Part shown: positions 1-64,000 of the stretch, one piece after another
Position numbering within the stretch: the stretch's first letter is position 1
Layout of the letters: each line of letters starts with the position of its first letter
Assembly: GCF_004752005.1 (NCBI RefSeq)
Contig: NZ_CP038493.1
Span: 2,256,302-2,320,301, forward strand
Origin: Thalassotalea sp. HSM 43
GTDB lineage: Bacteria > Pseudomonadota > Gammaproteobacteria > Enterobacterales > Alteromonadaceae
Reading direction: 5' to 3'
DNA length: 64,000 nucleotides
Notes under the pieces: model-generated
Databases searched by the model: none
What the model was told of the DNA's origin: nothing
Seen by the model: the letters and a program-made list of their open reading frames with translations, nothing else
Translations under genes and position numbers: made by a program

Positions 1-258
1 AGCTTGCAAGCTTCACTGAAACAAACCAAACTATTTCCGCCAATGATGGTCCATATGATAGCCAGTGGTGAAAAATCAGGTGAGTTGGAATCAATGCTCG
101 AACGAGCTGCTGACAACCAAGATCGCCAATTTGAAGCGCTGGTCAGTATATCGTTAAAAATCTTTGAACCAGCGCTAATGGTAACTATGGGAACCATAGT
201 TTTATTTATTGTAATGGCAATCGTTCAGCCAATACTGCAGTTAAATACAATGATATAA
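1..258 (+). CDS. gspF: Type II secretion inner-membrane platform protein GspF, C-terminal fragment
   Basis: Only the last 85 codons are present; the reading frame is open to the left edge, so the true start lies outside the window. GspF is the polytopic inner-membrane platform protein of the type II secretion system and contacts the GspE ATPase and the GspL/GspM assembly. The visible part has the conserved [18 protein letters not shown] stretch typical of the second GspF/PilC domain, followed by a hydrophobic last transmembrane helix ending in ILQLNTMI. The order gspF-gspG-gspH with a 9-base gap to gspG confirms it as a T2SS protein rather than PilC of type IV pili. Confidence 0.95.
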
Positions 259-267
259 GGTGTCAAA

Positions 268-732
268 ATGAAAGTGCAAAAACGCCGTAATGTTCGCGGT
301 TTTACCTTGTTTGAAATTATGATCGTAATCGTAATTCTCGGTTTATTAGGTGCAATGGTATTGCCTAATGTCATGGGTAACTTGGACCGTGCTAATGTTC
401 AAAAGGCAATTTCAGACGTACAAGCTTTGGAAAAAGCGATGATCACGTATAAGGCCGATAACTTTAAATTTCCAACCACAGAACAAGGCTTAGAAGCCTT
501 AGTTGAAGAGACAGATATTGAGCCTCTTCCGCGTCGCTTTTTGCCGGGTGGCTATGTATCGAGTCTGCCACAAGACCCTTGGGGCAATGACTATATCTTA
601 ATTAGCCCAGGTGAATTTGGTCGCTACGATATCTTCTCTTCTGGTGAAGATGGTGAACCAGGTACTGATGATGACATTGGTAACTGGAACATCAAAGAGT
701 GGCAAGCCGGTGGTCCGGGTTCTGAAGGCTAA
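268..732 (+). CDS. gspG: Major pseudopilin GspG
   Basis: 154 aa, the usual length for GspG, the main subunit of the periplasmic pseudopilus that drives type II secretion. A short basic leader ends in RG and is followed by FTLFEIMIVIVIL; the prepilin peptidase (GspO/PilD) would cut between Gly11 and Phe12 and methylate Phe12, leaving the conserved Glu at mature position 5 (Glu16). The C-terminal third has the GspG-type conserved Pro/Gly segment (DPWGNDY) and an Asp-rich loop (GTDDDIGNW) where GspG proteins bind calcium. Position 4 after the cleavage site is Phe instead of the more common Leu/Ile, a small variation. It follows gspF by 9 bases in one operon. Confidence 0.97.
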   Translation: MKVQKRRNVRGFTLFEIMIVIVILGLLGAMVLPNVMGNLDRANVQKAISDVQALEKAMITYKADNFKFPTTEQGLEALVEETDIEPLPRRFLPGGYVSSLPQDPWGNDYILISPGEFGRYDIFSSGEDGEPGTDDDIGNWNIKEWQAGGPGSEG

Positions 733-745
733 TTTGGCTTAGGAT

Positions 746-1333
746 GTGTTTGTGTCTCGTCGTGTTAAGGGTTTTACCTTACTTGAAATAATGTTGGTAT
801 TGGTTGTATTGGGAATGATGTATACCGCAGTCATTCCCAATATACGTGGTACTGAGCCTGCCGACGAGTTGGAAAAACACAGCCACACATTTGCCGAGTT
901 ATTTTCATTGGCAAGTGAGTATGCCCTGCTCAATAATCTTGAGCTGGGCTTACATGTAGAAGACAACGTCTATCGTTTTCTCGCCTTTGATGGTACCCGT
1001 TGGGTGCCTGTTCCAGATCAGGATATTCTTACCGAAGTCGCTTTTGATGAACCTTTCGCTATCGAGTTGAGCCTTGATGACTTGCCAATCGACGAAGACG
1101 CTATGCAAGTTAACCAAAGCATGTTTGAAGACTTCGAATACGATGAAGGTTTCAAGGAAGACGAAGAGCCGGTTTATCCGCAAGTGTTTATCTTGTCAGG
1201 TGGTGATATTACCCCGTTTAAGTTGACCTTCATTTACGATGACAACTATGACATCCCAGTTTTCTACGAAGTACTCGCTGAATATACCTTACCGCTAAAA
1301 GTCGAGGGGCCGTTTGAAGATGAACAGGGCTAA
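746..1333 (+). CDS. gspH: Minor pseudopilin GspH
   Basis: About 195 aa, with a class III prepilin signal (RRVKG then FTLLEIMLVLVVLGMM). Role by family and position: minor pseudopilin that joins the tip complex with GspI, GspJ and GspK. The body is very acidic (many Asp/Glu from residue 85 on) and little conserved, as is usual for GspH. The start is uncertain: GTG at 746 has its AGGA box (741-744) almost touching it, whereas an in-frame GTG at 752 lies 7 bases after that box and is probably the real start. The 3' end overlaps gspI. Confidence 0.9.
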   Translation: MFVSRRVKGFTLLEIMLVLVVLGMMYTAVIPNIRGTEPADELEKHSHTFAELFSLASEYALLNNLELGLHVEDNVYRFLAFDGTRWVPVPDQDILTEVAFDEPFAIELSLDDLPIDEDAMQVNQSMFEDFEYDEGFKEDEEPVYPQVFILSGGDITPFKLTFIYDDNYDIPVFYEVLAEYTLPLKVEGPFEDEQG

Positions 1334-1694
1334 CGGATTCACCCTTATTGAAGTGTTGTTGGCACTTACGATATTTGCCTTGGCAGGTACCGCGGTGATG
1401 AATGTTGCTGCCACCAGTTTAAACGGTACCGCGAACCTAGAAGTTAAAAGCATCGCTACGTGGGTCGCGTCAAACCAACTGGTTGAGGCAAACTTGCAGC
1501 AACAGTGGCCACCGAAAAAGAAAAACGGTAAGGAAGAAATGGCCGGCCATGAATGGCATTGGCAAAGTATTATTCAGGAAACTGAAGACAAGAACATGCG
1601 TGCCATTACCATTGAGGTAAGGGAAAGCGAAGATGACAAATACCCGCTTGCCAGTTTAATCACTTACGTTAGTAATCCTAAGGTAAGAAAATGA
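1320..1694 (+). CDS. gspI: Minor pseudopilin GspI
   Basis: 124 aa from the ATG at 1320. An in-frame TTG at 1314 is possible, but the GAGGGG box at 1304-1309 is spaced properly only for 1320. Leader MNRANG is followed by FTLIEVLLALTIFALAG, a canonical prepilin cleavage site with Glu5, and the length fits GspI. In family members GspI is the core of the GspI-J-K tip complex. It overlaps the end of gspH by 14 bases and shares an ATGA stop/start with gspJ, which implies translational coupling. Confidence 0.93.
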   Translation: MNRANGFTLIEVLLALTIFALAGTAVMNVAATSLNGTANLEVKSIATWVASNQLVEANLQQQWPPKKKNGKEEMAGHEWHWQSIIQETEDKNMRAITIEVRESEDDKYPLASLITYVSNPKVRK

Positions 1695-2320
1695 TGCGCC
1701 AAACCGGTTTTACGCTTATTGAAATTCTTATCGCAATTTTCATTTTTGCGCTAATTTCTCTTGGCAGTACCGCGGTATTATCGACCATAAATGCCTCCAG
1801 TGAAGTAAATGCTGAAAAGGGCGCGCGTTTAACAGAATTACAACGCGCATTTTTGGTTATGGAGCGAGATTTCCTGCAAATGACCAAGCGCTCAGTGCGC
1901 TTAAATGGTGAAGAGCCACTAGAAAGTTTCGTCTATTCTAATGAATCGACCTATTCAAGTAATACCCATGGTATCGCCTTCGTGCGTCAAGGTTGGCGCA
2001 ATCCAGCATTATTATTACCGCGCTCTGATGTGCAAGCGGTGTCTTATCAATTAGAAGAAGAGACTTTAAATCGTCTTCATTATATCTTCGTTGATTCGGT
2101 CATAGGTACCGAACCAAAAGTTAGACCCTTGATAACCGGTGTTGAACAAGTCGACTTTGAATTTTTTGATGGTAATAAATGGGTTAAAGAAACCCCGAGT
2201 AAAGAATTACCATTGGCTGTCGCTATTGAAATGACCCTAACCGATATTGGTATGATTCGCCGCCAGTTTTTGGTTGCCGGCATCGTTGATAAGTCTGGGG
2301 GCAATGATGATCAAAACTAG
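1691..2320 (+). CDS. gspJ: Minor pseudopilin GspJ
   Basis: 209 aa, leader MMRQTG then FTLIEILIAIFIFALISLG, so the prepilin peptidase site and Glu5 are intact. The size and the downstream features (ELQRAFLVMERDFLQM, then a beta-rich body) fit GspJ, the third member of the pseudopilus tip complex. The start ATG overlaps the gspI stop codon (ATGA). The 3' end overlaps gspK by 14-17 bases, depending on which of two adjacent ATGs gspK uses. Confidence 0.94.
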   Translation: MMRQTGFTLIEILIAIFIFALISLGSTAVLSTINASSEVNAEKGARLTELQRAFLVMERDFLQMTKRSVRLNGEEPLESFVYSNESTYSSNTHGIAFVRQGWRNPALLLPRSDVQAVSYQLEEETLNRLHYIFVDSVIGTEPKVRPLITGVEQVDFEFFDGNKWVKETPSKELPLAVAIEMTLTDIGMIRRQFLVAGIVDKSGGNDDQN

Positions 2321-3431
2321 CGCTAAACAACAACGCGGCGTTGCATTGGTTACGGTTATGCTGGTGCTGGCAATTTGTGTGATCATCGCCAGTCGCATGA
2401 GCTCGGCACTAATTTTTCAGGTACAACGTACGGAAAATATCAATTCCAATCAGCAGGCCTATTGGTACGCCATGGGCGCAGAAGCGTTTGGTAAGACGGT
2501 ATTAGCCTTATCTTTTCAAGACAATAAAGACAAGACGGTCACTCATTTAGGACAACCTTGGGCTGCTGGGGAAACCGCGTTTCCTGTTGATTTGGGTGAA
2601 ATTAGTGGTGAAATCAAGGATTTACAATCTTGCTTTAATCTTAACGCATTGAATAATCCAAACCAGAGCAATAACTACGATGATAATGCGTCGGATCAAG
2701 GTGATGATGATAACAATGACCCGGATAATGATCCCGATAACGGCGAATCGCAAAATCCAGGTAATGGCAATGATGATGATGACAATCAGCAGGGCAAAGA
2801 AATTAAAAACAAGGCGAAACAAGCCTTTATCGAATTAGTCAGTTTACTCGATATTGAAGGTGTTGATCGCTATACTGCTGAAGCAATGGCTGAAGCTTTA
2901 CAAGATTGGCTTGATGAAGATTCGATGATTGCAGCGCCAGGTGGTGCCGAAGACAATGATTATGCGTCACGTGAGTACCCATATTTGGCCGCCAATAGTT
3001 TGATGGTTAGTAGTAATGAATTGCGTTTAGTTGAACATTTTAGCGCCCAGGCAATATTAGCCTTGCAAGATTATGTTTGTGTCATACCGAACTCACATCG
3101 CCATCAAATTAATATCAATACCTTAGATGAAGAAAAGATTGAGTTATTACAAGCCTTGTTTGGGGGTATAGACTCCAGTACTGCGGAAGAAATCTTAGCA
3201 GAACGTGGCGAAGAAGGGTTTAAAGATTTGAGCGCCTTATATGATTTAAGTGTGGTCAAAGGTATCAAGAATCAAAAGCAATGGCGTCAGCAATTCGTGG
3301 TCGACAGTGACTACTTTATGTTGACCACAAAGACGTCATTTAACGACAGTTATTTCAGTATGAAATCTGTGATGAAAATTAATGAAGATGAATCTATTAG
3401 TGTGGTAGATAGGACGATCGGAGCAAATTAA
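2304..3431 (+). CDS. gspK: Minor pseudopilin GspK with an Asp/Asn-rich insertion
   Basis: About 375 aa. Adjacent ATGs at 2304 and 2307 follow a run of five G at 2297-2301; the open frame extends to a TTG at 2274, but that lacks support. Leader MMIKTSAKQQRG is followed by VALVTVMLVLAI; the missing Glu5 is the hallmark of GspK, the capping pseudopilin. The large periplasmic part carries the GspK alpha domain and ends with helix-hairpin-helix-like segments (ININTLDEEKIELLQALFGG). Residues about 117-165 are a low-complexity Asp/Asn/Gly/Gln run (2650-2800) inserted after the conserved CFNLNAL motif. This insertion is longer than I know from GspK proteins and may be a flexible or calcium-binding loop. 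The stop overlaps gspL by one base. Confidence 0.94.
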   Translation: MMIKTSAKQQRGVALVTVMLVLAICVIIASRMSSALIFQVQRTENINSNQQAYWYAMGAEAFGKTVLALSFQDNKDKTVTHLGQPWAAGETAFPVDLGEISGEIKDLQSCFNLNALNNPNQSNNYDDNASDQGDDDNNDPDNDPDNGESQNPGNGNDDDDNQQGKEIKNKAKQAFIELVSLLDIEGVDRYTAEAMAEALQDWLDEDSMIAAPGGAEDNDYASREYPYLAANSLMVSSNELRLVEHFSAQAILALQDYVCVIPNSHRHQININTLDEEKIELLQALFGGIDSSTAEEILAERGEEGFKDLSALYDLSVVKGIKNQKQWRQQFVVDSDYFMLTTKTSFNDSYFSMKSVMKINEDESISVVDRTIGAN

Positions 3432-4672
3432 TGCGGGAAACATTATTTATACGTATCTCTGCCCAACCACAAGCTCCGCTGCAATGGCTGATTTTATCCC
3501 ATGAACATGAGGATGAGATTGCCAGTGGCGAACTTGACAGTAAAGAGCAGTTAGCGACATTGCTTGAGAAAGCCGAAGGTCGCCAACTGACGGTATTGGT
3601 TGACAGTACGGCCATTGGTTTGCGCAAGCTAAAAGTACCAGGCAAAAATGACCGCTCAATACGGGCGGCAACACCTTATATGTTGGAAGAAGAGCTAGCT
3701 GAAGACGTAGATGAGTTGTTTTTTGCCTACGCCAATAAGCCCAAGGATTTTCAAGGCGACGAAAATTGCTTTGTTGCCTACAGCAGCCATCAACAAATAA
3801 CTACCTGGCTATCTTGGTTTGAAGAGGCTGGCTTGGTGGTTAAACGCATTATTCCTGATGTGCTGTGTATGCCATTGCACGATGGCTTGAGCATGGTGGC
3901 TATCAACGATCAATGCCTTTTGCGTTACGGTGGCTTTAGTGGGTTTGTGGTCGATAAGTCGTTGTTACCGTTGGCGGTAGAGCACTTAGCACAGGTTCAT
4001 GAAGAAGAAGACGAAGACGATGCCGAGCCAATGCGTATGCATTGTTATAGTCCGTTTGAAACCGAACTTGAATCCGTAGATGTAATCAGCGAAGCATACC
4101 CATTACCTTTGTTATTGCTTGCACGCCATAGCAAAGATGTTAGCTTTAACTTATTGCAAGGTGACTTTCAGGTTAAAGAGAAGCGCTCACCACATATTCA
4201 AAACTGGTTATGGGTGGCCGGTATAGCCGCATTTGCATTGTTGTTGAATTTGATCGGCAAAGTGGTTCAGCTTAATCAATTAGAAAATCAATACACCGCG
4301 GTTGGCAAGAAAATTGAAGCCAGCTATAAAAAGGCGTTCCCAAAGACCAAGCGTGTCCGTTTAACAACGGTTAAGAGTCAAATTGAAAGACAGTTGCAAG
4401 CCCTAGGTGCTAGTGGCGAAGGTAATGGCTTTTTACCCATCCTTGCTGACGTGCAACCTGCATTTGCTGATGTGCCGCAAATTAAACCGAGTTCGATTCG
4501 CTTCGATGGCAAGCGCCAAGAACTGCGACTTTCCGTTGTTGGCAATGACTATCAGAGTTTTGAACGTTTTAAGCAAAAACTTGAAAGTTCTAATTTTGAC
4601 GTTAAAGTTGGTGCGCAGAACAATCAAGGTGACCAGATAAGTGGTTCGTTTAATATCAGGAGTAAGTCATGA
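3431..4672 (+). CDS. gspL: Type II secretion protein GspL
   Basis: 413 aa. GspL is a bitopic inner-membrane protein: a cytoplasmic actin-like domain that recruits the GspE ATPase, one transmembrane helix and a ferredoxin-like periplasmic domain that pairs with GspM. Here the cytoplasmic part spans residues 1-255, the hydrophobic helix (WVAGIAAFALLLNLIG) about 257-279, and the periplasmic part the rest. The conserved N-terminal segment around YMLEEELAEDVDELFFAY supports the family. ATG overlaps the gspK stop by one base, and the gene ends with ATGA shared with gspM. Confidence 0.94.
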   Translation: MRETLFIRISAQPQAPLQWLILSHEHEDEIASGELDSKEQLATLLEKAEGRQLTVLVDSTAIGLRKLKVPGKNDRSIRAATPYMLEEELAEDVDELFFAYANKPKDFQGDENCFVAYSSHQQITTWLSWFEEAGLVVKRIIPDVLCMPLHDGLSMVAINDQCLLRYGGFSGFVVDKSLLPLAVEHLAQVHEEEDEDDAEPMRMHCYSPFETELESVDVISEAYPLPLLLLARHSKDVSFNLLQGDFQVKEKRSPHIQNWLWVAGIAAFALLLNLIGKVVQLNQLENQYTAVGKKIEASYKKAFPKTKRVRLTTVKSQIERQLQALGASGEGNGFLPILADVQPAFADVPQIKPSSIRFDGKRQELRLSVVGNDYQSFERFKQKLESSNFDVKVGAQNNQGDQISGSFNIRSKS

Positions 4673-5142
4673 AGCAATGGTGGTTAGGACTTAATCCAAG
4701 AGAACAAAAATTAGCGGCGATTATGGGCGTCGTGGTTGCGATATTTATATTTTATTTTTTAATATGGCAGCCGTTAAATAACAGTGTAGAAAAGGCACAA
4801 CAGAAGCTTGAGAGACAGCAGCAATTAGCGGCTTGGGTTGATGAGAATCTACCAAAACTGCAAGCATTGCAAAAAGCTGGTGGTATCAAGAGCACTGGTG
4901 GCAGTTTATCAAGCATTGTGAATCGCACGGCTAAGCGTCAATCGATTGATATTGCTCGCATGCAACCGCAAGGTGACGATTTGCAAGTTTGGATTGATGA
5001 AGTGCCTTTTAATACTTTCGTTAGCTGGCTTAATAATTTGAACAGTAACGAAGGTGTACTGATTGAATCCATAGATATAACTGAAGGTAATGCGCCGGGA
5101 ACTATTGCGGTGCGTCGTTTACAATTAGCTAAAGCAGGATAA
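4669..5142 (+). CDS. gspM: Type II secretion protein GspM
   Basis: 157 aa, typical GspM length. Short cytoplasmic start (MKQWWLGLNPREQKL), one transmembrane helix at about residues 16-36, then a coiled-coil-prone segment and a small periplasmic ferredoxin-like domain. NPREQ just before the helix is characteristic. GspM binds GspL and stabilises the platform. Its ATG overlaps the gspL TGA (4 bases), and gspN begins two bases after its stop, so the three are translated together. Confidence 0.94.
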   Translation: MKQWWLGLNPREQKLAAIMGVVVAIFIFYFLIWQPLNNSVEKAQQKLERQQQLAAWVDENLPKLQALQKAGGIKSTGGSLSSIVNRTAKRQSIDIARMQPQGDDLQVWIDEVPFNTFVSWLNNLNSNEGVLIESIDITEGNAPGTIAVRRLQLAKAG

Positions 5143-5143
5143 G

Positions 5144-5890
5144 ATGGCTATCGTTAAGAAGTATTTAGCCCCTGCCGGGGCATTTCTAGTATTGTATTTG
5201 CTATTTGTTGTAGCCAATGCACCGGCAAAGAAAATCATTGGTCATTTTAAATTACCAAAAACCGTTCAACTAGGTCAGATCTCTGGCTCTATATTTTCCG
5301 GTAACGTCGATAGCGTTTACTTAGGTCAACACAAAATAGAAGATGTGCGTTGGTCATTAAGTGTTTTGTCATTATTAACCTTTAACCCGAGTGCCGATGT
5401 TGAATTCGGTAACCCGCGATTGGGTTATAGTGGTCGCTTTACCGCATCTGATCTACTGTCTGTGGCGTCATTACAAGATGTCAAAATCAATGCTGATGCT
5501 GACTACATTGCCAGCAAACTCAATCTAATGATTGATATTAAGGCTGCAGGTCAAGTACAGCTAGACTTACCAGAGTACACCCCAGGCAAAGCCGTATGTA
5601 ATGCAGCTACAGGTATTGTTAATTGGCAGCAAGCACAACTTGATGCAACTGGCGAATATGTCCCATTAGGCGATTTGGCTGCGGATATTAGCTGTGAAAA
5701 AGGCAACGTGCTGCTGGCAGTTAAACCAGAAAATAACCTAGGCTTGCAACTCGATGCGATATTTAATGGACGTCGTTTATCAGCAACGGGTTTCTTACAA
5801 CCAGGTGCTAAATTCCCAGAGCAGCTGCAACCAATGCTAGGCTTTATGGGCAAAAAAGATAATCAAGGGCGTTATCGAATACGACTGTAA
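5144..5890 (+). CDS. gspN: Type II secretion protein GspN
   Basis: 248 aa, last gene of the gsp operon. It has an N-terminal hydrophobic segment (PAGAFLVLYLLFVVANAP) serving as signal anchor and a beta-rich periplasmic body with GspN-type repeats (ISGSIFSGNVDSVYLG, VRWSLSVLSLLTFNPSADV). GspN is an accessory component present in some T2SS operons and its exact role is not settled. It follows gspM directly, and a hairpin with a T-tract beyond its stop probably ends the operon. Confidence 0.92.
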   Translation: MAIVKKYLAPAGAFLVLYLLFVVANAPAKKIIGHFKLPKTVQLGQISGSIFSGNVDSVYLGQHKIEDVRWSLSVLSLLTFNPSADVEFGNPRLGYSGRFTASDLLSVASLQDVKINADADYIASKLNLMIDIKAAGQVQLDLPEYTPGKAVCNAATGIVNWQQAQLDATGEYVPLGDLAADISCEKGNVLLAVKPENNLGLQLDAIFNGRRLSATGFLQPGAKFPEQLQPMLGFMGKKDNQGRYRIRL

Positions 5891-5914
5891 GATATAGTGC
5901 GCTGACAGATTGAT

Positions 5915-6643
5915 TTAGTTAATAGGGGCATCCGATTTAGGTGCCCCTTTTAAATGGGCGATTTTCAGTAATGAGCGGGTCGGGTAATTGCTAAAAATAG
6001 CATCGACACCAAGCTGGTGCATGGCGATGATATCTTCTTCGTCATCGACGGTATAAACATATACTTTAAGGCCGCGTTGATGGGCGTCGTCGACAAATGC
6101 CTGATTAATAAAGTCAACGCTGATATGCACACTGTAGGCGTTTAAGCGCTGTGCGAATGCAGCGTAATCGACAGGGCAACTGGCGGTTAATGCGCCGATA
6201 TCTATCGCCTTATTTAGCGATTTAATCTGCAATAATAAGTGGTGATTAAAGCTCGACAAGAGAAATTGATCGTAGTCGAATCCATACTCCTGAACCGCTT
6301 TATCGATGGCGCTTAAGGTCGCAACAACGGTATTATCCGCTTTCAGTTCGATATTTACCGGACACTTGCCTTGAATAAGTTCAAGCACTTCATCTAAGGT
6401 CGGGATTTGTTGGCCTTTACCAGCATCGAGCTGTCGAATTTGCGCAAAGCTGAGGTTCTTTAATTGGCCTTGACCATCGGTGGTTTTATCGACTTTTCGA
6501 TCATGAATAACCACTAGCTCACCATCGGCCCAATGCACATCAATTTCAATGGCGTCAACCTGCATTTGCAAGGCATTTTCTATCGCCAACAATGTGTTTT
6601 CAGGTTCGTGACCGCTGGCACCGCGGTGAGCTAAAACTAACAT
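5915..6643 (-). CDS. Glycerophosphodiester phosphodiesterase (GDPD family)
   Basis: 242 aa, cytosolic (no signal peptide), resembling UgpQ. It hydrolyses glycerophosphodiesters left after phospholipid deacylation to sn-glycerol 3-phosphate and an alcohol. GDPD signatures are present in order: AHRGASGHEPENT at the N-terminus (catalytic His and metal-binding Glu/Asn), EIDVHWADGELVVIHD (metal-binding Glu/Asp and second catalytic His), and later NIELK. It begins 6 bases after psd on the same strand, so the two phospholipid genes are probably co-transcribed. It is convergent with gspN. Confidence 0.9.
   Translation of the reverse strand: MLVLAHRGASGHEPENTLLAIENALQMQVDAIEIDVHWADGELVVIHDRKVDKTTDGQGQLKNLSFAQIRQLDAGKGQQIPTLDEVLELIQGKCPVNIELKADNTVVATLSAIDKAVQEYGFDYDQFLLSSFNHHLLLQIKSLNKAIDIGALTASCPVDYAAFAQRLNAYSVHISVDFINQAFVDDAHQRGLKVYVYTVDDEEDIIAMHQLGVDAIFSNYPTRSLLKIAHLKGAPKSDAPIN
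5924..5952 (+). terminator. Probable terminator of the gsp operon
   Basis: Seven-base-pair stem (AGGGGCA at 5924-5930 with TGCCCCT at 5942-5948), an 11-base loop and then T residues, 34 bases after the gspN stop. It lies inside the last codons of the convergent glycerophosphodiesterase gene, so the sequence serves two purposes. The stem is short, hence moderate confidence. Confidence 0.45.
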
Positions 6644-6648
6644 GGTAG

Positions 6649-7524
6649 TTATTCGCTTTTGGTTAAATATCCGTACGGCTTACCAAGACGGGTAATAGTA
6701 CCAGGACCATCATCAGTGCAAAAATCCATGGTATCTGCTGGGAAACAACATACTGTGGTTGAGCCAAGTTTAAAGCGACCCATTTCTTCGCCTTTCTCTA
6801 GGGTAATCGCACCGGCTTCGTCAGCGGCAGGGTAGTGCCAACGTTTAAGTGCTTTACCGCCACTCGGTGCGATAGTACCTGCCCATACGGTTTCCATGCT
6901 GGCAACAATGGTTGCACCAACTAGAACCAAGGCCATTGGGCCAATTTCAGTATCAAATATGGTGACTACACGCTCATTACGAGCAAATAAATTAGGCACA
7001 TTTTCAGCGGTTAGAGGGTTAACACTAAATAGCTCACCTGGAACGAAAATCATTTCTCGTAAGGTGCCTTTGATTGGCATATGAATGCGATGATAATCTT
7101 TAGGTGCCAAATAGATGGTAGAGAACTTACCACCTTGAAAAGGTTCTGCGGTTTTCGGATCACCGCCAAGTAGGGTTTCTAATGAATAATTGAAGCCTTT
7201 GGCCTGAATGATTTGATCATTAACGATATCGCCTTGCTGGCTTATGGTGCCATCAACAGGGAAACATATTTCATTTGTGTCCGGATCGATTGGACGAATT
7301 CCGTCTTTCAATTCACGAGTAAAGAATTCATTAAAAGTGGCAAAGTCGCTGGCATTCTCCAGTTTCGCTTCGCTCATATCAATGCCGTAAGATTTGATAA
7401 AACGTTTGATAGCAAAGGTTGTCACTGCACCTGCTTTGGCATCGGCGAATTTGCCAACCAATCGAGATAACGCAGTTTTAGGTAGTGCGTATTGCAGGGC
7501 AATTTTTAAATTATCCAAAGACAC
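6649..7524 (-). CDS. psd: Phosphatidylserine decarboxylase proenzyme
   Basis: 291 aa, the standard bacterial type I length. It converts phosphatidylserine to phosphatidylethanolamine at the inner membrane. The LGST self-cleavage motif is intact ([11 protein letters not shown]); cleavage between Gly254 and Ser255 would give a large beta chain and a small alpha chain with the pyruvoyl group. The conserved [13 protein letters not shown] segment with the catalytic histidine is also present. It lies between rsgA and the GDPD gene on the minus strand; the rsgA-psd order is common in gammaproteobacteria. Confidence 0.97.
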
Positions 7525-7574
7525 TTGGTTTTCCTTTTTCGTACCTGGCCGAAGCGCAGGTTGGTTATTATAGG

Positions 7575-8606
7575 TTATTTAAAACGGGATGTTAGTGTAT
7601 TACTGCCCAGACTGGCAAGTATTCGTTGATAACTGGCAAACCTTAATGGATTAATATGGCCATCTTCAACTGCTTTTTGCAATGCGCAACCAGGATCATC
7701 CTGATGTTTGCAGTCGCGAAACTTGCAATAGCCAAAGTATTCTTGAAATTCAATAAAGCCTTGATCGACTTGATCTGGGGTTAAATGCCAAAGACCAAAC
7801 TCGCGAATCCCTGGTGAGTCGATTAAATGACCTCCGCTTGGGAAGTCGTATAAACGGGCAACGGTGGTGGTGTGCTGACCTAGACCGGACATTTCACTGA
7901 CTTCATTGGTGACCAAATCCAGCTCTGGCATTAGCTTGTTTACTAAGGTTGATTTACCAACACCGGATTGACCGACGAAAATGCTGGTTTGATTGAGTAA
8001 GCGTTGCTCTATCGCTTGCAACCCTTGCTGATGTTTGGAGCTTATTTTTAGTACTTCATAGCCAATCTCATCGTACAGGCTTAAATGACGGTCAATAAGC
8101 TCTTGATTGTCTGCGCTGAGCAAGTCGATTTTATTAAGCACAATAATAGGCTTGATACCGGTTAATTCGGTGGCAACCAAATAACGATCGATAATATCTG
8201 GGTTAAATGCTGGAACCACCGATGAGACGATAAAAATTTGATCAATGTTGGCAGCAATCGGCTTAACACCGTCGTAAACATCAGGACGTGATAACAGTGA
8301 GTGACGCTCGTGCACCGCTTCAATCACACCGCTGATACTGTGCTTGGTTTCTTTGCCCGGACGCCAAAGCACATTATCACCGCAAACCAATGAATCGACC
8401 GTGCGGCGGATGTTGCATCGAACGATATCACCAGTTTGACTTTTCACGTCGGCGTGTTGGCCAAAACGGCTGATAATAATCCCTTGTTCGGCATCGCCAA
8501 GTTCAGAATCTTGCCATACTTCTTGCTTACTTTTATTCAACTTGTCAGCAAGATTTTTCTTGATTCGTCGGTGTTGTCCTTTGGTCAGTTTTTTCGCTTT
8601 TGCCAC
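7575..8606 (-). CDS. rsgA: Small ribosomal subunit biogenesis GTPase RsgA
   Basis: 343 aa. A circularly permuted GTPase that checks late 30S assembly around helix 44. An N-terminal basic stretch and OB-fold are followed by permuted G motifs: NKID (G4), then GQSGVGKST (G1, about residue 210), then DSPGIREFG (G3). A C-terminal zinc-binding Cys/His cluster ([14 protein letters not shown]) completes the family pattern. Its start is divergent from orn, with about 107 bases between them, the classic rsgA/orn arrangement. Confidence 0.97.
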
Positions 8607-8713
8607 TATGAAATTGCTTTGGTTGCTTATTCAAGTATATGAATAGTTATGAATATGCCGTATTATACTCGCAGCAGCACAAGAATGAAAATTATCAATC
8701 AGTAGGCAAAGAA

Positions 8714-9259
8714 ATGGCAGTAGATGCAAACAATCTAGTATGGTTAGATTTAGAGATGACCGGACTCGATCCTGAACAGGATGTTATTCTTGAAATTGCC
8801 ACAATCATTACCGATGCCGACTTAAATATTCTTGCCGAAGGTCCGGTATTTGCTATTCATCAGTCTGACCATGTGCTCACCAATATGAATGAATGGTGCA
8901 TTAAACAGCATGGTGCAAGCGGCTTGACCGAGCGCTGTCGTCAATCAACAACGAGTTTGGCAGAAGCGGAACGACACACCATCGCATTTATAGAGCAGTA
9001 TGTTGATAAAGGCGTATCGCCAATGTGTGGTAACTCTATAGGTCAGGATCGCCGCTTTATTAATGCCTATATGAAAGATTTTGAACAGTGGTTTCATTAC
9101 CGCAATGTAGACGTCAGTACCATCAAAGAATTGGTGCGTCGCTGGCAACCAGAATTACTCGATAAAGTGAGTAAACAAGGCACCCATTTGGCGCTTGATG
9201 ATATTCGTGAATCGATAGCCGAATTACAAACTTACCGTAAATGGGTCTTTAAAATTTAA
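8714..9259 (+). CDS. orn: Oligoribonuclease
   Basis: 181 aa from ATG 8714, matching the family length. The frame extends to 8639, but that would add 25 residues not seen in Orn; AGTAGG at 8701-8706 serves the 8714 start. Orn is the DEDDh 3'-5' exonuclease that degrades 2-5 nt RNAs and pGpG. Motifs: [11 protein letters not shown] (first Asp-x-Glu), [11 protein letters not shown] (second Asp region), and [11 protein letters not shown] at the C-terminus carrying the histidine and the last aspartate. A TATACT hexamer at 8664-8669 upstream may be its -10 element. Confidence 0.96.
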
Positions 9260-9431
9260 TCTGTTAGCCTTGTGCTGTTGCAATAAATTGCACAAACACG
9301 CAAACAGATCGATAATGCCAAATATAGATAACAATGGATTGTGATTTATTTTTGACCAAGAGTTGCTATTATGAGGTTAGCTCTTGGCAAAATTCGTCAC
9401 CTAGAAAAATAAAAATAAAGGATTTGTGGCA

Positions 9432-11090
9432 ATGACCGACACCACATCGCATTTAAAAACCCCCGGTATCATCGTATCTAAAGCCGTGATATACCTCGGC
9501 CTGTTGCTGGCAACCATGGCCTTGCTGGTTGGTACCTCTTTGTGGCTTTACAACCAACAAGCCAATAAAGCGCAGTTTCTTAAGCAGCAACAAATCCCAT
9601 TTATTAAAAATAACGCTCAGTTAATGAAAAGCGTAGCCGAACTGGAAAACCAGTTGGTGGCGCAGCAGTTAGCAATACGTCATCAGCAATTGGAACAACC
9701 CCTAGAAGATTTAAAGGTGGCTTGGGAAGAAATCGTTGATTTGAGTAAGCATCATGTCGATATGGTCAATGATAATCTGCGTGATAATAATGCCGAAGAA
9801 ATAGCCGCCACCGCACAATCTTTTGCCAACGGTTACAAGCGATTTGTTAATTTGGTTGATGATCTGATCTTAATCCGCCAATCGCGCAATAATCAATACA
9901 ATGCCAACGTTGCGACCTTAAAGGAAATTGTCCACTCGGTAGATTTGTTACGTAACGCTAAGTTAAATGAACTGAATAGTCAGTCGTTTGCATTTGTCAA
10001 CAAACAGAGTCGAGTACAAACCCAATCATTGAATGAAATGTTGGCGGTGATGAATAAAGCGCAATTTTATCAGCACATTTATCAAGAATTACTCAAGGTA
10101 GAGAATCAGATCACAGCCTTGTCGAGTATGGTGACCGCGCATAAATTCAATCAAGTCTCGACTCAAATTGCCAACCTTACCCGTAATATCAATAAAGAGT
10201 TGCATTCACGTAAGGCCGATCCCGATCTCGAGCAGGTGCAAGAAGATATCGCCGCTATTACCAATCAGTTAATGGGCTCTGGGCAATTGTTTGCCAAATG
10301 GCGTGACGAAAACATCACCACCGCAAAAGTGATTGAGCAATTACGTGATTACCAAAGTTTCTTAGCGGAAACCGTCGACTTAATTGAAAAACCGAATTTT
10401 TATGACTTACCGGAATTTGAACTTAACCTGCCTGTGTTCGGTGTAAGAGTGAAAGAATCAACCATGATGCCGGTAGCGTTTTTATTTATTTTGGTGTTGT
10501 TAAGCTTTAGCTCGTTTATCGCTTGGCGTTTGTTTATGTTGGTGACTCGCAGTTATAAAGCCGGTGCCAAATATATGGACTCTGAGCATGAGAAAGAAAA
10601 GGCGGCAGAACAAGCCTTGTTGAATGTGAAGGTCAAAGAAAAGCAACAACTTGAGCATATTCTTGATGGCGTTGCTAAACCAAAAGAAGCAACAGAAAAC
10701 GCTGATGTTAAAGAGATAGACTTTGAATCTGAGGAAAGTTCACCAAGCTTTTATAAGGTTAATAATTTGGTGATGAACCTGGATAAATTTAATCAGTATC
10801 ATGGCAGCGCTGAAATGGCGGTTTATATGTTGGATGACTACATTGAGCGCAATAATAAGAACTTCGCTAAATTAAAAGAAGCGCTGGCGCATGAGAATTT
10901 AGCTCAGGTTAGCCAAGTAAATAATGCCATTCTTAAAATTGCCAATATCCTTTCGGCGCCGCGCTTGATTAAAGTTTGTGAGCAAATGCAGAGTGTCTGT
11001 CAGCAACAAAAAATGCATCAGGCAATTCCGCTGCTAATTGAAATGAACTCAGCGATAAAAGAAGTTAGTGAGTATGTCGCTGAAGCCTGA
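9432..11090 (+). CDS. Two-TM sensor-like protein with an HPt-like C-terminal domain lacking the histidine
   Basis: 552 aa from ATG 9432 (AAGGA at 9418-9422 fits it better than GTG 9426). Seen in sequence: one transmembrane helix near residues 13-35, a long mostly helical Gln-rich periplasmic region to about 340, a second helix near 343-365, a charged linker, then a helical C-terminal domain from about 445. That domain resembles histidine phosphotransfer (HPt) domains, but where the phosphorylated His is expected the sequence reads VNNAILKIANILSA, with Asn498 in its place. There is no kinase, GGDEF or methyl-accepting domain. It could be an adaptor for a phosphorelay or simply a helical signalling protein; function unknown. 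It stands alone after orn. Confidence 0.75.
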   Translation: MTDTTSHLKTPGIIVSKAVIYLGLLLATMALLVGTSLWLYNQQANKAQFLKQQQIPFIKNNAQLMKSVAELENQLVAQQLAIRHQQLEQPLEDLKVAWEEIVDLSKHHVDMVNDNLRDNNAEEIAATAQSFANGYKRFVNLVDDLILIRQSRNNQYNANVATLKEIVHSVDLLRNAKLNELNSQSFAFVNKQSRVQTQSLNEMLAVMNKAQFYQHIYQELLKVENQITALSSMVTAHKFNQVSTQIANLTRNINKELHSRKADPDLEQVQEDIAAITNQLMGSGQLFAKWRDENITTAKVIEQLRDYQSFLAETVDLIEKPNFYDLPEFELNLPVFGVRVKESTMMPVAFLFILVLLSFSSFIAWRLFMLVTRSYKAGAKYMDSEHEKEKAAEQALLNVKVKEKQQLEHILDGVAKPKEATENADVKEIDFESEESSPSFYKVNNLVMNLDKFNQYHGSAEMAVYMLDDYIERNNKNFAKLKEALAHENLAQVSQVNNAILKIANILSAPRLIKVCEQMQSVCQQQKMHQAIPLLIEMNSAIKEVSEYVAEA

Positions 11091-11111
11091 CGAAACCAAA
11101 GCTAGCCATAT

Positions 11112-11139
11112 AAAAAAACGCCCAAAAGGGCGTTTTTTT
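11112..11139. terminator. Bidirectional rho-independent terminator
   Basis: Twelve-base arms (AAAAAAACGCCC at 11112-11123 and GGGCGTTTTTTT at 11128-11139) around an AAAA loop. It has an A-tract and a T-tract on opposite sides, so it works in both directions between two convergent genes. Confidence 0.9.
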
Positions 11140-11165
11140 GTGGTCAACACAATGGTGCTGAGTGT

Positions 11166-12278
11166 TTAGCTTTTGCGACTTTGTTGGTAGATTTCACTCG
11201 CCACAAATTCGTCGGTACTGATCATTTCGCTTAGCGCTTGCTCATCAAGTTCAATGGCAAAACGTTTCTCTAATACGTTGATGGTCGCCATGGCCAGTTT
11301 AAAGTCTTTATCTGCTATTGCTGAGACCAGCAATACGACATAACTTTCCACCAAGTTTGGCTCATTAAAGATGGCTTGATGAGACAGCTTAATCGATGTC
11401 TTGTGGTTATTTAACTCGCCGTAAATTGCCGCCTTTTCCAACAACATGACTGAGTTGTCGCGAATTTGCTGTGGTGCTGAGTCAAGGGCTTTAAGCGCAA
11501 GTTCAAGCTTACCTTGCTCAATCAATAAGCCTTCAAAGCTGTACGGCAAAGTATCCATACGAGTAAAGTCGTTGATGACGCGAGTAACGAATGTTTTTGG
11601 CAGCCAATTGCTATGCAAACTGATAAGGCGAATATTTAAATCCTGAATAAACGGCAGTGCCATTTGCTCAGCAGATAAACTGTCGTAATGTTTAAGCACA
11701 TTAGCGCCGTCTTTATTGCTGGCCGACATCAACAGGCCCTTGAAGGCGTCTTCAGCCTGACACACGGGTTTCGCATCGGTTGCGCAAAATTCAATGTCGG
11801 ACACGCGATTTAAGAACACAGTGGTACTGTACATGGTCGATAAATCGTGAGCATCAATGATTTTATAGCTGTTTTTATCTATCTCTAATTCGACAAAGTG
11901 AAAGCCGTCATCGCTATCACCGCGGAACAAGGTGCGTACCGTATTTTTATCCAGTTGACGGGTCGATTGATAAGACCAGAATACTTGTGATTCCATAAAT
12001 AGATTAAAAATGCTGTTGGCATACGCTTGTTGCCAATTCGCGCCAAAGGTTTTTTCAATACGGCTTGGTTGGCGCAGCTTTAACGCTTTATTGCTTGAGT
12101 ATAGGGCTTTTAATGCGGCTGCATCTTGTTGTTGTAACAAGGCTTCAACATGCATATTAAATTGAAATACATTTTGGTAATTCACTTGTTGAACGGGTGT
12201 TGTTACCGTCTCAGTTGATTTACAACCGGTAATCGCCAGCAATGACAATGCGGCAATAATTTTTAACGTGTTATTCAT
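11166..12278 (-). CDS. Uncharacterised lipoprotein with TPR-like C-terminal half
   Basis: 370 aa. The N-terminus is a clear lipoprotein signal (hydrophobic stretch ending LAITGC), so Cys19 would be lipidated; the +2 residue is Lys, which favours outer-membrane sorting. Residues about 230-350 are helical and look like degenerate tetratricopeptide repeats (LIEQGKLELALKALDSA, AIYGELNNHKTSIKLSHQAI). The N-terminal half resembles no family I can name. The gene starts 1 base after the stop of the upstream DUF3857/transglutaminase gene, so the two are surely co-transcribed and may act together in the envelope. Function unknown. Confidence 0.8.
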   Translation of the reverse strand: MNNTLKIIAALSLLAITGCKSTETVTTPVQQVNYQNVFQFNMHVEALLQQQDAAALKALYSSNKALKLRQPSRIEKTFGANWQQAYANSIFNLFMESQVFWSYQSTRQLDKNTVRTLFRGDSDDGFHFVELEIDKNSYKIIDAHDLSTMYSTTVFLNRVSDIEFCATDAKPVCQAEDAFKGLLMSASNKDGANVLKHYDSLSAEQMALPFIQDLNIRLISLHSNWLPKTFVTRVINDFTRMDTLPYSFEGLLIEQGKLELALKALDSAPQQIRDNSVMLLEKAAIYGELNNHKTSIKLSHQAIFNEPNLVESYVVLLVSAIADKDFKLAMATINVLEKRFAIELDEQALSEMISTDEFVASEIYQQSRKS

Positions 12279-12279
12279 C

Positions 12280-14295
12280 TTATTCGCTTCCCATCGATTT
12301 TTCGTTGAGCATTTCCATCAAGGTTTGCATTTCGTTGATACCTGGGTCTTGCATGACTTGTAAAATGCTGCGGTAGTAACCGAGATAATCGTCAACTTCG
12401 TTAATATCACGGACAAACATACCGGCATCTTGAGCTTCAATATGATTTTTATGGTTACGATACTTGGTGTGGTAAGTCAGGGTGCGACTGTCTTGTGTTA
12501 ACACCGCGCTAAAACTGAAATAGTCATTGTTAACGGCTACGTTTTCCATATCACCAAATTGAATAAACTCAGGGAATTGCATACTGACTTTATGATCGAC
12601 ATTAAGTGGCCAGTGTAACCAGAAAGGATCTTGTCGTTTTACCGTCGTTGGTGGGTTCACATACGAGGCCAGATAATCAGCGACTAACGAAAACTCGGCG
12701 TCTTGTTCACTGTAATGCCAGTATTCCGGCACAAGATATTGTTCGGTTAAGGTTATGCGGTTATTGTCACGGTCATCATTAATCTGCATTGGCTTGGCAG
12801 AGACAATCAGTGGATGTTTTTTGGCATAGTAGTTTAGGTATTGACGCTCAAGTTCATCAACGCCGCTGGAAGCTAAACGATAACGTAAATACTCTGCTTC
12901 ACGATTGGTAAACGTCGTTGTAATTTGCCAGCTAATCGGAGAAAAATAATCAACCACAATCTTTTTCTCTTCAATGGTCACTTCAGACAGGTTGTTCATG
13001 GTTGGCTTAGCGTCACTAAGTTGACTGGTTTGCGGATCAACAATTAGCGCGATGCCATAATCAGGCTGGTGCAAACTTTGGTAACTGCCGCCTTGATAGT
13101 TTATGGTCGGGTCGATCCAATATTGTTTGCCATCAACTTCAGCTTTCACAATGACATGGTTAAATAGTGAATGAGTTGGTAGATAATCGCGCACATTGTG
13201 TTGCATATCGGTAGACACGAGTGCCGGTGATGCCTCGATACCAAGCTCTCTAAAGATAGTGGTTAGCAACAACGTTTTATCTTTACAATCGCCATAACGA
13301 TTATTAAATACTTCATTAGGGGCATGTGGTAAATGTGAATTTTCGGCAATTTCAATACCGAAGTAACGGACTTCATCTTGCACAAATGTGATTGCAGAGT
13401 CTATTGCTTGCTCGCTTGGCAATTGCTTAAGTTCGTTGATGTAGGTTGCCAGTTCGCTATTGCTGTCAGGCTTAACGCTAAACAAATCATCGGCCCATAG
13501 CGCCACTTGATTCCATGACTGATAGCTGCTTAATTGCAGATACGGGTATGGATTGTGCCAGCTTGGCGCATTGTCATCCATATGTCGTTTTTTGGTATTG
13601 GCCAAATCTACCGCCAAAACTTTGTGTGTTGGATGGGGAATGGTTTTAATTTCAACAGAGCTATCAGAGACTTTGCTGTATATCGGCATGTCTTTGTCGA
13701 GAATAAAGCGATAGCGCACCTGGTTAATTGCAATAGACCAGCCTAAGCCACTGATATAAGAAAAGTTATCTTTAAATACTGGGTTGCTACCTTCAATGGT
13801 AAAGCTGTAATCGATGATATCACCAACTCGCGCATCTTCTAACACCAACAATGCCGCAACTTGGCCGTTTAGAATTTGGCTGTCTTGCTCTGTCTCGTCA
13901 TTAACAACGCGAATTTTGCTCATATCCAGTTTATCGATCACTTTACCATTACGGATAATATTGATTTGATGAATAAGCAGGGTTTCATAATCCGGCGCAA
14001 AACTGATGCGAATATCGGCGTTTTCAGCGACGCCAGAGGTATTGTTGAGGCGATAACTGTAGCGATAATATTTTTGTTTTTGCTCAAGCGTGTTATTTAC
14101 TTGGCGGTCAAGCAATAGATAGGTGAGCTGTTCAAACGGGCTTTTCTCAACCTCACTGTCGAGGCTAAATTGATCAACCCAGGCTGGGGTTGATTGTTTA
14201 ATTGGCGCATCCTTGGCAAACACCTGATTACTGCTCGCAAGCAAGCAGATAATGGCGCACAACATGGGCGCCAGAGTTTTTCGGGTAAGGCTCAT
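12280..14295 (-). CDS. Exported DUF3857 / transglutaminase-like protein
   Basis: 671 aa with a signal peptide (cleavage likely after NQVFA). The N-terminal part (about 60-230) matches the DUF3857 pattern: AENADIRISFAPDYETL, then VGDIIDYSFTIEGSNPVF. It is followed by a transglutaminase-like papain-fold domain with an intact triad: Cys in NNRYGDCKDK (about residue 340), His in LFNHVIVKA and Asp in YWIDPT. The C-terminal third is beta-rich. In this family the triad usually supports protease or peptide-linkage activity, but the substrate is unknown. It forms a two-gene unit with the lipoprotein that follows. Confidence 0.87.
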   Translation of the reverse strand: MSLTRKTLAPMLCAIICLLASSNQVFAKDAPIKQSTPAWVDQFSLDSEVEKSPFEQLTYLLLDRQVNNTLEQKQKYYRYSYRLNNTSGVAENADIRISFAPDYETLLIHQINIIRNGKVIDKLDMSKIRVVNDETEQDSQILNGQVAALLVLEDARVGDIIDYSFTIEGSNPVFKDNFSYISGLGWSIAINQVRYRFILDKDMPIYSKVSDSSVEIKTIPHPTHKVLAVDLANTKKRHMDDNAPSWHNPYPYLQLSSYQSWNQVALWADDLFSVKPDSNSELATYINELKQLPSEQAIDSAITFVQDEVRYFGIEIAENSHLPHAPNEVFNNRYGDCKDKTLLLTTIFRELGIEASPALVSTDMQHNVRDYLPTHSLFNHVIVKAEVDGKQYWIDPTINYQGGSYQSLHQPDYGIALIVDPQTSQLSDAKPTMNNLSEVTIEEKKIVVDYFSPISWQITTTFTNREAEYLRYRLASSGVDELERQYLNYYAKKHPLIVSAKPMQINDDRDNNRITLTEQYLVPEYWHYSEQDAEFSLVADYLASYVNPPTTVKRQDPFWLHWPLNVDHKVSMQFPEFIQFGDMENVAVNNDYFSFSAVLTQDSRTLTYHTKYRNHKNHIEAQDAGMFVRDINEVDDYLGYYRSILQVMQDPGINEMQTLMEMLNEKSMGSE

Positions 14296-14471
14296 GATAA
14301 TCCTAATCTGTCTGTTTTTAATTATTTTTCTGTACAGTGACCTTTGGGGTCGAGGTCTTATTTGAGCACAATTAGGGTTAAAAAGTAAGCGTAATATTAC
14401 AAAAAAGGCTATTGATAATACGCTTGTTTTTGTAGGATAAAGCCGTATCTGGCTAGGGCAATCGCCTAGCG

Positions 14472-15611
14472 CTAAGCGTCTCTTGGTAAACCTTTCTCTA
14501 TGGTTCGAATCAGGCGGGCTGTTAACCGCGATTCACCTTTTTGCTGTTGCTGTTTTTCGCTTTGTTGGCTCAATGCCCAATCGATGTGCTCTTGCACCAT
14601 GGCACTGTTGTTGTCGCTTTGCTGCAGCGCGGTGACGATGTGTGCACTGTATGGGGCATTGCCTAAGGCAACAGCAATATTGCGCTGCCAACATTCAAAG
14701 CCTATACGTCGAATTGGCGAGCCCTGAGTATTGTCGAGGAATTGCTGCTCATTCCAAGCAAACAGTGCTAATAATTCTACCGAATCAAAGTTGTTACGAG
14801 GCTTGAAGTCATCGACACTGGAAAGTTGGCCAAACTTATTCCATGGACAGACTAATTGGCAATCGTCACAGCCATAGATACGATTACCAAGTAATGGTCT
14901 AAATTCAATAGGGATGGCGTCACGCAACTCAATAGTAAGATAAGAAATACAACGTCTAGCATCTACCACGTAAGGTTCAACGATGGCTTGCGTAGGGCAA
15001 ATTTTTATACAGGCAACACAACTGCCGCATTGGTTGTCACTTTTGTTGTCTTGTGGCAATGGAATATCAACCAATAATTCACCCAGAAAAAACCAAGAAC
15101 CAGCCTCTTCATTGATCAGCAGTGAATGTTTGCCTACCCAACCAAGGCCGGCTTTTTCGGCTAACGGTCGCTCAAGCACCGGCGCTGAGTCGACAAATGG
15201 TCGAAAGTTGAGTTGCTGGCAGTACGCTTCAATTTTTTCGCCGAGTTTCTTTAGACGGTTACGCATTAGCTTGTGATAGTCACGGCCTAACGCGTAACGT
15301 GAAATGTAGGCTTTATTGGCATCATTTAGGGTACTGGCAAATTTAGCATCTTCAATCAGATAATCCATACGTGCTGAAATCACCCGAATGGTGCCGGGCA
15401 ACAGTTGTTCGGGGTTAGCACGCAACTCTTGATGGCGTTGCATGTAATCCATATCACCTTGATAGCCTTTGTCTAGCCAGTTTTCTAGGGCTTGTTGATG
15501 GCTACTTAGGTCGATATCGCTTATGCCTATTTGGGAAAAGCCAAGTTCTTTGCCCCAAACCTTGATTTTTTCAGCAAGTTCTTGATAGTTAATAGATATC
15601 GAATCAGTCAT
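14472..15611 (-). CDS. queG: Epoxyqueuosine reductase QueG
   Basis: 379 aa. Catalyses the last step of queuosine synthesis in tRNA, reducing epoxyqueuosine to queuosine with cobalamin and two 4Fe-4S clusters. The ferredoxin-type motifs CGSCVACIKICPTQAI and CDDCQLVCPWNK are both complete, and upstream lie family segments such as RYALGRDYHKLMR and VDSAPVLERPLAEKAGLGW. It is divergent from nnr with 18 bases between the start codons, the usual queG/nnr (yjeS/yjeF) arrangement. Confidence 0.97.
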   Translation of the reverse strand: MTDSISINYQELAEKIKVWGKELGFSQIGISDIDLSSHQQALENWLDKGYQGDMDYMQRHQELRANPEQLLPGTIRVISARMDYLIEDAKFASTLNDANKAYISRYALGRDYHKLMRNRLKKLGEKIEAYCQQLNFRPFVDSAPVLERPLAEKAGLGWVGKHSLLINEEAGSWFFLGELLVDIPLPQDNKSDNQCGSCVACIKICPTQAIVEPYVVDARRCISYLTIELRDAIPIEFRPLLGNRIYGCDDCQLVCPWNKFGQLSSVDDFKPRNNFDSVELLALFAWNEQQFLDNTQGSPIRRIGFECWQRNIAVALGNAPYSAHIVTALQQSDNNSAMVQEHIDWALSQQSEKQQQQKGESRLTARLIRTIEKGLPRDA

Positions 15612-15629
15612 GGAAAGATTTAGGATGTT

Positions 15630-17123
15630 ATGTTGCCAGTAAAGTTAGCCTCAAGCATACCACAATATGCCTATCGGGCAGAAACCATTAGACAACAAGA
15701 GGCCATCGTTGCTCGTGAGCAAGGCGTTAGTATGTGGTCGTTAATGCAAACAGCAGGGGTGTCTGGTTTCCATTTGTTGCAACAATTGTGGCCAAAAGCG
15801 AACACTATTTTGGTGGTGTGTGGCAGTGGCAATAATGCCGGTGATGGTTTTGTCCTGGCAACGGCGGCATTAAAACAAGGTCTGCGGGTGTATTTGCATA
15901 GCCTACAAGCTATCGAAAATTACCATGACGACGCGGCGCTAGCTTGTCAGCAGTTTTTAAAGGCTGGCGGCAGTATCTGCAAGATAAATGATGTTGATTT
16001 TCAACGCGTTGATGTTGTCGTAGATGCGCTGCTAGGTACTGGTATCAAAGGCCAAGTGCGGCAAAATTATCGAGACTTAATGGGTCTGATTAATAAGTTG
16101 GCGCAGCCCGTGCTTAGTTTAGACTTGCCTTCAGGACTCAATGGTGAAACCGGCCAACCGCAAGGTGACTGTGTACAAGCCGATGCTACTGTGACCTTTA
16201 TTGCTGTTAAACAAGGTTTGCTAACTGGCCGCGGCATCGAATTTTGTGGTGATATTTATCTAGCCGATTTAGGTTTAGCGAAAGCCTTCAATGCCATGGT
16301 TGCTGCCGATGCGCAGTTATTGGCTCCACCGTATGTACCCGAACTAGAATCTCGCGCTTGGTCAGCGCACAAGGGAAACTCTGGTACGGTATTGGTTGCC
16401 GGCGGTAACCAAGGTTTTTCTGGTGCGGTGCGACTAGCGGCAGAAGCAGCATTGCGCAGTGGCGCAGGTTTAGTGGCGGTTGATTGTCATTCGACAATGC
16501 AGAACGTGGTGAGCAGTCAGCGCCCGGAGTTCGTTATGGCGGATGCGACTGCGAGTGATTGTCATAATCAGCGTTTACTTAATAAAGTTGATAGTATCTG
16601 CCTTGGCCCCGGACTTGGTTTGGATCAGTTTGCCAAAGCGCGTTTACCGTTAATGGCCATGGATAAAGTCTTAGTGGTTGATGCTGACGCCTTGACCTTA
16701 TTAGCACATCAACCGATGACTCGGAAAAATTGGGTATTAACACCGCACCCGAAAGAAGCTGCTACCTTGTTGGGGTGTAGCGTTGCCAAAGTGCAACAAG
16801 ACCGATTTGCCGCGGTCAAAGCGATTGCTAATAAGTATCAAGCCATTTGTGTGTTAAAAGGTGCAGGCACGTTAATTAGCGATGGCCAGCAGGTATTTAT
16901 CAATATGTCTGGTAATCCGGGGATGGCTGTTGCCGGTATGGGCGACGTATTAGCTGGAATCATCGCCGCGTTAGGTTTACAATCGCAGTCTTTATTTAAA
17001 GCGGTTCTCACCGCTGTCTATATTCATGGTCGTGCTGCTGATATTGCGGCGTTAGACGGTCGTAAAGGCATGTTGCCTTCAGACTTATTTGTGTATATCC
17101 GACAGCTGGTTAATCAACACTAA
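15630..17123 (+). CDS. nnr: Bifunctional NAD(P)H-hydrate epimerase / ADP-dependent NAD(P)H-hydrate dehydratase
   Basis: 497 aa. Repairs damaged NADHX and NADPHX. The N-terminal epimerase (YjeF_N) domain carries CGSGNNAGDGFVLA, and VDALLGTGIKG lies further on. The C-terminal ribokinase-like dehydratase domain carries VLVAGGNQGFSGAV, the VLTPHPKEAATLL motif and the catalytic-Asp loop GNPGMAVAGMGDVLAG. The start ATG at 15630 sits close to the divergent queG start. It is followed by tsaE after 24 bases, as in many gammaproteobacteria. Confidence 0.97.
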   Translation: MLPVKLASSIPQYAYRAETIRQQEAIVAREQGVSMWSLMQTAGVSGFHLLQQLWPKANTILVVCGSGNNAGDGFVLATAALKQGLRVYLHSLQAIENYHDDAALACQQFLKAGGSICKINDVDFQRVDVVVDALLGTGIKGQVRQNYRDLMGLINKLAQPVLSLDLPSGLNGETGQPQGDCVQADATVTFIAVKQGLLTGRGIEFCGDIYLADLGLAKAFNAMVAADAQLLAPPYVPELESRAWSAHKGNSGTVLVAGGNQGFSGAVRLAAEAALRSGAGLVAVDCHSTMQNVVSSQRPEFVMADATASDCHNQRLLNKVDSICLGPGLGLDQFAKARLPLMAMDKVLVVDADALTLLAHQPMTRKNWVLTPHPKEAATLLGCSVAKVQQDRFAAVKAIANKYQAICVLKGAGTLISDGQQVFINMSGNPGMAVAGMGDVLAGIIAALGLQSQSLFKAVLTAVYIHGRAADIAALDGRKGMLPSDLFVYIRQLVNQH

Positions 17124-17147
17124 GATTTGGTCAAGGTTTATCAATAA

Positions 17148-17621
17148 ATGGCTCTTTCTCTGAGTAAAGCGTTACGCGACGAACAACAAACTGTCGCGTT
17201 CGGTGCAACATTAGCGGCGGCATTGCAAACACTCGATTTGCAAAGTCTGGTGGTGTTTTTACATGGTGACTTAGGTGCAGGCAAGACCACGTTAACCCGT
17301 GGCTTTGTGCAAGCCATGGGTCACAATGGCAATGTCAAAAGCCCAACCTACACCCTGGTTGAGCCTTATGAGCTGCCGCCATGGCATATTTATCATTTTG
17401 ATTTATACCGCTTAGCTGATCCCGAAGAGCTTGAATATATGGGGATTCGAGATTATTTTTTACAAAAATCTTGCTGTTTTGTTGAATGGTCTGAAAAAGG
17501 GGCTGGCCTTTTACCACCAGAGGATCTTATTATAGACTTATCATATAATGGTCATGAAAGGTTGATTAACGTCACTGCCAACACCTCTGTTGGTGAACTA
17601 ATCCTTAAACAATTGACCTAA
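17148..17621 (+). CDS. tsaE: tRNA threonylcarbamoyladenosine biosynthesis ATPase TsaE
   Basis: 157 aa, standard size. TsaE is the small P-loop ATPase that resets the TsaB-TsaD complex during t6A37 synthesis in tRNA. It has the Walker A motif HGDLGAGKTTLTR, the family motif VKSPTYTLVEPY and the HFDLYRLADPEELEYMG segment. It sits between nnr and the amidase gene, a conserved block (yjeF-yjeE-amiB-mutL-miaA-hfq). Confidence 0.97.
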   Translation: MALSLSKALRDEQQTVAFGATLAAALQTLDLQSLVVFLHGDLGAGKTTLTRGFVQAMGHNGNVKSPTYTLVEPYELPPWHIYHFDLYRLADPEELEYMGIRDYFLQKSCCFVEWSEKGAGLLPPEDLIIDLSYNGHERLINVTANTSVGELILKQLT

Positions 17622-17660
17622 TAAACAATAAGATAACTATAAGAATTAAGGTCGCTGAGA

Positions 17661-18968
17661 ATGAAAACACGTATTGAAACAATACTGCTGTTGTTGTTTT
17701 CCTTATGCAGCTTTACTGCGTTTTCACAAAACATGATAGAGAGTGTGCGTATTTGGCCATCGCCAGATAACACTCGAGTTGTGTTTGATTTAAGTGAACA
17801 ACCCGATTATTCCTACTTTTTTCTGAGCAATCCTAATCGCTTAGTCATTGATTTTAAGAATACCGATAACATAGCCGCACTTGCTAACTTAGCAAAAAAT
17901 GACAGCCGTATTAGTAAAGTTCGCACCAGTAAGGGCAAAAACAGTAAATCCGCCAGAATCGTGCTTGATCTAAGCAAAAGCTTCAAAGAGAAAGTGTTTG
18001 TGTTGGCGCCGACGGGGCCGTATGGCAATCGTCTGGTTGTCGATTTGCACGATAAACAATCCACTAAAGTCGTTAAAAATAAGCCCAAACAGAAAAATCG
18101 TGATGTCATTATTGGTATTGATGCCGGTCATGGTGGTGAAGATCCAGGCTCGATTGCAAAAAATGGTACTTACGAAAAGAAAATTACTCTAGCGGTAGCG
18201 AAACGACTGCAGCGCATCATCAATGGCCAAAAAGGCATGAAAGCGGTGATGATACGTACCGGTGACTATTTCGTTAATCTTAATAAGCGCACCGAGCTGG
18301 CTCGCAAGCAACAAGTCGACTTTTTGGTGTCAATACATGCCGACGCATTTCACAGTTCTAAACCTCGCGGGGCGTCGGTTTGGATCGTAAATGATAGCCG
18401 TGCTGAATCGGAATTATCGAGATGGCTAAAACATCGTGAGAAAAACTCTGAATTGCTTGGCGGCGGTGGTCAGCTAATCAAGGCAACCAATGACGATAAT
18501 CTAGCGGTATTTTTAGCGGATCTCACCAAAGATAAATCACTGGAAATCAGTGACCGCATCGCTCGTAATGTCATCGCCGAATTAAAGAAAATTACCCGCA
18601 TGCATAAAACTAAGCCACAAAATGCCAGCCTAGCGGTGCTTAAGTCATCAGACATTCCGTCGATGCTGGTGGAAACGGGCTTTATTTCCAACCCGTATGA
18701 TTTCAAAAATCTGATGTCGAAGAATCATCAGGAAAAGCTAGCCAAAGCGATGTTTAAAGGGATTCAGCAGTATTTTACTCGCTATCCGCCACAAGACTCA
18801 TTGTTGGCAAGCATACAGCCGCAAAAGCACAAGATCAGTCGTGGTGAATCGTTATCGGTCGTTGCACAGCGCTATAACGTCTCAGTGAAGCAATTGAAAT
18901 TAGCCAACAACCTGAAATCCGATGTTGTGCGTATAGGCCAGACTCTGACCATACCTCGAGTAAATTAA
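17661..18968 (+). CDS. amiB: N-acetylmuramoyl-L-alanine amidase (AmiB type) with AMIN and LysM domains
   Basis: 435 aa with a signal peptide (cut near AFSQ). It splits daughter-cell peptidoglycan by cleaving the lactyl-L-Ala bond. Domain order: AMIN (about 27-120, septal targeting), amidase_3 zinc hydrolase (about 147-370) with ligands in DAGHGGEDPG, YEKKITLAVA and SIHADAF and catalytic Glu in MLVETGFISNP, then one LysM at about 388-433 (ISRGESLSVVAQRYNVS). The LysM domain and the position upstream of mutL favour AmiB over AmiC. The stop overlaps the mutL ATG by one base. Confidence 0.94.
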   Translation: MKTRIETILLLLFSLCSFTAFSQNMIESVRIWPSPDNTRVVFDLSEQPDYSYFFLSNPNRLVIDFKNTDNIAALANLAKNDSRISKVRTSKGKNSKSARIVLDLSKSFKEKVFVLAPTGPYGNRLVVDLHDKQSTKVVKNKPKQKNRDVIIGIDAGHGGEDPGSIAKNGTYEKKITLAVAKRLQRIINGQKGMKAVMIRTGDYFVNLNKRTELARKQQVDFLVSIHADAFHSSKPRGASVWIVNDSRAESELSRWLKHREKNSELLGGGGQLIKATNDDNLAVFLADLTKDKSLEISDRIARNVIAELKKITRMHKTKPQNASLAVLKSSDIPSMLVETGFISNPYDFKNLMSKNHQEKLAKAMFKGIQQYFTRYPPQDSLLASIQPQKHKISRGESLSVVAQRYNVSVKQLKLANNLKSDVVRIGQTLTIPRVN

Positions 18969-20878
18969 TGACAATTAGTATCCTTCCTGCTCGCCTGGCG
19001 AACCAAATTGCCGCCGGCGAGGTTGTCGAGCGTCCGGCATCTGTTGTAAAAGAATTGGTTGAAAACGCCATTGATGCCGGAGCGACGAAAATTGTCATCG
19101 ATATTGAAAAAGGTGGCAGCAAGCGTATACGTATAACTGACAATGGTCATGGTATCGAAAAAGATGAACTGACCTTAGCCTTATCTCGTCATGCCACCAG
19201 TAAAATCAAATCATTGGATGATCTTGAAGCCATTGATAGTCTCGGTTTTCGCGGCGAAGCGTTAGCCAGTATAAGTTCCGTCTCACGTCTGACATTAACC
19301 TCAAAGCCGGCAGCGCAGCAAGCGGCATGGCAAGCGATCGCCGTAGGGCGTGATATGCAGGTCGATATTAAGCCTGCTGCGCACCCGGATGGTACCACCA
19401 TTGATGTCGAAGATTTGTTTTTCAATACACCGGCACGACGAAAGTTTTTGCGTACCGAGAAAACCGAATTTTCTCATATTGATGAAGTGATTAAACGCAT
19501 CGGTTTATCGCAGCTGCAATTAACTTTGATTCTCAATCACAATGGTAAAACCATACGCTCATATCGTTCTGCTCAAACCGATAAACAAATTGAAAAACGT
19601 ATTGCTGCGGTATGTTCTCAGGGGTTTATTGATAACGCTTTGCCTTTGCAATACCAACATTCGGGTATGCGTTTATGGGGGTGGGTAGGCTCGCCACGTT
19701 ATGCACGCAATCAAAATGATTTGAGCTACAGCTATGTTAATGGCCGTATGATGCGCGATAAATTGATAAATCACGCCATCCGTCAAGCATATGGTCATCG
19801 CTTAAGCAGTGATGTTTATCCGGCATTTGTACTGTATTTTGAATTGAATCACGGTGATGTTGACGTCAATGTCCATCCGGCGAAACACGAAGTTCGCTTT
19901 CATCAGGCGCGTTTGGTGCATGATTTTATTGCCGCAGCCGTTGAGCAAACATTACAAGATGACGCATCACTAGCTGTTGATACCGAAACCGGTGAGTTAC
20001 TTAGCGTTGATGTGGGAGCAACAAGCGATGCCCATGGCAATCGTGATTATGTGCAACCATTGCGCAATGACTCTAATGCCACATCTTTTCAATCGGCATC
20101 GACAACGCCGGCGTCAGCTTGTTCAGCGGCAGCAAGTGCTGGGCGAAACTATCGCGACAAGATCAGCGACCAAGCAGTAAGCAACTATCAAAAATTGATG
20201 TCGCCTGCCGAGCGAGTCGCTATTGCAGAAAGTGATTTTGACCACTGTGATGACTCAAATGCTAAGCCGACAACGAGTCCATCACCGGCTATGACGCCAG
20301 CGACTAGCCAACCACAGGTTGCCATAACCGCGGATAGTGATATTAAGTTGTTCAGCGTATTAGCCGACCACGTGTTATTACTAGAATGGCAGCAAAGTCT
20401 GTATTGTTGTAATTTCAAAGCACTGCGTCAGCAGGTGCTTCATCACCGCTTAACCAGCCAATATCCACAAGGCTTGGTATCGCAACCATTGTTATTGCCG
20501 GTTGCTGTTAAGTTGCAGCCAAGCCAAGTTAAATTTATTGCTAGCAACATTGCCAGCTTTGAATTTATTGGTGTGCATCTCAGTGTCAATGGCAGCAAAG
20601 TCGTCATTCGCCAATACCCAGCACAACTGCGTGAGCAAGACATTAGCGACAGTTTTATCGAGTTGCTGACGATTTTGCTGACCAAGCAAGAGCTTGCAGA
20701 TAACGATTGGATGGCGGCAATTGCCCAGTTAAAATGTAGCCAAAACTTCGACCTTAGCATGGCGGCACAATTGTTAGCCGATGTTAATCAAATACAAAAC
20801 TTTGATCTTTTTACCTACATGCGCTTGAATTCAAAGGCAGTAGACCTTACATCAGACATTCAGTCGTTATTGTCTTAA
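18968..20878 (+). CDS. mutL: DNA mismatch repair protein MutL
   Basis: 636 aa. The GHKL ATPase domain is complete: ELVENAIDAGAT, DNGHGIEKDEL and LGFRGEALASIS, then the VNVHPAKHEVRFH motif near residue 310. A Ser/Ala/Thr-rich linker covers about 345-455. The C-terminal dimerisation domain lacks the DQHAA-type endonuclease motif, as expected for bacteria that use MutH with Dam-directed strand choice; a dam gene is present at 53637. It overlaps the amidase stop by one base and is followed by miaA. Confidence 0.97.
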   Translation: MTISILPARLANQIAAGEVVERPASVVKELVENAIDAGATKIVIDIEKGGSKRIRITDNGHGIEKDELTLALSRHATSKIKSLDDLEAIDSLGFRGEALASISSVSRLTLTSKPAAQQAAWQAIAVGRDMQVDIKPAAHPDGTTIDVEDLFFNTPARRKFLRTEKTEFSHIDEVIKRIGLSQLQLTLILNHNGKTIRSYRSAQTDKQIEKRIAAVCSQGFIDNALPLQYQHSGMRLWGWVGSPRYARNQNDLSYSYVNGRMMRDKLINHAIRQAYGHRLSSDVYPAFVLYFELNHGDVDVNVHPAKHEVRFHQARLVHDFIAAAVEQTLQDDASLAVDTETGELLSVDVGATSDAHGNRDYVQPLRNDSNATSFQSASTTPASACSAAASAGRNYRDKISDQAVSNYQKLMSPAERVAIAESDFDHCDDSNAKPTTSPSPAMTPATSQPQVAITADSDIKLFSVLADHVLLLEWQQSLYCCNFKALRQQVLHHRLTSQYPQGLVSQPLLLPVAVKLQPSQVKFIASNIASFEFIGVHLSVNGSKVVIRQYPAQLREQDISDSFIELLTILLTKQELADNDWMAAIAQLKCSQNFDLSMAAQLLADVNQIQNFDLFTYMRLNSKAVDLTSDIQSLLS

Positions 20879-20902
20879 TTGTTTTAATTGCAGAGCAAGT
20901 TC

Positions 20903-21850
20903 ATGAGCCAACGTTTACCGGCGAGCGATAAACCGCCGATTATTTGTATTATGGGGCCAACCGCCTCAGGCAAGACCGATCTGGCTTTCAAGCTCAGTGA
21001 TGTATTGCCATGCGATATAATCAGTGTTGATTCTGCGTTAATTTATAAAGGCATGGATATTGGCAGTGCCAAGCCAACCCCTGACGAATTGCAACGCTAT
21101 CCGCATCGATTGGTCGATATCATCGACCCTGCACAGAGTTATTCTGCTGCCGATTTTTGTCGCGATGCGAAGCGTGAAATCGCTGAAATTCAAAGTAATG
21201 GTCGAATTCCGATATTAGTCGGCGGAACCATGATGTATTTTAAGAGTCTGTTAGAGGGCATTTCACCATTGCCAAAAGCTGACCCTGCAATACGAGCTGA
21301 TATTGAAGCGTTAGCACAGCAGCACGGTTGGCAACATGTACATCAGTTATTGGCAGATGTTGATTCGGTATCGGCTGAACGTATCCATCCAAATGATCCA
21401 CAACGACTAACACGTGCGTTAGAAGTATATCGTATTAGTGGTAAATCGCTGACCGAGTTAACCGCAATAAAGGGTGACACTCTCGAAGGTGATATTTATC
21501 AGTTTGCGATTTCTACGGACCAACGTAGCGAGTTGCATGAGCGCATTGAATTACGTTATCAAATAATGCTTGAACAAGGTTTTGAGCAGGAAGTGAAGCA
21601 ATTGATGACTCGTGATGATTTGCACCAAGATTTACCGTCGATACGATGTGTTGGTTATCGACAAATGTGGCAGCACCTAAATGGTGAATGCGACTATGAT
21701 GAAATGGTGTTTCGCGGTGTCTGCGCAACACGACAATTAGCCAAGCGACAGTTAACATGGCTGCGCAGTTGGCAAAACCTTAACTGGTTGACAACTAATG
21801 ATCCTGACAACCTTAAAAAAGTCATGGATATCATAGGGTTTAAGGCTTAG
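20903..21850 (+). CDS. miaA: tRNA dimethylallyltransferase MiaA
   Basis: 315 aa from ATG 20903; a TTG at 20888 in the same frame would add five residues, and neither has a strong ribosome site. MiaA transfers a dimethylallyl group to A37 of tRNAs reading UNN codons. Motifs: [11 protein letters not shown] (P-loop), [33 protein letters not shown], and the C-terminal [14 protein letters not shown] region. It precedes hfq, as in most gammaproteobacteria. Confidence 0.97.
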
Positions 21851-21880
21851 TTAAAAAACTTTTACGACTTAGCTTATTGA

Positions 21881-21909
21881 TTAGCAAAGTTAAAATCTTC
21901 GTGTATACT
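21881..21909 (+). promoter_or_regulatory. Candidate sigma-70 promoter for hfq
   Basis: TTAGCA (21881-21886) and TATACT (21904-21909) are separated by 17 bases in the miaA-hfq gap, about 120 bases upstream of the hfq start. The -10 matches the consensus at five of six positions and the -35 at four. The implied leader is about 115 nt, which leaves room for Hfq autoregulation as known in E. coli. Confidence 0.5.
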
Positions 21910-22019
21910 TAAATGGCTCGGTGTATTTATGACTTACCCGTGAACCATGGAGAGTCATCTAGTTTGATGATTTCGTTGAATATTTAAGTGTAAGTTAATT
22001 GGATTAACAATAACAATAA

Positions 22020-22274
<255 letters not shown>

Positions 22275-22303
22275 TTAAATGAAAATGAATTGGAGTTGCT
22301 CAT

Positions 22304-23590
22304 TTGTTTGATAGACATCAAGCAGGTGAGCAAGCAGTACTTGTTCACATAGACTTTCCCCAAGAAAACGCTCGCGAAGATTTATCAGAATTTGAAATGT
22401 TGGTGTCCTCAGCGGGCGTCAACTCTTTAACCGTTGTCAGCGGTAAACGCGATAAACCTCATCCTAAATTTTTTGTCGGTTCAGGCAAAGCTGAAGAGAT
22501 CCGTGACGCTGTACAAATGTATAATGCCGATGTGATACTGTTCAATCATGCTTTGTCACCTTCGCAAGAGAAAAATATTGAAGCTTTATGTGAGTGTCGA
22601 GTCATTGACAGAACCACGTTGATTCTTGATATATTTGCGCAACGAGCGCGGACTCATGAAGGTAAGTTGCAAGTTGAATTAGCGCAATTGCGACATATCA
22701 GCTCGCGCTTGATTCGAGGTTGGACTCACCTTGAGCGGCAAAAAGGTGGTATTGGTTTACGCGGTCCTGGTGAAACACAGCTGGAAACGGATCGACGTTT
22801 ACTGCGCGAACGTATGCAAACCATACGTGGTCGTTTAGAAAAGGTCGAAAAGCAACGCCAGCAAGGGCGTCGAGCGCGTGAACGAGCAGAAATACCAACG
22901 GTATCACTGGTAGGTTATACCAATGCCGGTAAGTCAACCTTGTTTAATCGCATCACTAATGCAGACGTTTACGCAGCGGATCAATTGTTCGCTACCCTTG
23001 ATCCAACCTTGCGTCGACTCCATATAGAAGATGTAGGGCGGATAATTCTCGCAGACACTGTGGGCTTTATTCGTCACTTACCGCATGATTTGGTTGCAGC
23101 CTTTAAAGCGACGTTAACGGAAACAAGAGAAGCGCATCTACAGTTGCATGTCATTGATATTGCCGACGATCGTCGCGCAGACAATATTGCTCAGGTTGAG
23201 CAAGTGCTGCAAGATATAGAAGCCGATGACATTCCACAGTTGTTAATTTGTAACAAAATTGACAAGTTTGATGATGTTGCGCCGCGTATTGACCGAGACG
23301 AACAAGGTAAACCGATTCGTGTTTGGTTGTCAGCACAAGCTAACTTGGGACTAGAGTTACTGTCCCAAGCATTAACTGAAGTACTGGCAACTGATATTGT
23401 TGAATATCGCCTTAAAATACCGCCTACAGCGGGTAAATGGCGTGGTACCTTATATGAGTTAAATTGCATCAAGGACGAACAGTATGACGAACAAGGTAAC
23501 TGTTTATTAGATGTAACATTGCCTTTACGGGAATGGAATAAATTGTTGAAAGCTGGAAAAACCGAACTGGAAACCTTTATCCAGCACTAA
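22304..23590 (+). CDS. hflX: Ribosome-associated GTPase HflX (TTG start)
   Basis: 428 aa. A GTPase that splits stalled 70S ribosomes, notably in heat stress. The N-terminal HflX domain (FVGSGKAEEIRD, LFNHALSPSQEKN, RVIDRTTLILDIFAQRA), the glycine-rich signature GGIGLRGPGETQLETDRR and the G domain (GYTNAGKSTLFN, DTVGFIRHLP, NKID) are all present. The start is TTG 22304 with GGAG at 22292-22295; homology begins right there (LFDRHQAGEQAVLVHI), so a later start is unlikely. Confidence 0.97.
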   Translation: MFDRHQAGEQAVLVHIDFPQENAREDLSEFEMLVSSAGVNSLTVVSGKRDKPHPKFFVGSGKAEEIRDAVQMYNADVILFNHALSPSQEKNIEALCECRVIDRTTLILDIFAQRARTHEGKLQVELAQLRHISSRLIRGWTHLERQKGGIGLRGPGETQLETDRRLLRERMQTIRGRLEKVEKQRQQGRRARERAEIPTVSLVGYTNAGKSTLFNRITNADVYAADQLFATLDPTLRRLHIEDVGRIILADTVGFIRHLPHDLVAAFKATLTETREAHLQLHVIDIADDRRADNIAQVEQVLQDIEADDIPQLLICNKIDKFDDVAPRIDRDEQGKPIRVWLSAQANLGLELLSQALTEVLATDIVEYRLKIPPTAGKWRGTLYELNCIKDEQYDEQGNCLLDVTLPLREWNKLLKAGKTELETFIQH

Positions 23591-23681
23591 GCTACTGATA
23601 AGATTAAAACTTACTATACTTGATTATAGGCAGGCGAAAGTCTGACTAGAGAATAACAATTGGGTAATTACGGAGACCATA

Positions 23682-24842
23682 ATGGCGTGGAATGAACCGG
23701 GGAAAAATGATAATGATCCCTGGAAAAATAAAGGTGGGCGCGATCAGGGGCCACCAGACCTAGATGAATTATTAAAAGACCTAGGCAATAAATTTGGTGG
23801 AATGTTTGGTGGTAAAAAACCTGGCAAGCCTGGCGGTGGCAGCAGTTTCTCTGGTTTTGGCGCCAGTTTGGTGGTCATCATTGCATTGGTTGTTTGGGCT
23901 TTTAGTGGTTTTTATACCATTAAAGAAGCTCAAAAGGGCGTTGTATTGCAATTTGGTGAATACAATACTCTCGTGGATCCAGGTATTCACTGGCAACCGA
24001 CATTTATTCAAAAAGTTATCCCAGTTGATGTGCAAACAACACGTAATATCGCAGCGAAAGGCTTTATGTTAACCGAAGATGAAAATCTGGTCAGCGTAGA
24101 GATGCAAGTGCAATATCGTATTATTGACGCGCGTAATTACCTATTTAATGTTACCAATGCTGACAACAGTCTTGAACATGCGTTTGACAGTGCCATCCGT
24201 TATGTAATCGGTCATTCTAAAATGGACGAAGTACTAACATCTGGACGTGAACAAGTACGTCAATCGGTATGGGCTGAGCTTGAGAAAATCATTGAACCGT
24301 ATAATTTAGGTATTTTGATTTCCGACGTTAACTTCAAGAATTCTCGTCCGCCAGAGCAAGTTAAAGATGCATTTGATGATGCTATCGCGGCTCGAGAAGA
24401 TGAAGAGCGTTTCATTTTGGAAGCTGAAGCATATGCTTTATCAGAAGAGCCAAAAGCACGTGGTGAAGCCAAACGCATTGAGCAACAAGCACTAGGTTAC
24501 AGCGAGCAGGTTGTTCTTGAAGCACAGGGTAATGTTGCTAAGTTTAATAAATTGTTGCCGGAATATCAGGCTGCGCCTGAAGTAACACGTCAGCGTTTAT
24601 ACCTTGCGACTATGGAAAAAGTCTATTCAAACACCTCGAAAGTTATGGTTGATGTTGAAGGTGGTAATAACATGATGTATTTGCCGCTAGATAAAATTAT
24701 GCAGCAACAATCATCAAACTTACCACAAACCTTTAAACGTGAAGTTGCGCCGTTAATTCAACGCAACCCAACGCAAGGTCAAAACTCAAGCGTTAATTCA
24801 AGTTCATCGCGAAACGATCGCTTTAACCGAGGAGGAAACTAA
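23682..24842 (+). CDS. hflK: FtsH protease modulator HflK
   Basis: 386 aa. An SPFH/band 7 protein that forms with HflC a large periplasmic cage around FtsH. Cytoplasmic Gly/Lys-rich N-terminus (residues 1-60), one transmembrane helix (VVIIALVVWAFSGFYTI), the SPFH domain starting at KEAQKGVVLQFGEY, then a long helical region with AREDEERFILEAEAYA, and a Ser/Asn-rich tail. It is followed by hflC after 2 bases, and a GAGGAAACTAATC ribosome site for hflC lies across the end of this gene. Confidence 0.97.
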   Translation: MAWNEPGKNDNDPWKNKGGRDQGPPDLDELLKDLGNKFGGMFGGKKPGKPGGGSSFSGFGASLVVIIALVVWAFSGFYTIKEAQKGVVLQFGEYNTLVDPGIHWQPTFIQKVIPVDVQTTRNIAAKGFMLTEDENLVSVEMQVQYRIIDARNYLFNVTNADNSLEHAFDSAIRYVIGHSKMDEVLTSGREQVRQSVWAELEKIIEPYNLGILISDVNFKNSRPPEQVKDAFDDAIAAREDEERFILEAEAYALSEEPKARGEAKRIEQQALGYSEQVVLEAQGNVAKFNKLLPEYQAAPEVTRQRLYLATMEKVYSNTSKVMVDVEGGNNMMYLPLDKIMQQQSSNLPQTFKREVAPLIQRNPTQGQNSSVNSSSSRNDRFNRGGN

Positions 24843-24844
24843 TC

Positions 24845-25729
24845 ATGAAAAATTTCTCTTTAATCGTATTGGTTATTCTCGGTTTATTGACCGTATCATC
24901 GGTATTCGTCGTTAATGAAATGGAACGCGGTATTGTCTTTCAATTTTCAAAGATCAAACGTGATAGTAGTGGTGAAGTAAAAATTTACGAACCAGGCTTA
25001 CACTTTAAGATCCCGTTGATTGAACGTGTTAATAAACTTGATGCCCGTATCCAAACATTGGATGACCGTGCTGACCGTTTTGTTACTGCTGAGAAAAAAG
25101 ACGTATTGGTAGACAGCTACGTGAAATGGCGTATTGTTGATTTCCCAACGTTTTACGTTCGTACCAGTGGTGGTGATCTTGCCAATGCTGAAGCACTATT
25201 AAAGCAAAAAGTGAATAACGGCCTACGTACTGAGTTTGGTGCTCGTACCATTAAACAGATCGTATCCGGTGACCGTGACTCGCTGATGGAAGAAGCCATG
25301 CTAAGTGCTGAGTCGAGTAAAGCTGAACTTGGTATCGAGGTTATCGATGTACGTGTTAAACGAATCAACTTACCGGATGAGGTAAGTGAGTCTATTTATC
25401 AACGTATGCGTGCTGACCGTATTGCGGTAGCAAAAGAACATCGCTCGAAAGGTCGTGAGAAAGCGGCGGTTATTGAAGCTGAAATCAATAAGAAGATTGC
25501 CGTTCTATTGGCGACTGCCCATAAAACCTCTTTTGAAGTACGTGGTTCCGGCGACGCATTGGCTGCTAAAGTCTACGCTGATTCATTTAATCAAGACCCA
25601 GAATTTTACAACTTTGTTCGTAGTCTTGAAGCGTATGAAAAGAGTTTCAGTAATAAAGGAGATATCATGATCGTCAAACCAGACAGTGATTTCTTCCATT
25701 ACTTGAAAGACAATAAAGCAAATAGATAA
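24845..25729 (+). CDS. hflC: FtsH protease modulator HflC
   Basis: 294 aa, the partner of HflK. It has an N-terminal signal-anchor helix (LIVLVILGLLTVSSVFVV), the SPFH domain (MERGIVFQFSKI, YEPGLHFKIPLIERV), and a helical C-terminal part with the conserved MRADRIAVAKEHRSKGREKA segment. The gene is followed by a strong terminator, so hflX-hflK-hflC appear to end there. Confidence 0.97.
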   Translation: MKNFSLIVLVILGLLTVSSVFVVNEMERGIVFQFSKIKRDSSGEVKIYEPGLHFKIPLIERVNKLDARIQTLDDRADRFVTAEKKDVLVDSYVKWRIVDFPTFYVRTSGGDLANAEALLKQKVNNGLRTEFGARTIKQIVSGDRDSLMEEAMLSAESSKAELGIEVIDVRVKRINLPDEVSESIYQRMRADRIAVAKEHRSKGREKAAVIEAEINKKIAVLLATAHKTSFEVRGSGDALAAKVYADSFNQDPEFYNFVRSLEAYEKSFSNKGDIMIVKPDSDFFHYLKDNKANR

Positions 25730-25734
25730 ATCCC

Positions 25735-25760
25735 AAAGCCCACTTCAATGTGGGCTTTTT
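25735..25760 (+). terminator. Rho-independent terminator after hflC
   Basis: Nine-base-pair stem (AAAGCCCAC at 25735-25743 with GTGGGCTTT at 25750-25758), a six-base loop, and a T-tract overlapping the 3' arm, 6 bases after the hflC stop. Confidence 0.9.
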
Positions 25761-25819
25761 ATTTGTGCCTCGTTACGTTAGCCTATTCACTATATTAATA
25801 AAAATATCGATGAAAGCTC

Positions 25820-26008
25820 ATGACTATTGAAATTGTGCTTATTGCCTTTGCCTTGATGCTGATGTTTGAAGGTTTAGGACCTTTGCTATTCCCTAACCGT
25901 TGGCGCAATTTTATGATGCAATTGGCTAAGGAAAAACCAACCACAATACGGCAAATTGGTTTGGTCTTAGTGACCATTGGCGCGGTATTGTTTATGGCCA
26001 ATTATTAA
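25820..26008 (+). CDS. DUF2065 small inner-membrane protein
   Basis: 62 aa with two hydrophobic helices (IVLIAFALMLMFEGLGPLLF and IGLVLVTIGAVLFMANY) linked by a basic loop (PNRWRNFMMQLAKEKPTTIRQ). This is the DUF2065 (YjeT) pattern, regularly found between hflC and purA in gammaproteobacteria, as here. Function unknown. It lies after the hflC terminator and so probably has its own promoter. Confidence 0.88.
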   Translation: MTIEIVLIAFALMLMFEGLGPLLFPNRWRNFMMQLAKEKPTTIRQIGLVLVTIGAVLFMANY

Positions 26009-26140
26009 CAATTTTTAGAATACTCACCGCGATAACTCTAAGTTCTTACATTTGTTAACCCCACCGTTAACAATTTAACTACAAAAAAGTTCATAAAACA
26101 GATGATCTAGACCCGCGTATTTGCTAAGATCCCCGCCTAA

Positions 26141-27466
<1,326 letters not shown>

Positions 27467-27481
27467 TCATTTCGTTATAAG

Positions 27482-27508
27482 AAAAAGCCGGCTTATGCCG
27501 GCTTTTTT
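27482..27508. terminator. Bidirectional rho-independent terminator after purA
   Basis: Eleven-base arms (AAAAAGCCGGC at 27482-27492 with GCCGGCTTTTT at 27497-27507) and a TTAT loop. It lies between convergent purA and the DUF457 gene and has A/T tracts on both sides. Confidence 0.92.
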
Positions 27509-27522
27509 GTTTGCCTAGTTTG

Positions 27523-28728
27523 TTAATTAACGAGCTGTGTTTCATCACTTAGATATCGTTTTCGGTATAGCTGCCAATCATTTTTCGTGGCAGATTCTCG
27601 ACATACACCATAGCGAAATGACGGTAAAAAATATGGCCAGTGATAGCGTAAATCGCTAAACCAAAAACACTCTTTCTGCTTGCTTCGGCTGTGCTGCAAA
27701 AATACCGGGTACACCGCAAAGTCCCGAAAGCCCTGCATTAGGGGATGCCGCCAGGCATTAACAATATTGACATCATCACTGCTCGCTGGGTGATAAGTGT
27801 GTTGCCATTGCACGCGGTTTGCATCGACGCTTTTTTTGCTGTTGATATCGTTATAACGGTCAAGGTAACCCGGCTTGTCTAGGCTTGAGCTAAGTTGTCT
27901 TGCTACTTTGTCATTAGCCAGACGAATATAGCGGTATTGCAAATCATTATCCTGCTGCGTTATTGCCAACCACAGTAAAGGTGAAAACGGTTGTGGTAAC
28001 AACATCGTGCTATTGCTCACCCTGCTATGACTAATCGTGCTGCCACTGGCTAACTGTGAAGGTTGCTTGCTTAGTAATGTGAGTGTGTATTGCTTGATGC
28101 CGGCAACCAGCAATAAATAACTTAGTGGCACAGCCCAAATCGCTTGTCTTGCCATATTAATTGCCATCTTATTTTTGGCCATATTAAGGGCCGATGTTTT
28201 ATTAGCTGTTGTTGCGTGTTCTAGAGTGGTGTTGCTATTGCGCCAATCATAGCAACTATAAATAAGCAGACCGAGCAAACAACTGCCAGTGAAATAGCCA
28301 TCGATAACAAACAATAGTGCAAAGCTGACTTTATAGCTGCTTAGCGGTGCAAACCACTGCGTACCATATACCGTCAACGCATCCAGCAGCAGATGTGACA
28401 TGATGGCAGTCAACAGCAATGTGTAGAGCCATTTTCGGTTGATACGAACGTGTGCAAATAGGTACCGTTTGCAAAGTAATAATAGACCCATAAATAGATA
28501 GGCCCATAGTGGTGCAAGCACAATAGAATGACTCTCTGCTCTATGCCAATAGGCGAGGAATTCTAAAGGATGAAGCCAAAATGATAGATAATCCAGATCT
28601 GGCAATAACGCTGCTACCGCACCGATTGCGCTGCATTGCCATGAGGCAAGTCGATTATCATCTTGTTTGTGCTTAAACCATTGGCCAACACCAGCGCCAA
28701 CGATTGCATGGGTGAATGCATCCATCAA
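27523..28728 (-). CDS. DUF457 / YdjM-type membrane-bound metal-dependent hydrolase-like protein
   Basis: 401 aa. The N-terminus MMDAFTHAIVGAGVGQW, the ALLPDLDYL motif and HRAESHSIVLAPLWA supply the conserved His/Asp residues of the DUF457/YdjM family, annotated as membrane-bound metal-dependent hydrolases with no proven substrate. At least four hydrophobic helices are visible in the first 250 residues; the C-terminal part (about 270-401) is soluble. Its start lies 8 bases after the stop of the TetR gene, so the two form an operon, which may mean the regulator controls this protein. Confidence 0.82.
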   Translation of the reverse strand: MMDAFTHAIVGAGVGQWFKHKQDDNRLASWQCSAIGAVAALLPDLDYLSFWLHPLEFLAYWHRAESHSIVLAPLWAYLFMGLLLLCKRYLFAHVRINRKWLYTLLLTAIMSHLLLDALTVYGTQWFAPLSSYKVSFALLFVIDGYFTGSCLLGLLIYSCYDWRNSNTTLEHATTANKTSALNMAKNKMAINMARQAIWAVPLSYLLLVAGIKQYTLTLLSKQPSQLASGSTISHSRVSNSTMLLPQPFSPLLWLAITQQDNDLQYRYIRLANDKVARQLSSSLDKPGYLDRYNDINSKKSVDANRVQWQHTYHPASSDDVNIVNAWRHPLMQGFRDFAVYPVFLQHSRSKQKECFWFSDLRYHWPYFLPSFRYGVCRESATKNDWQLYRKRYLSDETQLVN

Positions 28729-28736
28729 CGAATCAG

Positions 28737-29321
28737 CTATATCTGTCGAGTGTCGGCATCAACAATTCTGGCCAACATCTTTGCTAAGCGATGCCTCGTG
28801 CGCTCGTGTCCAGGGCTTTTGTCATGGATAAAATGGGCAAAACTGAGCAAGTAACTCGCGGTAACGCTAATTTCAATACATATTCGTTTAAGCCCTTGTT
28901 GGCGAATGTTGGCAATATCGATAAACCATTGCACCGTGCGGCTTACTCTAGTGACGCCGTGTGCTTGTAAATGGATGTGCCCAGGTTCAAATTTGTAGGC
29001 CATGATCGCTTTTAACACCGCCTTGTTGTTAGGTAAGGCTTCAAACCAGGTGATAATGGCGGTTAATAATCGCTGCTGTGAGTTTTGCTGTTGAAAGGTG
29101 GGGTTGTCATTTAGCGCCAGCATTGCATCGTCGGCACGATCGAAAATGGCTTCGGCAATAGCGTCTTTACTGCGGAACAAAGGTTTTATCTGCACCAGCG
29201 GCAGCTTTATCTCGTTACTGATATCATGCATTGCAACAGCGTGCCATGAACGTTTGCTCGCTAATTGCAATGCAGTATCTATGATCTGTTGTCGCCGCTC
29301 CATTTCGTTAGGCATCGACAT
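28737..29321 (-). CDS. TetR-family transcriptional regulator
   Basis: 194 aa. The N-terminal TetR helix-turn-helix is recognisable: RRQQIIDTALQLASKRSWHAVAMHDISNEI across two helices, then LPLVQIKPLFRSKDAIAEAIF where the usual VSKGTLYHHFKSKEEL would be. The rest is a helical ligand-binding/dimerisation domain without an assignable ligand. The recognition helix is unusual (LPLVQIKPLFRSK, no Tyr-Tyr/His-Phe), so the operator may also be non-standard. It sits just upstream of the DUF457 membrane protein on the same strand. Confidence 0.78.
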   Translation of the reverse strand: MSMPNEMERRQQIIDTALQLASKRSWHAVAMHDISNEIKLPLVQIKPLFRSKDAIAEAIFDRADDAMLALNDNPTFQQQNSQQRLLTAIITWFEALPNNKAVLKAIMAYKFEPGHIHLQAHGVTRVSRTVQWFIDIANIRQQGLKRICIEISVTASYLLSFAHFIHDKSPGHERTRHRLAKMLARIVDADTRQI

Positions 29322-29410
29322 TTACGCTCGATTGACACATTTGCCATTAAGTATAGAAAACAGCAACTCATTGAGCGAAACATTAACGACACGGCAAACC
29401 TTAGTTGTGT

Positions 29411-30025
29411 TTACTTATCACTGTAACCCCAAGGTGCACTAGGTGGTGTTACCGGCTTGTTTAAGTCAAAATCGACGCGAAACTCACGGCCATGACGAAT
29501 CAAACGATACGAAAAGCTTTCTGGGTAGATAAACATTTGCCAAATATTGTCGTTCGATTGTGGGATCCCTTGGGCAACAAACATTTCTTTTGAGTATTGG
29601 TCCGCAGGGAAAGACTGCACTTGCGGCCAACCTGCATCTTGGCTGTGACCACCATACATAGTCAACGCGTCATTGCTGCCATCTTTGTGTCGATGATCAT
29701 GCTTTAATGACAACCCTGAGCCGGTTTTGGTGACAAGCCAAGTACGTGATGAGTCATCGCCAACATGAAATGGAATTTGCAGCTGACTATCGCTGCATTT
29801 GCGCACGTGCATGATCAGCGGTTTATTGGCAAATGCATCACTGTCGCTGTTATCGACAGTAACTTTTCCGGCAAATGCTTTACCACAGTGCTGTTTTATC
29901 GCATCAAAAAATGCATCTTGGCTAGTAATCGATACCAAAGGCGCTTCGGCTATGTTTTCTGTCGCCATCGTTGAGCTGGTAATTAACGTCAATAGGCAGG
30001 CAATGCTGATGGTAGATTTGTTCAT
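29411..30025 (-). CDS. Uncharacterised exported protein
   Basis: 204 aa from the ATG at 30025-30023. The frame runs on to 30124, but only this start gives a clean signal peptide (MNKSTISIACLLTLITSSTMA). The mature protein has two cysteines (QHCGK and RKCSD), which could form a disulfide, and His/Asp-rich stretches (LKHDHRHKDGSND) that could bind metal; these roles are inference. The conserved-looking core ADQYSKEMFVAQGIPQSNDN resembles small hypothetical periplasmic proteins of marine gammaproteobacteria, but I cannot name a family. It is monocistronic, between the TetR and malic enzyme genes. Confidence 0.7.
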   Translation of the reverse strand: MNKSTISIACLLTLITSSTMATENIAEAPLVSITSQDAFFDAIKQHCGKAFAGKVTVDNSDSDAFANKPLIMHVRKCSDSQLQIPFHVGDDSSRTWLVTKTGSGLSLKHDHRHKDGSNDALTMYGGHSQDAGWPQVQSFPADQYSKEMFVAQGIPQSNDNIWQMFIYPESFSYRLIRHGREFRVDFDLNKPVTPPSAPWGYSDK

Positions 30026-30318
30026 ATAGGTTCTCTTAAACATGAATTGCAACTGCCAACAACGGTAGCGGTTTACGCTGACTTTGGCAACATAATAACC
30101 ATAAACAGCACACCGATATGGCAACAGATTTTGTTATTTATGCAGGCCAATAAACTAGATATGCATGGTTCAATATATGCGTAAATCATTTGTTACTAAT
30201 AACGCTTTCTTATAACAAAATAGCCATTAAAAAATGTAACCCTTATGAAAGTTTTCAGGTAACATTCACTATTCTAACTAAGCTTAAGCTACCCTTGTCT
30301 TTCTAAAGGAATTCGTCA
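30026..30318. other. Intergenic region upstream of malic enzyme
   Basis: About 290 AT-rich bases between two divergent genes. The left part is covered by an open frame upstream of the exported-protein start that I judge non-coding. No convincing -35/-10 pair, hairpin or RNA gene was found. Confidence 0.4.
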
Positions 30319-31572
30319 ATGACAGATCTGCGTCAACAAGCCCTCGATTATCATGAACAGCCTAAACCAGGCAAAATCAGTGTTGCATTAACCACCCCTG
30401 CCGAAACGGCGGATGATTTGGCTCTTGCCTATAGTCCGGGTGTTGCAGAGCCGGTACGAGAGATTGCAGAAAATCCAGATAATGTCTATCGCTATACAAA
30501 CAAAGGTAATACGGTTGCGGTCATCAGTGATGGTACGGCGATTTTGGGTTTAGGTAATCTAGGTCCATTGGCTTCTAAGCCTGTTATGGAAGGCAAAGCA
30601 TTGTTATTTAAGCGCTTTGCTAATATTGATTCGTTCGATATTGAAGTTAAACACAATACCATTGAAGACTTCATTAATACCGTGGCGAATATTGCGGATA
30701 GCTTTGGTGGCATAAATCTTGAAGACATCAAAGCACCGGAATGTTTCGTAATTGAGAAAGCCTTGATTGAACGCTGTAAGGTGCCAATTTTTCATGATGA
30801 TCAACATGGTACCGCCATTGTCACAGCTGCAGGCATGCTTAATGCGTTAGAAGTGCAAGGTAAACAACTAAAGCAAGCTCAAATTGTATGTTTAGGTGCT
30901 GGCGCTGCGGCCATTGCCTGCATGGAATTATTGATCACTTGCGGCGCTCAGCGTGAAAACATTTACATGCTAGATCGCAAAGGTATCGTTCATACCCGCC
31001 GTGATGACTTAAATGAATATAAAAAATTATTTGCCAATAATACCGATAAACGCACCTTAGAAGACGCCTTAGAAGGGGCGGATGTGTTCGTTGGTGTATC
31101 AGGTCCTAATCTATTATCAGCGGAGCAATTGCAGCTAATGGCTGCAAAACCAGTTGTTTTCGCTTGCTCGAACCCGGATCCAGAAATCAAGCCGGAGCTG
31201 GCACATGCGACTCGTGATGATTTGATTATGGCAACCGGTCGTTCTGATTACCCAAATCAGGTGAATAACGTGTTGTGCTTCCCATTTATTTTCCGCGGTG
31301 CTTTAGATGTACGTTCTCGCCAAATTAATGATGCTATGAAGGTTGCTGCAGTTGATGCGATTCGAGAGATTGCCAAATTGCCTGTACCAGAAGGGGTGTT
31401 GCACGCGAGCGGTTGTAACAAACTTGAGTTTGGTAAGGACTACATTATTCCTAAACCTATGGATCCAAGACTATTGGCCAACGTTGCCTTCGCTGTCGCC
31501 AATGCCGCTGTTGAAACCGGCGTGTCGACCATAGACTTACCTAAAAACTATATGGGTATGGGCAATAGCTAG
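30319..31572 (+). CDS. NAD(P)-dependent malic enzyme, short form
   Basis: 417 aa. Oxidatively decarboxylates malate to pyruvate. Present are the malic domain with the Tyr/Lys active-site region (LALAYSPGVAEPV, NKGNTVAVISDGTAILGLGNLG), the metal-site segment EDIKAPECF, IFHDDQHGTAIV and the Rossmann domain CLGAGAAAIACMELL. It lacks the C-terminal phosphotransacetylase-like half of MaeB, so it is the roughly 420-residue bacterial form. A strong terminator follows. The choice between NAD and NADP cannot be read with certainty. Confidence 0.94.
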   Translation: MTDLRQQALDYHEQPKPGKISVALTTPAETADDLALAYSPGVAEPVREIAENPDNVYRYTNKGNTVAVISDGTAILGLGNLGPLASKPVMEGKALLFKRFANIDSFDIEVKHNTIEDFINTVANIADSFGGINLEDIKAPECFVIEKALIERCKVPIFHDDQHGTAIVTAAGMLNALEVQGKQLKQAQIVCLGAGAAAIACMELLITCGAQRENIYMLDRKGIVHTRRDDLNEYKKLFANNTDKRTLEDALEGADVFVGVSGPNLLSAEQLQLMAAKPVVFACSNPDPEIKPELAHATRDDLIMATGRSDYPNQVNNVLCFPFIFRGALDVRSRQINDAMKVAAVDAIREIAKLPVPEGVLHASGCNKLEFGKDYIIPKPMDPRLLANVAFAVANAAVETGVSTIDLPKNYMGMGNS

Positions 31573-31591
31573 TAAGTTAAATCACAACAAT

Positions 31592-31620
31592 AAAAAAGCG
31601 CTGATATCAGCGCTTTTTTT
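31592..31620. terminator. Bidirectional rho-independent terminator between malic enzyme and metJ
   Basis: A perfect palindrome: AAAAAAGCGCTGAT (31592-31605) followed directly by ATCAGCGCTTTTTT (31606-31619). In RNA the central bases form the loop of a GC-rich stem. The genes on either side converge on it. Confidence 0.9.
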
Positions 31621-31646
31621 ATTCAATGAATTGACATCAATGATGT

Positions 31647-31973
31647 TTAATCATCGTTCTCGAAGTCTGAAAAGTCGGTGATGCCATTTTCTTCCAGCAC
31701 TTTACGCACACTTTCAGGTAACAAGTTTTCGTTATCTTTCGCCAAATCGTTATCGCTTGGCAATGGTTGCCCGGTGAACGCGTGTAAAAACGCTTCACAT
31801 AACAACTCACTATTGGTGGCGTGACGTAAATTATTTACCTGACGGCGGGTACGCTCGTCGGTCAATACTTTTAATACTCGCAGTGGAATAGATACGGTGA
31901 TCTTCTTCACTTGCTCACTTTTTTTGCCGTGTGGCGCGTATGGATTAATGTACTCGCCATTCCAGTCAGCCAT
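31647..31973 (-). CDS. metJ: Methionine repressor MetJ
   Basis: 108 aa, close to the 105 of E. coli. A ribbon-helix-helix repressor that uses S-adenosylmethionine as corepressor. The beta strand that enters the DNA groove ([15 protein letters not shown]) and the helices ([26 protein letters not shown]) match closely. It is divergent from metB and the shared 196-base gap holds MetJ boxes, so it probably represses both metB and itself. Confidence 0.97.
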
Positions 31974-32002
31974 TTTTGCTCCCTAATAACCGTTTTTTAA
32001 TT

Positions 32003-32018
32003 ATATCTGGATGTTTTT
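32003..32018 (-). promoter_or_regulatory. Candidate MetJ boxes on the metJ side
   Basis: Read on the minus strand, the bases give AAACATCC followed by AGATATAA, two tandem 8-mers resembling the MetJ consensus AGACGTCT. They lie about 30-45 bases upstream of the metJ start, where an autoregulatory operator would be expected. The match is partial. Confidence 0.4.
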
Positions 32019-32073
32019 ACTCAGCTGATCAAATTGTACTGGATATGTTGTTTGAGTCAACATCTATAAGCAA

Positions 32074-32145
32074 AGATGTATAGATGGCTAAAACTTCTTG
32101 ACCTGAGTAATTAATCCGTATAGATTTATAGACGTCTAAACATCC
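32074..32145 (+). promoter_or_regulatory. MetJ operator array upstream of metB
   Basis: Two clusters of 8-base MetJ boxes (consensus AGACGTCT). The first is AGATGTAT-AGATGGCT-AAAACTTC at 32074-32097. The second is AGATTTAT-AGACGTCT-AAACATCC at 32122-32145, and its central box is a perfect consensus at 32130-32137. Boxes abut without spacing, as needed for cooperative stacking of MetJ dimers. The clusters flank and overlap the candidate metB promoter, which explains repression when S-adenosylmethionine is plentiful. Confidence 0.8.
32098..32126 (+). promoter_or_regulatory. Candidate promoter of metB-metL-metF
   Basis: TTGACC (32098-32103), a 17-base spacer and TAGATT (32121-32126). The -35 differs from consensus at one base and the -10 at two. 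It lies between the two MetJ box clusters and overlaps the second one, which supports its being the regulated promoter. Confidence 0.55.
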
Positions 32146-32169
32146 ACTAATATACACGGTAACAAAATT

Positions 32170-33348
32170 ATGAAACTCGATAAATTAGCGACCATCGCGG
32201 TACAGGCAGGAATAAACAGTGATCAGCATCACGGAGCTGTCGTGCCGGCGATGCATTTATCGAGTACTTATAGCCTCAAAGGCTTTAACGAAAAACGTCA
32301 ATATGACTATTCGCGCACGGGTAACCCAACGCGTCAAACGCTGGCCGAGGTTATTGCACATTTAGAAGGTGGCAGCAAAGGTATTATAACCAGCACGGGG
32401 ATGTCGGCGATTCACCTAATTTGCCAACTGCTCAGCGCGGGTGACCGATTACTGATACCGCATGATTGTTATGGCGGCAGTTACAGATTGTTTGTCCATC
32501 TAGCCAAACGTGGTCAATTCGAATTAGATGTCGTTGATCAAACCGACAGTCAAGCGCTAGAGGACGCCTTAGCCAAAAAGCCAAAACTGGTCTTAGTTGA
32601 GACACCAAGTAATCCATTGCTGCGTTTAGTGGATATTAAAAAGGTTTGCGATGCGGCAAAGCAGGTTGGCGCTTTAGTTGCCGTCGACAACACGTTTCTA
32701 TCACCATTACTGCAGCGCCCATTAGAGCTCGGTGCTGATATAGTTATTCATTCAACCACTAAGTTTATTAATGGTCATTCAGATATTGTCGGCGGTGCCG
32801 TTGTCACTAAAGACCCGCAATTAGGCGATGATCTGGCTTGGTGGGCAAATTGCATTGGTATTACTGGCAGTGCTTTTGATGCCTACCTGACGTTACGCGG
32901 TATCAAAACCTTGCCTGTACGTTTGCGCGCTCATCAGCAAAATACCCAAGCGGTGGTTGCGTTGCTTACCGAGCACCAGGCTGTCGAGGCTGTTTATTAT
33001 CCTGGCCTGTCGACTCATCCTGGTCATGAGATAGCTAAAGCGCAACAAGCCGGTTTTGGTTCAATGTTGTCGTTTGACATTAAAGGCGATGAAAATCAGG
33101 TTCGCAATTTCTTTGCCGCTTTACAGTTGTTTACACTAGCCCAGTCTCTTGGTGGCGTAGAGTCTTTGGCTGCACATCCATCGACCATGACACACGCTGG
33201 GATGGATTTAGCTGCACAAAAAGCCGCCGGTATCTCACAAACACTGATTCGCCTGTCTATAGGCATTGAAGATGCTGACGATATTGTTGCTGATTTACAG
33301 CAAGCCCTTGATGCTGCATTTGCTGCACCTAGTGATAAAGCCGGTTAG
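32170..33348 (+). CDS. metB: Cystathionine gamma-synthase
   Basis: 392 aa, PLP-dependent Cys/Met metabolism family. Joins an activated homoserine ester and cysteine to form cystathionine in methionine synthesis. The PLP lysine is Lys198 in STTKFINGHSD; YDYSRTGNPTRQ and the VETPSNPLLRLVDI motif bind the cofactor phosphate and ring. MetB is preferred over MetC, MetY or a lyase because the gene lies between metJ and metL, as in enterics. The ribosome site is weak (GGTAAC). metL follows after 9 bases. Confidence 0.95.
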   Translation: MKLDKLATIAVQAGINSDQHHGAVVPAMHLSSTYSLKGFNEKRQYDYSRTGNPTRQTLAEVIAHLEGGSKGIITSTGMSAIHLICQLLSAGDRLLIPHDCYGGSYRLFVHLAKRGQFELDVVDQTDSQALEDALAKKPKLVLVETPSNPLLRLVDIKKVCDAAKQVGALVAVDNTFLSPLLQRPLELGADIVIHSTTKFINGHSDIVGGAVVTKDPQLGDDLAWWANCIGITGSAFDAYLTLRGIKTLPVRLRAHQQNTQAVVALLTEHQAVEAVYYPGLSTHPGHEIAKAQQAGFGSMLSFDIKGDENQVRNFFAALQLFTLAQSLGGVESLAAHPSTMTHAGMDLAAQKAAGISQTLIRLSIGIEDADDIVADLQQALDAAFAAPSDKAG

Positions 33349-33357
33349 GGATAAGTC

Positions 33358-35787
33358 ATGAACCAAGCAAACTCATCTTTGTTAAATATAGATAACGCCG
33401 TACAAATACCGGTAAATGTGCATAAATTTGGTGGCAGTTCACTGGCCAATGCTGAATGTTTATTAAGAGTTATACAAATTTTAAAGCAAGAAGCACAGCT
33501 TGATGACGTCGTCGTGGTGTCAGCGAATGGTAAAACCACGGATAAGCTGTTTGCAATCATTAACTGTCAACAGAGCGAACAGCGCCAGTTATTATTAACA
33601 GAGCTGCAAAATCAGCAGCAACAACTGGTCTGTGAATTACTATCTGCATCAGCGGCAGCAACCGAATGCCAGCAAATCGCTACAGATATTGCCAAGCTTG
33701 CCGACATCCATTTTGATGATATATATCAGCGACACGATCTATTAGCCCATGGTGAAATTTGGTCAATGCGTTTGTTATCGGCGCTGATTAATGAACAGTT
33801 ATGCCCATGTATTGGTGTCGACTCACGTCAAGTGTTACATCTTGACTGTGACAATGATTATCAATTGGTTGAGCATAGCTCACAACACGCGTTATTAACG
33901 GCTAAGCAAGCAGCAAAGTTAACGGTTATCACCGGTTACATTGCCACAGATACGCAAAATAGAACGCAAACATTGGGCCGCAATGGCAGCGATTACAGTG
34001 CCACAATTGTTGCCAAGCTTATCGGCGCAGAAAGTGTCACGCTATGGACCGATGTCGACGGTATTTACAGTGCCGATCCTCGCATTATTTCAACCGCGCG
34101 TAAGCTACATCGTATTGAAAATTCAGTGGCAACGGAGTTGGGGAGACTGGGCAATCCAGTGCTACACGCGAAAACATTAACGCCTTTGCAATGTCAGCAA
34201 ATTCAATTGAATGTTGCCAGCAGTTTTTTACCCGAAGACAATGGCACTGAAATTGGTGTCTTTGGTGATATCGCAAAAAGCGAGTTATCGGTTACTCACA
34301 ATAATGATCTGGTGAAAATTAACACCGATAAAGTCAGCGAGCTGTATTTGCGGCATGTGATTGCCCGCTTTGAACCGATTTACCAATGTCCTGATAAGTC
34401 GTGCTTAGTGGTGAACCAGCAGTTTTCGCAGTTGGCGATTGAATATCTGCAACAGCATCAACTTGAGTTCAGTTACCAACAAGTATCGTTAGTGGCTGTG
34501 GTTGGCTATCAAGTGGCGAGTCGCAGTGAAATTAAAGCACGTTTTAAACGAGTATTGCGCCACGAAGCATTGGATGCTTTGGTCGGCAGTGACAATGGTC
34601 ACAGCTTGCTGGCGTTTTTAAACGAGAGCTGCAATGTCGAATTACTCAATCAAGTGCATTCCAGCATAACGAAAAATGCCCGCAATATAGGGTTAGTGGT
34701 TGCAGGTTTAGGTAATATCGGCAGCAAATTTTTAGACATGCTGCCAAAACAGTTAACACGTATCTCAAGTTTGGAAAACGTGCATTTGGTTGGCCTTGCG
34801 ACATCAAAAAAAGCGCTTATTAATAACGATGGTATAGACCCGAGCCAAGCACTACCGTTATTTGCTGACAGCAGCGTTGACTATGACAACCAACAATTAC
34901 TTGGTTGGTTAGAGCAACATCCGTATGACGAGTTAGTGGTTGTTGATATTACCCCGTCTGAGAGTTTTGCTCAGTTATACCAAAGCTTTTTTGAACGTGG
35001 TATCCATGTCATCAGTGCCAACAAATGCGCCGGTTCAAGTGAGCAGAGTCAATACAGCCAATTACTCGCGGCGCAAGAAAATACCGGCAGTCAGTGGTTA
35101 GTTAATACCACAGTCGGCGCGGGCTTACCGGTGAATTACGCCATTAATGATCTATTGCAAAGCGGCGACAGTATTCATGAAATTGCCGGGATATTTTCAG
35201 GTACTTTATCCTGGCTGTTTGCCAACTTTAGTGGTGAGCAGGCATTTTCAGATTTAGTCTTAGATGCGCTTGAGCAAGGTTTTACCGAGCCTGATCCGCG
35301 TGATGATTTATCTGGATTGGACGTACAAAGAAAATTGCTTATTTTGGCTCGATTAGCTGGTTTTGAGCTTGAACTGGACAACATCGACGTTGAAAACCTT
35401 GTGCCACCATCATTGCAAGGTATTGATAAAAAACAATTCTTCACTCGCATTACAGAGTTGGACGAGTATTTTGCTAATAAGCTAAATGAGGCAAAAAGTC
35501 AGCAACAACATTTGCGTTATGTGGCTAGATTTGCCATAGATAATAACAAACTTACTGCGAAGGTTGGTTTGGAAATACTGCCGGCGGACCACGCATTTGT
35601 AAATCTGACAGCCTGCGATAATATCTTTTTATTGGTGAGTGACTGGTATCAAGAGAATCCATTGATCATACGCGGCCCTGGTGCCGGTCGAGATGTTACC
35701 GCTGGCGGCTTGCATTCTGACTTAGTTAATTTGTGCCAGCGTTTAGAACATAAGAAAAAAGAAGTTGTCATTAAGGGGATATATTAA
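33358..35787 (+). CDS. metL: Bifunctional aspartokinase II / homoserine dehydrogenase II
   Basis: 809 aa. Performs the first and third steps of the aspartate pathway. The N-terminal kinase domain starts with VHKFGGSSLANAECL and contains GRNGSDYSATIVAKL and LWTDVDGIYSADPR. A regulatory middle region (about 310-450) follows, then the homoserine dehydrogenase domain with the Rossmann loop VVAGLGNIGSKFLDML, the SANKCAGS segment, and catalytic-region residues GLDVQRKLLILARLAG. Its place in a met operon under MetJ control indicates MetL rather than ThrA. The stop is directly followed by the metF ATG. Confidence 0.97.
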   Translation: MNQANSSLLNIDNAVQIPVNVHKFGGSSLANAECLLRVIQILKQEAQLDDVVVVSANGKTTDKLFAIINCQQSEQRQLLLTELQNQQQQLVCELLSASAAATECQQIATDIAKLADIHFDDIYQRHDLLAHGEIWSMRLLSALINEQLCPCIGVDSRQVLHLDCDNDYQLVEHSSQHALLTAKQAAKLTVITGYIATDTQNRTQTLGRNGSDYSATIVAKLIGAESVTLWTDVDGIYSADPRIISTARKLHRIENSVATELGRLGNPVLHAKTLTPLQCQQIQLNVASSFLPEDNGTEIGVFGDIAKSELSVTHNNDLVKINTDKVSELYLRHVIARFEPIYQCPDKSCLVVNQQFSQLAIEYLQQHQLEFSYQQVSLVAVVGYQVASRSEIKARFKRVLRHEALDALVGSDNGHSLLAFLNESCNVELLNQVHSSITKNARNIGLVVAGLGNIGSKFLDMLPKQLTRISSLENVHLVGLATSKKALINNDGIDPSQALPLFADSSVDYDNQQLLGWLEQHPYDELVVVDITPSESFAQLYQSFFERGIHVISANKCAGSSEQSQYSQLLAAQENTGSQWLVNTTVGAGLPVNYAINDLLQSGDSIHEIAGIFSGTLSWLFANFSGEQAFSDLVLDALEQGFTEPDPRDDLSGLDVQRKLLILARLAGFELELDNIDVENLVPPSLQGIDKKQFFTRITELDEYFANKLNEAKSQQQHLRYVARFAIDNNKLTAKVGLEILPADHAFVNLTACDNIFLLVSDWYQENPLIIRGPGAGRDVTAGGLHSDLVNLCQRLEHKKKEVVIKGIY

Positions 35788-36678
<891 letters not shown>

Positions 36679-36704
36679 GCACTCCACATAATCCTATCTT
36701 GCAG

Positions 36705-36737
36705 GGACAGTTTGTTTACATGGCAAACTGTCCTTTT
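36705..36737. terminator. Terminator between metF and argE
   Basis: Ten-base-pair perfect stem (GGACAGTTTG at 36705-36714 with CAAACTGTCC at 36724-36733), a nine-base loop and TTTT, between convergent metF and argE. The T-tract favours use on the plus strand; there is no A-tract on the other side. Confidence 0.8.
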
Positions 36738-36740
36738 CGT

Positions 36741-37901
36741 TTAGAGCAGGCAATAGTGCTGAATAAAATCCAATAAGATTTTTTCTGTTGGCTTGATTTG
36801 ATCGAATGCTAAGAATTCATCTATTTGATGTGCTTGTTCAATCGAGCCTGGTCCTAAGACAATGGTTTGGCAACCTAATTGCTGAATAAACGGCGCTTCG
36901 GTAGCGTAATTTACCGCCTGACAACAATGACCAGAGAGTTTTTCAGCGACATGAACCAACTCACTGGACTCGTTCTCAGCAAAGGCAGGAGAGCTGGCAT
37001 GCAATTCCTGCATGTTAACTCTACCGGGATATTTTTCTGCCGTTGCTTTTAATGCTTCACTTAACCAAAACAGCAGCTCTTCATCTTTGATGCCAGGTAA
37101 CGCTCGTAAATCGATATCTAAGTAGCAATCACCGCAAATTCGATTAGCACTGTCACCACCTTTTATCGCACCAAAATTTAAGGTCGGCTCGGTAACAGAA
37201 AAAGCAGCGTTTTGATATTGGTGTTTAAGCTCTTGCTTTAAGGTCATTAGGCTTTTAATGATCTCGAACATGATTTCGATGGCATTAATACCTTTCGCGG
37301 GTTGGCTGGAATGACCTGACTTGCCAACCACCGTAATACGATGAGACATATGTCCTTTATGCATAATTACTGGCTTTAAGTTGGTCGGTTCGCCAATAAT
37401 CGCCACATCGGGTTTGGCCAATTGTTGTTCGATGAAAAAGCGTGCACCAGCCATGGTTGTCTCTTCATCGGCTGTGGCAAGAATATATAACGGCTTTGTT
37501 AGCTTGGTTAAGGGTAGCTGTTTACAGGCTTGCAAGATAAACGCGAAAAAGCCTTTCATATCACAGGTGCCCAATCCAAAAAACTTGTCGTCTTTCTCTT
37601 GTATAGCAAACGGGTCGCTGTTCCAGCCTTGTTGATCGAAAGGCACCGTATCACTATGGCCGGACAGTAATAAGCCACCTTCGCCGCTGCCCACCTTAGC
37701 CAGCAAGTTATATTTATTGTTGGTTCCGGGCACTTTTTGAATATTCACCGCAAAGCCTAGATCCTTGAACCAAGTCGCTAATATTTCAATCACCGCCAAG
37801 TTACTTTGGTCGAGTGATGCAGACTCAGCACTGATCGATGGGCTGGCGATTAATTCACTAAGTGCTTGCTGAAAATTGGGTAGCTTTACAATTGTTGACA
37901 T
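36741..37901 (-). CDS. argE: Acetylornithine deacetylase ArgE
   Basis: 386 aa, M20 zinc peptidase family. Removes the acetyl group of N-acetylornithine. Metal-site motifs are SGHSDTVPFDQQGW, TCDMKGFFAF and TADEETTMAGA (general base and ligand Glu), and the last ligand lies in GSIEQAHQIDEF. It is divergent from argC, giving the bipolar argE/argCBFGH layout known from Vibrio, Moritella and E. coli. Confidence 0.96.
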   Translation of the reverse strand: MSTIVKLPNFQQALSELIASPSISAESASLDQSNLAVIEILATWFKDLGFAVNIQKVPGTNNKYNLLAKVGSGEGGLLLSGHSDTVPFDQQGWNSDPFAIQEKDDKFFGLGTCDMKGFFAFILQACKQLPLTKLTKPLYILATADEETTMAGARFFIEQQLAKPDVAIIGEPTNLKPVIMHKGHMSHRITVVGKSGHSSQPAKGINAIEIMFEIIKSLMTLKQELKHQYQNAAFSVTEPTLNFGAIKGGDSANRICGDCYLDIDLRALPGIKDEELLFWLSEALKATAEKYPGRVNMQELHASSPAFAENESSELVHVAEKLSGHCCQAVNYATEAPFIQQLGCQTIVLGPGSIEQAHQIDEFLAFDQIKPTEKILLDFIQHYCLL

Positions 37902-37919
37902 TTACTTACTCTTTATTGC

Positions 37920-37952
37920 AAATACTTATGCTTTTTTATTGCATAAGTATTT
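37920..37952. repeat. Perfect 12-bp inverted repeat upstream of argE
   Basis: AAATACTTATGC (37920-37931), a nine-base AT spacer, and GCATAAGTATTT (37941-37952), 18 bases upstream of the argE start. Each arm contains a TGCATAAGTATTTCA-like sequence that roughly resembles an ArgR half-box pair (TGAATnnnnATTCA). It could be paired ArgR sites or a 5' leader hairpin of the argE mRNA; sequence alone does not decide. Confidence 0.7.
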
Positions 37953-38092
37953 CATCACTGTTATCTTTCTTTGGACAGTTTAATCAAGCTTCTGGGTAAA
38001 GACCATAGGTTGTCGGATTTTATTGTAATCGTTTTGTATAAATAGTAGCCAGAACGGATATGGATCGCCGATAATACCCAGCTGATAGAAAT

Positions 38093-38123
38093 CATATATT
38101 TATTCTTGTTGAATAGAATTGCA
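38093..38123 (+). promoter_or_regulatory. Candidate ArgR operator upstream of argC
   Basis: TGAATAGAATTGCA (38110-38123), and before it a weaker ATATATTTATTCT-type box (38093-38106), each agree with about 9-10 of 14 positions of the ARG box TGAATAATTATTCA. They sit 14-44 bases before the argC start. The centre spacing (about 17 bases) is shorter than the usual 21, so the call is tentative. Confidence 0.35.
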
Positions 38124-38136
38124 AATGAGAGGTTAA

Positions 38137-39162
38137 GTGAAAGTTGCAATTATAGGTGCTAGTGGCTATGCCGGCGCTGAATTAGTTAAAATCCTAACAA
38201 AGCATCCCCAAGTGGATGTTTTGCAATTACTTGTATCTGAAAATAGTGCATCAGCAGATCTTGCGTTCAGCGAGTTATATCCGGCGATGCAGGGTGTTTG
38301 TGATCTGCCACTTCAGGCTTTTTCTGCGGCATGGTTAAAAGATCACCAATCTGAAATTGATGCGGTGTTTTTTGCCACTCCACATGAATATTCACAGCAG
38401 TGGGCGAATGCTTTTGTCGATGCGGGCGTTAAAGTGTTTGATTTGTCCGGTGCGTTTCGTCTACAAGACGCCGATGATTACCCTAAATATTATGGTTTTG
38501 CTCACCAACATACCGACTTGTTGCAACAAGCGGTATATGGATTGGCGGAGTTTAATCAGCAAGCCATCGCTGAAACACACATTGTTGCTGTGCCTGGTTG
38601 TTATCCAACCGCCAGTTTATTGTCATTAAAACCAATAATCGATGCCGGCTTACAGCAAGAAGATGGCTTAATCGTTGTCAATGGTATCAGTGGCGTCAGT
38701 GGCGCCGGTCGCAAAGCGTCATTAGCAACCAGCTTTAATGAGTTAAGCCTAAAAGCCTACAATATATTACAGCATCGTCATCAGCCTGAAATAAGCCAAG
38801 AAGCCGGTGCTCAGGTCATTTTCAATCCTCATATTGCGCCGTTTAAACGTGGCTTAATGGCAACGGTAACCCTTAACTTGCAAGACACGGTGACTAAACA
38901 ACAAGTAGATATGGCGTTTCAGCAGTGTTACCAACACACGCCATTGGTGCGTATCAGTAAAAGCTGGCCGCAAATCGATGATGTTGCCAATACACCGTTT
39001 GCCAACATTTATTGGCAATATGATGAATCATTACACGTTTTGGTGGTTAGTTGCGCCATTGATAACTTATTAAAAGGCGCGGCGTCACAAGCGGTGCAAT
39101 GTTTTAACATTAGTTTTGGCTTGCAACCCACCTTAGCATTACTTGGAGGTCAGCATGACTAG
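38137..39162 (+). CDS. argC: N-acetyl-gamma-glutamyl-phosphate reductase
   Basis: 341 aa, GTG start at 38137 with GAGAGG at 38127-38132. Third step of arginine synthesis. Rossmann motif VAIIGASGYAGAELVKIL starts at residue 2, so no earlier start is needed. Catalytic Cys lies in AVPGCYPTASLLSL, and HxPEI appears in HRHQPEISQEAG. It heads argCBFGH and overlaps argB by 8 bases. Confidence 0.97.
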   Translation: MKVAIIGASGYAGAELVKILTKHPQVDVLQLLVSENSASADLAFSELYPAMQGVCDLPLQAFSAAWLKDHQSEIDAVFFATPHEYSQQWANAFVDAGVKVFDLSGAFRLQDADDYPKYYGFAHQHTDLLQQAVYGLAEFNQQAIAETHIVAVPGCYPTASLLSLKPIIDAGLQQEDGLIVVNGISGVSGAGRKASLATSFNELSLKAYNILQHRHQPEISQEAGAQVIFNPHIAPFKRGLMATVTLNLQDTVTKQQVDMAFQQCYQHTPLVRISKSWPQIDDVANTPFANIYWQYDESLHVLVVSCAIDNLLKGAASQAVQCFNISFGLQPTLALLGGQHD

Positions 39163-39931
39163 ACCTCTGGTTATTAAGATTGGTGGGGCGATAATGGAGT
39201 CTGATCAGGCTCTGTCCGATTTATTTAAGGTTGTTAGCCAGTTACAGCAAGACCGTGGCGTTATTATCGTCCACGGCGGTGGCTGTGTGGCTGATGATAT
39301 GTTGCAACAAGCTGGTTTTGTCAGTAAAAAAATCGATGGCTTACGGGTAAGCGAACAGGCTCATATGGCGGTTATTAGCGGCGCCTTAGCGGGTACGGTT
39401 AATAAGCATATGGTGGCGATAGCGAACCATAGTGGTTTAAAAGCAGTCGGCTTAGCATTGCATGATGGACAGTCCATTGTGTGTTTGCCTGCTGACCCGA
39501 AATTAGGTTGTGTTGGTATACCTCAAGCGAGCAATGCGAGCTTGTTAAATTCATTAGTCGCGGCAAACTGTTTGCCGTTGATCAGTTCTATTGGCAGCTT
39601 AGACAATGGCACCTTAGTTAATGTGAATGCCGATGATGCAGCGGTGGCTATCAGTGAGTTACTCAATGCTGATTTGGTGTTGTTAACCGATGTCGCTGGG
39701 GTTAAAGGTGCCGATCAAAAATACCTTGCTACACTTGATGGTGAGCAAGCCAAACTCCTTATCGAACAAGGCGTCATTGCCGGTGGCATGATCGCTAAAG
39801 TTAACGCTGCATTTGCTGCAGCCAACCGATTACGACGAAGTATCGCGGTTGCCAGTTGGAAATCGCCTGAAAAACTGTTTGTGTTAAACAGTGATGGCGA
39901 GTTTGGCACCCGCATTATTCCTACACTTTAA
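39155..39931 (+). CDS. argB: Acetylglutamate kinase
   Basis: 258 aa from ATG 39155; GGAGG at 39145-39149 is well placed, and the in-frame TTG at 39143 is not needed. Phosphorylates N-acetylglutamate. Motifs: LVIKIGGAIMES, IIVHGGGCVADDML, NVNADDAAVAISELL, and LLTDVAGVKG. The length and lack of an N-terminal helix suggest the enteric, arginine-insensitive type. It overlaps argC by 8 bases. Confidence 0.97.
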   Translation: MTRPLVIKIGGAIMESDQALSDLFKVVSQLQQDRGVIIVHGGGCVADDMLQQAGFVSKKIDGLRVSEQAHMAVISGALAGTVNKHMVAIANHSGLKAVGLALHDGQSIVCLPADPKLGCVGIPQASNASLLNSLVAANCLPLISSIGSLDNGTLVNVNADDAAVAISELLNADLVLLTDVAGVKGADQKYLATLDGEQAKLLIEQGVIAGGMIAKVNAAFAAANRLRRSIAVASWKSPEKLFVLNSDGEFGTRIIPTL

Positions 39932-39967
39932 AACTTAATAAATTGCAGTAATAACAGGAAGATACAT

Positions 39968-40882
39968 ATGTCGATGCAACATTTTCTTGCAGATAGTGAT
40001 TTTGATAATGCGCAATTAACCCAGTTAATTACGCAAGCGATTGATATTAAAAATAACTTACCAAAATACCAAAATGCCCTAGCCGGTAAAACCGTTGCTA
40101 TGTTGTTTGAAAAACCATCATTGCGAACTCATGTTAGTTTTGATTTTGGCATTAATAAATTGGGCGGTCATAGCTTATATTTAGGTCAGCAAAATGGCCA
40201 ATTAGGTGAGCGTGAACGGGTCAAAGACGTTGCCAAAAACTTAGCGTGTTGGAGCGATGCCATTGTTGCCCGAGTGTTCAAACAATCGGTGCTCGATGAG
40301 ATGGCGGAGCACGCAGGCATTCCAGTTATCAACGCCTTAAGTGATTTATATCACCCGTGTCAGGCTTTGGCTGATTACATGGCTTTAACCGAAACCTTTG
40401 GTCAACTTAACGGATTAAATCTGTGTTATATCGGTGATGGTAACAATGTCTCAAATTCATTAATGCTGATGGGGCCAGTGCTTGGCGTCAACGTCACGGT
40501 TATTTCGCCGGTTGGTTATGAGCCGTGTGCCAAAATGGTTGATAAAGCGCAAGCCTTGGCAAAGGCCAACGGCAGCACGCTAACCATTACCACTGACATT
40601 AATGCTGCGGCCGAGCAACAAGTGATTTATACCGATACTTGGATATCTATGGGAGATAACACCAAGGTTGAGCAAATACTGCAAACCTTTATGCCATATC
40701 AGGTCAACAAAACCCTGATGGAAAAGGCAGGCGCGAGCGCGTTAATGCATTGCCAGCCTGCACACTTAGAGCAAGAGGTAACCACAGAGGTTTTTGATTC
40801 GGATAAGTCATTGGCTTTCTTACAAGCCGAAAACCGTATGTGGGCACAAAACTCCGTATTGGTTAATTTGTTGGCTGATTAA
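39968..40882 (+). CDS. argF: Ornithine carbamoyltransferase
   Basis: 304 aa, anabolic type. Makes citrulline from ornithine and carbamoyl phosphate. The carbamoyl phosphate loop is FEKPSLRTHVSF (K-P-S-L-R-T rather than the enteric S-T-R-T, a variant seen in short bacterial enzymes), with LYHPCQALADYM and the ornithine/C-terminal loop MHCQPAHLEQEV (usual HCLPA; here HCQPA). Both differences are mild and the enzyme looks intact. It sits between argB and argG. Confidence 0.94.
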   Translation: MSMQHFLADSDFDNAQLTQLITQAIDIKNNLPKYQNALAGKTVAMLFEKPSLRTHVSFDFGINKLGGHSLYLGQQNGQLGERERVKDVAKNLACWSDAIVARVFKQSVLDEMAEHAGIPVINALSDLYHPCQALADYMALTETFGQLNGLNLCYIGDGNNVSNSLMLMGPVLGVNVTVISPVGYEPCAKMVDKAQALAKANGSTLTITTDINAAAEQQVIYTDTWISMGDNTKVEQILQTFMPYQVNKTLMEKAGASALMHCQPAHLEQEVTTEVFDSDKSLAFLQAENRMWAQNSVLVNLLAD

Positions 40883-40933
40883 GCCGAGTTTCAAGATTTT
40901 AGTAAAGAATTTATAGATTTAAGAGTAGATATT

Positions 40934-42148
40934 ATGAGTCAAGATATTAAGAAAGTGGTACTGGCCTATTCAGGTGGTTTAGATACATCAGCAATCATTC
41001 CTTGGTTGAAGGAAAACTATAATGGCTGTGAAGTTGTCGCATTTTGTGCCGATGTAGGCCAAGGCGATGAAGAGCTTGAAGGCATTCAAGAAAAGGCCAT
41101 TGCCTCTGGTGCGTCAGAATGTCACGTCGTCGATCTAAAAGAAGAGTTTGTTAAAGATTACATTTATCCGATCGTGAAAACCGGTGCGGTATATGAGGGA
41201 CAATATCTATTGGGTACCTCTATGGCACGTCCGGTGATTGCCAAGGCACATGTTGAAGTCGCACTCAAAGTAGGCGCTGACGCGGTTTGTCATGGTTGTA
41301 CCGGTAAGGGTAATGATCAGGTGCGCTTTGAAGCGTGTTTTGCCGCGCTGGCACCACAACTCAAAGTTATCGCGCCATGGCGTGAATGGGATATGGTTTC
41401 TCGTGAAGACTTGCTTGACTATTTGGATCAGCGCAACATTCCATGTTCGGCGTCATTGACCAAGATTTATAGTCGTGACGCCAATGCGTGGCATATCTCT
41501 CATGAGGGCGGTGAATTAGAAGACCCTTGGTGTGAGCCGTCAAAAGAAGTGTGGACCATGACCACCGATCCTTTGGATGCACCAGATACACCGGAATCTG
41601 TTTTACTTAGTTTTGATAAAGGTGAATTGGTTGCCGTTGACGGTCAAACCATGAGCCCGTATCAATCATTGGTTTATCTAAATGACAAAGCCGGTGCTCA
41701 CGGTGTGGGTCGTGTAGATATCGTTGAAAACCGTCTGGTAGGGATGAAATCTCGTGGTTGTTATGAAACGCCAGGCGGCACCGTATTAATGGCAGCATAC
41801 AAAGGCTTAGAAACCCTTATTCTTGACAAAGAATCACTGAAGTTTCGTGAGTCGGTAGGCTTAGAATTCTCTCATGTTATTTATGATGGTCGTTGGTTTA
41901 CACCATTAGCTCAAGCACAAATGGCGGCATGTCATGCCTTTGCTGAGCAATTAACCGGTGATGTCGTAGTTAAACTGTATAAAGGGCAAGCTGTGGTTAC
42001 TCAGCGTCGTTCGCCAAACAGCTTATACTCAGAAGAGTTTGCCACCTTTGGTGAAGATGATGTTTACGATCAAAAACATGCAGAAGGCTTTATTCGTCTG
42101 TTTAGTTTGTCGAGTCGTATCAAGGCACTGAAAGCTCAGGAGAAATAA
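40934..42148 (+). CDS. argG: Argininosuccinate synthase
   Basis: 404 aa. Joins citrulline and aspartate using ATP. N-terminal PP-loop [18 protein letters not shown], the [12 protein letters not shown] segment, [15 protein letters not shown] and [11 protein letters not shown] are all typical of type 1 ArgG. It ends one base before argH(A). Confidence 0.98.
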
Positions 42149-42149
42149 C

Positions 42150-44036
42150 ATGGCATTATGGGGTGGCCGGTTTAAAGCCGGTAGCAGCGATAAGTTTAAG
42201 GCGTTCAATGATTCCTTACCGTTTGATCATGTCTTAGTACATCAGGATATTCAGGGCTCAATTGGTTGGTCAAAAGCGATCTGCAAAGCAGGTGTGTTGA
42301 CCATTGATGAGCAGCAAAAACTTGAGCAAGCGTTGCTGGATTTAGCCGCGAAAGTCGATAATGGTGAGATCAATTTCGAGCAATCAAATGCCGAAGATAT
42401 TCACAGTTTCGTTGAAAGCGAATTGATTGAAATGATCGGTGATATTGCCCGTAAATTACATACTGGCCGTAGTCGAAATGATCAGGTCAGTACCGATTTA
42501 CGATTATGGGCGCGTGAGCAGGTTGATGAGCTAATTAACATGCTAAATAGTTGTATTGCGCAATTACTGAATCTTGCTGATAACAACAAACAGCATATCT
42601 TGCCCGGCTACACCCATTTGCAACGCGCACAACCGATTCGTTTTGCCCACTGGTGTATGGCCTATGTGGAAATGCTTAAGCGTGATGTGTCGAGATTACA
42701 AGACGCTAGAGTGCGTCTAAATCAATCGCCATTGGGCTGCGCCGCGTTAGCGGGCACCGTTTATGACATTGATCGTTATGAACTGGCGAGTAGTTTGGGC
42801 TTTGATGGTCCATGTATGAATTCCCTTGATGCCGTGTCTGATCGTGACTATGTATTGGAATTATTATTTGCAGCCTCTACCGGTATGATGCATTTATCGC
42901 GATTTGCTGAAGACTTAATTTTCTTCAATTCCGGCGAAGCTAATTTTATTACCCTTGGCGATCAAGTGACCTCAGGCAGTTCATTGATGCCGCAAAAGAA
43001 AAACCCAGATGCATTGGAGTTAATTCGTGGTAAATGTGGTCGTGTTTATGGCTCATTGCAAGGATTATTAGTAACCCTCAAGGGCTTGCCGCTGGCGTAC
43101 AACAAGGACATGCAAGAAGACAAACAAGGCCTATTTGATGCACTTGAACAGTGGTTTTCATGTATAGAAATGTCTTGTGAAGTGGTTAATTCCATTGAAC
43201 TGAATGTTGCTGAATGTCGTCGCGCTGCTCGTGGCGGTTATGCCAATGCAACGGAATTGGCAGACTACCTGGTTGGTAAAGGCGTGCCATTTAGAACCGC
43301 ACATGATATTACCGGTGCGGTCGTGCTTTATGCGATAGGCCAGGGTGAACCGTTAGAAAATCTACGTTTGGATGAGTTTAAACAGTTCTCAAATTTAATC
43401 GAGGAAGACGTTTATCCGATTTTAGAGTTGGAATACCTTGTTGATAAGCGCAATATACTTGGCGGCACCGGCATCGAGCCTGTAAGCAAGATTATTGAGC
43501 AAAATCGTCAACAGCTGGGCAGTACCGAATACACGGTTAGAGACGCCAAATTAACGGATTTACGTTCAATCGGAAAGCTCGTTAATTACTTCTCTGATCG
43601 AGAAGAAAACTTACCTCGCAGTGAAGATGATTTAATTAAATCAATTCGAGACTTTGCTGTCGTTGAAGTGGCGGGCCAAGTGGTCGCGTGTGCGTCACTT
43701 TACATCTACAGTACCGGCTTGGCGGAGATTCGCTCATTAGGCGTGGCCAATAACCACCAAGGAAAGGGCTATGGTAACAAGCTATGTCATTACTTACTGG
43801 ATCGTGCACAACAATTGTCACTGCTTAAAGTGTTTGTGTTAACACGCAAGCCAGGTTTTTTTGAAAAGCTTGATTTCAAAATGAGCGATAAAGCCAGCTT
43901 GCCAGAAAAAGTGATGAAAGATTGTGAGATTTGTCCGAAGAAAGATTGCTGTGATGAAGTCGCGTTAAAATATGACTTGAACGAACATCACACCATGCCG
44001 CAAATGTTGGGCTCCATTGAAGTTGCCGAAGTCTGA
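42150..44036 (+). CDS. argH: Argininosuccinate lyase fused to N-acetylglutamate synthase GNAT domain
   Basis: 628 aa, about 165 longer than plain ArgH. Residues 1-460 are a complete lyase ([20 protein letters not shown], and signature [12 protein letters not shown]). From about 465 a GNAT acetyltransferase domain follows ([20 protein letters not shown]; acetyl-CoA loop [17 protein letters not shown]; tail [15 protein letters not shown]) closely like the C-terminal half of ArgA. Thus one protein performs the last step and the first step of arginine synthesis, the argH(A) form known in Vibrio, Moritella and relatives. No separate argA lies in the window. Confidence 0.96.
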
Positions 44037-44052
44037 TTGCTAACAGCGCATT

Positions 44053-44080
44053 AAAAAAAGGCCCGTTTGGGCCTTTTTTG
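44053..44080. terminator. Bidirectional rho-independent terminator after argH
   Basis: Eleven-base arms (AAAAAAGGCCC at 44054-44064 with GGGCCTTTTTT at 44069-44079), GTTT loop, 18 bases after the argH stop. It has A and T tracts on both sides and lies between convergent argH and mrcA. Confidence 0.92.
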
Positions 44081-44109
44081 TTTTTATAGTGGCTGTTGCG
44101 ACTTAACGC

Positions 44110-44161
44110 CTTTATTTAACGTCTTTATTTAATGTCTTTATTTAACGTCTTTAGTTGATGA
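44110..44161. repeat. 13-bp tandem repeat, four units
   Basis: CTTTATTTAACGT (44110-44122), CTTTATTTAATGT (44123-44135), CTTTATTTAACGT (44136-44148) and a decayed CTTTAGTTGATGA (44149-44161). It lies in the 159-base gap between argH and mrcA. Not coding; probably a slippage-prone short repeat without known function. Confidence 0.85.
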
Positions 44162-44195
44162 TTAGCAGCACACATCCGCAAGCAAGTGTTTGTGC

Positions 44196-46808
44196 TTAAA
44201 AGATTTCTTCATCTTCTTCACGAGCCTTTTCGTTTTCTAGAATATCTTCCACATTGTCTTCATCTACCCATTCGGTTGGCTCGGTGCCTTGAATAAAGTA
44301 TTCAAAAGTCGAACTCGAATCACTTTTATTGGTGCGCTTACCGGTTTCTTTGTCGATGCGAATCGAAACAATATTATCCGGCTGTTTAAATGGCGCGTAT
44401 GGGAACTCATTTAGAGCAATATTCATAAACGAAATCCACGCCGGTTGCGCCGCATTGGCGCCAGCTTCGCCGCCTGCGGTTTGGTTACGACCTAGGTTTG
44501 CATTGACATTGGTGCGACCCAAGTTGCGACTTGGATCATCGAAGCCAATCCAGCTGCTCGCAACCAGATGACGACTAAAGCCAGTAAACCAAGCGTCTTT
44601 TGATTCATTGGTGGTGCCGGTTTTACCAGCCAAATCACGACGTTCAAGTGCTTTAGCGCGCCAACCTGTGCCCATCCAACCTGTGCCTTCTGACCAGTTG
44701 CCGCCACCGCCCCAAATGACGCTATTCATCGCTTCTGTGACTAAAAAGGCATTTTCACGACTTAAGATGCGCGGTGCAATTGGTTGGGTTAATAATTCAA
44801 CGTCAAGTTCATCACTTGCATCAAAACTATTAGCATATTCTTGTTGCGCTTGTTCGCACTCATAGCAAGCAACGTTAGGCTCTGCTTGATAAATAACCTC
44901 ACCACTGGCGTCTTCTATGCGATCGACAATATAAGGTTCGACTAAATAACCTTCATTGGCAAAAGCGGCGTAGCCGGTCACTACTTGCAGTGGCGTCATG
45001 ACTGCTGAGCCTAAAGCAATAGACTCATTTTTAGGCAGTGATTCTTTCTCAAAACCAAATTTTGTTAAATGCTCAATTAAGGTGCTTAACTTCATCCCGC
45101 GTAATAGTCGAATGGACATCACGTTTTTCGATTTTGCTAGACCGGTACGGACTCGCAAAGGACCTTCATAAACCGCAGGTGAATTTTTTGGTCGCCAAGC
45201 AAAACCTGAGCGTTTATCCCATTGATTGATTGGCGCATCGTTAACAATAGAGGCGAGGGTATAACCATTTTCCAATGCCGCCGAATAAACAAAGGGTTTT
45301 ATATTTGAGCCGACCTGACGATTTGCCTGAGTAATACGGTTAAATTGGCTTTGTCTAAAACTAAAGCCACCAACACTGGCTAAGATAGCGCCATTGTCTG
45401 GCGAAATGGCCACGATGCCACCGGATACATCCGGCATTTGTGCTAGCTGCCATTGTTGCTCTGCAGCAGGGCGGATATACACCATGTCGCCGGCGCTAAC
45501 AATTTCTTGTGCAAGTTTTGGCGCTTTACCTTGGATTTTGTCATCGATATACCAACGCGCCCACTTTAAGCCATCCCATGGGATATCGATGATCTCACCC
45601 TGTTCATCGATTACTTTAGCCGCCTGCTCAGCAATTTCTATGACTACCGCAGGCTGCAAATCATTATAGGATTTAACTTCTTGCAATTGTGTAACGATGT
45701 CTTGTTGCTCTGGAGCTTGAGTCGGTAACTCAGCAAAACTGTCGGTTAAGGTGTCTAACTGCTCATCATTGACAAACGTTTGGTATTGGCTGAGTACCTT
45801 TTGCTGGTCTTGCTCAGATAACCACAAGCGCTGAATAGGGCCACGGTAACCATGACGTTGATCATAGGCATAAACGTTATTTACCACCGCTTGCTTCGCT
45901 GCGTTTTGCAAATCCGCTTTAACCGTAGTGTAAACTTTTAGACCTTTACCATAGGCAAATTCTTTACCATACAGCTCGAGTACTTTTTTATTGGTTTGTT
46001 CTGCGACATACGGCGCACTGACTTCAATTCTTACACCGTGGCGTTTAGTACGAATTTCTTCATTATTGGCTTGCTCATATTCTTCTTCGCTAATATAGCC
46101 ACTGACTAACATACGCTGCAGTACTGTGGTACGGCGAAATTTAGCTCGTTCTGGTGAACTGATAGGGTTATAGGTCGTTGGTGCTTTAGGCAGACCAGCG
46201 ATAACGGCTATTTCGCCCAAGGTCAATTCGTGCAAATCTTTACCGTAATAAACCTGCGCCGCCGCACCGACACCAAATGCACGATGACTCAACTCAATTT
46301 TATTAAGATACAGTTCGAGAATTTCATCTTTGGTTAATAGCTTTTCCATATGCAAAGAAATAAAAATTTCTCGTACTTTACGAACAATGGTTTGTTCGCG
46401 AGTTAAGAAGAAATTTCGCGCCGTTTGCATGGTTATGGTACTGGCACCGCCTTCGATTTCACCGCCGGTTATTTTACTTTTGATAAGCAACACCACAGCA
46501 CGGGTCATGCCGATTGGATCGACACCAAAATGTTCATAAAAACGATTGTCTTCGGTGGCTAAAACCGCTTCAATAAGTTTTGGCGGCATATCTTTTAGCT
46601 TGACTGGAATTCGACGTTTTGTACCATATTGCGAGATCAGTTTTCCTTCACTCGAATAGATCTGCATGGGAATTTGTAATTGAATGTCTTTTAAAACGTC
46701 GACGCTCGGCAAATCGTCTTTCATATACCAATAAAAAACGCCGATGGTAAGGATTCCAAGTAGGGCAATAGCAAAAGAAAATTGTACTAACCGCTTGATA
46801 ATGTTCAC
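44196..46808 (-). CDS. mrcA: Penicillin-binding protein 1A
   Basis: 870 aa bifunctional peptidoglycan synthase. One N-terminal signal-anchor helix, glycosyltransferase (GT51) domain with ATEDNRFYEHFGVDPIG and GASTITMQTARNFFL, an OB-like insertion in the middle, and the transpeptidase domain with the active serine in QVGSNIKPFVYS, SKN in LAKSKNVMS and KTGTTNE. The C-terminal tail is very acidic (DEDNVEDILENEKAREEDEEIF). It is divergent from pilM, the standard mrcA/pilMNOPQ arrangement. Confidence 0.97.
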   Translation of the reverse strand: MNIIKRLVQFSFAIALLGILTIGVFYWYMKDDLPSVDVLKDIQLQIPMQIYSSEGKLISQYGTKRRIPVKLKDMPPKLIEAVLATEDNRFYEHFGVDPIGMTRAVVLLIKSKITGGEIEGGASTITMQTARNFFLTREQTIVRKVREIFISLHMEKLLTKDEILELYLNKIELSHRAFGVGAAAQVYYGKDLHELTLGEIAVIAGLPKAPTTYNPISSPERAKFRRTTVLQRMLVSGYISEEEYEQANNEEIRTKRHGVRIEVSAPYVAEQTNKKVLELYGKEFAYGKGLKVYTTVKADLQNAAKQAVVNNVYAYDQRHGYRGPIQRLWLSEQDQQKVLSQYQTFVNDEQLDTLTDSFAELPTQAPEQQDIVTQLQEVKSYNDLQPAVVIEIAEQAAKVIDEQGEIIDIPWDGLKWARWYIDDKIQGKAPKLAQEIVSAGDMVYIRPAAEQQWQLAQMPDVSGGIVAISPDNGAILASVGGFSFRQSQFNRITQANRQVGSNIKPFVYSAALENGYTLASIVNDAPINQWDKRSGFAWRPKNSPAVYEGPLRVRTGLAKSKNVMSIRLLRGMKLSTLIEHLTKFGFEKESLPKNESIALGSAVMTPLQVVTGYAAFANEGYLVEPYIVDRIEDASGEVIYQAEPNVACYECEQAQQEYANSFDASDELDVELLTQPIAPRILSRENAFLVTEAMNSVIWGGGGNWSEGTGWMGTGWRAKALERRDLAGKTGTTNESKDAWFTGFSRHLVASSWIGFDDPSRNLGRTNVNANLGRNQTAGGEAGANAAQPAWISFMNIALNEFPYAPFKQPDNIVSIRIDKETGKRTNKSDSSSTFEYFIQGTEPTEWVDEDNVEDILENEKAREEDEEIF

Positions 46809-46937
46809 AAAAATACTGCCAATATAAAAAATCTAAAAATAATATTACCAGTATATATCGATTAAAGCTGTAATAAATGTATTTTTAACGATAATATGCT
46901 TTAATAGACAAAAAATAATAATAATTCACGGGAAGAT

Positions 46938-48017
46938 ATGCTTAGTAAGTTATGGAATAAAAGCGCTGCTAAAATGGTCGGGATCGATATCGGTTCTCAT
47001 TCCGCCAAGGCTGTTCTTATCGGTGAAGGCAAAGATGGCTATCAACTTGAAGCTTTCGCTGTTGAACCAATTCCAAAAGGTGCCGTTGTCGATCGTAAGA
47101 TCCAAGACATCGAGGCCGTTGGCGCTGTCATTCGCAAAATTCGTAAAAAAGTCCTTTCGTCTGTGCAAGATGCCGCAGTCGCAATCTCCGGTTCTACCGT
47201 TATTACCAAAATTATTTATATGGATGTGGCTCTCAATGATGACGAACTTGCCAGTCAAATTGAGATTGAAGCCGATAGCTTAATTCCATATCCGCTTGAC
47301 GAAGTTAGTCTTGATTTCGAAAAGCTTGATGTTAACGAGTCAGACCCAAGCAAGGTGAACGTTCTCTTAAGTGCCGCTCGAACGGAAACCGTTGAAGCAC
47401 GAGTTGCAGCACTCGATACCGGTGGTTTTCAAACCAAAGTTGTTGACGTCGAATCTTATGCCTTGAGCCGTGCAGCTGATTTATGCATGCCGGCCTTACC
47501 TGAAGATGCAAGTGATAAAGTCGTCGCATTTATCGATATCGGCGCGACAATGACATTGTTTACGGTCAATGAAACCGAGTCGAATATATACAGTCGAGAC
47601 CAATTGTTTGGTTCAGAGCAATATACTCGCTCTATTGTGTCTTATTACAATAAAACCTTTGAAGACGCTGAACGAGAAAAGCTAACCGGCGAATTACCGC
47701 CGACATACACTTTTGAGGTTTTGGCACCATTTCAAACCACCCTTATTCAGCAAATTCGTCGTGCGATTCAGATGTATTTGACTTTTAGTGGCAAAGATAA
47801 ACTCGATTATCTGGTCATTTCTGGTGGTACCGCCGCACTGGAAAGCATTCAAGAACTATTATCTGCTGAACTTGGCATTCACACCATTATTGCTAACCCA
47901 TTTAAAGATATGATGGTCGGTGAGCAAATTAATGAAGAAGAGCTTTCTAAGGTTGCACCTCAATTGATGGTTGCAACAGGTCTTGCTATAAGGAGTTTTT
48001 CCCCATGCCACATATAA
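46938..48017 (+). CDS. pilM: Type IV pilus assembly protein PilM
   Basis: 359 aa, cytoplasmic actin-like ATP-binding protein. Couples the inner-membrane PilN/PilO complex to the pilus motor. N-terminal MVGIDIGSHSAKAVLIG is the phosphate-1 motif and FIDIGATMTLFTVNE the second phosphate motif; the interdomain LVISGGTAALESIQ is conserved. The 3' end overlaps pilN by 13 bases, starting the operon pilMNOPQ. Confidence 0.97.
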   Translation: MLSKLWNKSAAKMVGIDIGSHSAKAVLIGEGKDGYQLEAFAVEPIPKGAVVDRKIQDIEAVGAVIRKIRKKVLSSVQDAAVAISGSTVITKIIYMDVALNDDELASQIEIEADSLIPYPLDEVSLDFEKLDVNESDPSKVNVLLSAARTETVEARVAALDTGGFQTKVVDVESYALSRAADLCMPALPEDASDKVVAFIDIGATMTLFTVNETESNIYSRDQLFGSEQYTRSIVSYYNKTFEDAEREKLTGELPPTYTFEVLAPFQTTLIQQIRRAIQMYLTFSGKDKLDYLVISGGTAALESIQELLSAELGIHTIIANPFKDMMVGEQINEEELSKVAPQLMVATGLAIRSFSPCHI

Positions 48018-48583
48018 ATTTACTACCGTGGCGTGAAGAAGCTCAGCGACTACGCCAGCAACAATATTTTTCTCTATTAACCTTTTTAGCTTTGACTAGC
48101 TTTTTGGTTGTTTTCCTCGTGAGCCAGTATTTCCAGGCTAAGATTGACGGCCAACGTGCTCGTAACCAGTTCTTAACCAATGAAATTAAGGTATTGGATG
48201 CGCGAATTGCCGAGATCAAAACCCTAGAGCAGAAAAAGAAAGACTTGATTCAACGGATGAAGTTAATCGAACAACTACAGAAAAGTCGTAACGTCGGTAC
48301 CCAAGTTCTCGATGAAATCGCCAAAGTTGTGCCACCTGGTGTGTATCTCACGAAATTAACCAAGCAAGATAACCAATTATTGCTGCAGGGTAAAAGTGAG
48401 TCGAATAACCACTTAGCGAATATGATTCGTGAGGTACAAAGCTCAACCTTATTGGCTGATGCTGAGCTGGAATCGATTACCAATAGCGGCAAGTCAGAGA
48501 AGTTATTAAGTGACTTTAAAATGACCTTACGTATCCAAGGCCTGCTAGATGAACAAGCGCTTATTAACGCAGGAGGTCGCTAA
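48005..48583 (+). CDS. pilN: Type IV pilus assembly protein PilN
   Basis: 192 aa bitopic inner-membrane protein. Starts with the PilN motif INLLPWREEAQRLRQQ that inserts into PilM, followed by one transmembrane helix (SLLTFLALTSFLVVFLVSQYF), a coiled coil and a periplasmic ferredoxin-like domain. Forms the alignment complex with PilO. It overlaps pilM by 13 bases and pilO by 1. Confidence 0.97.
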   Translation: MPHINLLPWREEAQRLRQQQYFSLLTFLALTSFLVVFLVSQYFQAKIDGQRARNQFLTNEIKVLDARIAEIKTLEQKKKDLIQRMKLIEQLQKSRNVGTQVLDEIAKVVPPGVYLTKLTKQDNQLLLQGKSESNNHLANMIREVQSSTLLADAELESITNSGKSEKLLSDFKMTLRIQGLLDEQALINAGGR

Positions 48584-49182
48584 TGAAAAATATTGATTTA
48601 TCAGAGTTAAATGACTTAGACCTCAATAATATCGGTCAATGGCCGGTAGTGGCGAAAACGATTTTAGCCATAGTTGTTGTGGCCTTTGTTTCTTACTTGG
48701 TTTACTACGTGTTGGTCAGTGACAAGATCACTACCTTAGAGCAAGAGATTGCTCGCGAAGTAAAACTGAAAACCGATTACGAAGCAAAGTATTACGTTTC
48801 AGCCAACCTCGAGTTGTTCCGAGAGCAAATGGAAGAGGCAGAAGAGTTGTTTGCTAAGCAAATTAAACGCCTCCCAGAGAGCCATGAAACACCGGGTTTG
48901 CTTGACGATATTACCTTTGTTGGAACAACGTCTCGACTGGAATTTAAAAAGCTAAATTGGCAGCCTGAAATTCAGCAAAAGTTTTATGTGGAATTACCGA
49001 TTCAAGTGCAGGTTACCGGTTCATATCATGACTTCGGTGAGTTCGTAAGTAAGATATCAGGCTTACCACGAATCGTTACCTTGCATGACTTTTCTATTGC
49101 TGGCACCAAGGCCGGTATGGATGGTGAGTTAACGCTGACATTACAGGCTAAAACCTACAAATATCGGGAGGCAGGAAAATAA
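48583..49182 (+). CDS. pilO: Type IV pilus assembly protein PilO
   Basis: 199 aa: short cytoplasmic start with the LNDLDLNNIGQWP motif, one membrane helix (TILAIVVVAFVSYLVYYVL), coiled coil and periplasmic domain (PGLLDDITFVGTTSRLEFKKL). It partners PilN and contacts PilP. It overlaps both neighbours by one base. Confidence 0.97.
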   Translation: MKNIDLSELNDLDLNNIGQWPVVAKTILAIVVVAFVSYLVYYVLVSDKITTLEQEIAREVKLKTDYEAKYYVSANLELFREQMEEAEELFAKQIKRLPESHETPGLLDDITFVGTTSRLEFKKLNWQPEIQQKFYVELPIQVQVTGSYHDFGEFVSKISGLPRIVTLHDFSIAGTKAGMDGELTLTLQAKTYKYREAGK

Positions 49183-49727
49183 TGCGTTTGTCTAAACCGT
49201 TACTCGGAATATTACCGATATTTTTGCTAACTGCTTGTTTTGATGATAAAACAGATCTACACGCACATATTGAAAAAGTAAAAGCATCTACTCCAAATCG
49301 TATTGAGCCGATGCCAGCCGTTACCGAATTTAATCATTTTGATTACTCGGCATTTGCGCTGCGCAGCCCGTTTGTGGCGCCTAAGCCTGAAGCGATGACA
49401 GAGAAGTTGCAACAAATGTCCGATTGTTTACATCCGGATCCTCGCCGTCGCAAGCAACCTTTAGAAAAGTTTGCATTGGAAAGTATGAGCATGCGTGGCA
49501 CACTAGGGGAAGAGGGAATAATTTGGGCACTAATACAAGCCGGTGATACTACCTTACATAGGGTATCTATTGGCAGTTATATGGGCCTTTACAATGGTCG
49601 AATTACCAGCGTTGGCGATGAAGAGATTATCATCGTTGAATTAATTCCCGACGGCGCAGGCTGTTGGGTAGAACGTGAAACAACTGTTGCCATGGTTGAT
49701 TCGGATCTAGAGGGGCAAAGGAATTAA
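49182..49727 (+). CDS. pilP: Type IV pilus lipoprotein PilP
   Basis: 181 aa lipoprotein (lipobox around LLTAC, Cys19). It links the PilN/O complex to the secretin PilQ. The typical YSAFALRSPF motif and the C-terminal beta-sandwich (LRGTLG-like MRGTLGEEGIIWALIQ, VSIGSYMGLYNGRI) are present. It overlaps the pilO stop and the pilQ start by one base. Confidence 0.96.
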   Translation: MRLSKPLLGILPIFLLTACFDDKTDLHAHIEKVKASTPNRIEPMPAVTEFNHFDYSAFALRSPFVAPKPEAMTEKLQQMSDCLHPDPRRRKQPLEKFALESMSMRGTLGEEGIIWALIQAGDTTLHRVSIGSYMGLYNGRITSVGDEEIIIVELIPDGAGCWVERETTVAMVDSDLEGQRN

Positions 49728-51799
49728 TGTTGAGTCTTGATAGAAAAAAAATAAAAACATCAAATCGAATAAAGCAAGGATTATTGCAATCCGCCTTAGG
49801 CGCGGCTTTGGCTGTGTCTTCATTTTCCAGCTTTGCAGAAGGCAAATTAAACGATATTTATTACAATACGTTGCTTGCCGATGAGATTGAATTCACTTTT
49901 GGCTTTGAGCAAGATATTGCGTCTCAGCCCGTCGTAAAAACCTTTACTGACCCAGCACGTATTGAAATTACGTTTGACGCTGAAGAATTTGTTGCCCCCC
50001 TCTCAGATACTCAGGTCAATCACGCTGGTGTGAAACATATCGACGTCATGCAAGTTGCAGGAAAAGTAAAAGCAACGATTTATCTTGAAGAACTGAAAAT
50101 GTACCAAGCAGAATTGATCGAAGGTAAGTTCGTGATGTTGCTTAATGGTATGTCTAGCTTCGATAAAGCCGACGTAGAAGCCGACAGTAGCGCAAATTTC
50201 ATCAACAATATTCAAGCTATCGATTTTCGTAAAGGCGAAGCGGATAGTGGCCAAGTATTGGTATTTCTTGGTGACAGTAAGTCAGCCGTGGATGTCAGTG
50301 ATAATTTAGGTAAAGTGAATATCGAATTTCATAATACCGATATAATGGACGACTTGCTCTACAAACTGGATGTAAGTGATTTTGGTACTATTGTGACCAG
50401 CATTGAGACCTTTAAAGAAGGTAATAATGCCCGCTTGGAAATTACTACCAGCAAACCAGTCACCTATGAGCATGACCAAATTGATAATATTTTCTCGTTA
50501 ACTGTCGCTGAACAGGAAGAGGAAAAGTCGTACTTGGAAAACGGTAAAGACTTTAACGGTAAAGCGATATCGTTAAATTTCCAAGACATTCCAATTCGTA
50601 CCGTATTGCAAATCATTGCCGATTATAATGGTTTCAACTTGGTCACCAGTGACACAGTAAATGGTAACATTACCCTGCGTCTTGACGGTGTACCGTGGGA
50701 TCAAGCGTTGGATATCATTCTTAAAGTCAAAGGCTTAGGCAAACGACTTGACGGTAATATTCTAATGATCGCTCCTAACGATGAGTTGGTTGCTCGTGAA
50801 GCGAAAGAGCTTCAAGCACAACAACAAGTGTCAGAGCTTGCACCGTTATACGCCGAATACGTACAAATTAATTACGCCAAAGCGGCTGACTTTTCTTCAT
50901 TATTAAAGAATGAAGGCACGAGCTTGTTATCAGATCGTGGCAGTGTAACCGTTGATGAGCGTACAAATACTTTATTGGTTCGTGATACTGCGAAAAGTAT
51001 TGAAGACATCAAACGCATGATTGATGTGTTGGATATCCCAATTCGCCAGGTGGTGATTGAATCGCGTATGGTGACCGTTAAGGACAACATCAGTGAAGAG
51101 TTAGGTATACGCTGGGGTGTGACACATAACGGTGGTGATACGTCGACCTCTGGTAGCTTAGAAGGTGCCGATATTGCTAATGGCAACGTCGTACCATCAT
51201 TGGATGACCGTTTAAATGTGAACTTACCGGTTGTTGATCCGGCTGGTAGCATTGCCTTTCAAGTGGCACGTTTAGCGGATGGCACCATTCTTGACCTTGA
51301 GCTTTCAGCAATGGAGCAAGAGAACAAGGGTGAAATCATCGCCAGTCCACGTATTACCACGTCGAATCAAAAAGAAGCCTATATCGAGCAAGGTACCGAA
51401 ATACCATTTGTTCAGGCGGCATCAAGTGGTGCTACCTCAGTAACCTTTAAAAAGGCTGTTTTGGGACTTCGAGTAACGCCACAGATTACCCCAGATAATC
51501 GTATTATTCTTGATTTGGTGATTACCCAAGATACTCGTGGTGACACGATTGCAACGGGTACTGGTCTAGCGACTGCCATCGATACTCAAGAAATTGGTAC
51601 GCAAGTGCTGGTAAATAATGGTGAAACCATAGTGCTAGGTGGTATTTATCAACAACAGATAATAAATGCCGTATCTAAAGTTCCAGTGCTTGGTGATATC
51701 CCTTACGTTGGTTGGTTATTCCGCACGAATAGCGAATTTAACGAGAAAAAAGAATTACTTATCTTTGTAACGCCTCGCATTGTTACAGAGAAATTTTAA
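49727..51799 (+). CDS. pilQ: Type IV pilus secretin PilQ
   Basis: 690 aa outer-membrane secretin through which the pilus exits. Basic N-terminus and signal peptide cut near SFSSFA; AMIN domains (about 35-250) that bind peptidoglycan; an STN/N0 domain (ISLNFQDIPIRTVLQIIA); an N1 domain; and the secretin core (VVIESRMVTVKDNISEELGIRWG, GEIIASPRITTSNQKEAYIEQG, VPVLGDIPYVGWLF). All domains are complete. A hairpin with a T-tract follows and probably limits read-through into aroK. Confidence 0.97.
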   Translation: MLSLDRKKIKTSNRIKQGLLQSALGAALAVSSFSSFAEGKLNDIYYNTLLADEIEFTFGFEQDIASQPVVKTFTDPARIEITFDAEEFVAPLSDTQVNHAGVKHIDVMQVAGKVKATIYLEELKMYQAELIEGKFVMLLNGMSSFDKADVEADSSANFINNIQAIDFRKGEADSGQVLVFLGDSKSAVDVSDNLGKVNIEFHNTDIMDDLLYKLDVSDFGTIVTSIETFKEGNNARLEITTSKPVTYEHDQIDNIFSLTVAEQEEEKSYLENGKDFNGKAISLNFQDIPIRTVLQIIADYNGFNLVTSDTVNGNITLRLDGVPWDQALDIILKVKGLGKRLDGNILMIAPNDELVAREAKELQAQQQVSELAPLYAEYVQINYAKAADFSSLLKNEGTSLLSDRGSVTVDERTNTLLVRDTAKSIEDIKRMIDVLDIPIRQVVIESRMVTVKDNISEELGIRWGVTHNGGDTSTSGSLEGADIANGNVVPSLDDRLNVNLPVVDPAGSIAFQVARLADGTILDLELSAMEQENKGEIIASPRITTSNQKEAYIEQGTEIPFVQAASSGATSVTFKKAVLGLRVTPQITPDNRIILDLVITQDTRGDTIATGTGLATAIDTQEIGTQVLVNNGETIVLGGIYQQQIINAVSKVPVLGDIPYVGWLFRTNSEFNEKKELLIFVTPRIVTEKF

Positions 51800-51830
51800 A
51801 CCGAAGAGTTAACGGTTTTATAAAATCAGT

Positions 51831-51882
51831 CTGAACTTACACTGCCAAATATGGTGAGTGTTAGTTCGGATTGTGTTTTTTT
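51831..51882 (+). terminator. Probable terminator after pilQ
   Basis: A 13-base imperfect stem (CTGAACTTACACT at 51831-51843 with AGTGTTAGTTCGG at 51857-51869) followed by a run of T ending at 51882. The stem carries two non-Watson-Crick pairs. Confidence 0.5.
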
Positions 51883-51893
51883 AAGGCAGGTGC

Positions 51894-51923
51894 TTGCAAT
51901 TAGTCTAAAATAATTGCGATAAT
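51894..51923 (+). promoter_or_regulatory. Candidate promoter of aroK-aroB(-dam)
   Basis: TTGCAA (51894-51899), an 18-base spacer and GATAAT (51918-51923), about 75 bases upstream of aroK and just after the pilQ terminator. Both hexamers differ from consensus by one or two bases. Confidence 0.5.
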
Positions 51924-51997
51924 TGCGCCCTTAATTTTGTCGAGGAGAGTCCTCAGTTTCCGTTAACAATCAATTTTTCGAGTAGTAAAGTAAGCTC

Positions 51998-52516
51998 ATG
52001 GCAGAAAAACGTAACATTTTCCTGATCGGCCCTATGGGAGCAGGTAAAAGCACAATTGGCAGAGAAATCGCTGACAGACTTCACTTAGATTTCTACGATT
52101 CAGACCAAGAAATAGAACGCCGTACTGGCGCAGATATCGCTTGGGTCTTTGATCTAGAAGGTGAAGAAGGGTTTAGAGATCGTGAAGAGAAAGTAATTGA
52201 TGATCTAACTGAACTACAGGGTATCGTGCTGGCAACAGGTGGCGGGTCTGTAATTAGTGATCTTATTCGCAATCGCTTATCAGCGCGTGGCATCGTCGTA
52301 TACCTTGAAACCACCATTGATAAACAAGTAGCCCGTACACAACGCGACCGTCGTCGCCCACTGTTACAAACGGAAGAAGATTCTCGTACCGTTCTAGAGC
52401 GTTTAGCAGCAGAGCGTAACCCTATGTACGAAGAAATCGCTGACCACGTTGTTCAAACAGATGATCAAAGCGCAAAAGTCGTTGCTAACAAGATCGTCGA
52501 TAAACTGGATTTCTAA
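51998..52516 (+). CDS. aroK: Shikimate kinase I
   Basis: 172 aa, a P-loop NMP-kinase fold enzyme that phosphorylates shikimate. Motifs: [49 protein letters not shown] and LATGGGSV. AroK rather than AroL by position before aroB. An inverted repeat GAGGA-GAG-TCCTC lies about 45 bases upstream in the leader. aroB starts 5 bases after the stop. Confidence 0.97.
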
Positions 52517-52521
52517 TATCC

Positions 52522-53583
52522 ATGTCGGAATTGATAGTTGAACTCGGTTCACGCAGTTACCCTATCTTTATCGAATCAGGGCTGTTAACTGACAGCCCAA
52601 TTTCCTCTTATATTAAAGGCCAACGCGTCTGCATCGTAACAAATGATGTAGTCGATAAACTTTATTTAAACGCGTTAAAGCAACAATTGGCGAATTATCA
52701 ACTAGACGTTGTTATTTTAGCCGATGGTGAAGCGCAAAAATCGTTGGCTAATTTTGAAAAAATCATGGCTCATCTGCTGGCTAATATCCATGGTCGTGAC
52801 TCAACCTTAATTGCTTTAGGTGGTGGTGTCATTGGTGACATTACCGGATTTGCGGCCGCGTGTTATCAACGTGGTATTGATTTTATTCAGATCCCAACCA
52901 CATTGTTGTCGCAAGTGGACTCTTCTGTTGGCGGTAAAACCGCGGTCAATCATCCTTTAGGTAAAAACATGATTGGCGCCTTTTATCAGCCTCAGGCGGT
53001 GCTTATAGATGTTGATAGCCTAAATACCTTACCTTCACGCGAATTTGCCGCGGGTATGGCTGAGGTAATTAAATACGGCATTCTCGGTGATTACCCATTC
53101 TTTTGCTGGTTAGAAGACAACAAGCAAAACATTAAGCAAGGTGACCAACACATTCTCGCTAGCATGATTGCTAAATGCTGTCAGGCAAAAGCTGATATCG
53201 TCGCTGCGGATGAAAAAGAGTCTGGTGTACGAGCCATGTTAAACCTTGGCCATACATTTGGTCATGCGATTGAAGCTGAGCAGGGTTATGGTAAATGGTT
53301 ACATGGTGAAGCGGTTGCCACTGGTATGGTGCAAGCGTCAAACTTAGCTAAATTATTAGGTCACTTAACCGATGCTGATGTCGAGCGTATTAAAAACCTA
53401 ATCGCTTATTTTGATTTACCCATTGCTGGACCTAGCGAAATGAACATCGATTCTTATCTCAAGCATATGGCGCGTGATAAGAAAAATCTGGCTGGGAAAA
53501 TTCGGTTAATTGTGCCGACGGCTATTGGCAAAACCGAGATTTTTGATAACATAAGCCGTGAACAGTTGCAGCAGGTTATTTAA
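52522..53583 (+). CDS. aroB: 3-dehydroquinate synthase
   Basis: 353 aa. Second step of the shikimate pathway, NAD- and metal-dependent. NAD and metal motifs: [58 protein letters not shown] (active-site Lys/Asn), [10 protein letters not shown] and [11 protein letters not shown]. It is followed directly by dam after 53 bases; the damX gene often found between them is absent. Confidence 0.98.
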
Positions 53584-53636
53584 CTGCATCGCAATCCCTA
53601 TCAGCCGCCGGGCATAAGCAGTACAAGAACAATAAC

Positions 53637-54464
53637 ATGACGCAAAAGCAAAGAGCCTTCCTTAAGTGGGCCGGTGGCAAATACACCCTTAGCGATACCA
53701 TTGGTAAGATGCTGCCCAAAGGCAAGCGTTTAATCGAGCCTTTTGCTGGTGCGGGTTCTATTTTTCTTAATAGCAATTATGATCAGTACTTGTTGAATGA
53801 CATCAACAAAGACTTAATAAACTTATATTTGACGCTAAAGAAAAATCCTGAGAAGTTTATTGCCGATGCGCGCAAACTTTTTACCCCAGAATATAACGTC
53901 GCTGAAGAGTATTATCTGCTGCGCAGTCAATTTAATGACACCAGTGATGCCTATCAACGCAGCTTGATGTTCTTGTATATGAATCGCCATGGTTATAACG
54001 GTTTATGTCGTTATAACTCAAAAGGTGGCTACAACGTACCATTTGGTAAGTACAAGCGCCCATACTTTCCTGAAAAAGAGCTATTGGCGTTTGCTAACAA
54101 AGCGCAAATTACAGATTTTGTTTGTGAAAACTATCGTGATACCTTTGCGCGTGCTGAAGATGGTGATGTTATTTATTGCGATCCACCATATGTGCCGTTA
54201 AGCAAAACCGCCAGTTTTACCAGTTACGCTGGTAATGGTTTTGGTCTAGACGAACAAGCGGATTTAGCTAACGCAGCAGAAGAAGTGACGCGTGATAAAA
54301 AAGTGACTGTGCTTATTTCTAATCACGACACCATTTGGACGCGTAAAATTTATGAACACGCCGATAAGTTAAAGTCGATTAAGGTCGCTCGTACCATCAG
54401 TCAAAAGGCCAATGGCCGTAATAAAGTTGGTGAACTACTGGCGCTATACAAGTCTAAGCGTTAA
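53637..54464 (+). CDS. dam: DNA adenine methylase Dam
   Basis: 275 aa, orphan GATC N6-adenine methyltransferase acting in mismatch repair, replication control and gene regulation. AdoMet motif I is FLKWAGGKYTL and LIEPFAGAGSIFLN; the catalytic motif IV DPPYVPL lies near residue 182; YNGLCRYNSKGGYNVPFG is the Dam-family segment. It works with MutL (18968) in methyl-directed repair. Confidence 0.97.
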   Translation: MTQKQRAFLKWAGGKYTLSDTIGKMLPKGKRLIEPFAGAGSIFLNSNYDQYLLNDINKDLINLYLTLKKNPEKFIADARKLFTPEYNVAEEYYLLRSQFNDTSDAYQRSLMFLYMNRHGYNGLCRYNSKGGYNVPFGKYKRPYFPEKELLAFANKAQITDFVCENYRDTFARAEDGDVIYCDPPYVPLSKTASFTSYAGNGFGLDEQADLANAAEEVTRDKKVTVLISNHDTIWTRKIYEHADKLKSIKVARTISQKANGRNKVGELLALYKSKR

Positions 54465-54479
54465 GTCATCGCGCAGCAG

Positions 54480-54692
54480 TTAGGTTAGACTCAACACTAT
54501 TTGCACAATAGCGATTAATGCCAATACAAATAACGTCACTGCAATACCGCCAACAATGGCGAAGTGACTAAATTTACCTTCGCTAAAGTCCCGCTTTCGA
54601 TTGTCATCACTTTGCACGCCGAGTAGCGCTGCAGCGACACTGCTGATCACTTGTTTTATACCGAGCGATGGTTTTGATGGTTCTTCATTCAT
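54480..54692 (-). CDS. DUF2970 small membrane protein
   Basis: 70 aa. Seen: N-terminal KPSLGIKQVISSVAAALLGVQSDDNRKRDFSEG, then a single strong transmembrane helix (FAIVGGIAVTLFVLALIAIVQIVL). The GVQS-NRxRDF pattern before one helix matches the DUF2970 family of unknown function, common in Alteromonadales and Pseudomonadales. It is convergent with dam (15 bases apart). Confidence 0.82.
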   Translation of the reverse strand: MNEEPSKPSLGIKQVISSVAAALLGVQSDDNRKRDFSEGKFSHFAIVGGIAVTLFVLALIAIVQIVLSLT

Positions 54693-54729
54693 AGTGTCAG
54701 AATATGAGCAGGGTGATCAAATTGCAAAC

Positions 54730-54764
54730 AAAAAAGCGGCAATATCATTACGATATGCCGCCTT
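54730..54764 (-). terminator. Terminator after the TorF-type porin gene
   Basis: On the minus strand a GCGGCATATC / GATATTGCCGC stem (one bulged base; plus-strand 54736-54761) is followed by six T. It lies 20 bases after the porin stop and separates it from the DUF2970 gene. Confidence 0.85.
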
Positions 54765-54783
54765 CTCTACAAAGTGATTGGTC

Positions 54784-55437
54784 TTAGAAAGTTTTGCTTA
54801 AACTAAATACCATTGACTCTTCACCTTCACCGGTTTCAACATCTAATTCTTCTGAGTTGCTAATGATGGCAACACCAACATCAAAACCAGCAACTTCTGC
54901 GCCGTAACCTAGTTCAAAGTAATCACCTTCGAAATCTTGGCCCCAAGTACCAAACGTCGCGTAAAAACCTTCGTATTCAGCAGTAATTGAGGCAAAATCA
55001 TAATCTGACTCTTCAATGCCTAAATCATCATCTTCGCCATGAACACCAACGTTATATGACAAAGACACAAAACCATAACTTAAACCTAGGTTTACTTCGT
55101 TATAATCAGAGTCAAAATCACCGGTATATTGGTAGGTAGTCGCACCAATGCTTAAGCCTAAACCTGATTCTGTTTCAAAACCGTATCCAGCGTAAAAGTC
55201 GATTTCTAAACCGTCAGTTACATCAGCACCCCAAGTACCAACATAAAAACCATTTTTCTCGTAATCAAGACCAGCACTTGCTGAAGCCGTATCTGTTTGC
55301 ATAATACCGCGGAAGAAGTATTGAGAAACAACACCTGCGTTACCACTTACTTCAGCCAAAGCAACGTTGGTGCTGGCCATAAATGAACTTGCCCCTAATG
55401 TTGCCATCAGCAACGATGTTTTGAAGATATTTTTCAT
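54784..55437 (-). CDS. TorF-family putative outer-membrane porin
   Basis: 217 aa with a signal peptide (cut after ALA in NVALAEVS). The mature chain opens with the family hallmark VSGNAGVVSQYFFRGIMQTD and then alternates aromatic beta strands (FYVGTWGADV, YNEVNLGLSYGFVSLSYNVG), ending in a terminal Phe after SLSKT, the outer-membrane insertion signal. The family (TIGR02001/Gcw_chp) is widespread in marine gammaproteobacteria and its transported solute is unknown. It intrudes between dam and rpe. Confidence 0.87.
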   Translation of the reverse strand: MKNIFKTSLLMATLGASSFMASTNVALAEVSGNAGVVSQYFFRGIMQTDTASASAGLDYEKNGFYVGTWGADVTDGLEIDFYAGYGFETESGLGLSIGATTYQYTGDFDSDYNEVNLGLSYGFVSLSYNVGVHGEDDDLGIEESDYDFASITAEYEGFYATFGTWGQDFEGDYFELGYGAEVAGFDVGVAIISNSEELDVETGEGEESMVFSLSKTF

Positions 55438-55747
55438 TTTATTCCTACCTGTATAAAGTTATTTTTTTAAATTTGTTATTAACGAACTGACAAGGGAGTT
55501 GCAAAGGCAATGCCAAATGTTAAAAAAATGCTACAACACATATAGTTAAAGGGCGCTAGAGGATCCCATGGAGATCAAAAGACACACCAATTTAGAGTCG
55601 CTGCTCTATTTTAGTGCGAGTTGTGCATTTTTTGTGCGCGTTGAAATTTGCTAATATTTTGCACTATTTACGCATTGTTACTTCTCTATTAGCGCTTATT
55701 TTTGGTAAAGTAACGCACCTGTAAAAAATAACTCTTAGGCTGTTATT
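55438..55747. other. Intergenic region between porin and rpe
   Basis: 310 bases between divergent genes, AT-rich, with no ORF of note. Facing rpe, TTGAAA (55641-55646), 18 bases, TATTTA (55665-55670) may be a promoter; a second weak pair starts at TTGTTA (55675). No hairpin-plus-T terminator or recognisable RNA gene was seen. Confidence 0.4.
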
Positions 55748-56425
55748 ATGTCGTCATTTTTAATTGCACCATCGATCCTATCCGCTGACTTTGCGCGTTT
55801 GGGTGATGATGTTGCGAAAGTACTGGAAGCTGGTGCTGATGTCGTTCATTTCGATGTGATGGATAATCACTTTGTACCGAACCTGACCATTGGCCCTATG
55901 GTGTGTAAGTCACTACGTGATTATGGCATTACGGCACCAATTGATGTGCATTTAATGGTCAAACCCGTTGATTCGTTGATCCCACAATTCGCTAAAGCTG
56001 GTGCAGATATCATTACCTTTCATCCGGAAGCAAGTGATCATGTTGACCGTACCTTACAGTTAATTAAGGACAACGGCTGTAAAGCGGGACTGGTATTGAA
56101 TCCGGCAACACCATTGCATGTACTCGATTACGTCATGGATAAACTGGATGTTATTCTACTGATGTCGGTAAACCCTGGCTTCGGTGGGCAAAGCTTTATT
56201 CCGTCAACTTTGACTAAGTTGAAACAAGTAAAACAGAAAATACAGCAAAGTGGCTATGATATTCGCCTCGAAATCGATGGCGGTGTCAAAGTGAATAATA
56301 TTAAAGAAATTGCCGAGGCTGGTGCGGACATGTTTGTCGCTGGCTCGGCGATTTTTGCTGAAAATGACTATAAAGCCGTGATTGACCAAATGCGCAGTGA
56401 ACTGGCGCAGGCCGATCTAGGTTAG
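55748..56425 (+). CDS. rpe: Ribulose-phosphate 3-epimerase
   Basis: 225 aa TIM barrel. Interconverts ribulose 5-phosphate and xylulose 5-phosphate. Motifs: [35 protein letters not shown] (metal ligands), [29 protein letters not shown] and [11 protein letters not shown]. trpS follows after 18 bases; the gph gene usual between them in enterics is absent. Confidence 0.97.
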
Positions 56426-56443
56426 CACTCTATAAGGACCAAA

Positions 56444-57448
56444 ATGACTAAGCCAATCGTATTAAGTGGTTGTCAGCCATCAGGTGAGCTGACTATTGGT
56501 AACTACCTCGGTGCTTTGCGCCAATGGGTGGGCATGCAAGATGATCATCAGTGTTTCTACTCACTGGTAGACCTGCACGCGATTACCGTACGACAAAACC
56601 CTGATGATTTACGCAAAGCGGTTCTTGATGGACTTGCGTTATATTTGGCGTGTGGTGTCGATCATAATAAGAGCACCATATTTGTTCAATCACAAGTGCC
56701 AGAGCACAGCCAATTAGCGTGGGTGTTAAACTGTTACACGCAAATGGGTGAACTAAACCGCATGACTCAGTTTAAGGATAAATCGAGTAAAGCTGGTGCT
56801 GATATCAATTCAGGCCTGTTTACTTATCCTGTGCTTATGGCGGCGGATATTCTTTTGTATTCTGCCAATCGAGTGCCGGTAGGTGAAGACCAAAAGCAAC
56901 ATTTGGAATTAGCACGCGATATCGCGAACCGTTTTAACAACTTATACGGCGACACCTTTAACGTGCCGGATCCTTATATCCCAGAAAACGGTGCACGGGT
57001 AATGAGCTTGTTAGACCCTCACAAGAAAATGTCTAAGTCGGACGACAACCCCGGTAACTTTATTGGCTTATTAGAAGATCCAAAGAAAATTACCAAGAAA
57101 ATAAAGCGTGCGGTAACAGACTCTGATGAGCAAGCGCGTATTTATTACAACCTTGAAGAGAAGCCTGGAGTTTCAAACTTGTTGAGTTTGTTGTCTTGTG
57201 CAACCGGTGACAGTGTCGAATCTCTCGTGCCGAAATACGAAGATAAAATGTATGGTCATCTAAAAGGTGATGTTGCTGAAGCCGTTGTAGCGATGTTGCA
57301 ACCTATCCAGCAAAAGTACCATGAGTATCGTCAAGATCAGGCCTTTCTAAATCAGGTTATGCGTGAAGGGGCTGAGAAAGCCTCAGCACAAGCGGGCAAG
57401 GTATTAGCGTCTGTATATGACGCTGTTGGCTTTATTGCCAAGCCGTAA
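56444..57448 (+). CDS. trpS: Tryptophanyl-tRNA synthetase
   Basis: 334 aa class I synthetase. The HIGH-like motif is in [19 protein letters not shown] (TIGN), and the KMSKS motif is exact in [12 protein letters not shown]. The substrate region [30 protein letters not shown] is intact. It ends at a strong terminator. Confidence 0.98.
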
Positions 57449-57468
57449 TATGCTTTATTTGATGTCAT

Positions 57469-57495
57469 AAAAAAGGGCCGTGTGGCCCTTTTTTG
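57469..57495. terminator. Bidirectional rho-independent terminator after trpS
   Basis: Eleven-base arms (AAAAAAGGGCC at 57469-57479 with GGCCCTTTTTT at 57484-57494), GTGT loop, between convergent trpS and the FHA-domain gene. Confidence 0.92.
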
Positions 57496-57544
57496 TTGCG
57501 TCGGTTTTGATGTCCGTATGCGCGCGCTTATTTAGGCGGGCGGC

Positions 57545-58528
57545 TTATTCCCCATCTTCGCCATTGGCTTTTTTCTTCGAGGCTTTATCGACCTCTTCAA
57601 ATAACCGGTTTGAGTCTTCAATGTACTCATCAACGCTGCTGGCAGGGCTAACTGACAAGGCAGGGATCATAATGGTGCTATCAAATACTGGGTGCGGATT
57701 AAAGTCCACTGAATCGCCGCGATCTTGTAAGTACAATCCCCCAAATATAATCACCGTGAGTAGTGCCGAAATGGTCACTCGACGCCATTTACTTTGAGAA
57801 AATGCGATATACAGGTTGAACCAAAATAAACTGAACGTTAACGCAACATATAATACTGTCGTCAGCCATTGCCAATTAATTTGACTGGATAAATTAAACG
57901 CCATAGTGGCATCTATAAAATCGACTAACCAAAACAAGTTAAGCATCAAAAAGCTGACGCCCATTTGACTGCCAACCCGAGACTCATTTTTATTTAGAAA
58001 CGCCATTAAAGAGCATAGTAACGGCCACATTGCATAGGCAATGGTGCTGTAGACAACGGACATAACAATTTGGCTGTAAGGCACTTCAACTTGGCTTACT
58101 TGTAAGTAAGTTAAGGCAAACGATATCGCACAAAATAAAGCAACCATGGCGATAAGGAAGGTCCAACGACCGCAGTTTTCAACAAACTGTTCAACTTTAG
58201 TAAAGGCAATACTTTGCGCCACAGGATGATTAGGCAAAAACAGCCTTAGTTGCGTTTTGCCCAACAAGATAATGTCGCCAGATTTGATTGGGTGCCAATC
58301 GGCAATATGTTGGCGATCACTAAGCATGGTGCCATTTAAGGTTTGTAAATCTTGAACATACCATTGATTATCTTGCCATTTTATCGCCAAATGCTCAGGG
58401 CAAATATGCGGGTCAGATAAAATAATGTCATTATCGAAGCCGCGACCAATACTGATCTCTTTGGTGGCAAACTTATGGCGTGCTTTAATTTTTTTATTGC
58501 GGCTGATCTCTTCAATGATTAATTCCAT
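57545..58528 (-). CDS. FHA-domain polytopic membrane protein
   Basis: 327 aa. Residues about 25-100 form a forkhead-associated (phosphothreonine-binding) domain: EISIGRGFDNDIILSD, HICPEHLAIKW and DLQTLNGTMLSD supply the conserved Gly-Arg, His and Asn-Gly residues. The rest, from about 120 to 280, is hydrophobic with five or six predicted membrane helices, followed by an acidic cytoplasmic tail (EVDKASKKKANGEDGE). Its start overlaps the 3' end of the upstream protease gene by 10 bases. FHA fused to a multi-pass membrane part is not a named family to me; it might sense phosphorylation at the membrane. Confidence 0.8.
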   Translation of the reverse strand: MELIIEEISRNKKIKARHKFATKEISIGRGFDNDIILSDPHICPEHLAIKWQDNQWYVQDLQTLNGTMLSDRQHIADWHPIKSGDIILLGKTQLRLFLPNHPVAQSIAFTKVEQFVENCGRWTFLIAMVALFCAISFALTYLQVSQVEVPYSQIVMSVVYSTIAYAMWPLLCSLMAFLNKNESRVGSQMGVSFLMLNLFWLVDFIDATMAFNLSSQINWQWLTTVLYVALTFSLFWFNLYIAFSQSKWRRVTISALLTVIIFGGLYLQDRGDSVDFNPHPVFDSTIMIPALSVSPASSVDEYIEDSNRLFEEVDKASKKKANGEDGE

Positions 58529-59772
58529 GTCACAGCCTCCATGAACTTGCGATTAAATCCTTGAGCCGATTGTTTATTAACACCCGACAGAGTGTAGTGG
58601 CCAACAATGGCTTTGTTTTGCTTATCTATCGATGCCGACAGATACAGGATATCGTATAGCCCTTGGTACTTGCGGTAGCCGCGAATGCAGTAAATGGTCT
58701 TGTTACGTATGGTATTACTGTTGTTATTGGTGATGTCGTGCTGGCAAGAGAACTCGGTGACATCTTCTTTACTGGCATTATTACCGGCACGCGCATCTTC
58801 TATGTATTGTTGGTAGATTTGATAAAAGCGACTGCTGCTTAACTCGTCAGCATCAAAATAATGAAATTCCATATCTATGGTACCGGTAGAGAAACTATCG
58901 GACAAATAGACATACTCTTCCATTTGACAGGTGGTTACCGCTTTAAACATTAACTCATCTGGGCGGTCGGCATTAGAGTCGCCCCAGCAGCGAATATAGT
59001 TTACGCCAGTATCAGGGATCAGCGCTGACGCAAAAGGCTTAGTCTGCCAATCTTTAGCGAGTATTTGCGAATATAACTGTTCTTGGTAGGTATGTAATTG
59101 TTCATTTATTTGTTCTGTAAAGCTTTGCTCGACTTGTTGCTCAAAACGATTAATTAAGGTGACGAGTTTGTCATGGGGAATTAAAAAGCCGATTTGATTG
59201 CCTGATGACGCGACGTTCACGCCAACAACTTGGCCATATTGGTTAACCACCGGACCACCGCTCATACCGGGGTTTACTGAACCGGTGAAATGAATACGGT
59301 CACTGAACGATTCTTTTTTGAGACCATTGTAGGTGCCAGGTACGACTATCATGCCTAAATCATGGGGGTTACCTAACGAATACAGGTCTTCGCCTTTCTC
59401 TGGTACGGATTGAGATATTTGAAAATAATTGTCTGTATCTTGCCCTTGCAGTAACACGATGGCCAGATCATTAATGACATCGACTGTTTGCAATGAAAGC
59501 TCGCCTTTTTCACCCAAATGGTTTTCGTACTCGATAACATACTTTTCTGGGTGCTGCGCATAGCCTGAAATGACATGATAATTGGTGGCAATATAGCCGT
59601 TTTCACTGAACTGAAAACCAGAGCCAATACTCGATTTTTCCGAGGTAGCTTTATCTATCAAGCGAATTTGAAATAATGCCGGCGCCAGATCTTGAAAAAT
59701 TTGTTGTGCTTTATCAGCGGCATAGCTCATTTGACTGAGACTTAAGCACAACAATACGACGAATGCTCTCAT
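58519..59772 (-). CDS. Periplasmic trypsin-like serine protease (HtrA-type fold)
   Basis: 417 aa with a signal peptide (cut near SYAAD). The chymotrypsin-fold catalytic triad is visible: His66 in ATNYHVISGY, Asp102 in NDLAIVLLQ and Ser171 in NPGMSGGPVVNQYGQVVG. No PDZ domain follows as in DegP; instead residues about 230-417 form a different C-terminal domain with four cysteines (IRCWGD, TCQMEE, FSCQHD, IYCIRGY) that could form disulfides. It overlaps the FHA gene by 10 bases, so the pair is translationally coupled and may work together. Substrate unknown. Confidence 0.86.
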   Translation of the reverse strand: MRAFVVLLCLSLSQMSYAADKAQQIFQDLAPALFQIRLIDKATSEKSSIGSGFQFSENGYIATNYHVISGYAQHPEKYVIEYENHLGEKGELSLQTVDVINDLAIVLLQGQDTDNYFQISQSVPEKGEDLYSLGNPHDLGMIVVPGTYNGLKKESFSDRIHFTGSVNPGMSGGPVVNQYGQVVGVNVASSGNQIGFLIPHDKLVTLINRFEQQVEQSFTEQINEQLHTYQEQLYSQILAKDWQTKPFASALIPDTGVNYIRCWGDSNADRPDELMFKAVTTCQMEEYVYLSDSFSTGTIDMEFHYFDADELSSSRFYQIYQQYIEDARAGNNASKEDVTEFSCQHDITNNNSNTIRNKTIYCIRGYRKYQGLYDILYLSASIDKQNKAIVGHYTLSGVNKQSAQGFNRKFMEAVTWN

Positions 59773-60099
59773 GTGAAGTCCAAAATATTTTGTTTCATTG
59801 TGCCATTTTCTTTTACTTGGTGAAAGTTCTTAAAAACAGTAAGTTAAAGTTGAAAGTTGGCCTGATTTAAAAAATATGACACTTTTTTGACAAATCGATT
59901 AGCGTTTTTATTCATACTGTCCTACTTTTATTTATATAAAAACATAAATGCGCTAAGAATTCATTTCCTGACTTTTCTCTATTACTTTGCAGTGGTACGA
60001 GCAGAGCAGGCTGTCTTGATTCTATTATTAGTTTTATTGTATAAACGTACAATTAATTGAAGCGTGTATTAACATATCCACTTTTTATTTGGGGCGCTT
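59773..60099. other. Intergenic region before the STAS-like genes
   Basis: 327 AT-rich bases between divergent genes. A TTGACA hexamer stands at 59887-59892, but no good -10 lies at the proper distance (ATTCAT at 59910 is weak). No hairpin with T-tract and no RNA gene recognised. Confidence 0.35.
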
Positions 60100-60498
60100 A
60101 TGAAATACACAATGACTTTTGGCATGATCCACAAGGTCGCCAATAATATTGTTGAAATTTTTCTTGATGAAAACTCGGTCTTTAACATAGAAACCTACAA
60201 AGAATACCGTGAATTTATTAATCAAAATTTTGAAAAACCTTATGGGGTTATCATTAATCAGGTAAATAAAGCAGACTTTGATAACGATGTCGTTACTCCT
60301 ATCGTAAAAAATGAAGACGTTGCAGGCATTGCGTCTGTGACATACTGGCGCGAAAATGAGCGCGTCGCCAAACGATTTATCAAACTTGCCCAAGACCATC
60401 GATTACCCATGAGGACATTTTCCGCATACCAGTTAGGCCGTATGAAGGCTAGACAGTGGTTAGAGCTTGAAATTCTCAAGCAAAGTGAAAATGTTTAA
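60100..60498 (+). CDS. SpoIIAA/STAS-like protein, first of a tandem pair
   Basis: 132 aa, soluble, no signal peptide. Seen: MKYTMTFGMIHKVANNIVEI, then acidic FLDENSVFNIETYKEYREFIN, the core strand PYGVIINQVN, and C-terminal SAYQLGRMKARQWLE. The alternation of strands and helices and the strand-loop GVIIN fit the SpoIIAA/STAS-SEC14-like small-protein group found in marine bacteria and flavobacteria; I cannot assign a partner. The next gene is a diverged copy. It carries a weak GGGGCG ribosome site. Confidence 0.72.
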   Translation: MKYTMTFGMIHKVANNIVEIFLDENSVFNIETYKEYREFINQNFEKPYGVIINQVNKADFDNDVVTPIVKNEDVAGIASVTYWRENERVAKRFIKLAQDHRLPMRTFSAYQLGRMKARQWLELEILKQSENV

Positions 60499-60510
60499 CT
60501 GGGTAAGAAT

Positions 60511-60936
60511 ATGAAATTTCAAATGAGTTTTGGTGTGATCAACTTACTTAGTGATCACCTAGCAGAAGTAATTATCGACGAAGGCGTGGTAATGTCTTTG
60601 GAAATGTGCGAAGAGTATGATGAATTTCTCCTCAATATGTTCGACCGTCCATTTGGATTGTTGATCAATAAATTAAACAACTACTCGTACACCTTTGAAG
60701 CGAAATTGCATATCGCTTCATTAGAATTTTTAAAAGTTATGGCGGTTGTTCATTATAATTCAGAAGCACAGGCTCAGACCCAATCTGTTTTAGATCAGCG
60801 TCGACAAGATAACTGGCACCTGAAACAGTTTTGCGGCTTGCAGTTAGGTCGTGAACAGGCATTGCAGTGGTTAGAAACTGAGATGTCTAATATTCATGAC
60901 CAAAATCAATCGGCCAACAGTCTCGATTATGGTTAA
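60511..60936 (+). CDS. SpoIIAA/STAS-like protein, second of a tandem pair
   Basis: 141 aa. Aligns by eye along its length with the preceding protein: MKFQMSFGVINLLSDHLAEV, acidic DEGVVMSLEMCEEYDEFL, core PFGLLINKLN, LHIASLEFLKVMAVVHY, and C-terminal CGLQLGREQALQWLETEM. Conserved in both copies are FG-I, DE, EY-EF, P-G--IN, QLGR--A-QWLE. It follows after 12 bases, indicating a tandem duplication kept as an operon. Role unknown. Confidence 0.74.
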   Translation: MKFQMSFGVINLLSDHLAEVIIDEGVVMSLEMCEEYDEFLLNMFDRPFGLLINKLNNYSYTFEAKLHIASLEFLKVMAVVHYNSEAQAQTQSVLDQRRQDNWHLKQFCGLQLGREQALQWLETEMSNIHDQNQSANSLDYG

Positions 60937-60957
60937 TGCTCGAGTCCATAAACAACT

Positions 60958-61290
60958 ATGGATATGCAGCAGCTAAGTCAGTACTTACTGGCAAAACCGA
61001 AAACCACACTTTCATTTCCATTCAATCAAGATGTCCATGTGTACAAGGTGAACAATAAAATGTTCGCCTTGCTCACTTGGCGCAATGATTGCCTGATGAT
61101 TAACTTAAAGTGTGACTCGGATGAGTCACTCGCCCTACAAGACATCTTCAAGTCGATAACCTCTGGCTATCACATGGATAACTATCACTGTAACATTCCA
61201 CCTGTTTCCAAATCATTACAAACTAATCACAGTAGTAAGGTAGTATTCAGGCATGACACAGGTTTTCAGTTACAGACGCTTTTCAGCTAA
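60958..61290 (+). pseudogene. MmcQ/YjbR-family gene interrupted by the serine-recombinase element
   Basis: The first 79 codons match the MmcQ/YjbR (CyaY-like DNA-binding fold) family: YLLAKPKTTLSFPF, VHVYKVNNKMFALLTW, MINLKCDSDESLALQ and SGYHMDNYHCN. Family members are about 115-120 residues and continue after GYHMxxxHWN with a conserved NTV-LDGS-type end; here homology stops at about 61190. The frame then runs through unrelated sequence to a stop at 61288 inside the recombinase gene. The 3' part of the family domain is therefore missing, as expected if a mobile element integrated here. A shortened fusion protein could still be made. Confidence 0.78.
61180..61200. other. Putative left attachment junction (attL) of a serine-recombinase element
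   Basis: Position where MmcQ/YjbR homology ends (last clear codons about 61180-61192) and foreign sequence begins. The recombinase gene starts about 60 bases further right, the usual distance for large serine integrases next to an att site. The exact crossover dinucleotide cannot be set without the right end or an empty site. Confidence 0.5.
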
Positions 61291-62869
61291 ACATCAACAA
61301 CACGGTGACAGTATCCGCAGGCAAACAGACCTAGCGGTAGATTATTGCACCAAAAACAATCTAACCCTTTCAGAACTTAACTTTGAAGATTGTGGCCTTT
61401 CAGCGTTCACAGGTAGCCACCGAGCAGCGGACACTGGCCTTTCTCAATTCATCCAAGCTTGCGAATCAGGAACAATACCAAGAAATTCAATGCTGTTAGT
61501 AGAATCGCTTGACCGCATCAGTCGTGAGCAAGTATCCGTAGCACTTCAGCACTTCCTGTACCTAGTAAATGACTTAGGTATTACTGTTGTAACTTTGATG
61601 GACAATAAGGTTTACACAACCAAGCCAGATCTCACAGACCTAGTAGTTTCCCTAGCAATAATGGAACGCAGTAACAATGAGTCAGTTACCAAATCAAAGC
61701 GCCTAAGTGAAATACACGCTAAGAAAAGAGCTAACCCTTTAACCAGTGTCAAATCAAAGACTTGCCCTTGGTGGTTGCGGGTATCACCAACAGATAACAC
61801 TAAGTTTGAAGTAATCGAAGAAAAAGCAGAAATAGTTAGATTAATGTTTCAGCTATCAATTGACGGTGTCGGTATCAATCGCATCATTCAGCATTTAGAA
61901 AGCAAAGACATTAAGCCACCTCGTACTGAGAAGTGGGGTATTTCTACAGTTGGTAGCATCCTTAAATCAAAGCGTGTTCTAGGTGAATATCAGCCACACC
62001 ATTACGTTGACGGTAAGCGTGTTCCTATTGGTGAGCCAGTACAAAACTACTACATTCCAATCGTCAGTGAAAACGACTATCACCTAGCCCAATCTCGTAG
62101 AACTCAGCGAACTTTAAGAACCGTTGGTGGTGAACTTGTTAACACAGCTGGCGGTAGGACAGGGGACTCGTTTCCAAACTTGTTTACTAAAATAGCAAGG
62201 TGTTCAGAGTGTGGTGAAGCAATGCACTTTACAGATAAAACCAGATGGCAATACTTAACTTGTCGCAATCGTATCAAGCAGCTTTGTACAAACAAACCAA
62301 TACCTTACAAGCATATGGACTCGTTTCTAATTGAAGTATACCTAAGTCCACAGTACCTAGCACAGTGGTCTGAATACGCAGCTGCATCGACTAAACAAGT
62401 AACCGCTGGCGATAGTCTAGAAATACTAGAAAGCCGCTTACAATCAGCACAGCAAAGCCTTGAGTCGTTGATGACAGCAACAGCCAACTTTACCAATTCC
62501 GTGATCCTAAAGCAGATGCAAACTAGGTCGGAATCAATAGCCAATCTTGAACAAGAAATCGAGGAAAAGAAACAACAACAATCTGAGTCAGGCACAGACG
62601 TTTACTTTGACTTTGAAACTAATAAGCAACTAGTAGCCAACGCATTACAGCAAACCCTTTTCCCGTTGATGCAGTCCTTTAAAACTGAACCAGAAAAGCT
62701 AACCAAAGATGAAGTATACCGTGAACGAGTTAAGCTAAATCGTCAGCTGTCTAAAACGTTTCCAGACTTCCAAATGCTGTACAATACAGACGGCCTTTTC
62801 ATCACTACAAACGACAGTATCTACGAATTTAAAGATAAGCAGTGGATTGAGGTAGAAACACCCTCGTAA
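61253..62869 (+). CDS. Large serine recombinase (resolvase/invertase family, integrase-like)
   Basis: 538 aa. N-terminal catalytic domain: VFSYRRFSAKHQQHGDSIRRQ, with Ser11 as nucleophile and the downstream SIRRQ arginine, then ESLDRISREQV. The middle recombinase domain (GINRIIQHLESKDIKPPRTEKWGISTVGSILK) is followed by the zinc-ribbon ARCSECGEAMHF with a further Cys pair near TCRNRIKQLC, and a C-terminal coiled coil (about 380-445). This is the full architecture of a large serine integrase of phages and integrative elements. It is read away from the putative attL. Confidence 0.95.
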   Translation: MTQVFSYRRFSAKHQQHGDSIRRQTDLAVDYCTKNNLTLSELNFEDCGLSAFTGSHRAADTGLSQFIQACESGTIPRNSMLLVESLDRISREQVSVALQHFLYLVNDLGITVVTLMDNKVYTTKPDLTDLVVSLAIMERSNNESVTKSKRLSEIHAKKRANPLTSVKSKTCPWWLRVSPTDNTKFEVIEEKAEIVRLMFQLSIDGVGINRIIQHLESKDIKPPRTEKWGISTVGSILKSKRVLGEYQPHHYVDGKRVPIGEPVQNYYIPIVSENDYHLAQSRRTQRTLRTVGGELVNTAGGRTGDSFPNLFTKIARCSECGEAMHFTDKTRWQYLTCRNRIKQLCTNKPIPYKHMDSFLIEVYLSPQYLAQWSEYAAASTKQVTAGDSLEILESRLQSAQQSLESLMTATANFTNSVILKQMQTRSESIANLEQEIEEKKQQQSESGTDVYFDFETNKQLVANALQQTLFPLMQSFKTEPEKLTKDEVYRERVKLNRQLSKTFPDFQMLYNTDGLFITTNDSIYEFKDKQWIEVETPS

Positions 62870-62986
62870 AGGTCTCTAAACAGCCCGTAGCGATCCGTTC
62901 TATTTACAGTTAACACATTGTATTGCAACAGGTTACAAGGGCTTAGAATCGCTTGTGTTTGTTAGTGATGGACAGGCTGAAAGCTA

Positions 62987-63322
62987 TTACCCATCTTCAG
63001 CTTGCTTCAATTCATTCATAAATTTACCTAAAGAATGCAAACTTACCCACACTACAAAGAATGAAAGAGGTATAGCCCAGATATATTTGAAGTCTGGAAG
63101 AATCAAAACAAAAGCACCTGTAATGTCATAGCTCAGGTCGTTATGCCTAATCAACATATCCATTCCTACACAGACTCCATATGCACCAGTTAGCATAGAT
63201 AAAAACCCATTAAGTAGTTTTTCTAGGAATACACTGTAAGCTTTTGGTTTCTTGTATGCGAACGTAACAAGACCACCTAGAATGAATACTAATAGTGTAA
63301 CAATGCCTGAAAACAGACTCAT
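62987..63322 (-). CDS. Small multi-pass membrane protein in the element
   Basis: 111 aa with three or four hydrophobic helices (IVTLLVFILGGLVTFAY, LLNGFLSMLTGAYGVCVGMDML, ITGAFVLILPDF, IWAIPLSFFVVWVSLHSLG) and short charged ends. A GGGAAG ribosome site lies about 10 bases upstream of the ATG on the minus strand. No family recognised. It is oriented toward the recombinase gene, with about 117 non-coding bases between their 3' ends. Possible cargo of the element. Confidence 0.6.
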   Translation of the reverse strand: MSLFSGIVTLLVFILGGLVTFAYKKPKAYSVFLEKLLNGFLSMLTGAYGVCVGMDMLIRHNDLSYDITGAFVLILPDFKYIWAIPLSFFVVWVSLHSLGKFMNELKQAEDG

Positions 63323-63412
63323 ATTTATACTTCCCTTTTGAGGTTAATTATTGATTTCATTTGATAATATCATGGGTTCAGTTTTGGCACTAATTAACTT
63401 TAATTCACAAAC

Positions 63413-63444
63413 AAAAAAGGGCAAGCTGAATTAACAACCTGCCC
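63413..63444 (-). terminator. Terminator after the PD-ExK gene
   Basis: On the minus strand a 9-base-pair stem (two G-T pairs; plus-strand arms 63419-63427 and 63436-63444) is followed by six T. It lies 24 bases after the stop of the nuclease-like gene and separates it from the membrane-protein gene. Confidence 0.75.
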
Positions 63445-63467
63445 TAAAATCATCATCGTAGTAACTT

Positions 63468-64000
63468 TTACCATTGATATGGACTTTCTAAACTATCCAA
63501 CATCAGCGCAAACTCATCAGTGCTATAGAACTCAATACCCGTCTTGCTGGCGTGTTTAAACATACTAACCTTGTCTTTTGCTTTACTCTTTCTATGCTTA
63601 GCCATCAGCGGATCTACAATCATCACACGCGCCTTTCCAGTAGTAACTTGCTCATTAGTATCAGGACATACAAACGTATGTTCATTTAGGCTGTTGTCCA
63701 TTCCTATCATCTTACCCAGTGTATGATTCCAACCTAAATGCGCTCGGCTATTCTTGTTCCTTTTGGCTCTGGCATTTGGACAAACTAACTGGTCTGTTAA
63801 ATCATCATACCTCGCCTTTGCATTTTCAGCTGAAACCTTACCGCCTCTAATCCCTGTTGTCGTTAAGCAGTTACCATTTTTGTATTCCACTATCCACGTT
63901 TCATCATCAGTTCCGATCATCAAATCAGGTCTAACTTCATGAACCACGCCTTTGCAGTCCACACTTTCAAATCTATAGTTGGCTTTACGTGCGCCAATAC
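63468..64000 (-). CDS. Partial protein with PD-(D/E)xK nuclease-type motif
   Basis: The frame is open to the right edge, so the N-terminus is outside; at least 177 codons are seen. A GTG at 63962-63960 is in frame, but the reading continues upstream with coding-like residues GARKANYRFESV, so it is probably not the start. The segment VRPDLMIGTDDETWIVEYKNG gives the catalytic pattern Pro-Asp, then Glu-Tyr-Lys after 11 residues, typical of PD-(D/E)xK nucleases (restriction-like or TnsA-like). The remainder (ARVMIVDPLMAKHRKSK) is basic. No family assigned. It may be defence or transposition cargo. Confidence 0.6.
   Translation of the reverse strand, partial: IGARKANYRFESVDCKGVVHEVRPDLMIGTDDETWIVEYKNGNCLTTTGIRGGKVSAENAKARYDDLTDQLVCPNARAKRNKNSRAHLGWNHTLGKMIGMDNSLNEHTFVCPDTNEQVTTGKARVMIVDPLMAKHRKSKAKDKVSMFKHASKTGIEFYSTDEFALMLDSLESPYQW

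What the first reader, a model, noticed from the sequence alone, without database searches (positions are those of the whole stretch)
60958..61300. MmcQ/YjbR gene as an integration site of a serine-recombinase element
Sequence shows family-typical residues up to SGYHMDNYHCN and then an abrupt end of homology, with a large serine recombinase starting about 60 bases downstream and no other explanation such as a frameshift. Large serine integrases commonly insert within conserved genes, but mmcQ/yjbR is not a target I know as described. The host protein loses its last third and is probably inactive.
Basis: partly seen in the sequence, partly recalled or inferred. Interest (0 to 1): 0.75.

Follow-up and report, generated by a model that had tools for sequence, protein, structure and literature searches.

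The report
Recombinase-driven gene-cassette hotspot in mmcQ
A small, conserved bacterial gene (mmcQ/yjbR) is cut at one exact point by a mobile element carrying a large serine recombinase, and in related bacteria the same point has collected rows of gene cassettes that each bring a fresh copy of the gene's end, a natural gene-capture site that we did not find described in the papers searched.

Summary
The missing 3' end of mmcQ lies 7,012 bp downstream, on the same strand, in the same closed genome; both ends share the core TAA, inside the codons of the Y-H-M-(N/D)-K motif. Same-genus genomes have the intact gene at the same locus. The element carries a large serine recombinase (LSR).

It is more than one insertion. 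Two other LSRs (in G053 and G804) split mmcQ at the same point. In Colwellia and relatives the point is a cassette hotspot: an intact mmcQ followed by up to five tail-only remnants, all downstream and on the same strand, many behind a shared short arm, with cargo genes between. This is seen in 13 of 80 loci (26 remnants); control genes give 5 of 1,171. The same cassettes recur between genomes in different positions and orders. Cassette arms resemble those of the three LSR elements (weakest for the window's); no recombinase was found inside the cassettes.

Most likely these are LSR-mobilised, mostly non-autonomous elements that restore mmcQ with their own 3' end: an SCC/ECC-like system at a new target. 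The movement steps are inferred. The window element does not restore mmcQ.

The parts
60958..61181 (+). 5' part (head) of host mmcQ/yjbR, profile 1-66 of 88, cut in the conserved YHM-D/N-K motif
   Evidence: PF04237 4.5e-15; tail found 7.0 kb downstream; intact orthologues
61179..61181 (+). core TAA at attL, shared with attR at window-equivalent 68191-68193 (outside the window)
61182..61252 (+). element left arm (P'), between the core and the LSR start; the mmcQ frame reads through into it to a stop at 61290
   Evidence: no significant dyad with the right arm for this element (578 of 2000 shuffles reach the score)
61253..62869 (+). large serine recombinase, 538 aa (Resolvase, Recombinase and zinc beta ribbon domains)
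   Evidence: PF00239 2.5e-13, PF07508 9.4e-16, PF13408 2.2e-8; phrog_95 integrase 8.5e-68
62987..63322 (-). 111-aa protein, hydrophobic by eye, element cargo, no family match
63468..64000 (-). element cargo, 185-aa protein without family match (its start lies at window-equivalent 64025)
60100..60498 (+). 132-aa upstream neighbour of mmcQ, host flank
   Evidence: homologues upstream of mmcQ in several same-genus loci
60511..60936 (+). 141-aa upstream neighbour of mmcQ, host flank
   Evidence: homologue directly upstream of intact mmcQ in same-genus loci

Best explanation
A 7.0-kb integrative element whose LSR recognises an attB inside mmcQ has inserted there and split the gene. The crossover is at TAA in the Y-H-M-(N/D)-K codons. 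[Shown: split, core, LSR, intact relatives. Inferred: that this LSR did it.] The same attB is used by at least two other, divergent LSR elements and by many elements without a recombinase. [Shown by anatomy.] In Colwellia and relatives the latter are cassettes: each begins at the crossover with its own mmcQ 3' end, carries one to several cargo genes, and ends in a short arm (P). Insertion leaves host head + cassette tail as an intact mmcQ, the cargo, then P followed by the displaced old tail; repeated insertion gives arrays. [Shown: structure, recurrence, reordering. Inferred: order of events.] The cassettes are most likely moved in trans by LSRs, because their P arms resemble the P arms of the LSR elements, and two LSR elements and one element without a detected recombinase show the dyad-symmetric arms typical of serine-integrase attP. 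[Inferred.] How the old left arm is replaced by a tail is open. Either P + tail circles recombine directly with attB, as in SCC, or an element carrying a complete replacement mmcQ (seen in G053, G804, G851) integrates and then recombines between attL and the attB of the replacement copy; in G804 that would also delete the LSR. The window element shows neither rescue.
For: Split and tail. Intact same-genus locus. Two more LSR splits at the same point: G053 and G804. Remnants: 13 of 80 loci, 26 remnants, all downstream and same strand, no second head in those 80, 0 tail hits in reversed sequences. Control: 13 of 74 mmcQ genes have a second 3' end in their locus against 6 of 1,172 other genes; one of the six is an mmcQ my motif missed, so 14 of 75 against 5 of 1,171. 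Same cassettes elsewhere: ParDE cassette, 80% over 747 bp, alignment starting at the crossover; a 512-aa cassette first in one array and third visible in another, a 4-gene cassette first in one and second in another, two cassettes in opposite order in L109 and G507. P arms: G804 0 of 1000 shuffles reach the best score, G053 1 of 1000, window 12 of 1000; among 465 pairs of cassette arms 16.1% score 18 or more against 0.8% of shuffled pairs. attP dyad: G053 0 of 2000, G804 2 of 2000, G851 0 of 2000. No LSR among 94 cargo ORFs; no tyrosine recombinase inside the arrays of seven genomes.
Against: No cassette was seen moving, and no LSR was found beside the LSR-less arrays scanned (the scan finished before that script stopped on a print error). 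Six of 12 genomes searched have no Recombinase-domain match: five array or remnant genomes at least 99% complete, and G003 at 78%. The window element's arm match is the weakest and its own arms show no significant dyad. The left arms (P', reverse-complemented) of the LSR elements do not match cassette arms for the window (163 of 1000) or G804 (509 of 1000), and only weakly for G053 (21 of 1000). Some remnants have arms of none of the three classes. Older remnants are not clearly more decayed: the nearer remnant scores higher in 27 of 42 pairs, permutation p 0.08. attB x (P + tail) recombination is, as far as I recall, not the textbook LSR reaction.
Confidence: 0.7

Rival explanations
1. The cassettes are moved by a tyrosine recombinase (integrase or Xer type) encoded elsewhere, in the way islands in tRNA-gene 3' ends carry a replacement end; the LSR elements merely share the target.
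For: Restoring the target's 3' end is the usual design of tyrosine-integrase islands (start of abstract of PMC4383910). All seven array genomes searched carry tyrosine recombinases. The cassette arm often shares ATGAATAAA with the mmcQ head, so a longer shared overlap cannot be excluded at cassettes.
Against: No tyrosine recombinase match lies inside the arrays of the seven genomes. Identity across the junction is only 3-4 bp at the window and G053 LSR insertions. Cassette arms match LSR-element arms, and G053, G804 and G851 show dyad attP arms.
Confidence: 0.15
2. Arrays arose by homologous recombination: LSR elements inserted once, and homologous exchange with DNA carrying mmcQ plus neighbours repaired the gene and spread the cargo.
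For: Head and tail histories are decoupled in array genes (rank correlation 0.08, 78 pairs, against 0.43 in 105 Pseudoalteromonas pairs), which any exchange could give. Homologous spread of existing arrays is likely to occur as well (inference).
Against: Cassette homology between genomes starts at the crossover for the ParDE cassette and ends within a few bases of it for the 608-aa cassette. Remnants that keep their start begin at the same codon, many with a shared arm. In 80 loci none was found upstream or on the other strand.
Confidence: 0.12
3. Two separate things: an ordinary LSR element that happened to hit mmcQ in the window genome, and unrelated tandem duplications of the mmcQ 3' end in Colwellia.
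For: Only three LSR splits were found, and the window genome itself has no array.
Against: All three LSRs hit the very codon where the remnants start. G804 has its LSR element in front of older cassettes. Cassette P arms resemble LSR P arms. Duplication would not give shared foreign arms or shared cassettes.
Confidence: 0.05

Closest known systems
SCC / SCCmec and enterococcal cassette chromosome (CcrAB, rlmH 3' end)
   Same: LSR-catalysed insertion into the 3' part of a conserved protein-coding gene that stays intact, junction repeats partitioning the region, elements without ccr, multiple attR sites (passages of PMC4723332, and PMC6222049).
   Different: Target is mmcQ, not rlmH. The crossover is 45 codons before the stop, so each cassette carries about 135 bp of coding tail that diverges between cassettes, not a 15-50 bp repeat. 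The LSRs score far below the CcrA/CcrB cut-offs (21.7-46.0 bits against 700-900, or no match). Hosts are Colwellia-type Gammaproteobacteria.
Integrons / CALINs (features recalled)
   Same: Arrays of small cassettes, toxin-antitoxin cassettes, same-orientation sites, no recombinase in the cassettes.
   Different: No tyrosine recombinase was found in the arrays of seven genomes and no attC was tested for; the platform is a protein-coding gene completed by the first cassette.
Genomic islands in tRNA genes (Islander type)
   Same: The island restores the disrupted target and leaves a displaced fragment marking the other end (start of abstract of PMC4383910).
   Different: Protein gene target, serine-type arms, repeated cassettes without an integrase.
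Variable regions next to MmcQ/YjbR-EVE genes in Streptococcus and Actinobacillus
   Same: A MmcQ/YjbR gene borders an integration hotspot with TA and defence genes (passages of PMC7641849).
   Different: The passages read suggest a transposon-type mechanism and report no gene-tail repeats, crossover site or LSR; those genes are EVE fusions.
Large serine recombinases that share one target gene
   Same: Distantly related LSRs hitting the same gene cluster is a described pattern (passages of PMC10083194).
   Different: MmcQ does not occur in that main text; its supplement was not readable here.

Membership tests
Large serine recombinase (window protein) | Resolvase N-terminal + Recombinase + zinc ribbon domains, over 400 aa | tested here: met
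   538 aa with all three Pfam domains over cut-off
Large serine recombinase (window protein) | element bounded by attL/attR with a very short shared core, in a gene intact in relatives | tested here: met
   core TAA, 7,012 bp apart; intact relatives
Large serine recombinase (window protein) | dyad-symmetric attP | tested here: inconclusive
   not significant for the window (578 of 2000); significant for G053, G804 and G851
SCC / ECC | CcrA/B/C recombinase | tested here: not met
   NCBIfam Ccr models match the window and G053 LSRs at 46.0 bits at most, cut-offs 700-900; the G804 LSR has no Ccr match at 0.001
SCC / ECC | insertion at the 3' end of rlmH | tested here: not met
   target is PF04237 mmcQ/yjbR
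SCC / ECC | target gene intact after insertion; tandem elements with or without recombinase | tested here: met
   met for Colwellia-type arrays, not met for the window element
Integron | integron integrase next to the platform | tested here: not met
   no tyrosine recombinase match within the arrays of seven genomes
Integron | attC structure of cassette ends | not tested
   no attC model was run
tRNA-type genomic island | tyrosine integrase at the island end | tested here: not met
   an LSR lies at the end of the three LSR split-gene elements; none in cassettes

The most novel reading that the evidence does not exclude
mmcQ is the platform of an integron-like gene-capture system built on serine rather than tyrosine recombination: the mmcQ crossover acts like attI, each P + tail junction acts like attC, and whichever cassette came in last supplies the last 45 codons of a working MmcQ. 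Selection on a host gene thus holds the array in frame, and at least three LSR lineages have converged on it and mobilise matching classes of cassette in trans.
Probability: 0.35. Interest if true: 0.87.

Novelty: new variant of a known kind. Interest (0 to 1): 0.72.

Why it matters
It would give Colwellia-type Gammaproteobacteria a counterpart of the staphylococcal cassette chromosome: a named, scorable hotspot where adaptive genes (toxin-antitoxin pairs, response regulators, metabolic genes, and in one LSR element a Septu-like defence pair) are captured and exchanged. The rule 'tail-only remnants of a target gene, same strand, behind a recurring arm' can be used to scan for similar systems at other genes. 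The attB lies in strongly conserved codons of a protein family found in many bacteria, and three divergent LSRs with inferable attachment arms are ready for test as integration tools. It also offers a testable origin for the integration hotspots reported next to MmcQ/YjbR-EVE genes.

Tried and rejected
Frameshift of mmcQ: rejected, the tail is 7 kb away. Close relatives of the window LSR or the G053 LSR in viral contigs: none; phage and plasmid records only below 60% identity. LSRs in 394 order genomes: 40 had a match; the 30 loci given were checked for mmcQ pieces within 1.5 kb and only the window and G053 had them. In the family search (28 of 295 genomes with a match) 29 further loci were checked; only G804 had one. 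A class sample of 185 genomes (15 with PF04237) showed no further clear split, apart from a head cut by a contig end in G648. Decay increasing with distance along arrays: not significant (27 of 42 pairs, p 0.08). Dyad symmetry of the window attP: not significant. Left arms of LSR elements against cassette arms: not significant for two of three. Defence annotation of the window cargo: none in PADLOC for the four proteins given. The order-wide PF04237 search listed only its best matches, so partial hits there were mostly not seen. G444 (L072/L073) was dropped from array counts because its second tail is a contig-end overlap; L118 was dropped as a duplicate of G507. L221, L222 and L224 (G838, G842, G850) have the contig lengths of L107, L109 and L112 and were not counted again.

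Full report
Observation. The mmcQ/yjbR ORF starting at 60958 matches PF04237 at positions 1-66 of 88 and then stops matching. A search of the whole closed genome (G000, 4.01 Mb, one contig) finds one head, at the finding's place, and one tail, profile 58-88, at G000:C1:2324481-2324576, same strand, and no other match. The sequences at the two junctions are CTATCACATGGATAA|CTATCAC (left) and GTTGCATTGATT|TAAGAAACATTGG (right), sharing TAA. The distance between cores is 7,012 bp, so the element runs from 61182 in the window to window-equivalent 68190, beyond its right edge. Joining the flanks restores one reading frame that aligns with intact orthologues. Of 14 same-genus genomes, 12 have one near-full-length match, G001 none and G003 pieces. 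The two small genes upstream of mmcQ have homologues upstream of an intact mmcQ in L058, L059, L061 and L062 (both), in L060 and L064 (one), and none was seen in L063; in L062 the 176- and 515-aa genes that follow the tail in G000 also follow the intact gene. This is a clean insertion, not a frameshift or an assembly fusion.

The element. Its first gene is a 538-aa LSR with the three expected Pfam domains; PHROGs calls it integrase (8.5e-68). Further genes are a 111-aa protein and a 185-aa protein without family, a 351-aa protein with weak similarity to endonuclease VII, an 83-aa HTH-like protein, a 191-aa small serine recombinase of invertase type, and a 195-aa protein. No PADLOC model matches the four of these that were tested. 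No relative of the LSR was found in viral contigs, and only matches below 60% identity in phages and plasmids.

Not the only LSR there. In G053, another family of the same order, an LSR (501 aa, 30% identical in alignment A3) lies next to an mmcQ tail, with the matching head 14 kb away. In G804 (Colwellia-type genus, closed) a 681-aa LSR starts about 50 bp after a split mmcQ head. All three cuts are at the same codons. In G053 and G804 the element carries a complete mmcQ of a different type. A third element of this layout, in G851, has a complete mmcQ about 45 bp after the split head but no LSR by my model. No complete mmcQ was found in the window element.

Cassette arrays. PF04237 searches in the family (177 genomes) showed genomes with an intact mmcQ plus extra matches to about positions 58-88 only. 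DNA models of head and tail were built from 20 intact genes. All are downstream of the intact gene and on its strand; there is no extra head in any of the 80, and reversed sequences give 0 tail hits. As a control, the last 137 bases of every other ORF of at least 100 aa were searched in the same loci: 13 of 74 mmcQ genes against 6 of 1,172 other genes have a second copy. One of the six is an mmcQ that my motif did not recognise, so 14 of 75 against 5 of 1,171. In the genus of G804, 14 of 39 genomes have at least one tail-only PF04237 match by my reading of the rows; G837, G840 and G846 have it on a contig without an intact gene. A set of 18 arrays (one duplicate dropped) holds 41 remnants, with successive remnants 0.1 to 7.1 kb apart.

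Cassettes are units. Remnants that keep their start begin at the crossover, and many are preceded by one of a few short arms, for example AGTAGCGCTAACGTTTATATG (class 1), ATAGGTTGATTGTTGCACATG (class 2) and TGGGTATRATATATCTTGAT (class 3); some fit none of these. Cassettes recur across genomes. A ParDE cassette in G384 (first position) and G003 (inside an array) is 80% identical over 747 bp, the alignment starting at ATGAATAAA at the crossover. A 512-aa cassette is first in L109 and third visible in L025 (a contig that starts inside the array), 75.7% over 1,966 bp spanning the next junction; the alignment starts 24 bases into the tail. A 608-aa cassette aligned between L084 and L109 (82.7% over 2,291 bp) ends within a few bases of the crossover. 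A four-gene cassette is first in L069 and second in L102, 82% over 4.9 kb; that alignment starts inside the tail and stops before the junction, and the L111/L123 pair matches only internally. Two cassettes stand in opposite order in L109 and G507 (all). Head and tail identities among intact array genes are uncorrelated (rho 0.08, 13 genes, 78 pairs) but correlated in 15 Pseudoalteromonas genes without arrays (rho 0.43, 105 pairs).

Who moves them. No LSR was found in 94 cargo ORFs, and the 25 commonest Pfam families over 77 cargo proteins include no recombinase (25 of 92 families shown). No tyrosine-recombinase match falls inside the arrays of seven genomes. The link to LSRs is through the arms. 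The P arm of the G804 LSR element matches class 3 cassettes (0 of 1000 shuffles reach the best score), that of G053 matches class 1 (1 of 1000), and that of the window matches class 2 (12 of 1000 by local score, 7 of 1000 in register). At 44 other ATGAWTAAR-type sites in the same loci, local scores for the window and G053 arms reach only 17 and 18 against 24 and 29 (not run for G804). The opposite arms (P', reverse-complemented) do not match cassette arms for the window or G804 (163 and 509 of 1000) and only weakly for G053 (21 of 1000). The two arms of an element are inverted repeats, as expected of serine-integrase attP, in G053 (0 of 2000), G804 (2 of 2000) and G851 (0 of 2000; 24 matches and one gap in 25 columns of a class 1 arm), but not detectably in the window element (578 of 2000).

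Mechanism. Shown: a constant crossover, split or restored target, recurring arms, cassettes shared and reordered between genomes, three LSR elements. Inferred: LSR catalysis and movement in trans. Two routes fit the restored arrays. In the first, P + tail circles recombine with attB directly, leaving attB-like and attR-like products, as in staphylococcal cassettes. In the second, a P + P' element carrying a complete replacement mmcQ integrates (the layout of G053, G804, G851), and later recombination between the split head and the replacement copy leaves host head + element tail; in G804 this would remove the LSR lying between them and so explain why cassettes lack one. I rate them about equal. 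Against a trans-acting LSR: six of the 12 genomes searched have no Recombinase-domain match, five of them array or remnant genomes at least 99% complete, so their arrays must be relics or use an enzyme brought from outside.

Comparison. The nearest described systems are SCC/SCCmec and the enterococcal cassette chromosome. Passages read in PMC4723332 and PMC6222049 describe LSRs acting at the 3' end of rlmH, the gene left intact, repeats partitioning the region, a ccr-less element, multiple attR sites and dyad-symmetric att sites. The mmcQ system works like these but is not a member: different target, LSRs far below Ccr cut-offs, and a 135-bp coding tail instead of a short repeat. Passages of PMC7641849 report integration hotspots next to MmcQ/YjbR-EVE genes in Streptococcus with a suggested transposon mechanism. 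Passages of PMC10083194 describe distantly related LSRs sharing target genes; MmcQ is not in its main text and its supplement was not readable. Searches of the open library for MmcQ with integrase, YjbR with serine recombinase, YjbR with integration site, all 26 papers with MmcQ (listing), and wider searches (listings) showed no description of this site; most subscription papers and all supplements were out of reach.

Verdict. The finding is correct, and it is a doorway to a larger pattern: a gene-capture hotspot at one codon of mmcQ, used by at least three LSR lineages and by many cassettes without a recombinase. Movement has not been shown.

Noticed in passing
L211 13011-15358 (G804): The LSR element in mmcQ of G804 carries a Septu-like pair (PtuA 2.1e-63, PtuB 8.3e-99 in PADLOC), so defence genes travel to this site.
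   Followed up: partly
L024 6735-7316 (G053): The G053 element also encodes a 193-aa tyrosine recombinase (XerA/XerC-like, below family cut-offs) beside its LSR.
   Followed up: no
L023 7267-7842, window-equivalent 65965-66540: The window element encodes a second, small invertase-type serine recombinase (phrog_125 3e-57).
   Followed up: no
G000:C1:2883523-2885710: A second LSR region elsewhere in the window's genome; its target was not examined.
   Followed up: no
L025 1-1447 (G003): Two ParDE cassettes in tandem whose gene parts are 91-96% identical while their mmcQ tails are only 75% identical, as if similar cassettes carried different tails.
   Followed up: partly
window 60100-60936: Two related small proteins (132 and 141 aa, no Pfam family) precede mmcQ; both have homologues upstream of mmcQ in L026, L058, L059, L061 and L062, one in L060 and L064, none seen in L063.
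   Followed up: partly
L219 6644-7277 and L220 9565-9698 (G846): mmcQ head and tail on different contigs of a draft genome; possibly another split, not resolvable here.
   Followed up: no
L226 15536-15913 (G840): A serine-recombinase fragment (125 aa, 5.1e-9) about 4.2 kb beyond a group of three mmcQ tails.
   Followed up: no
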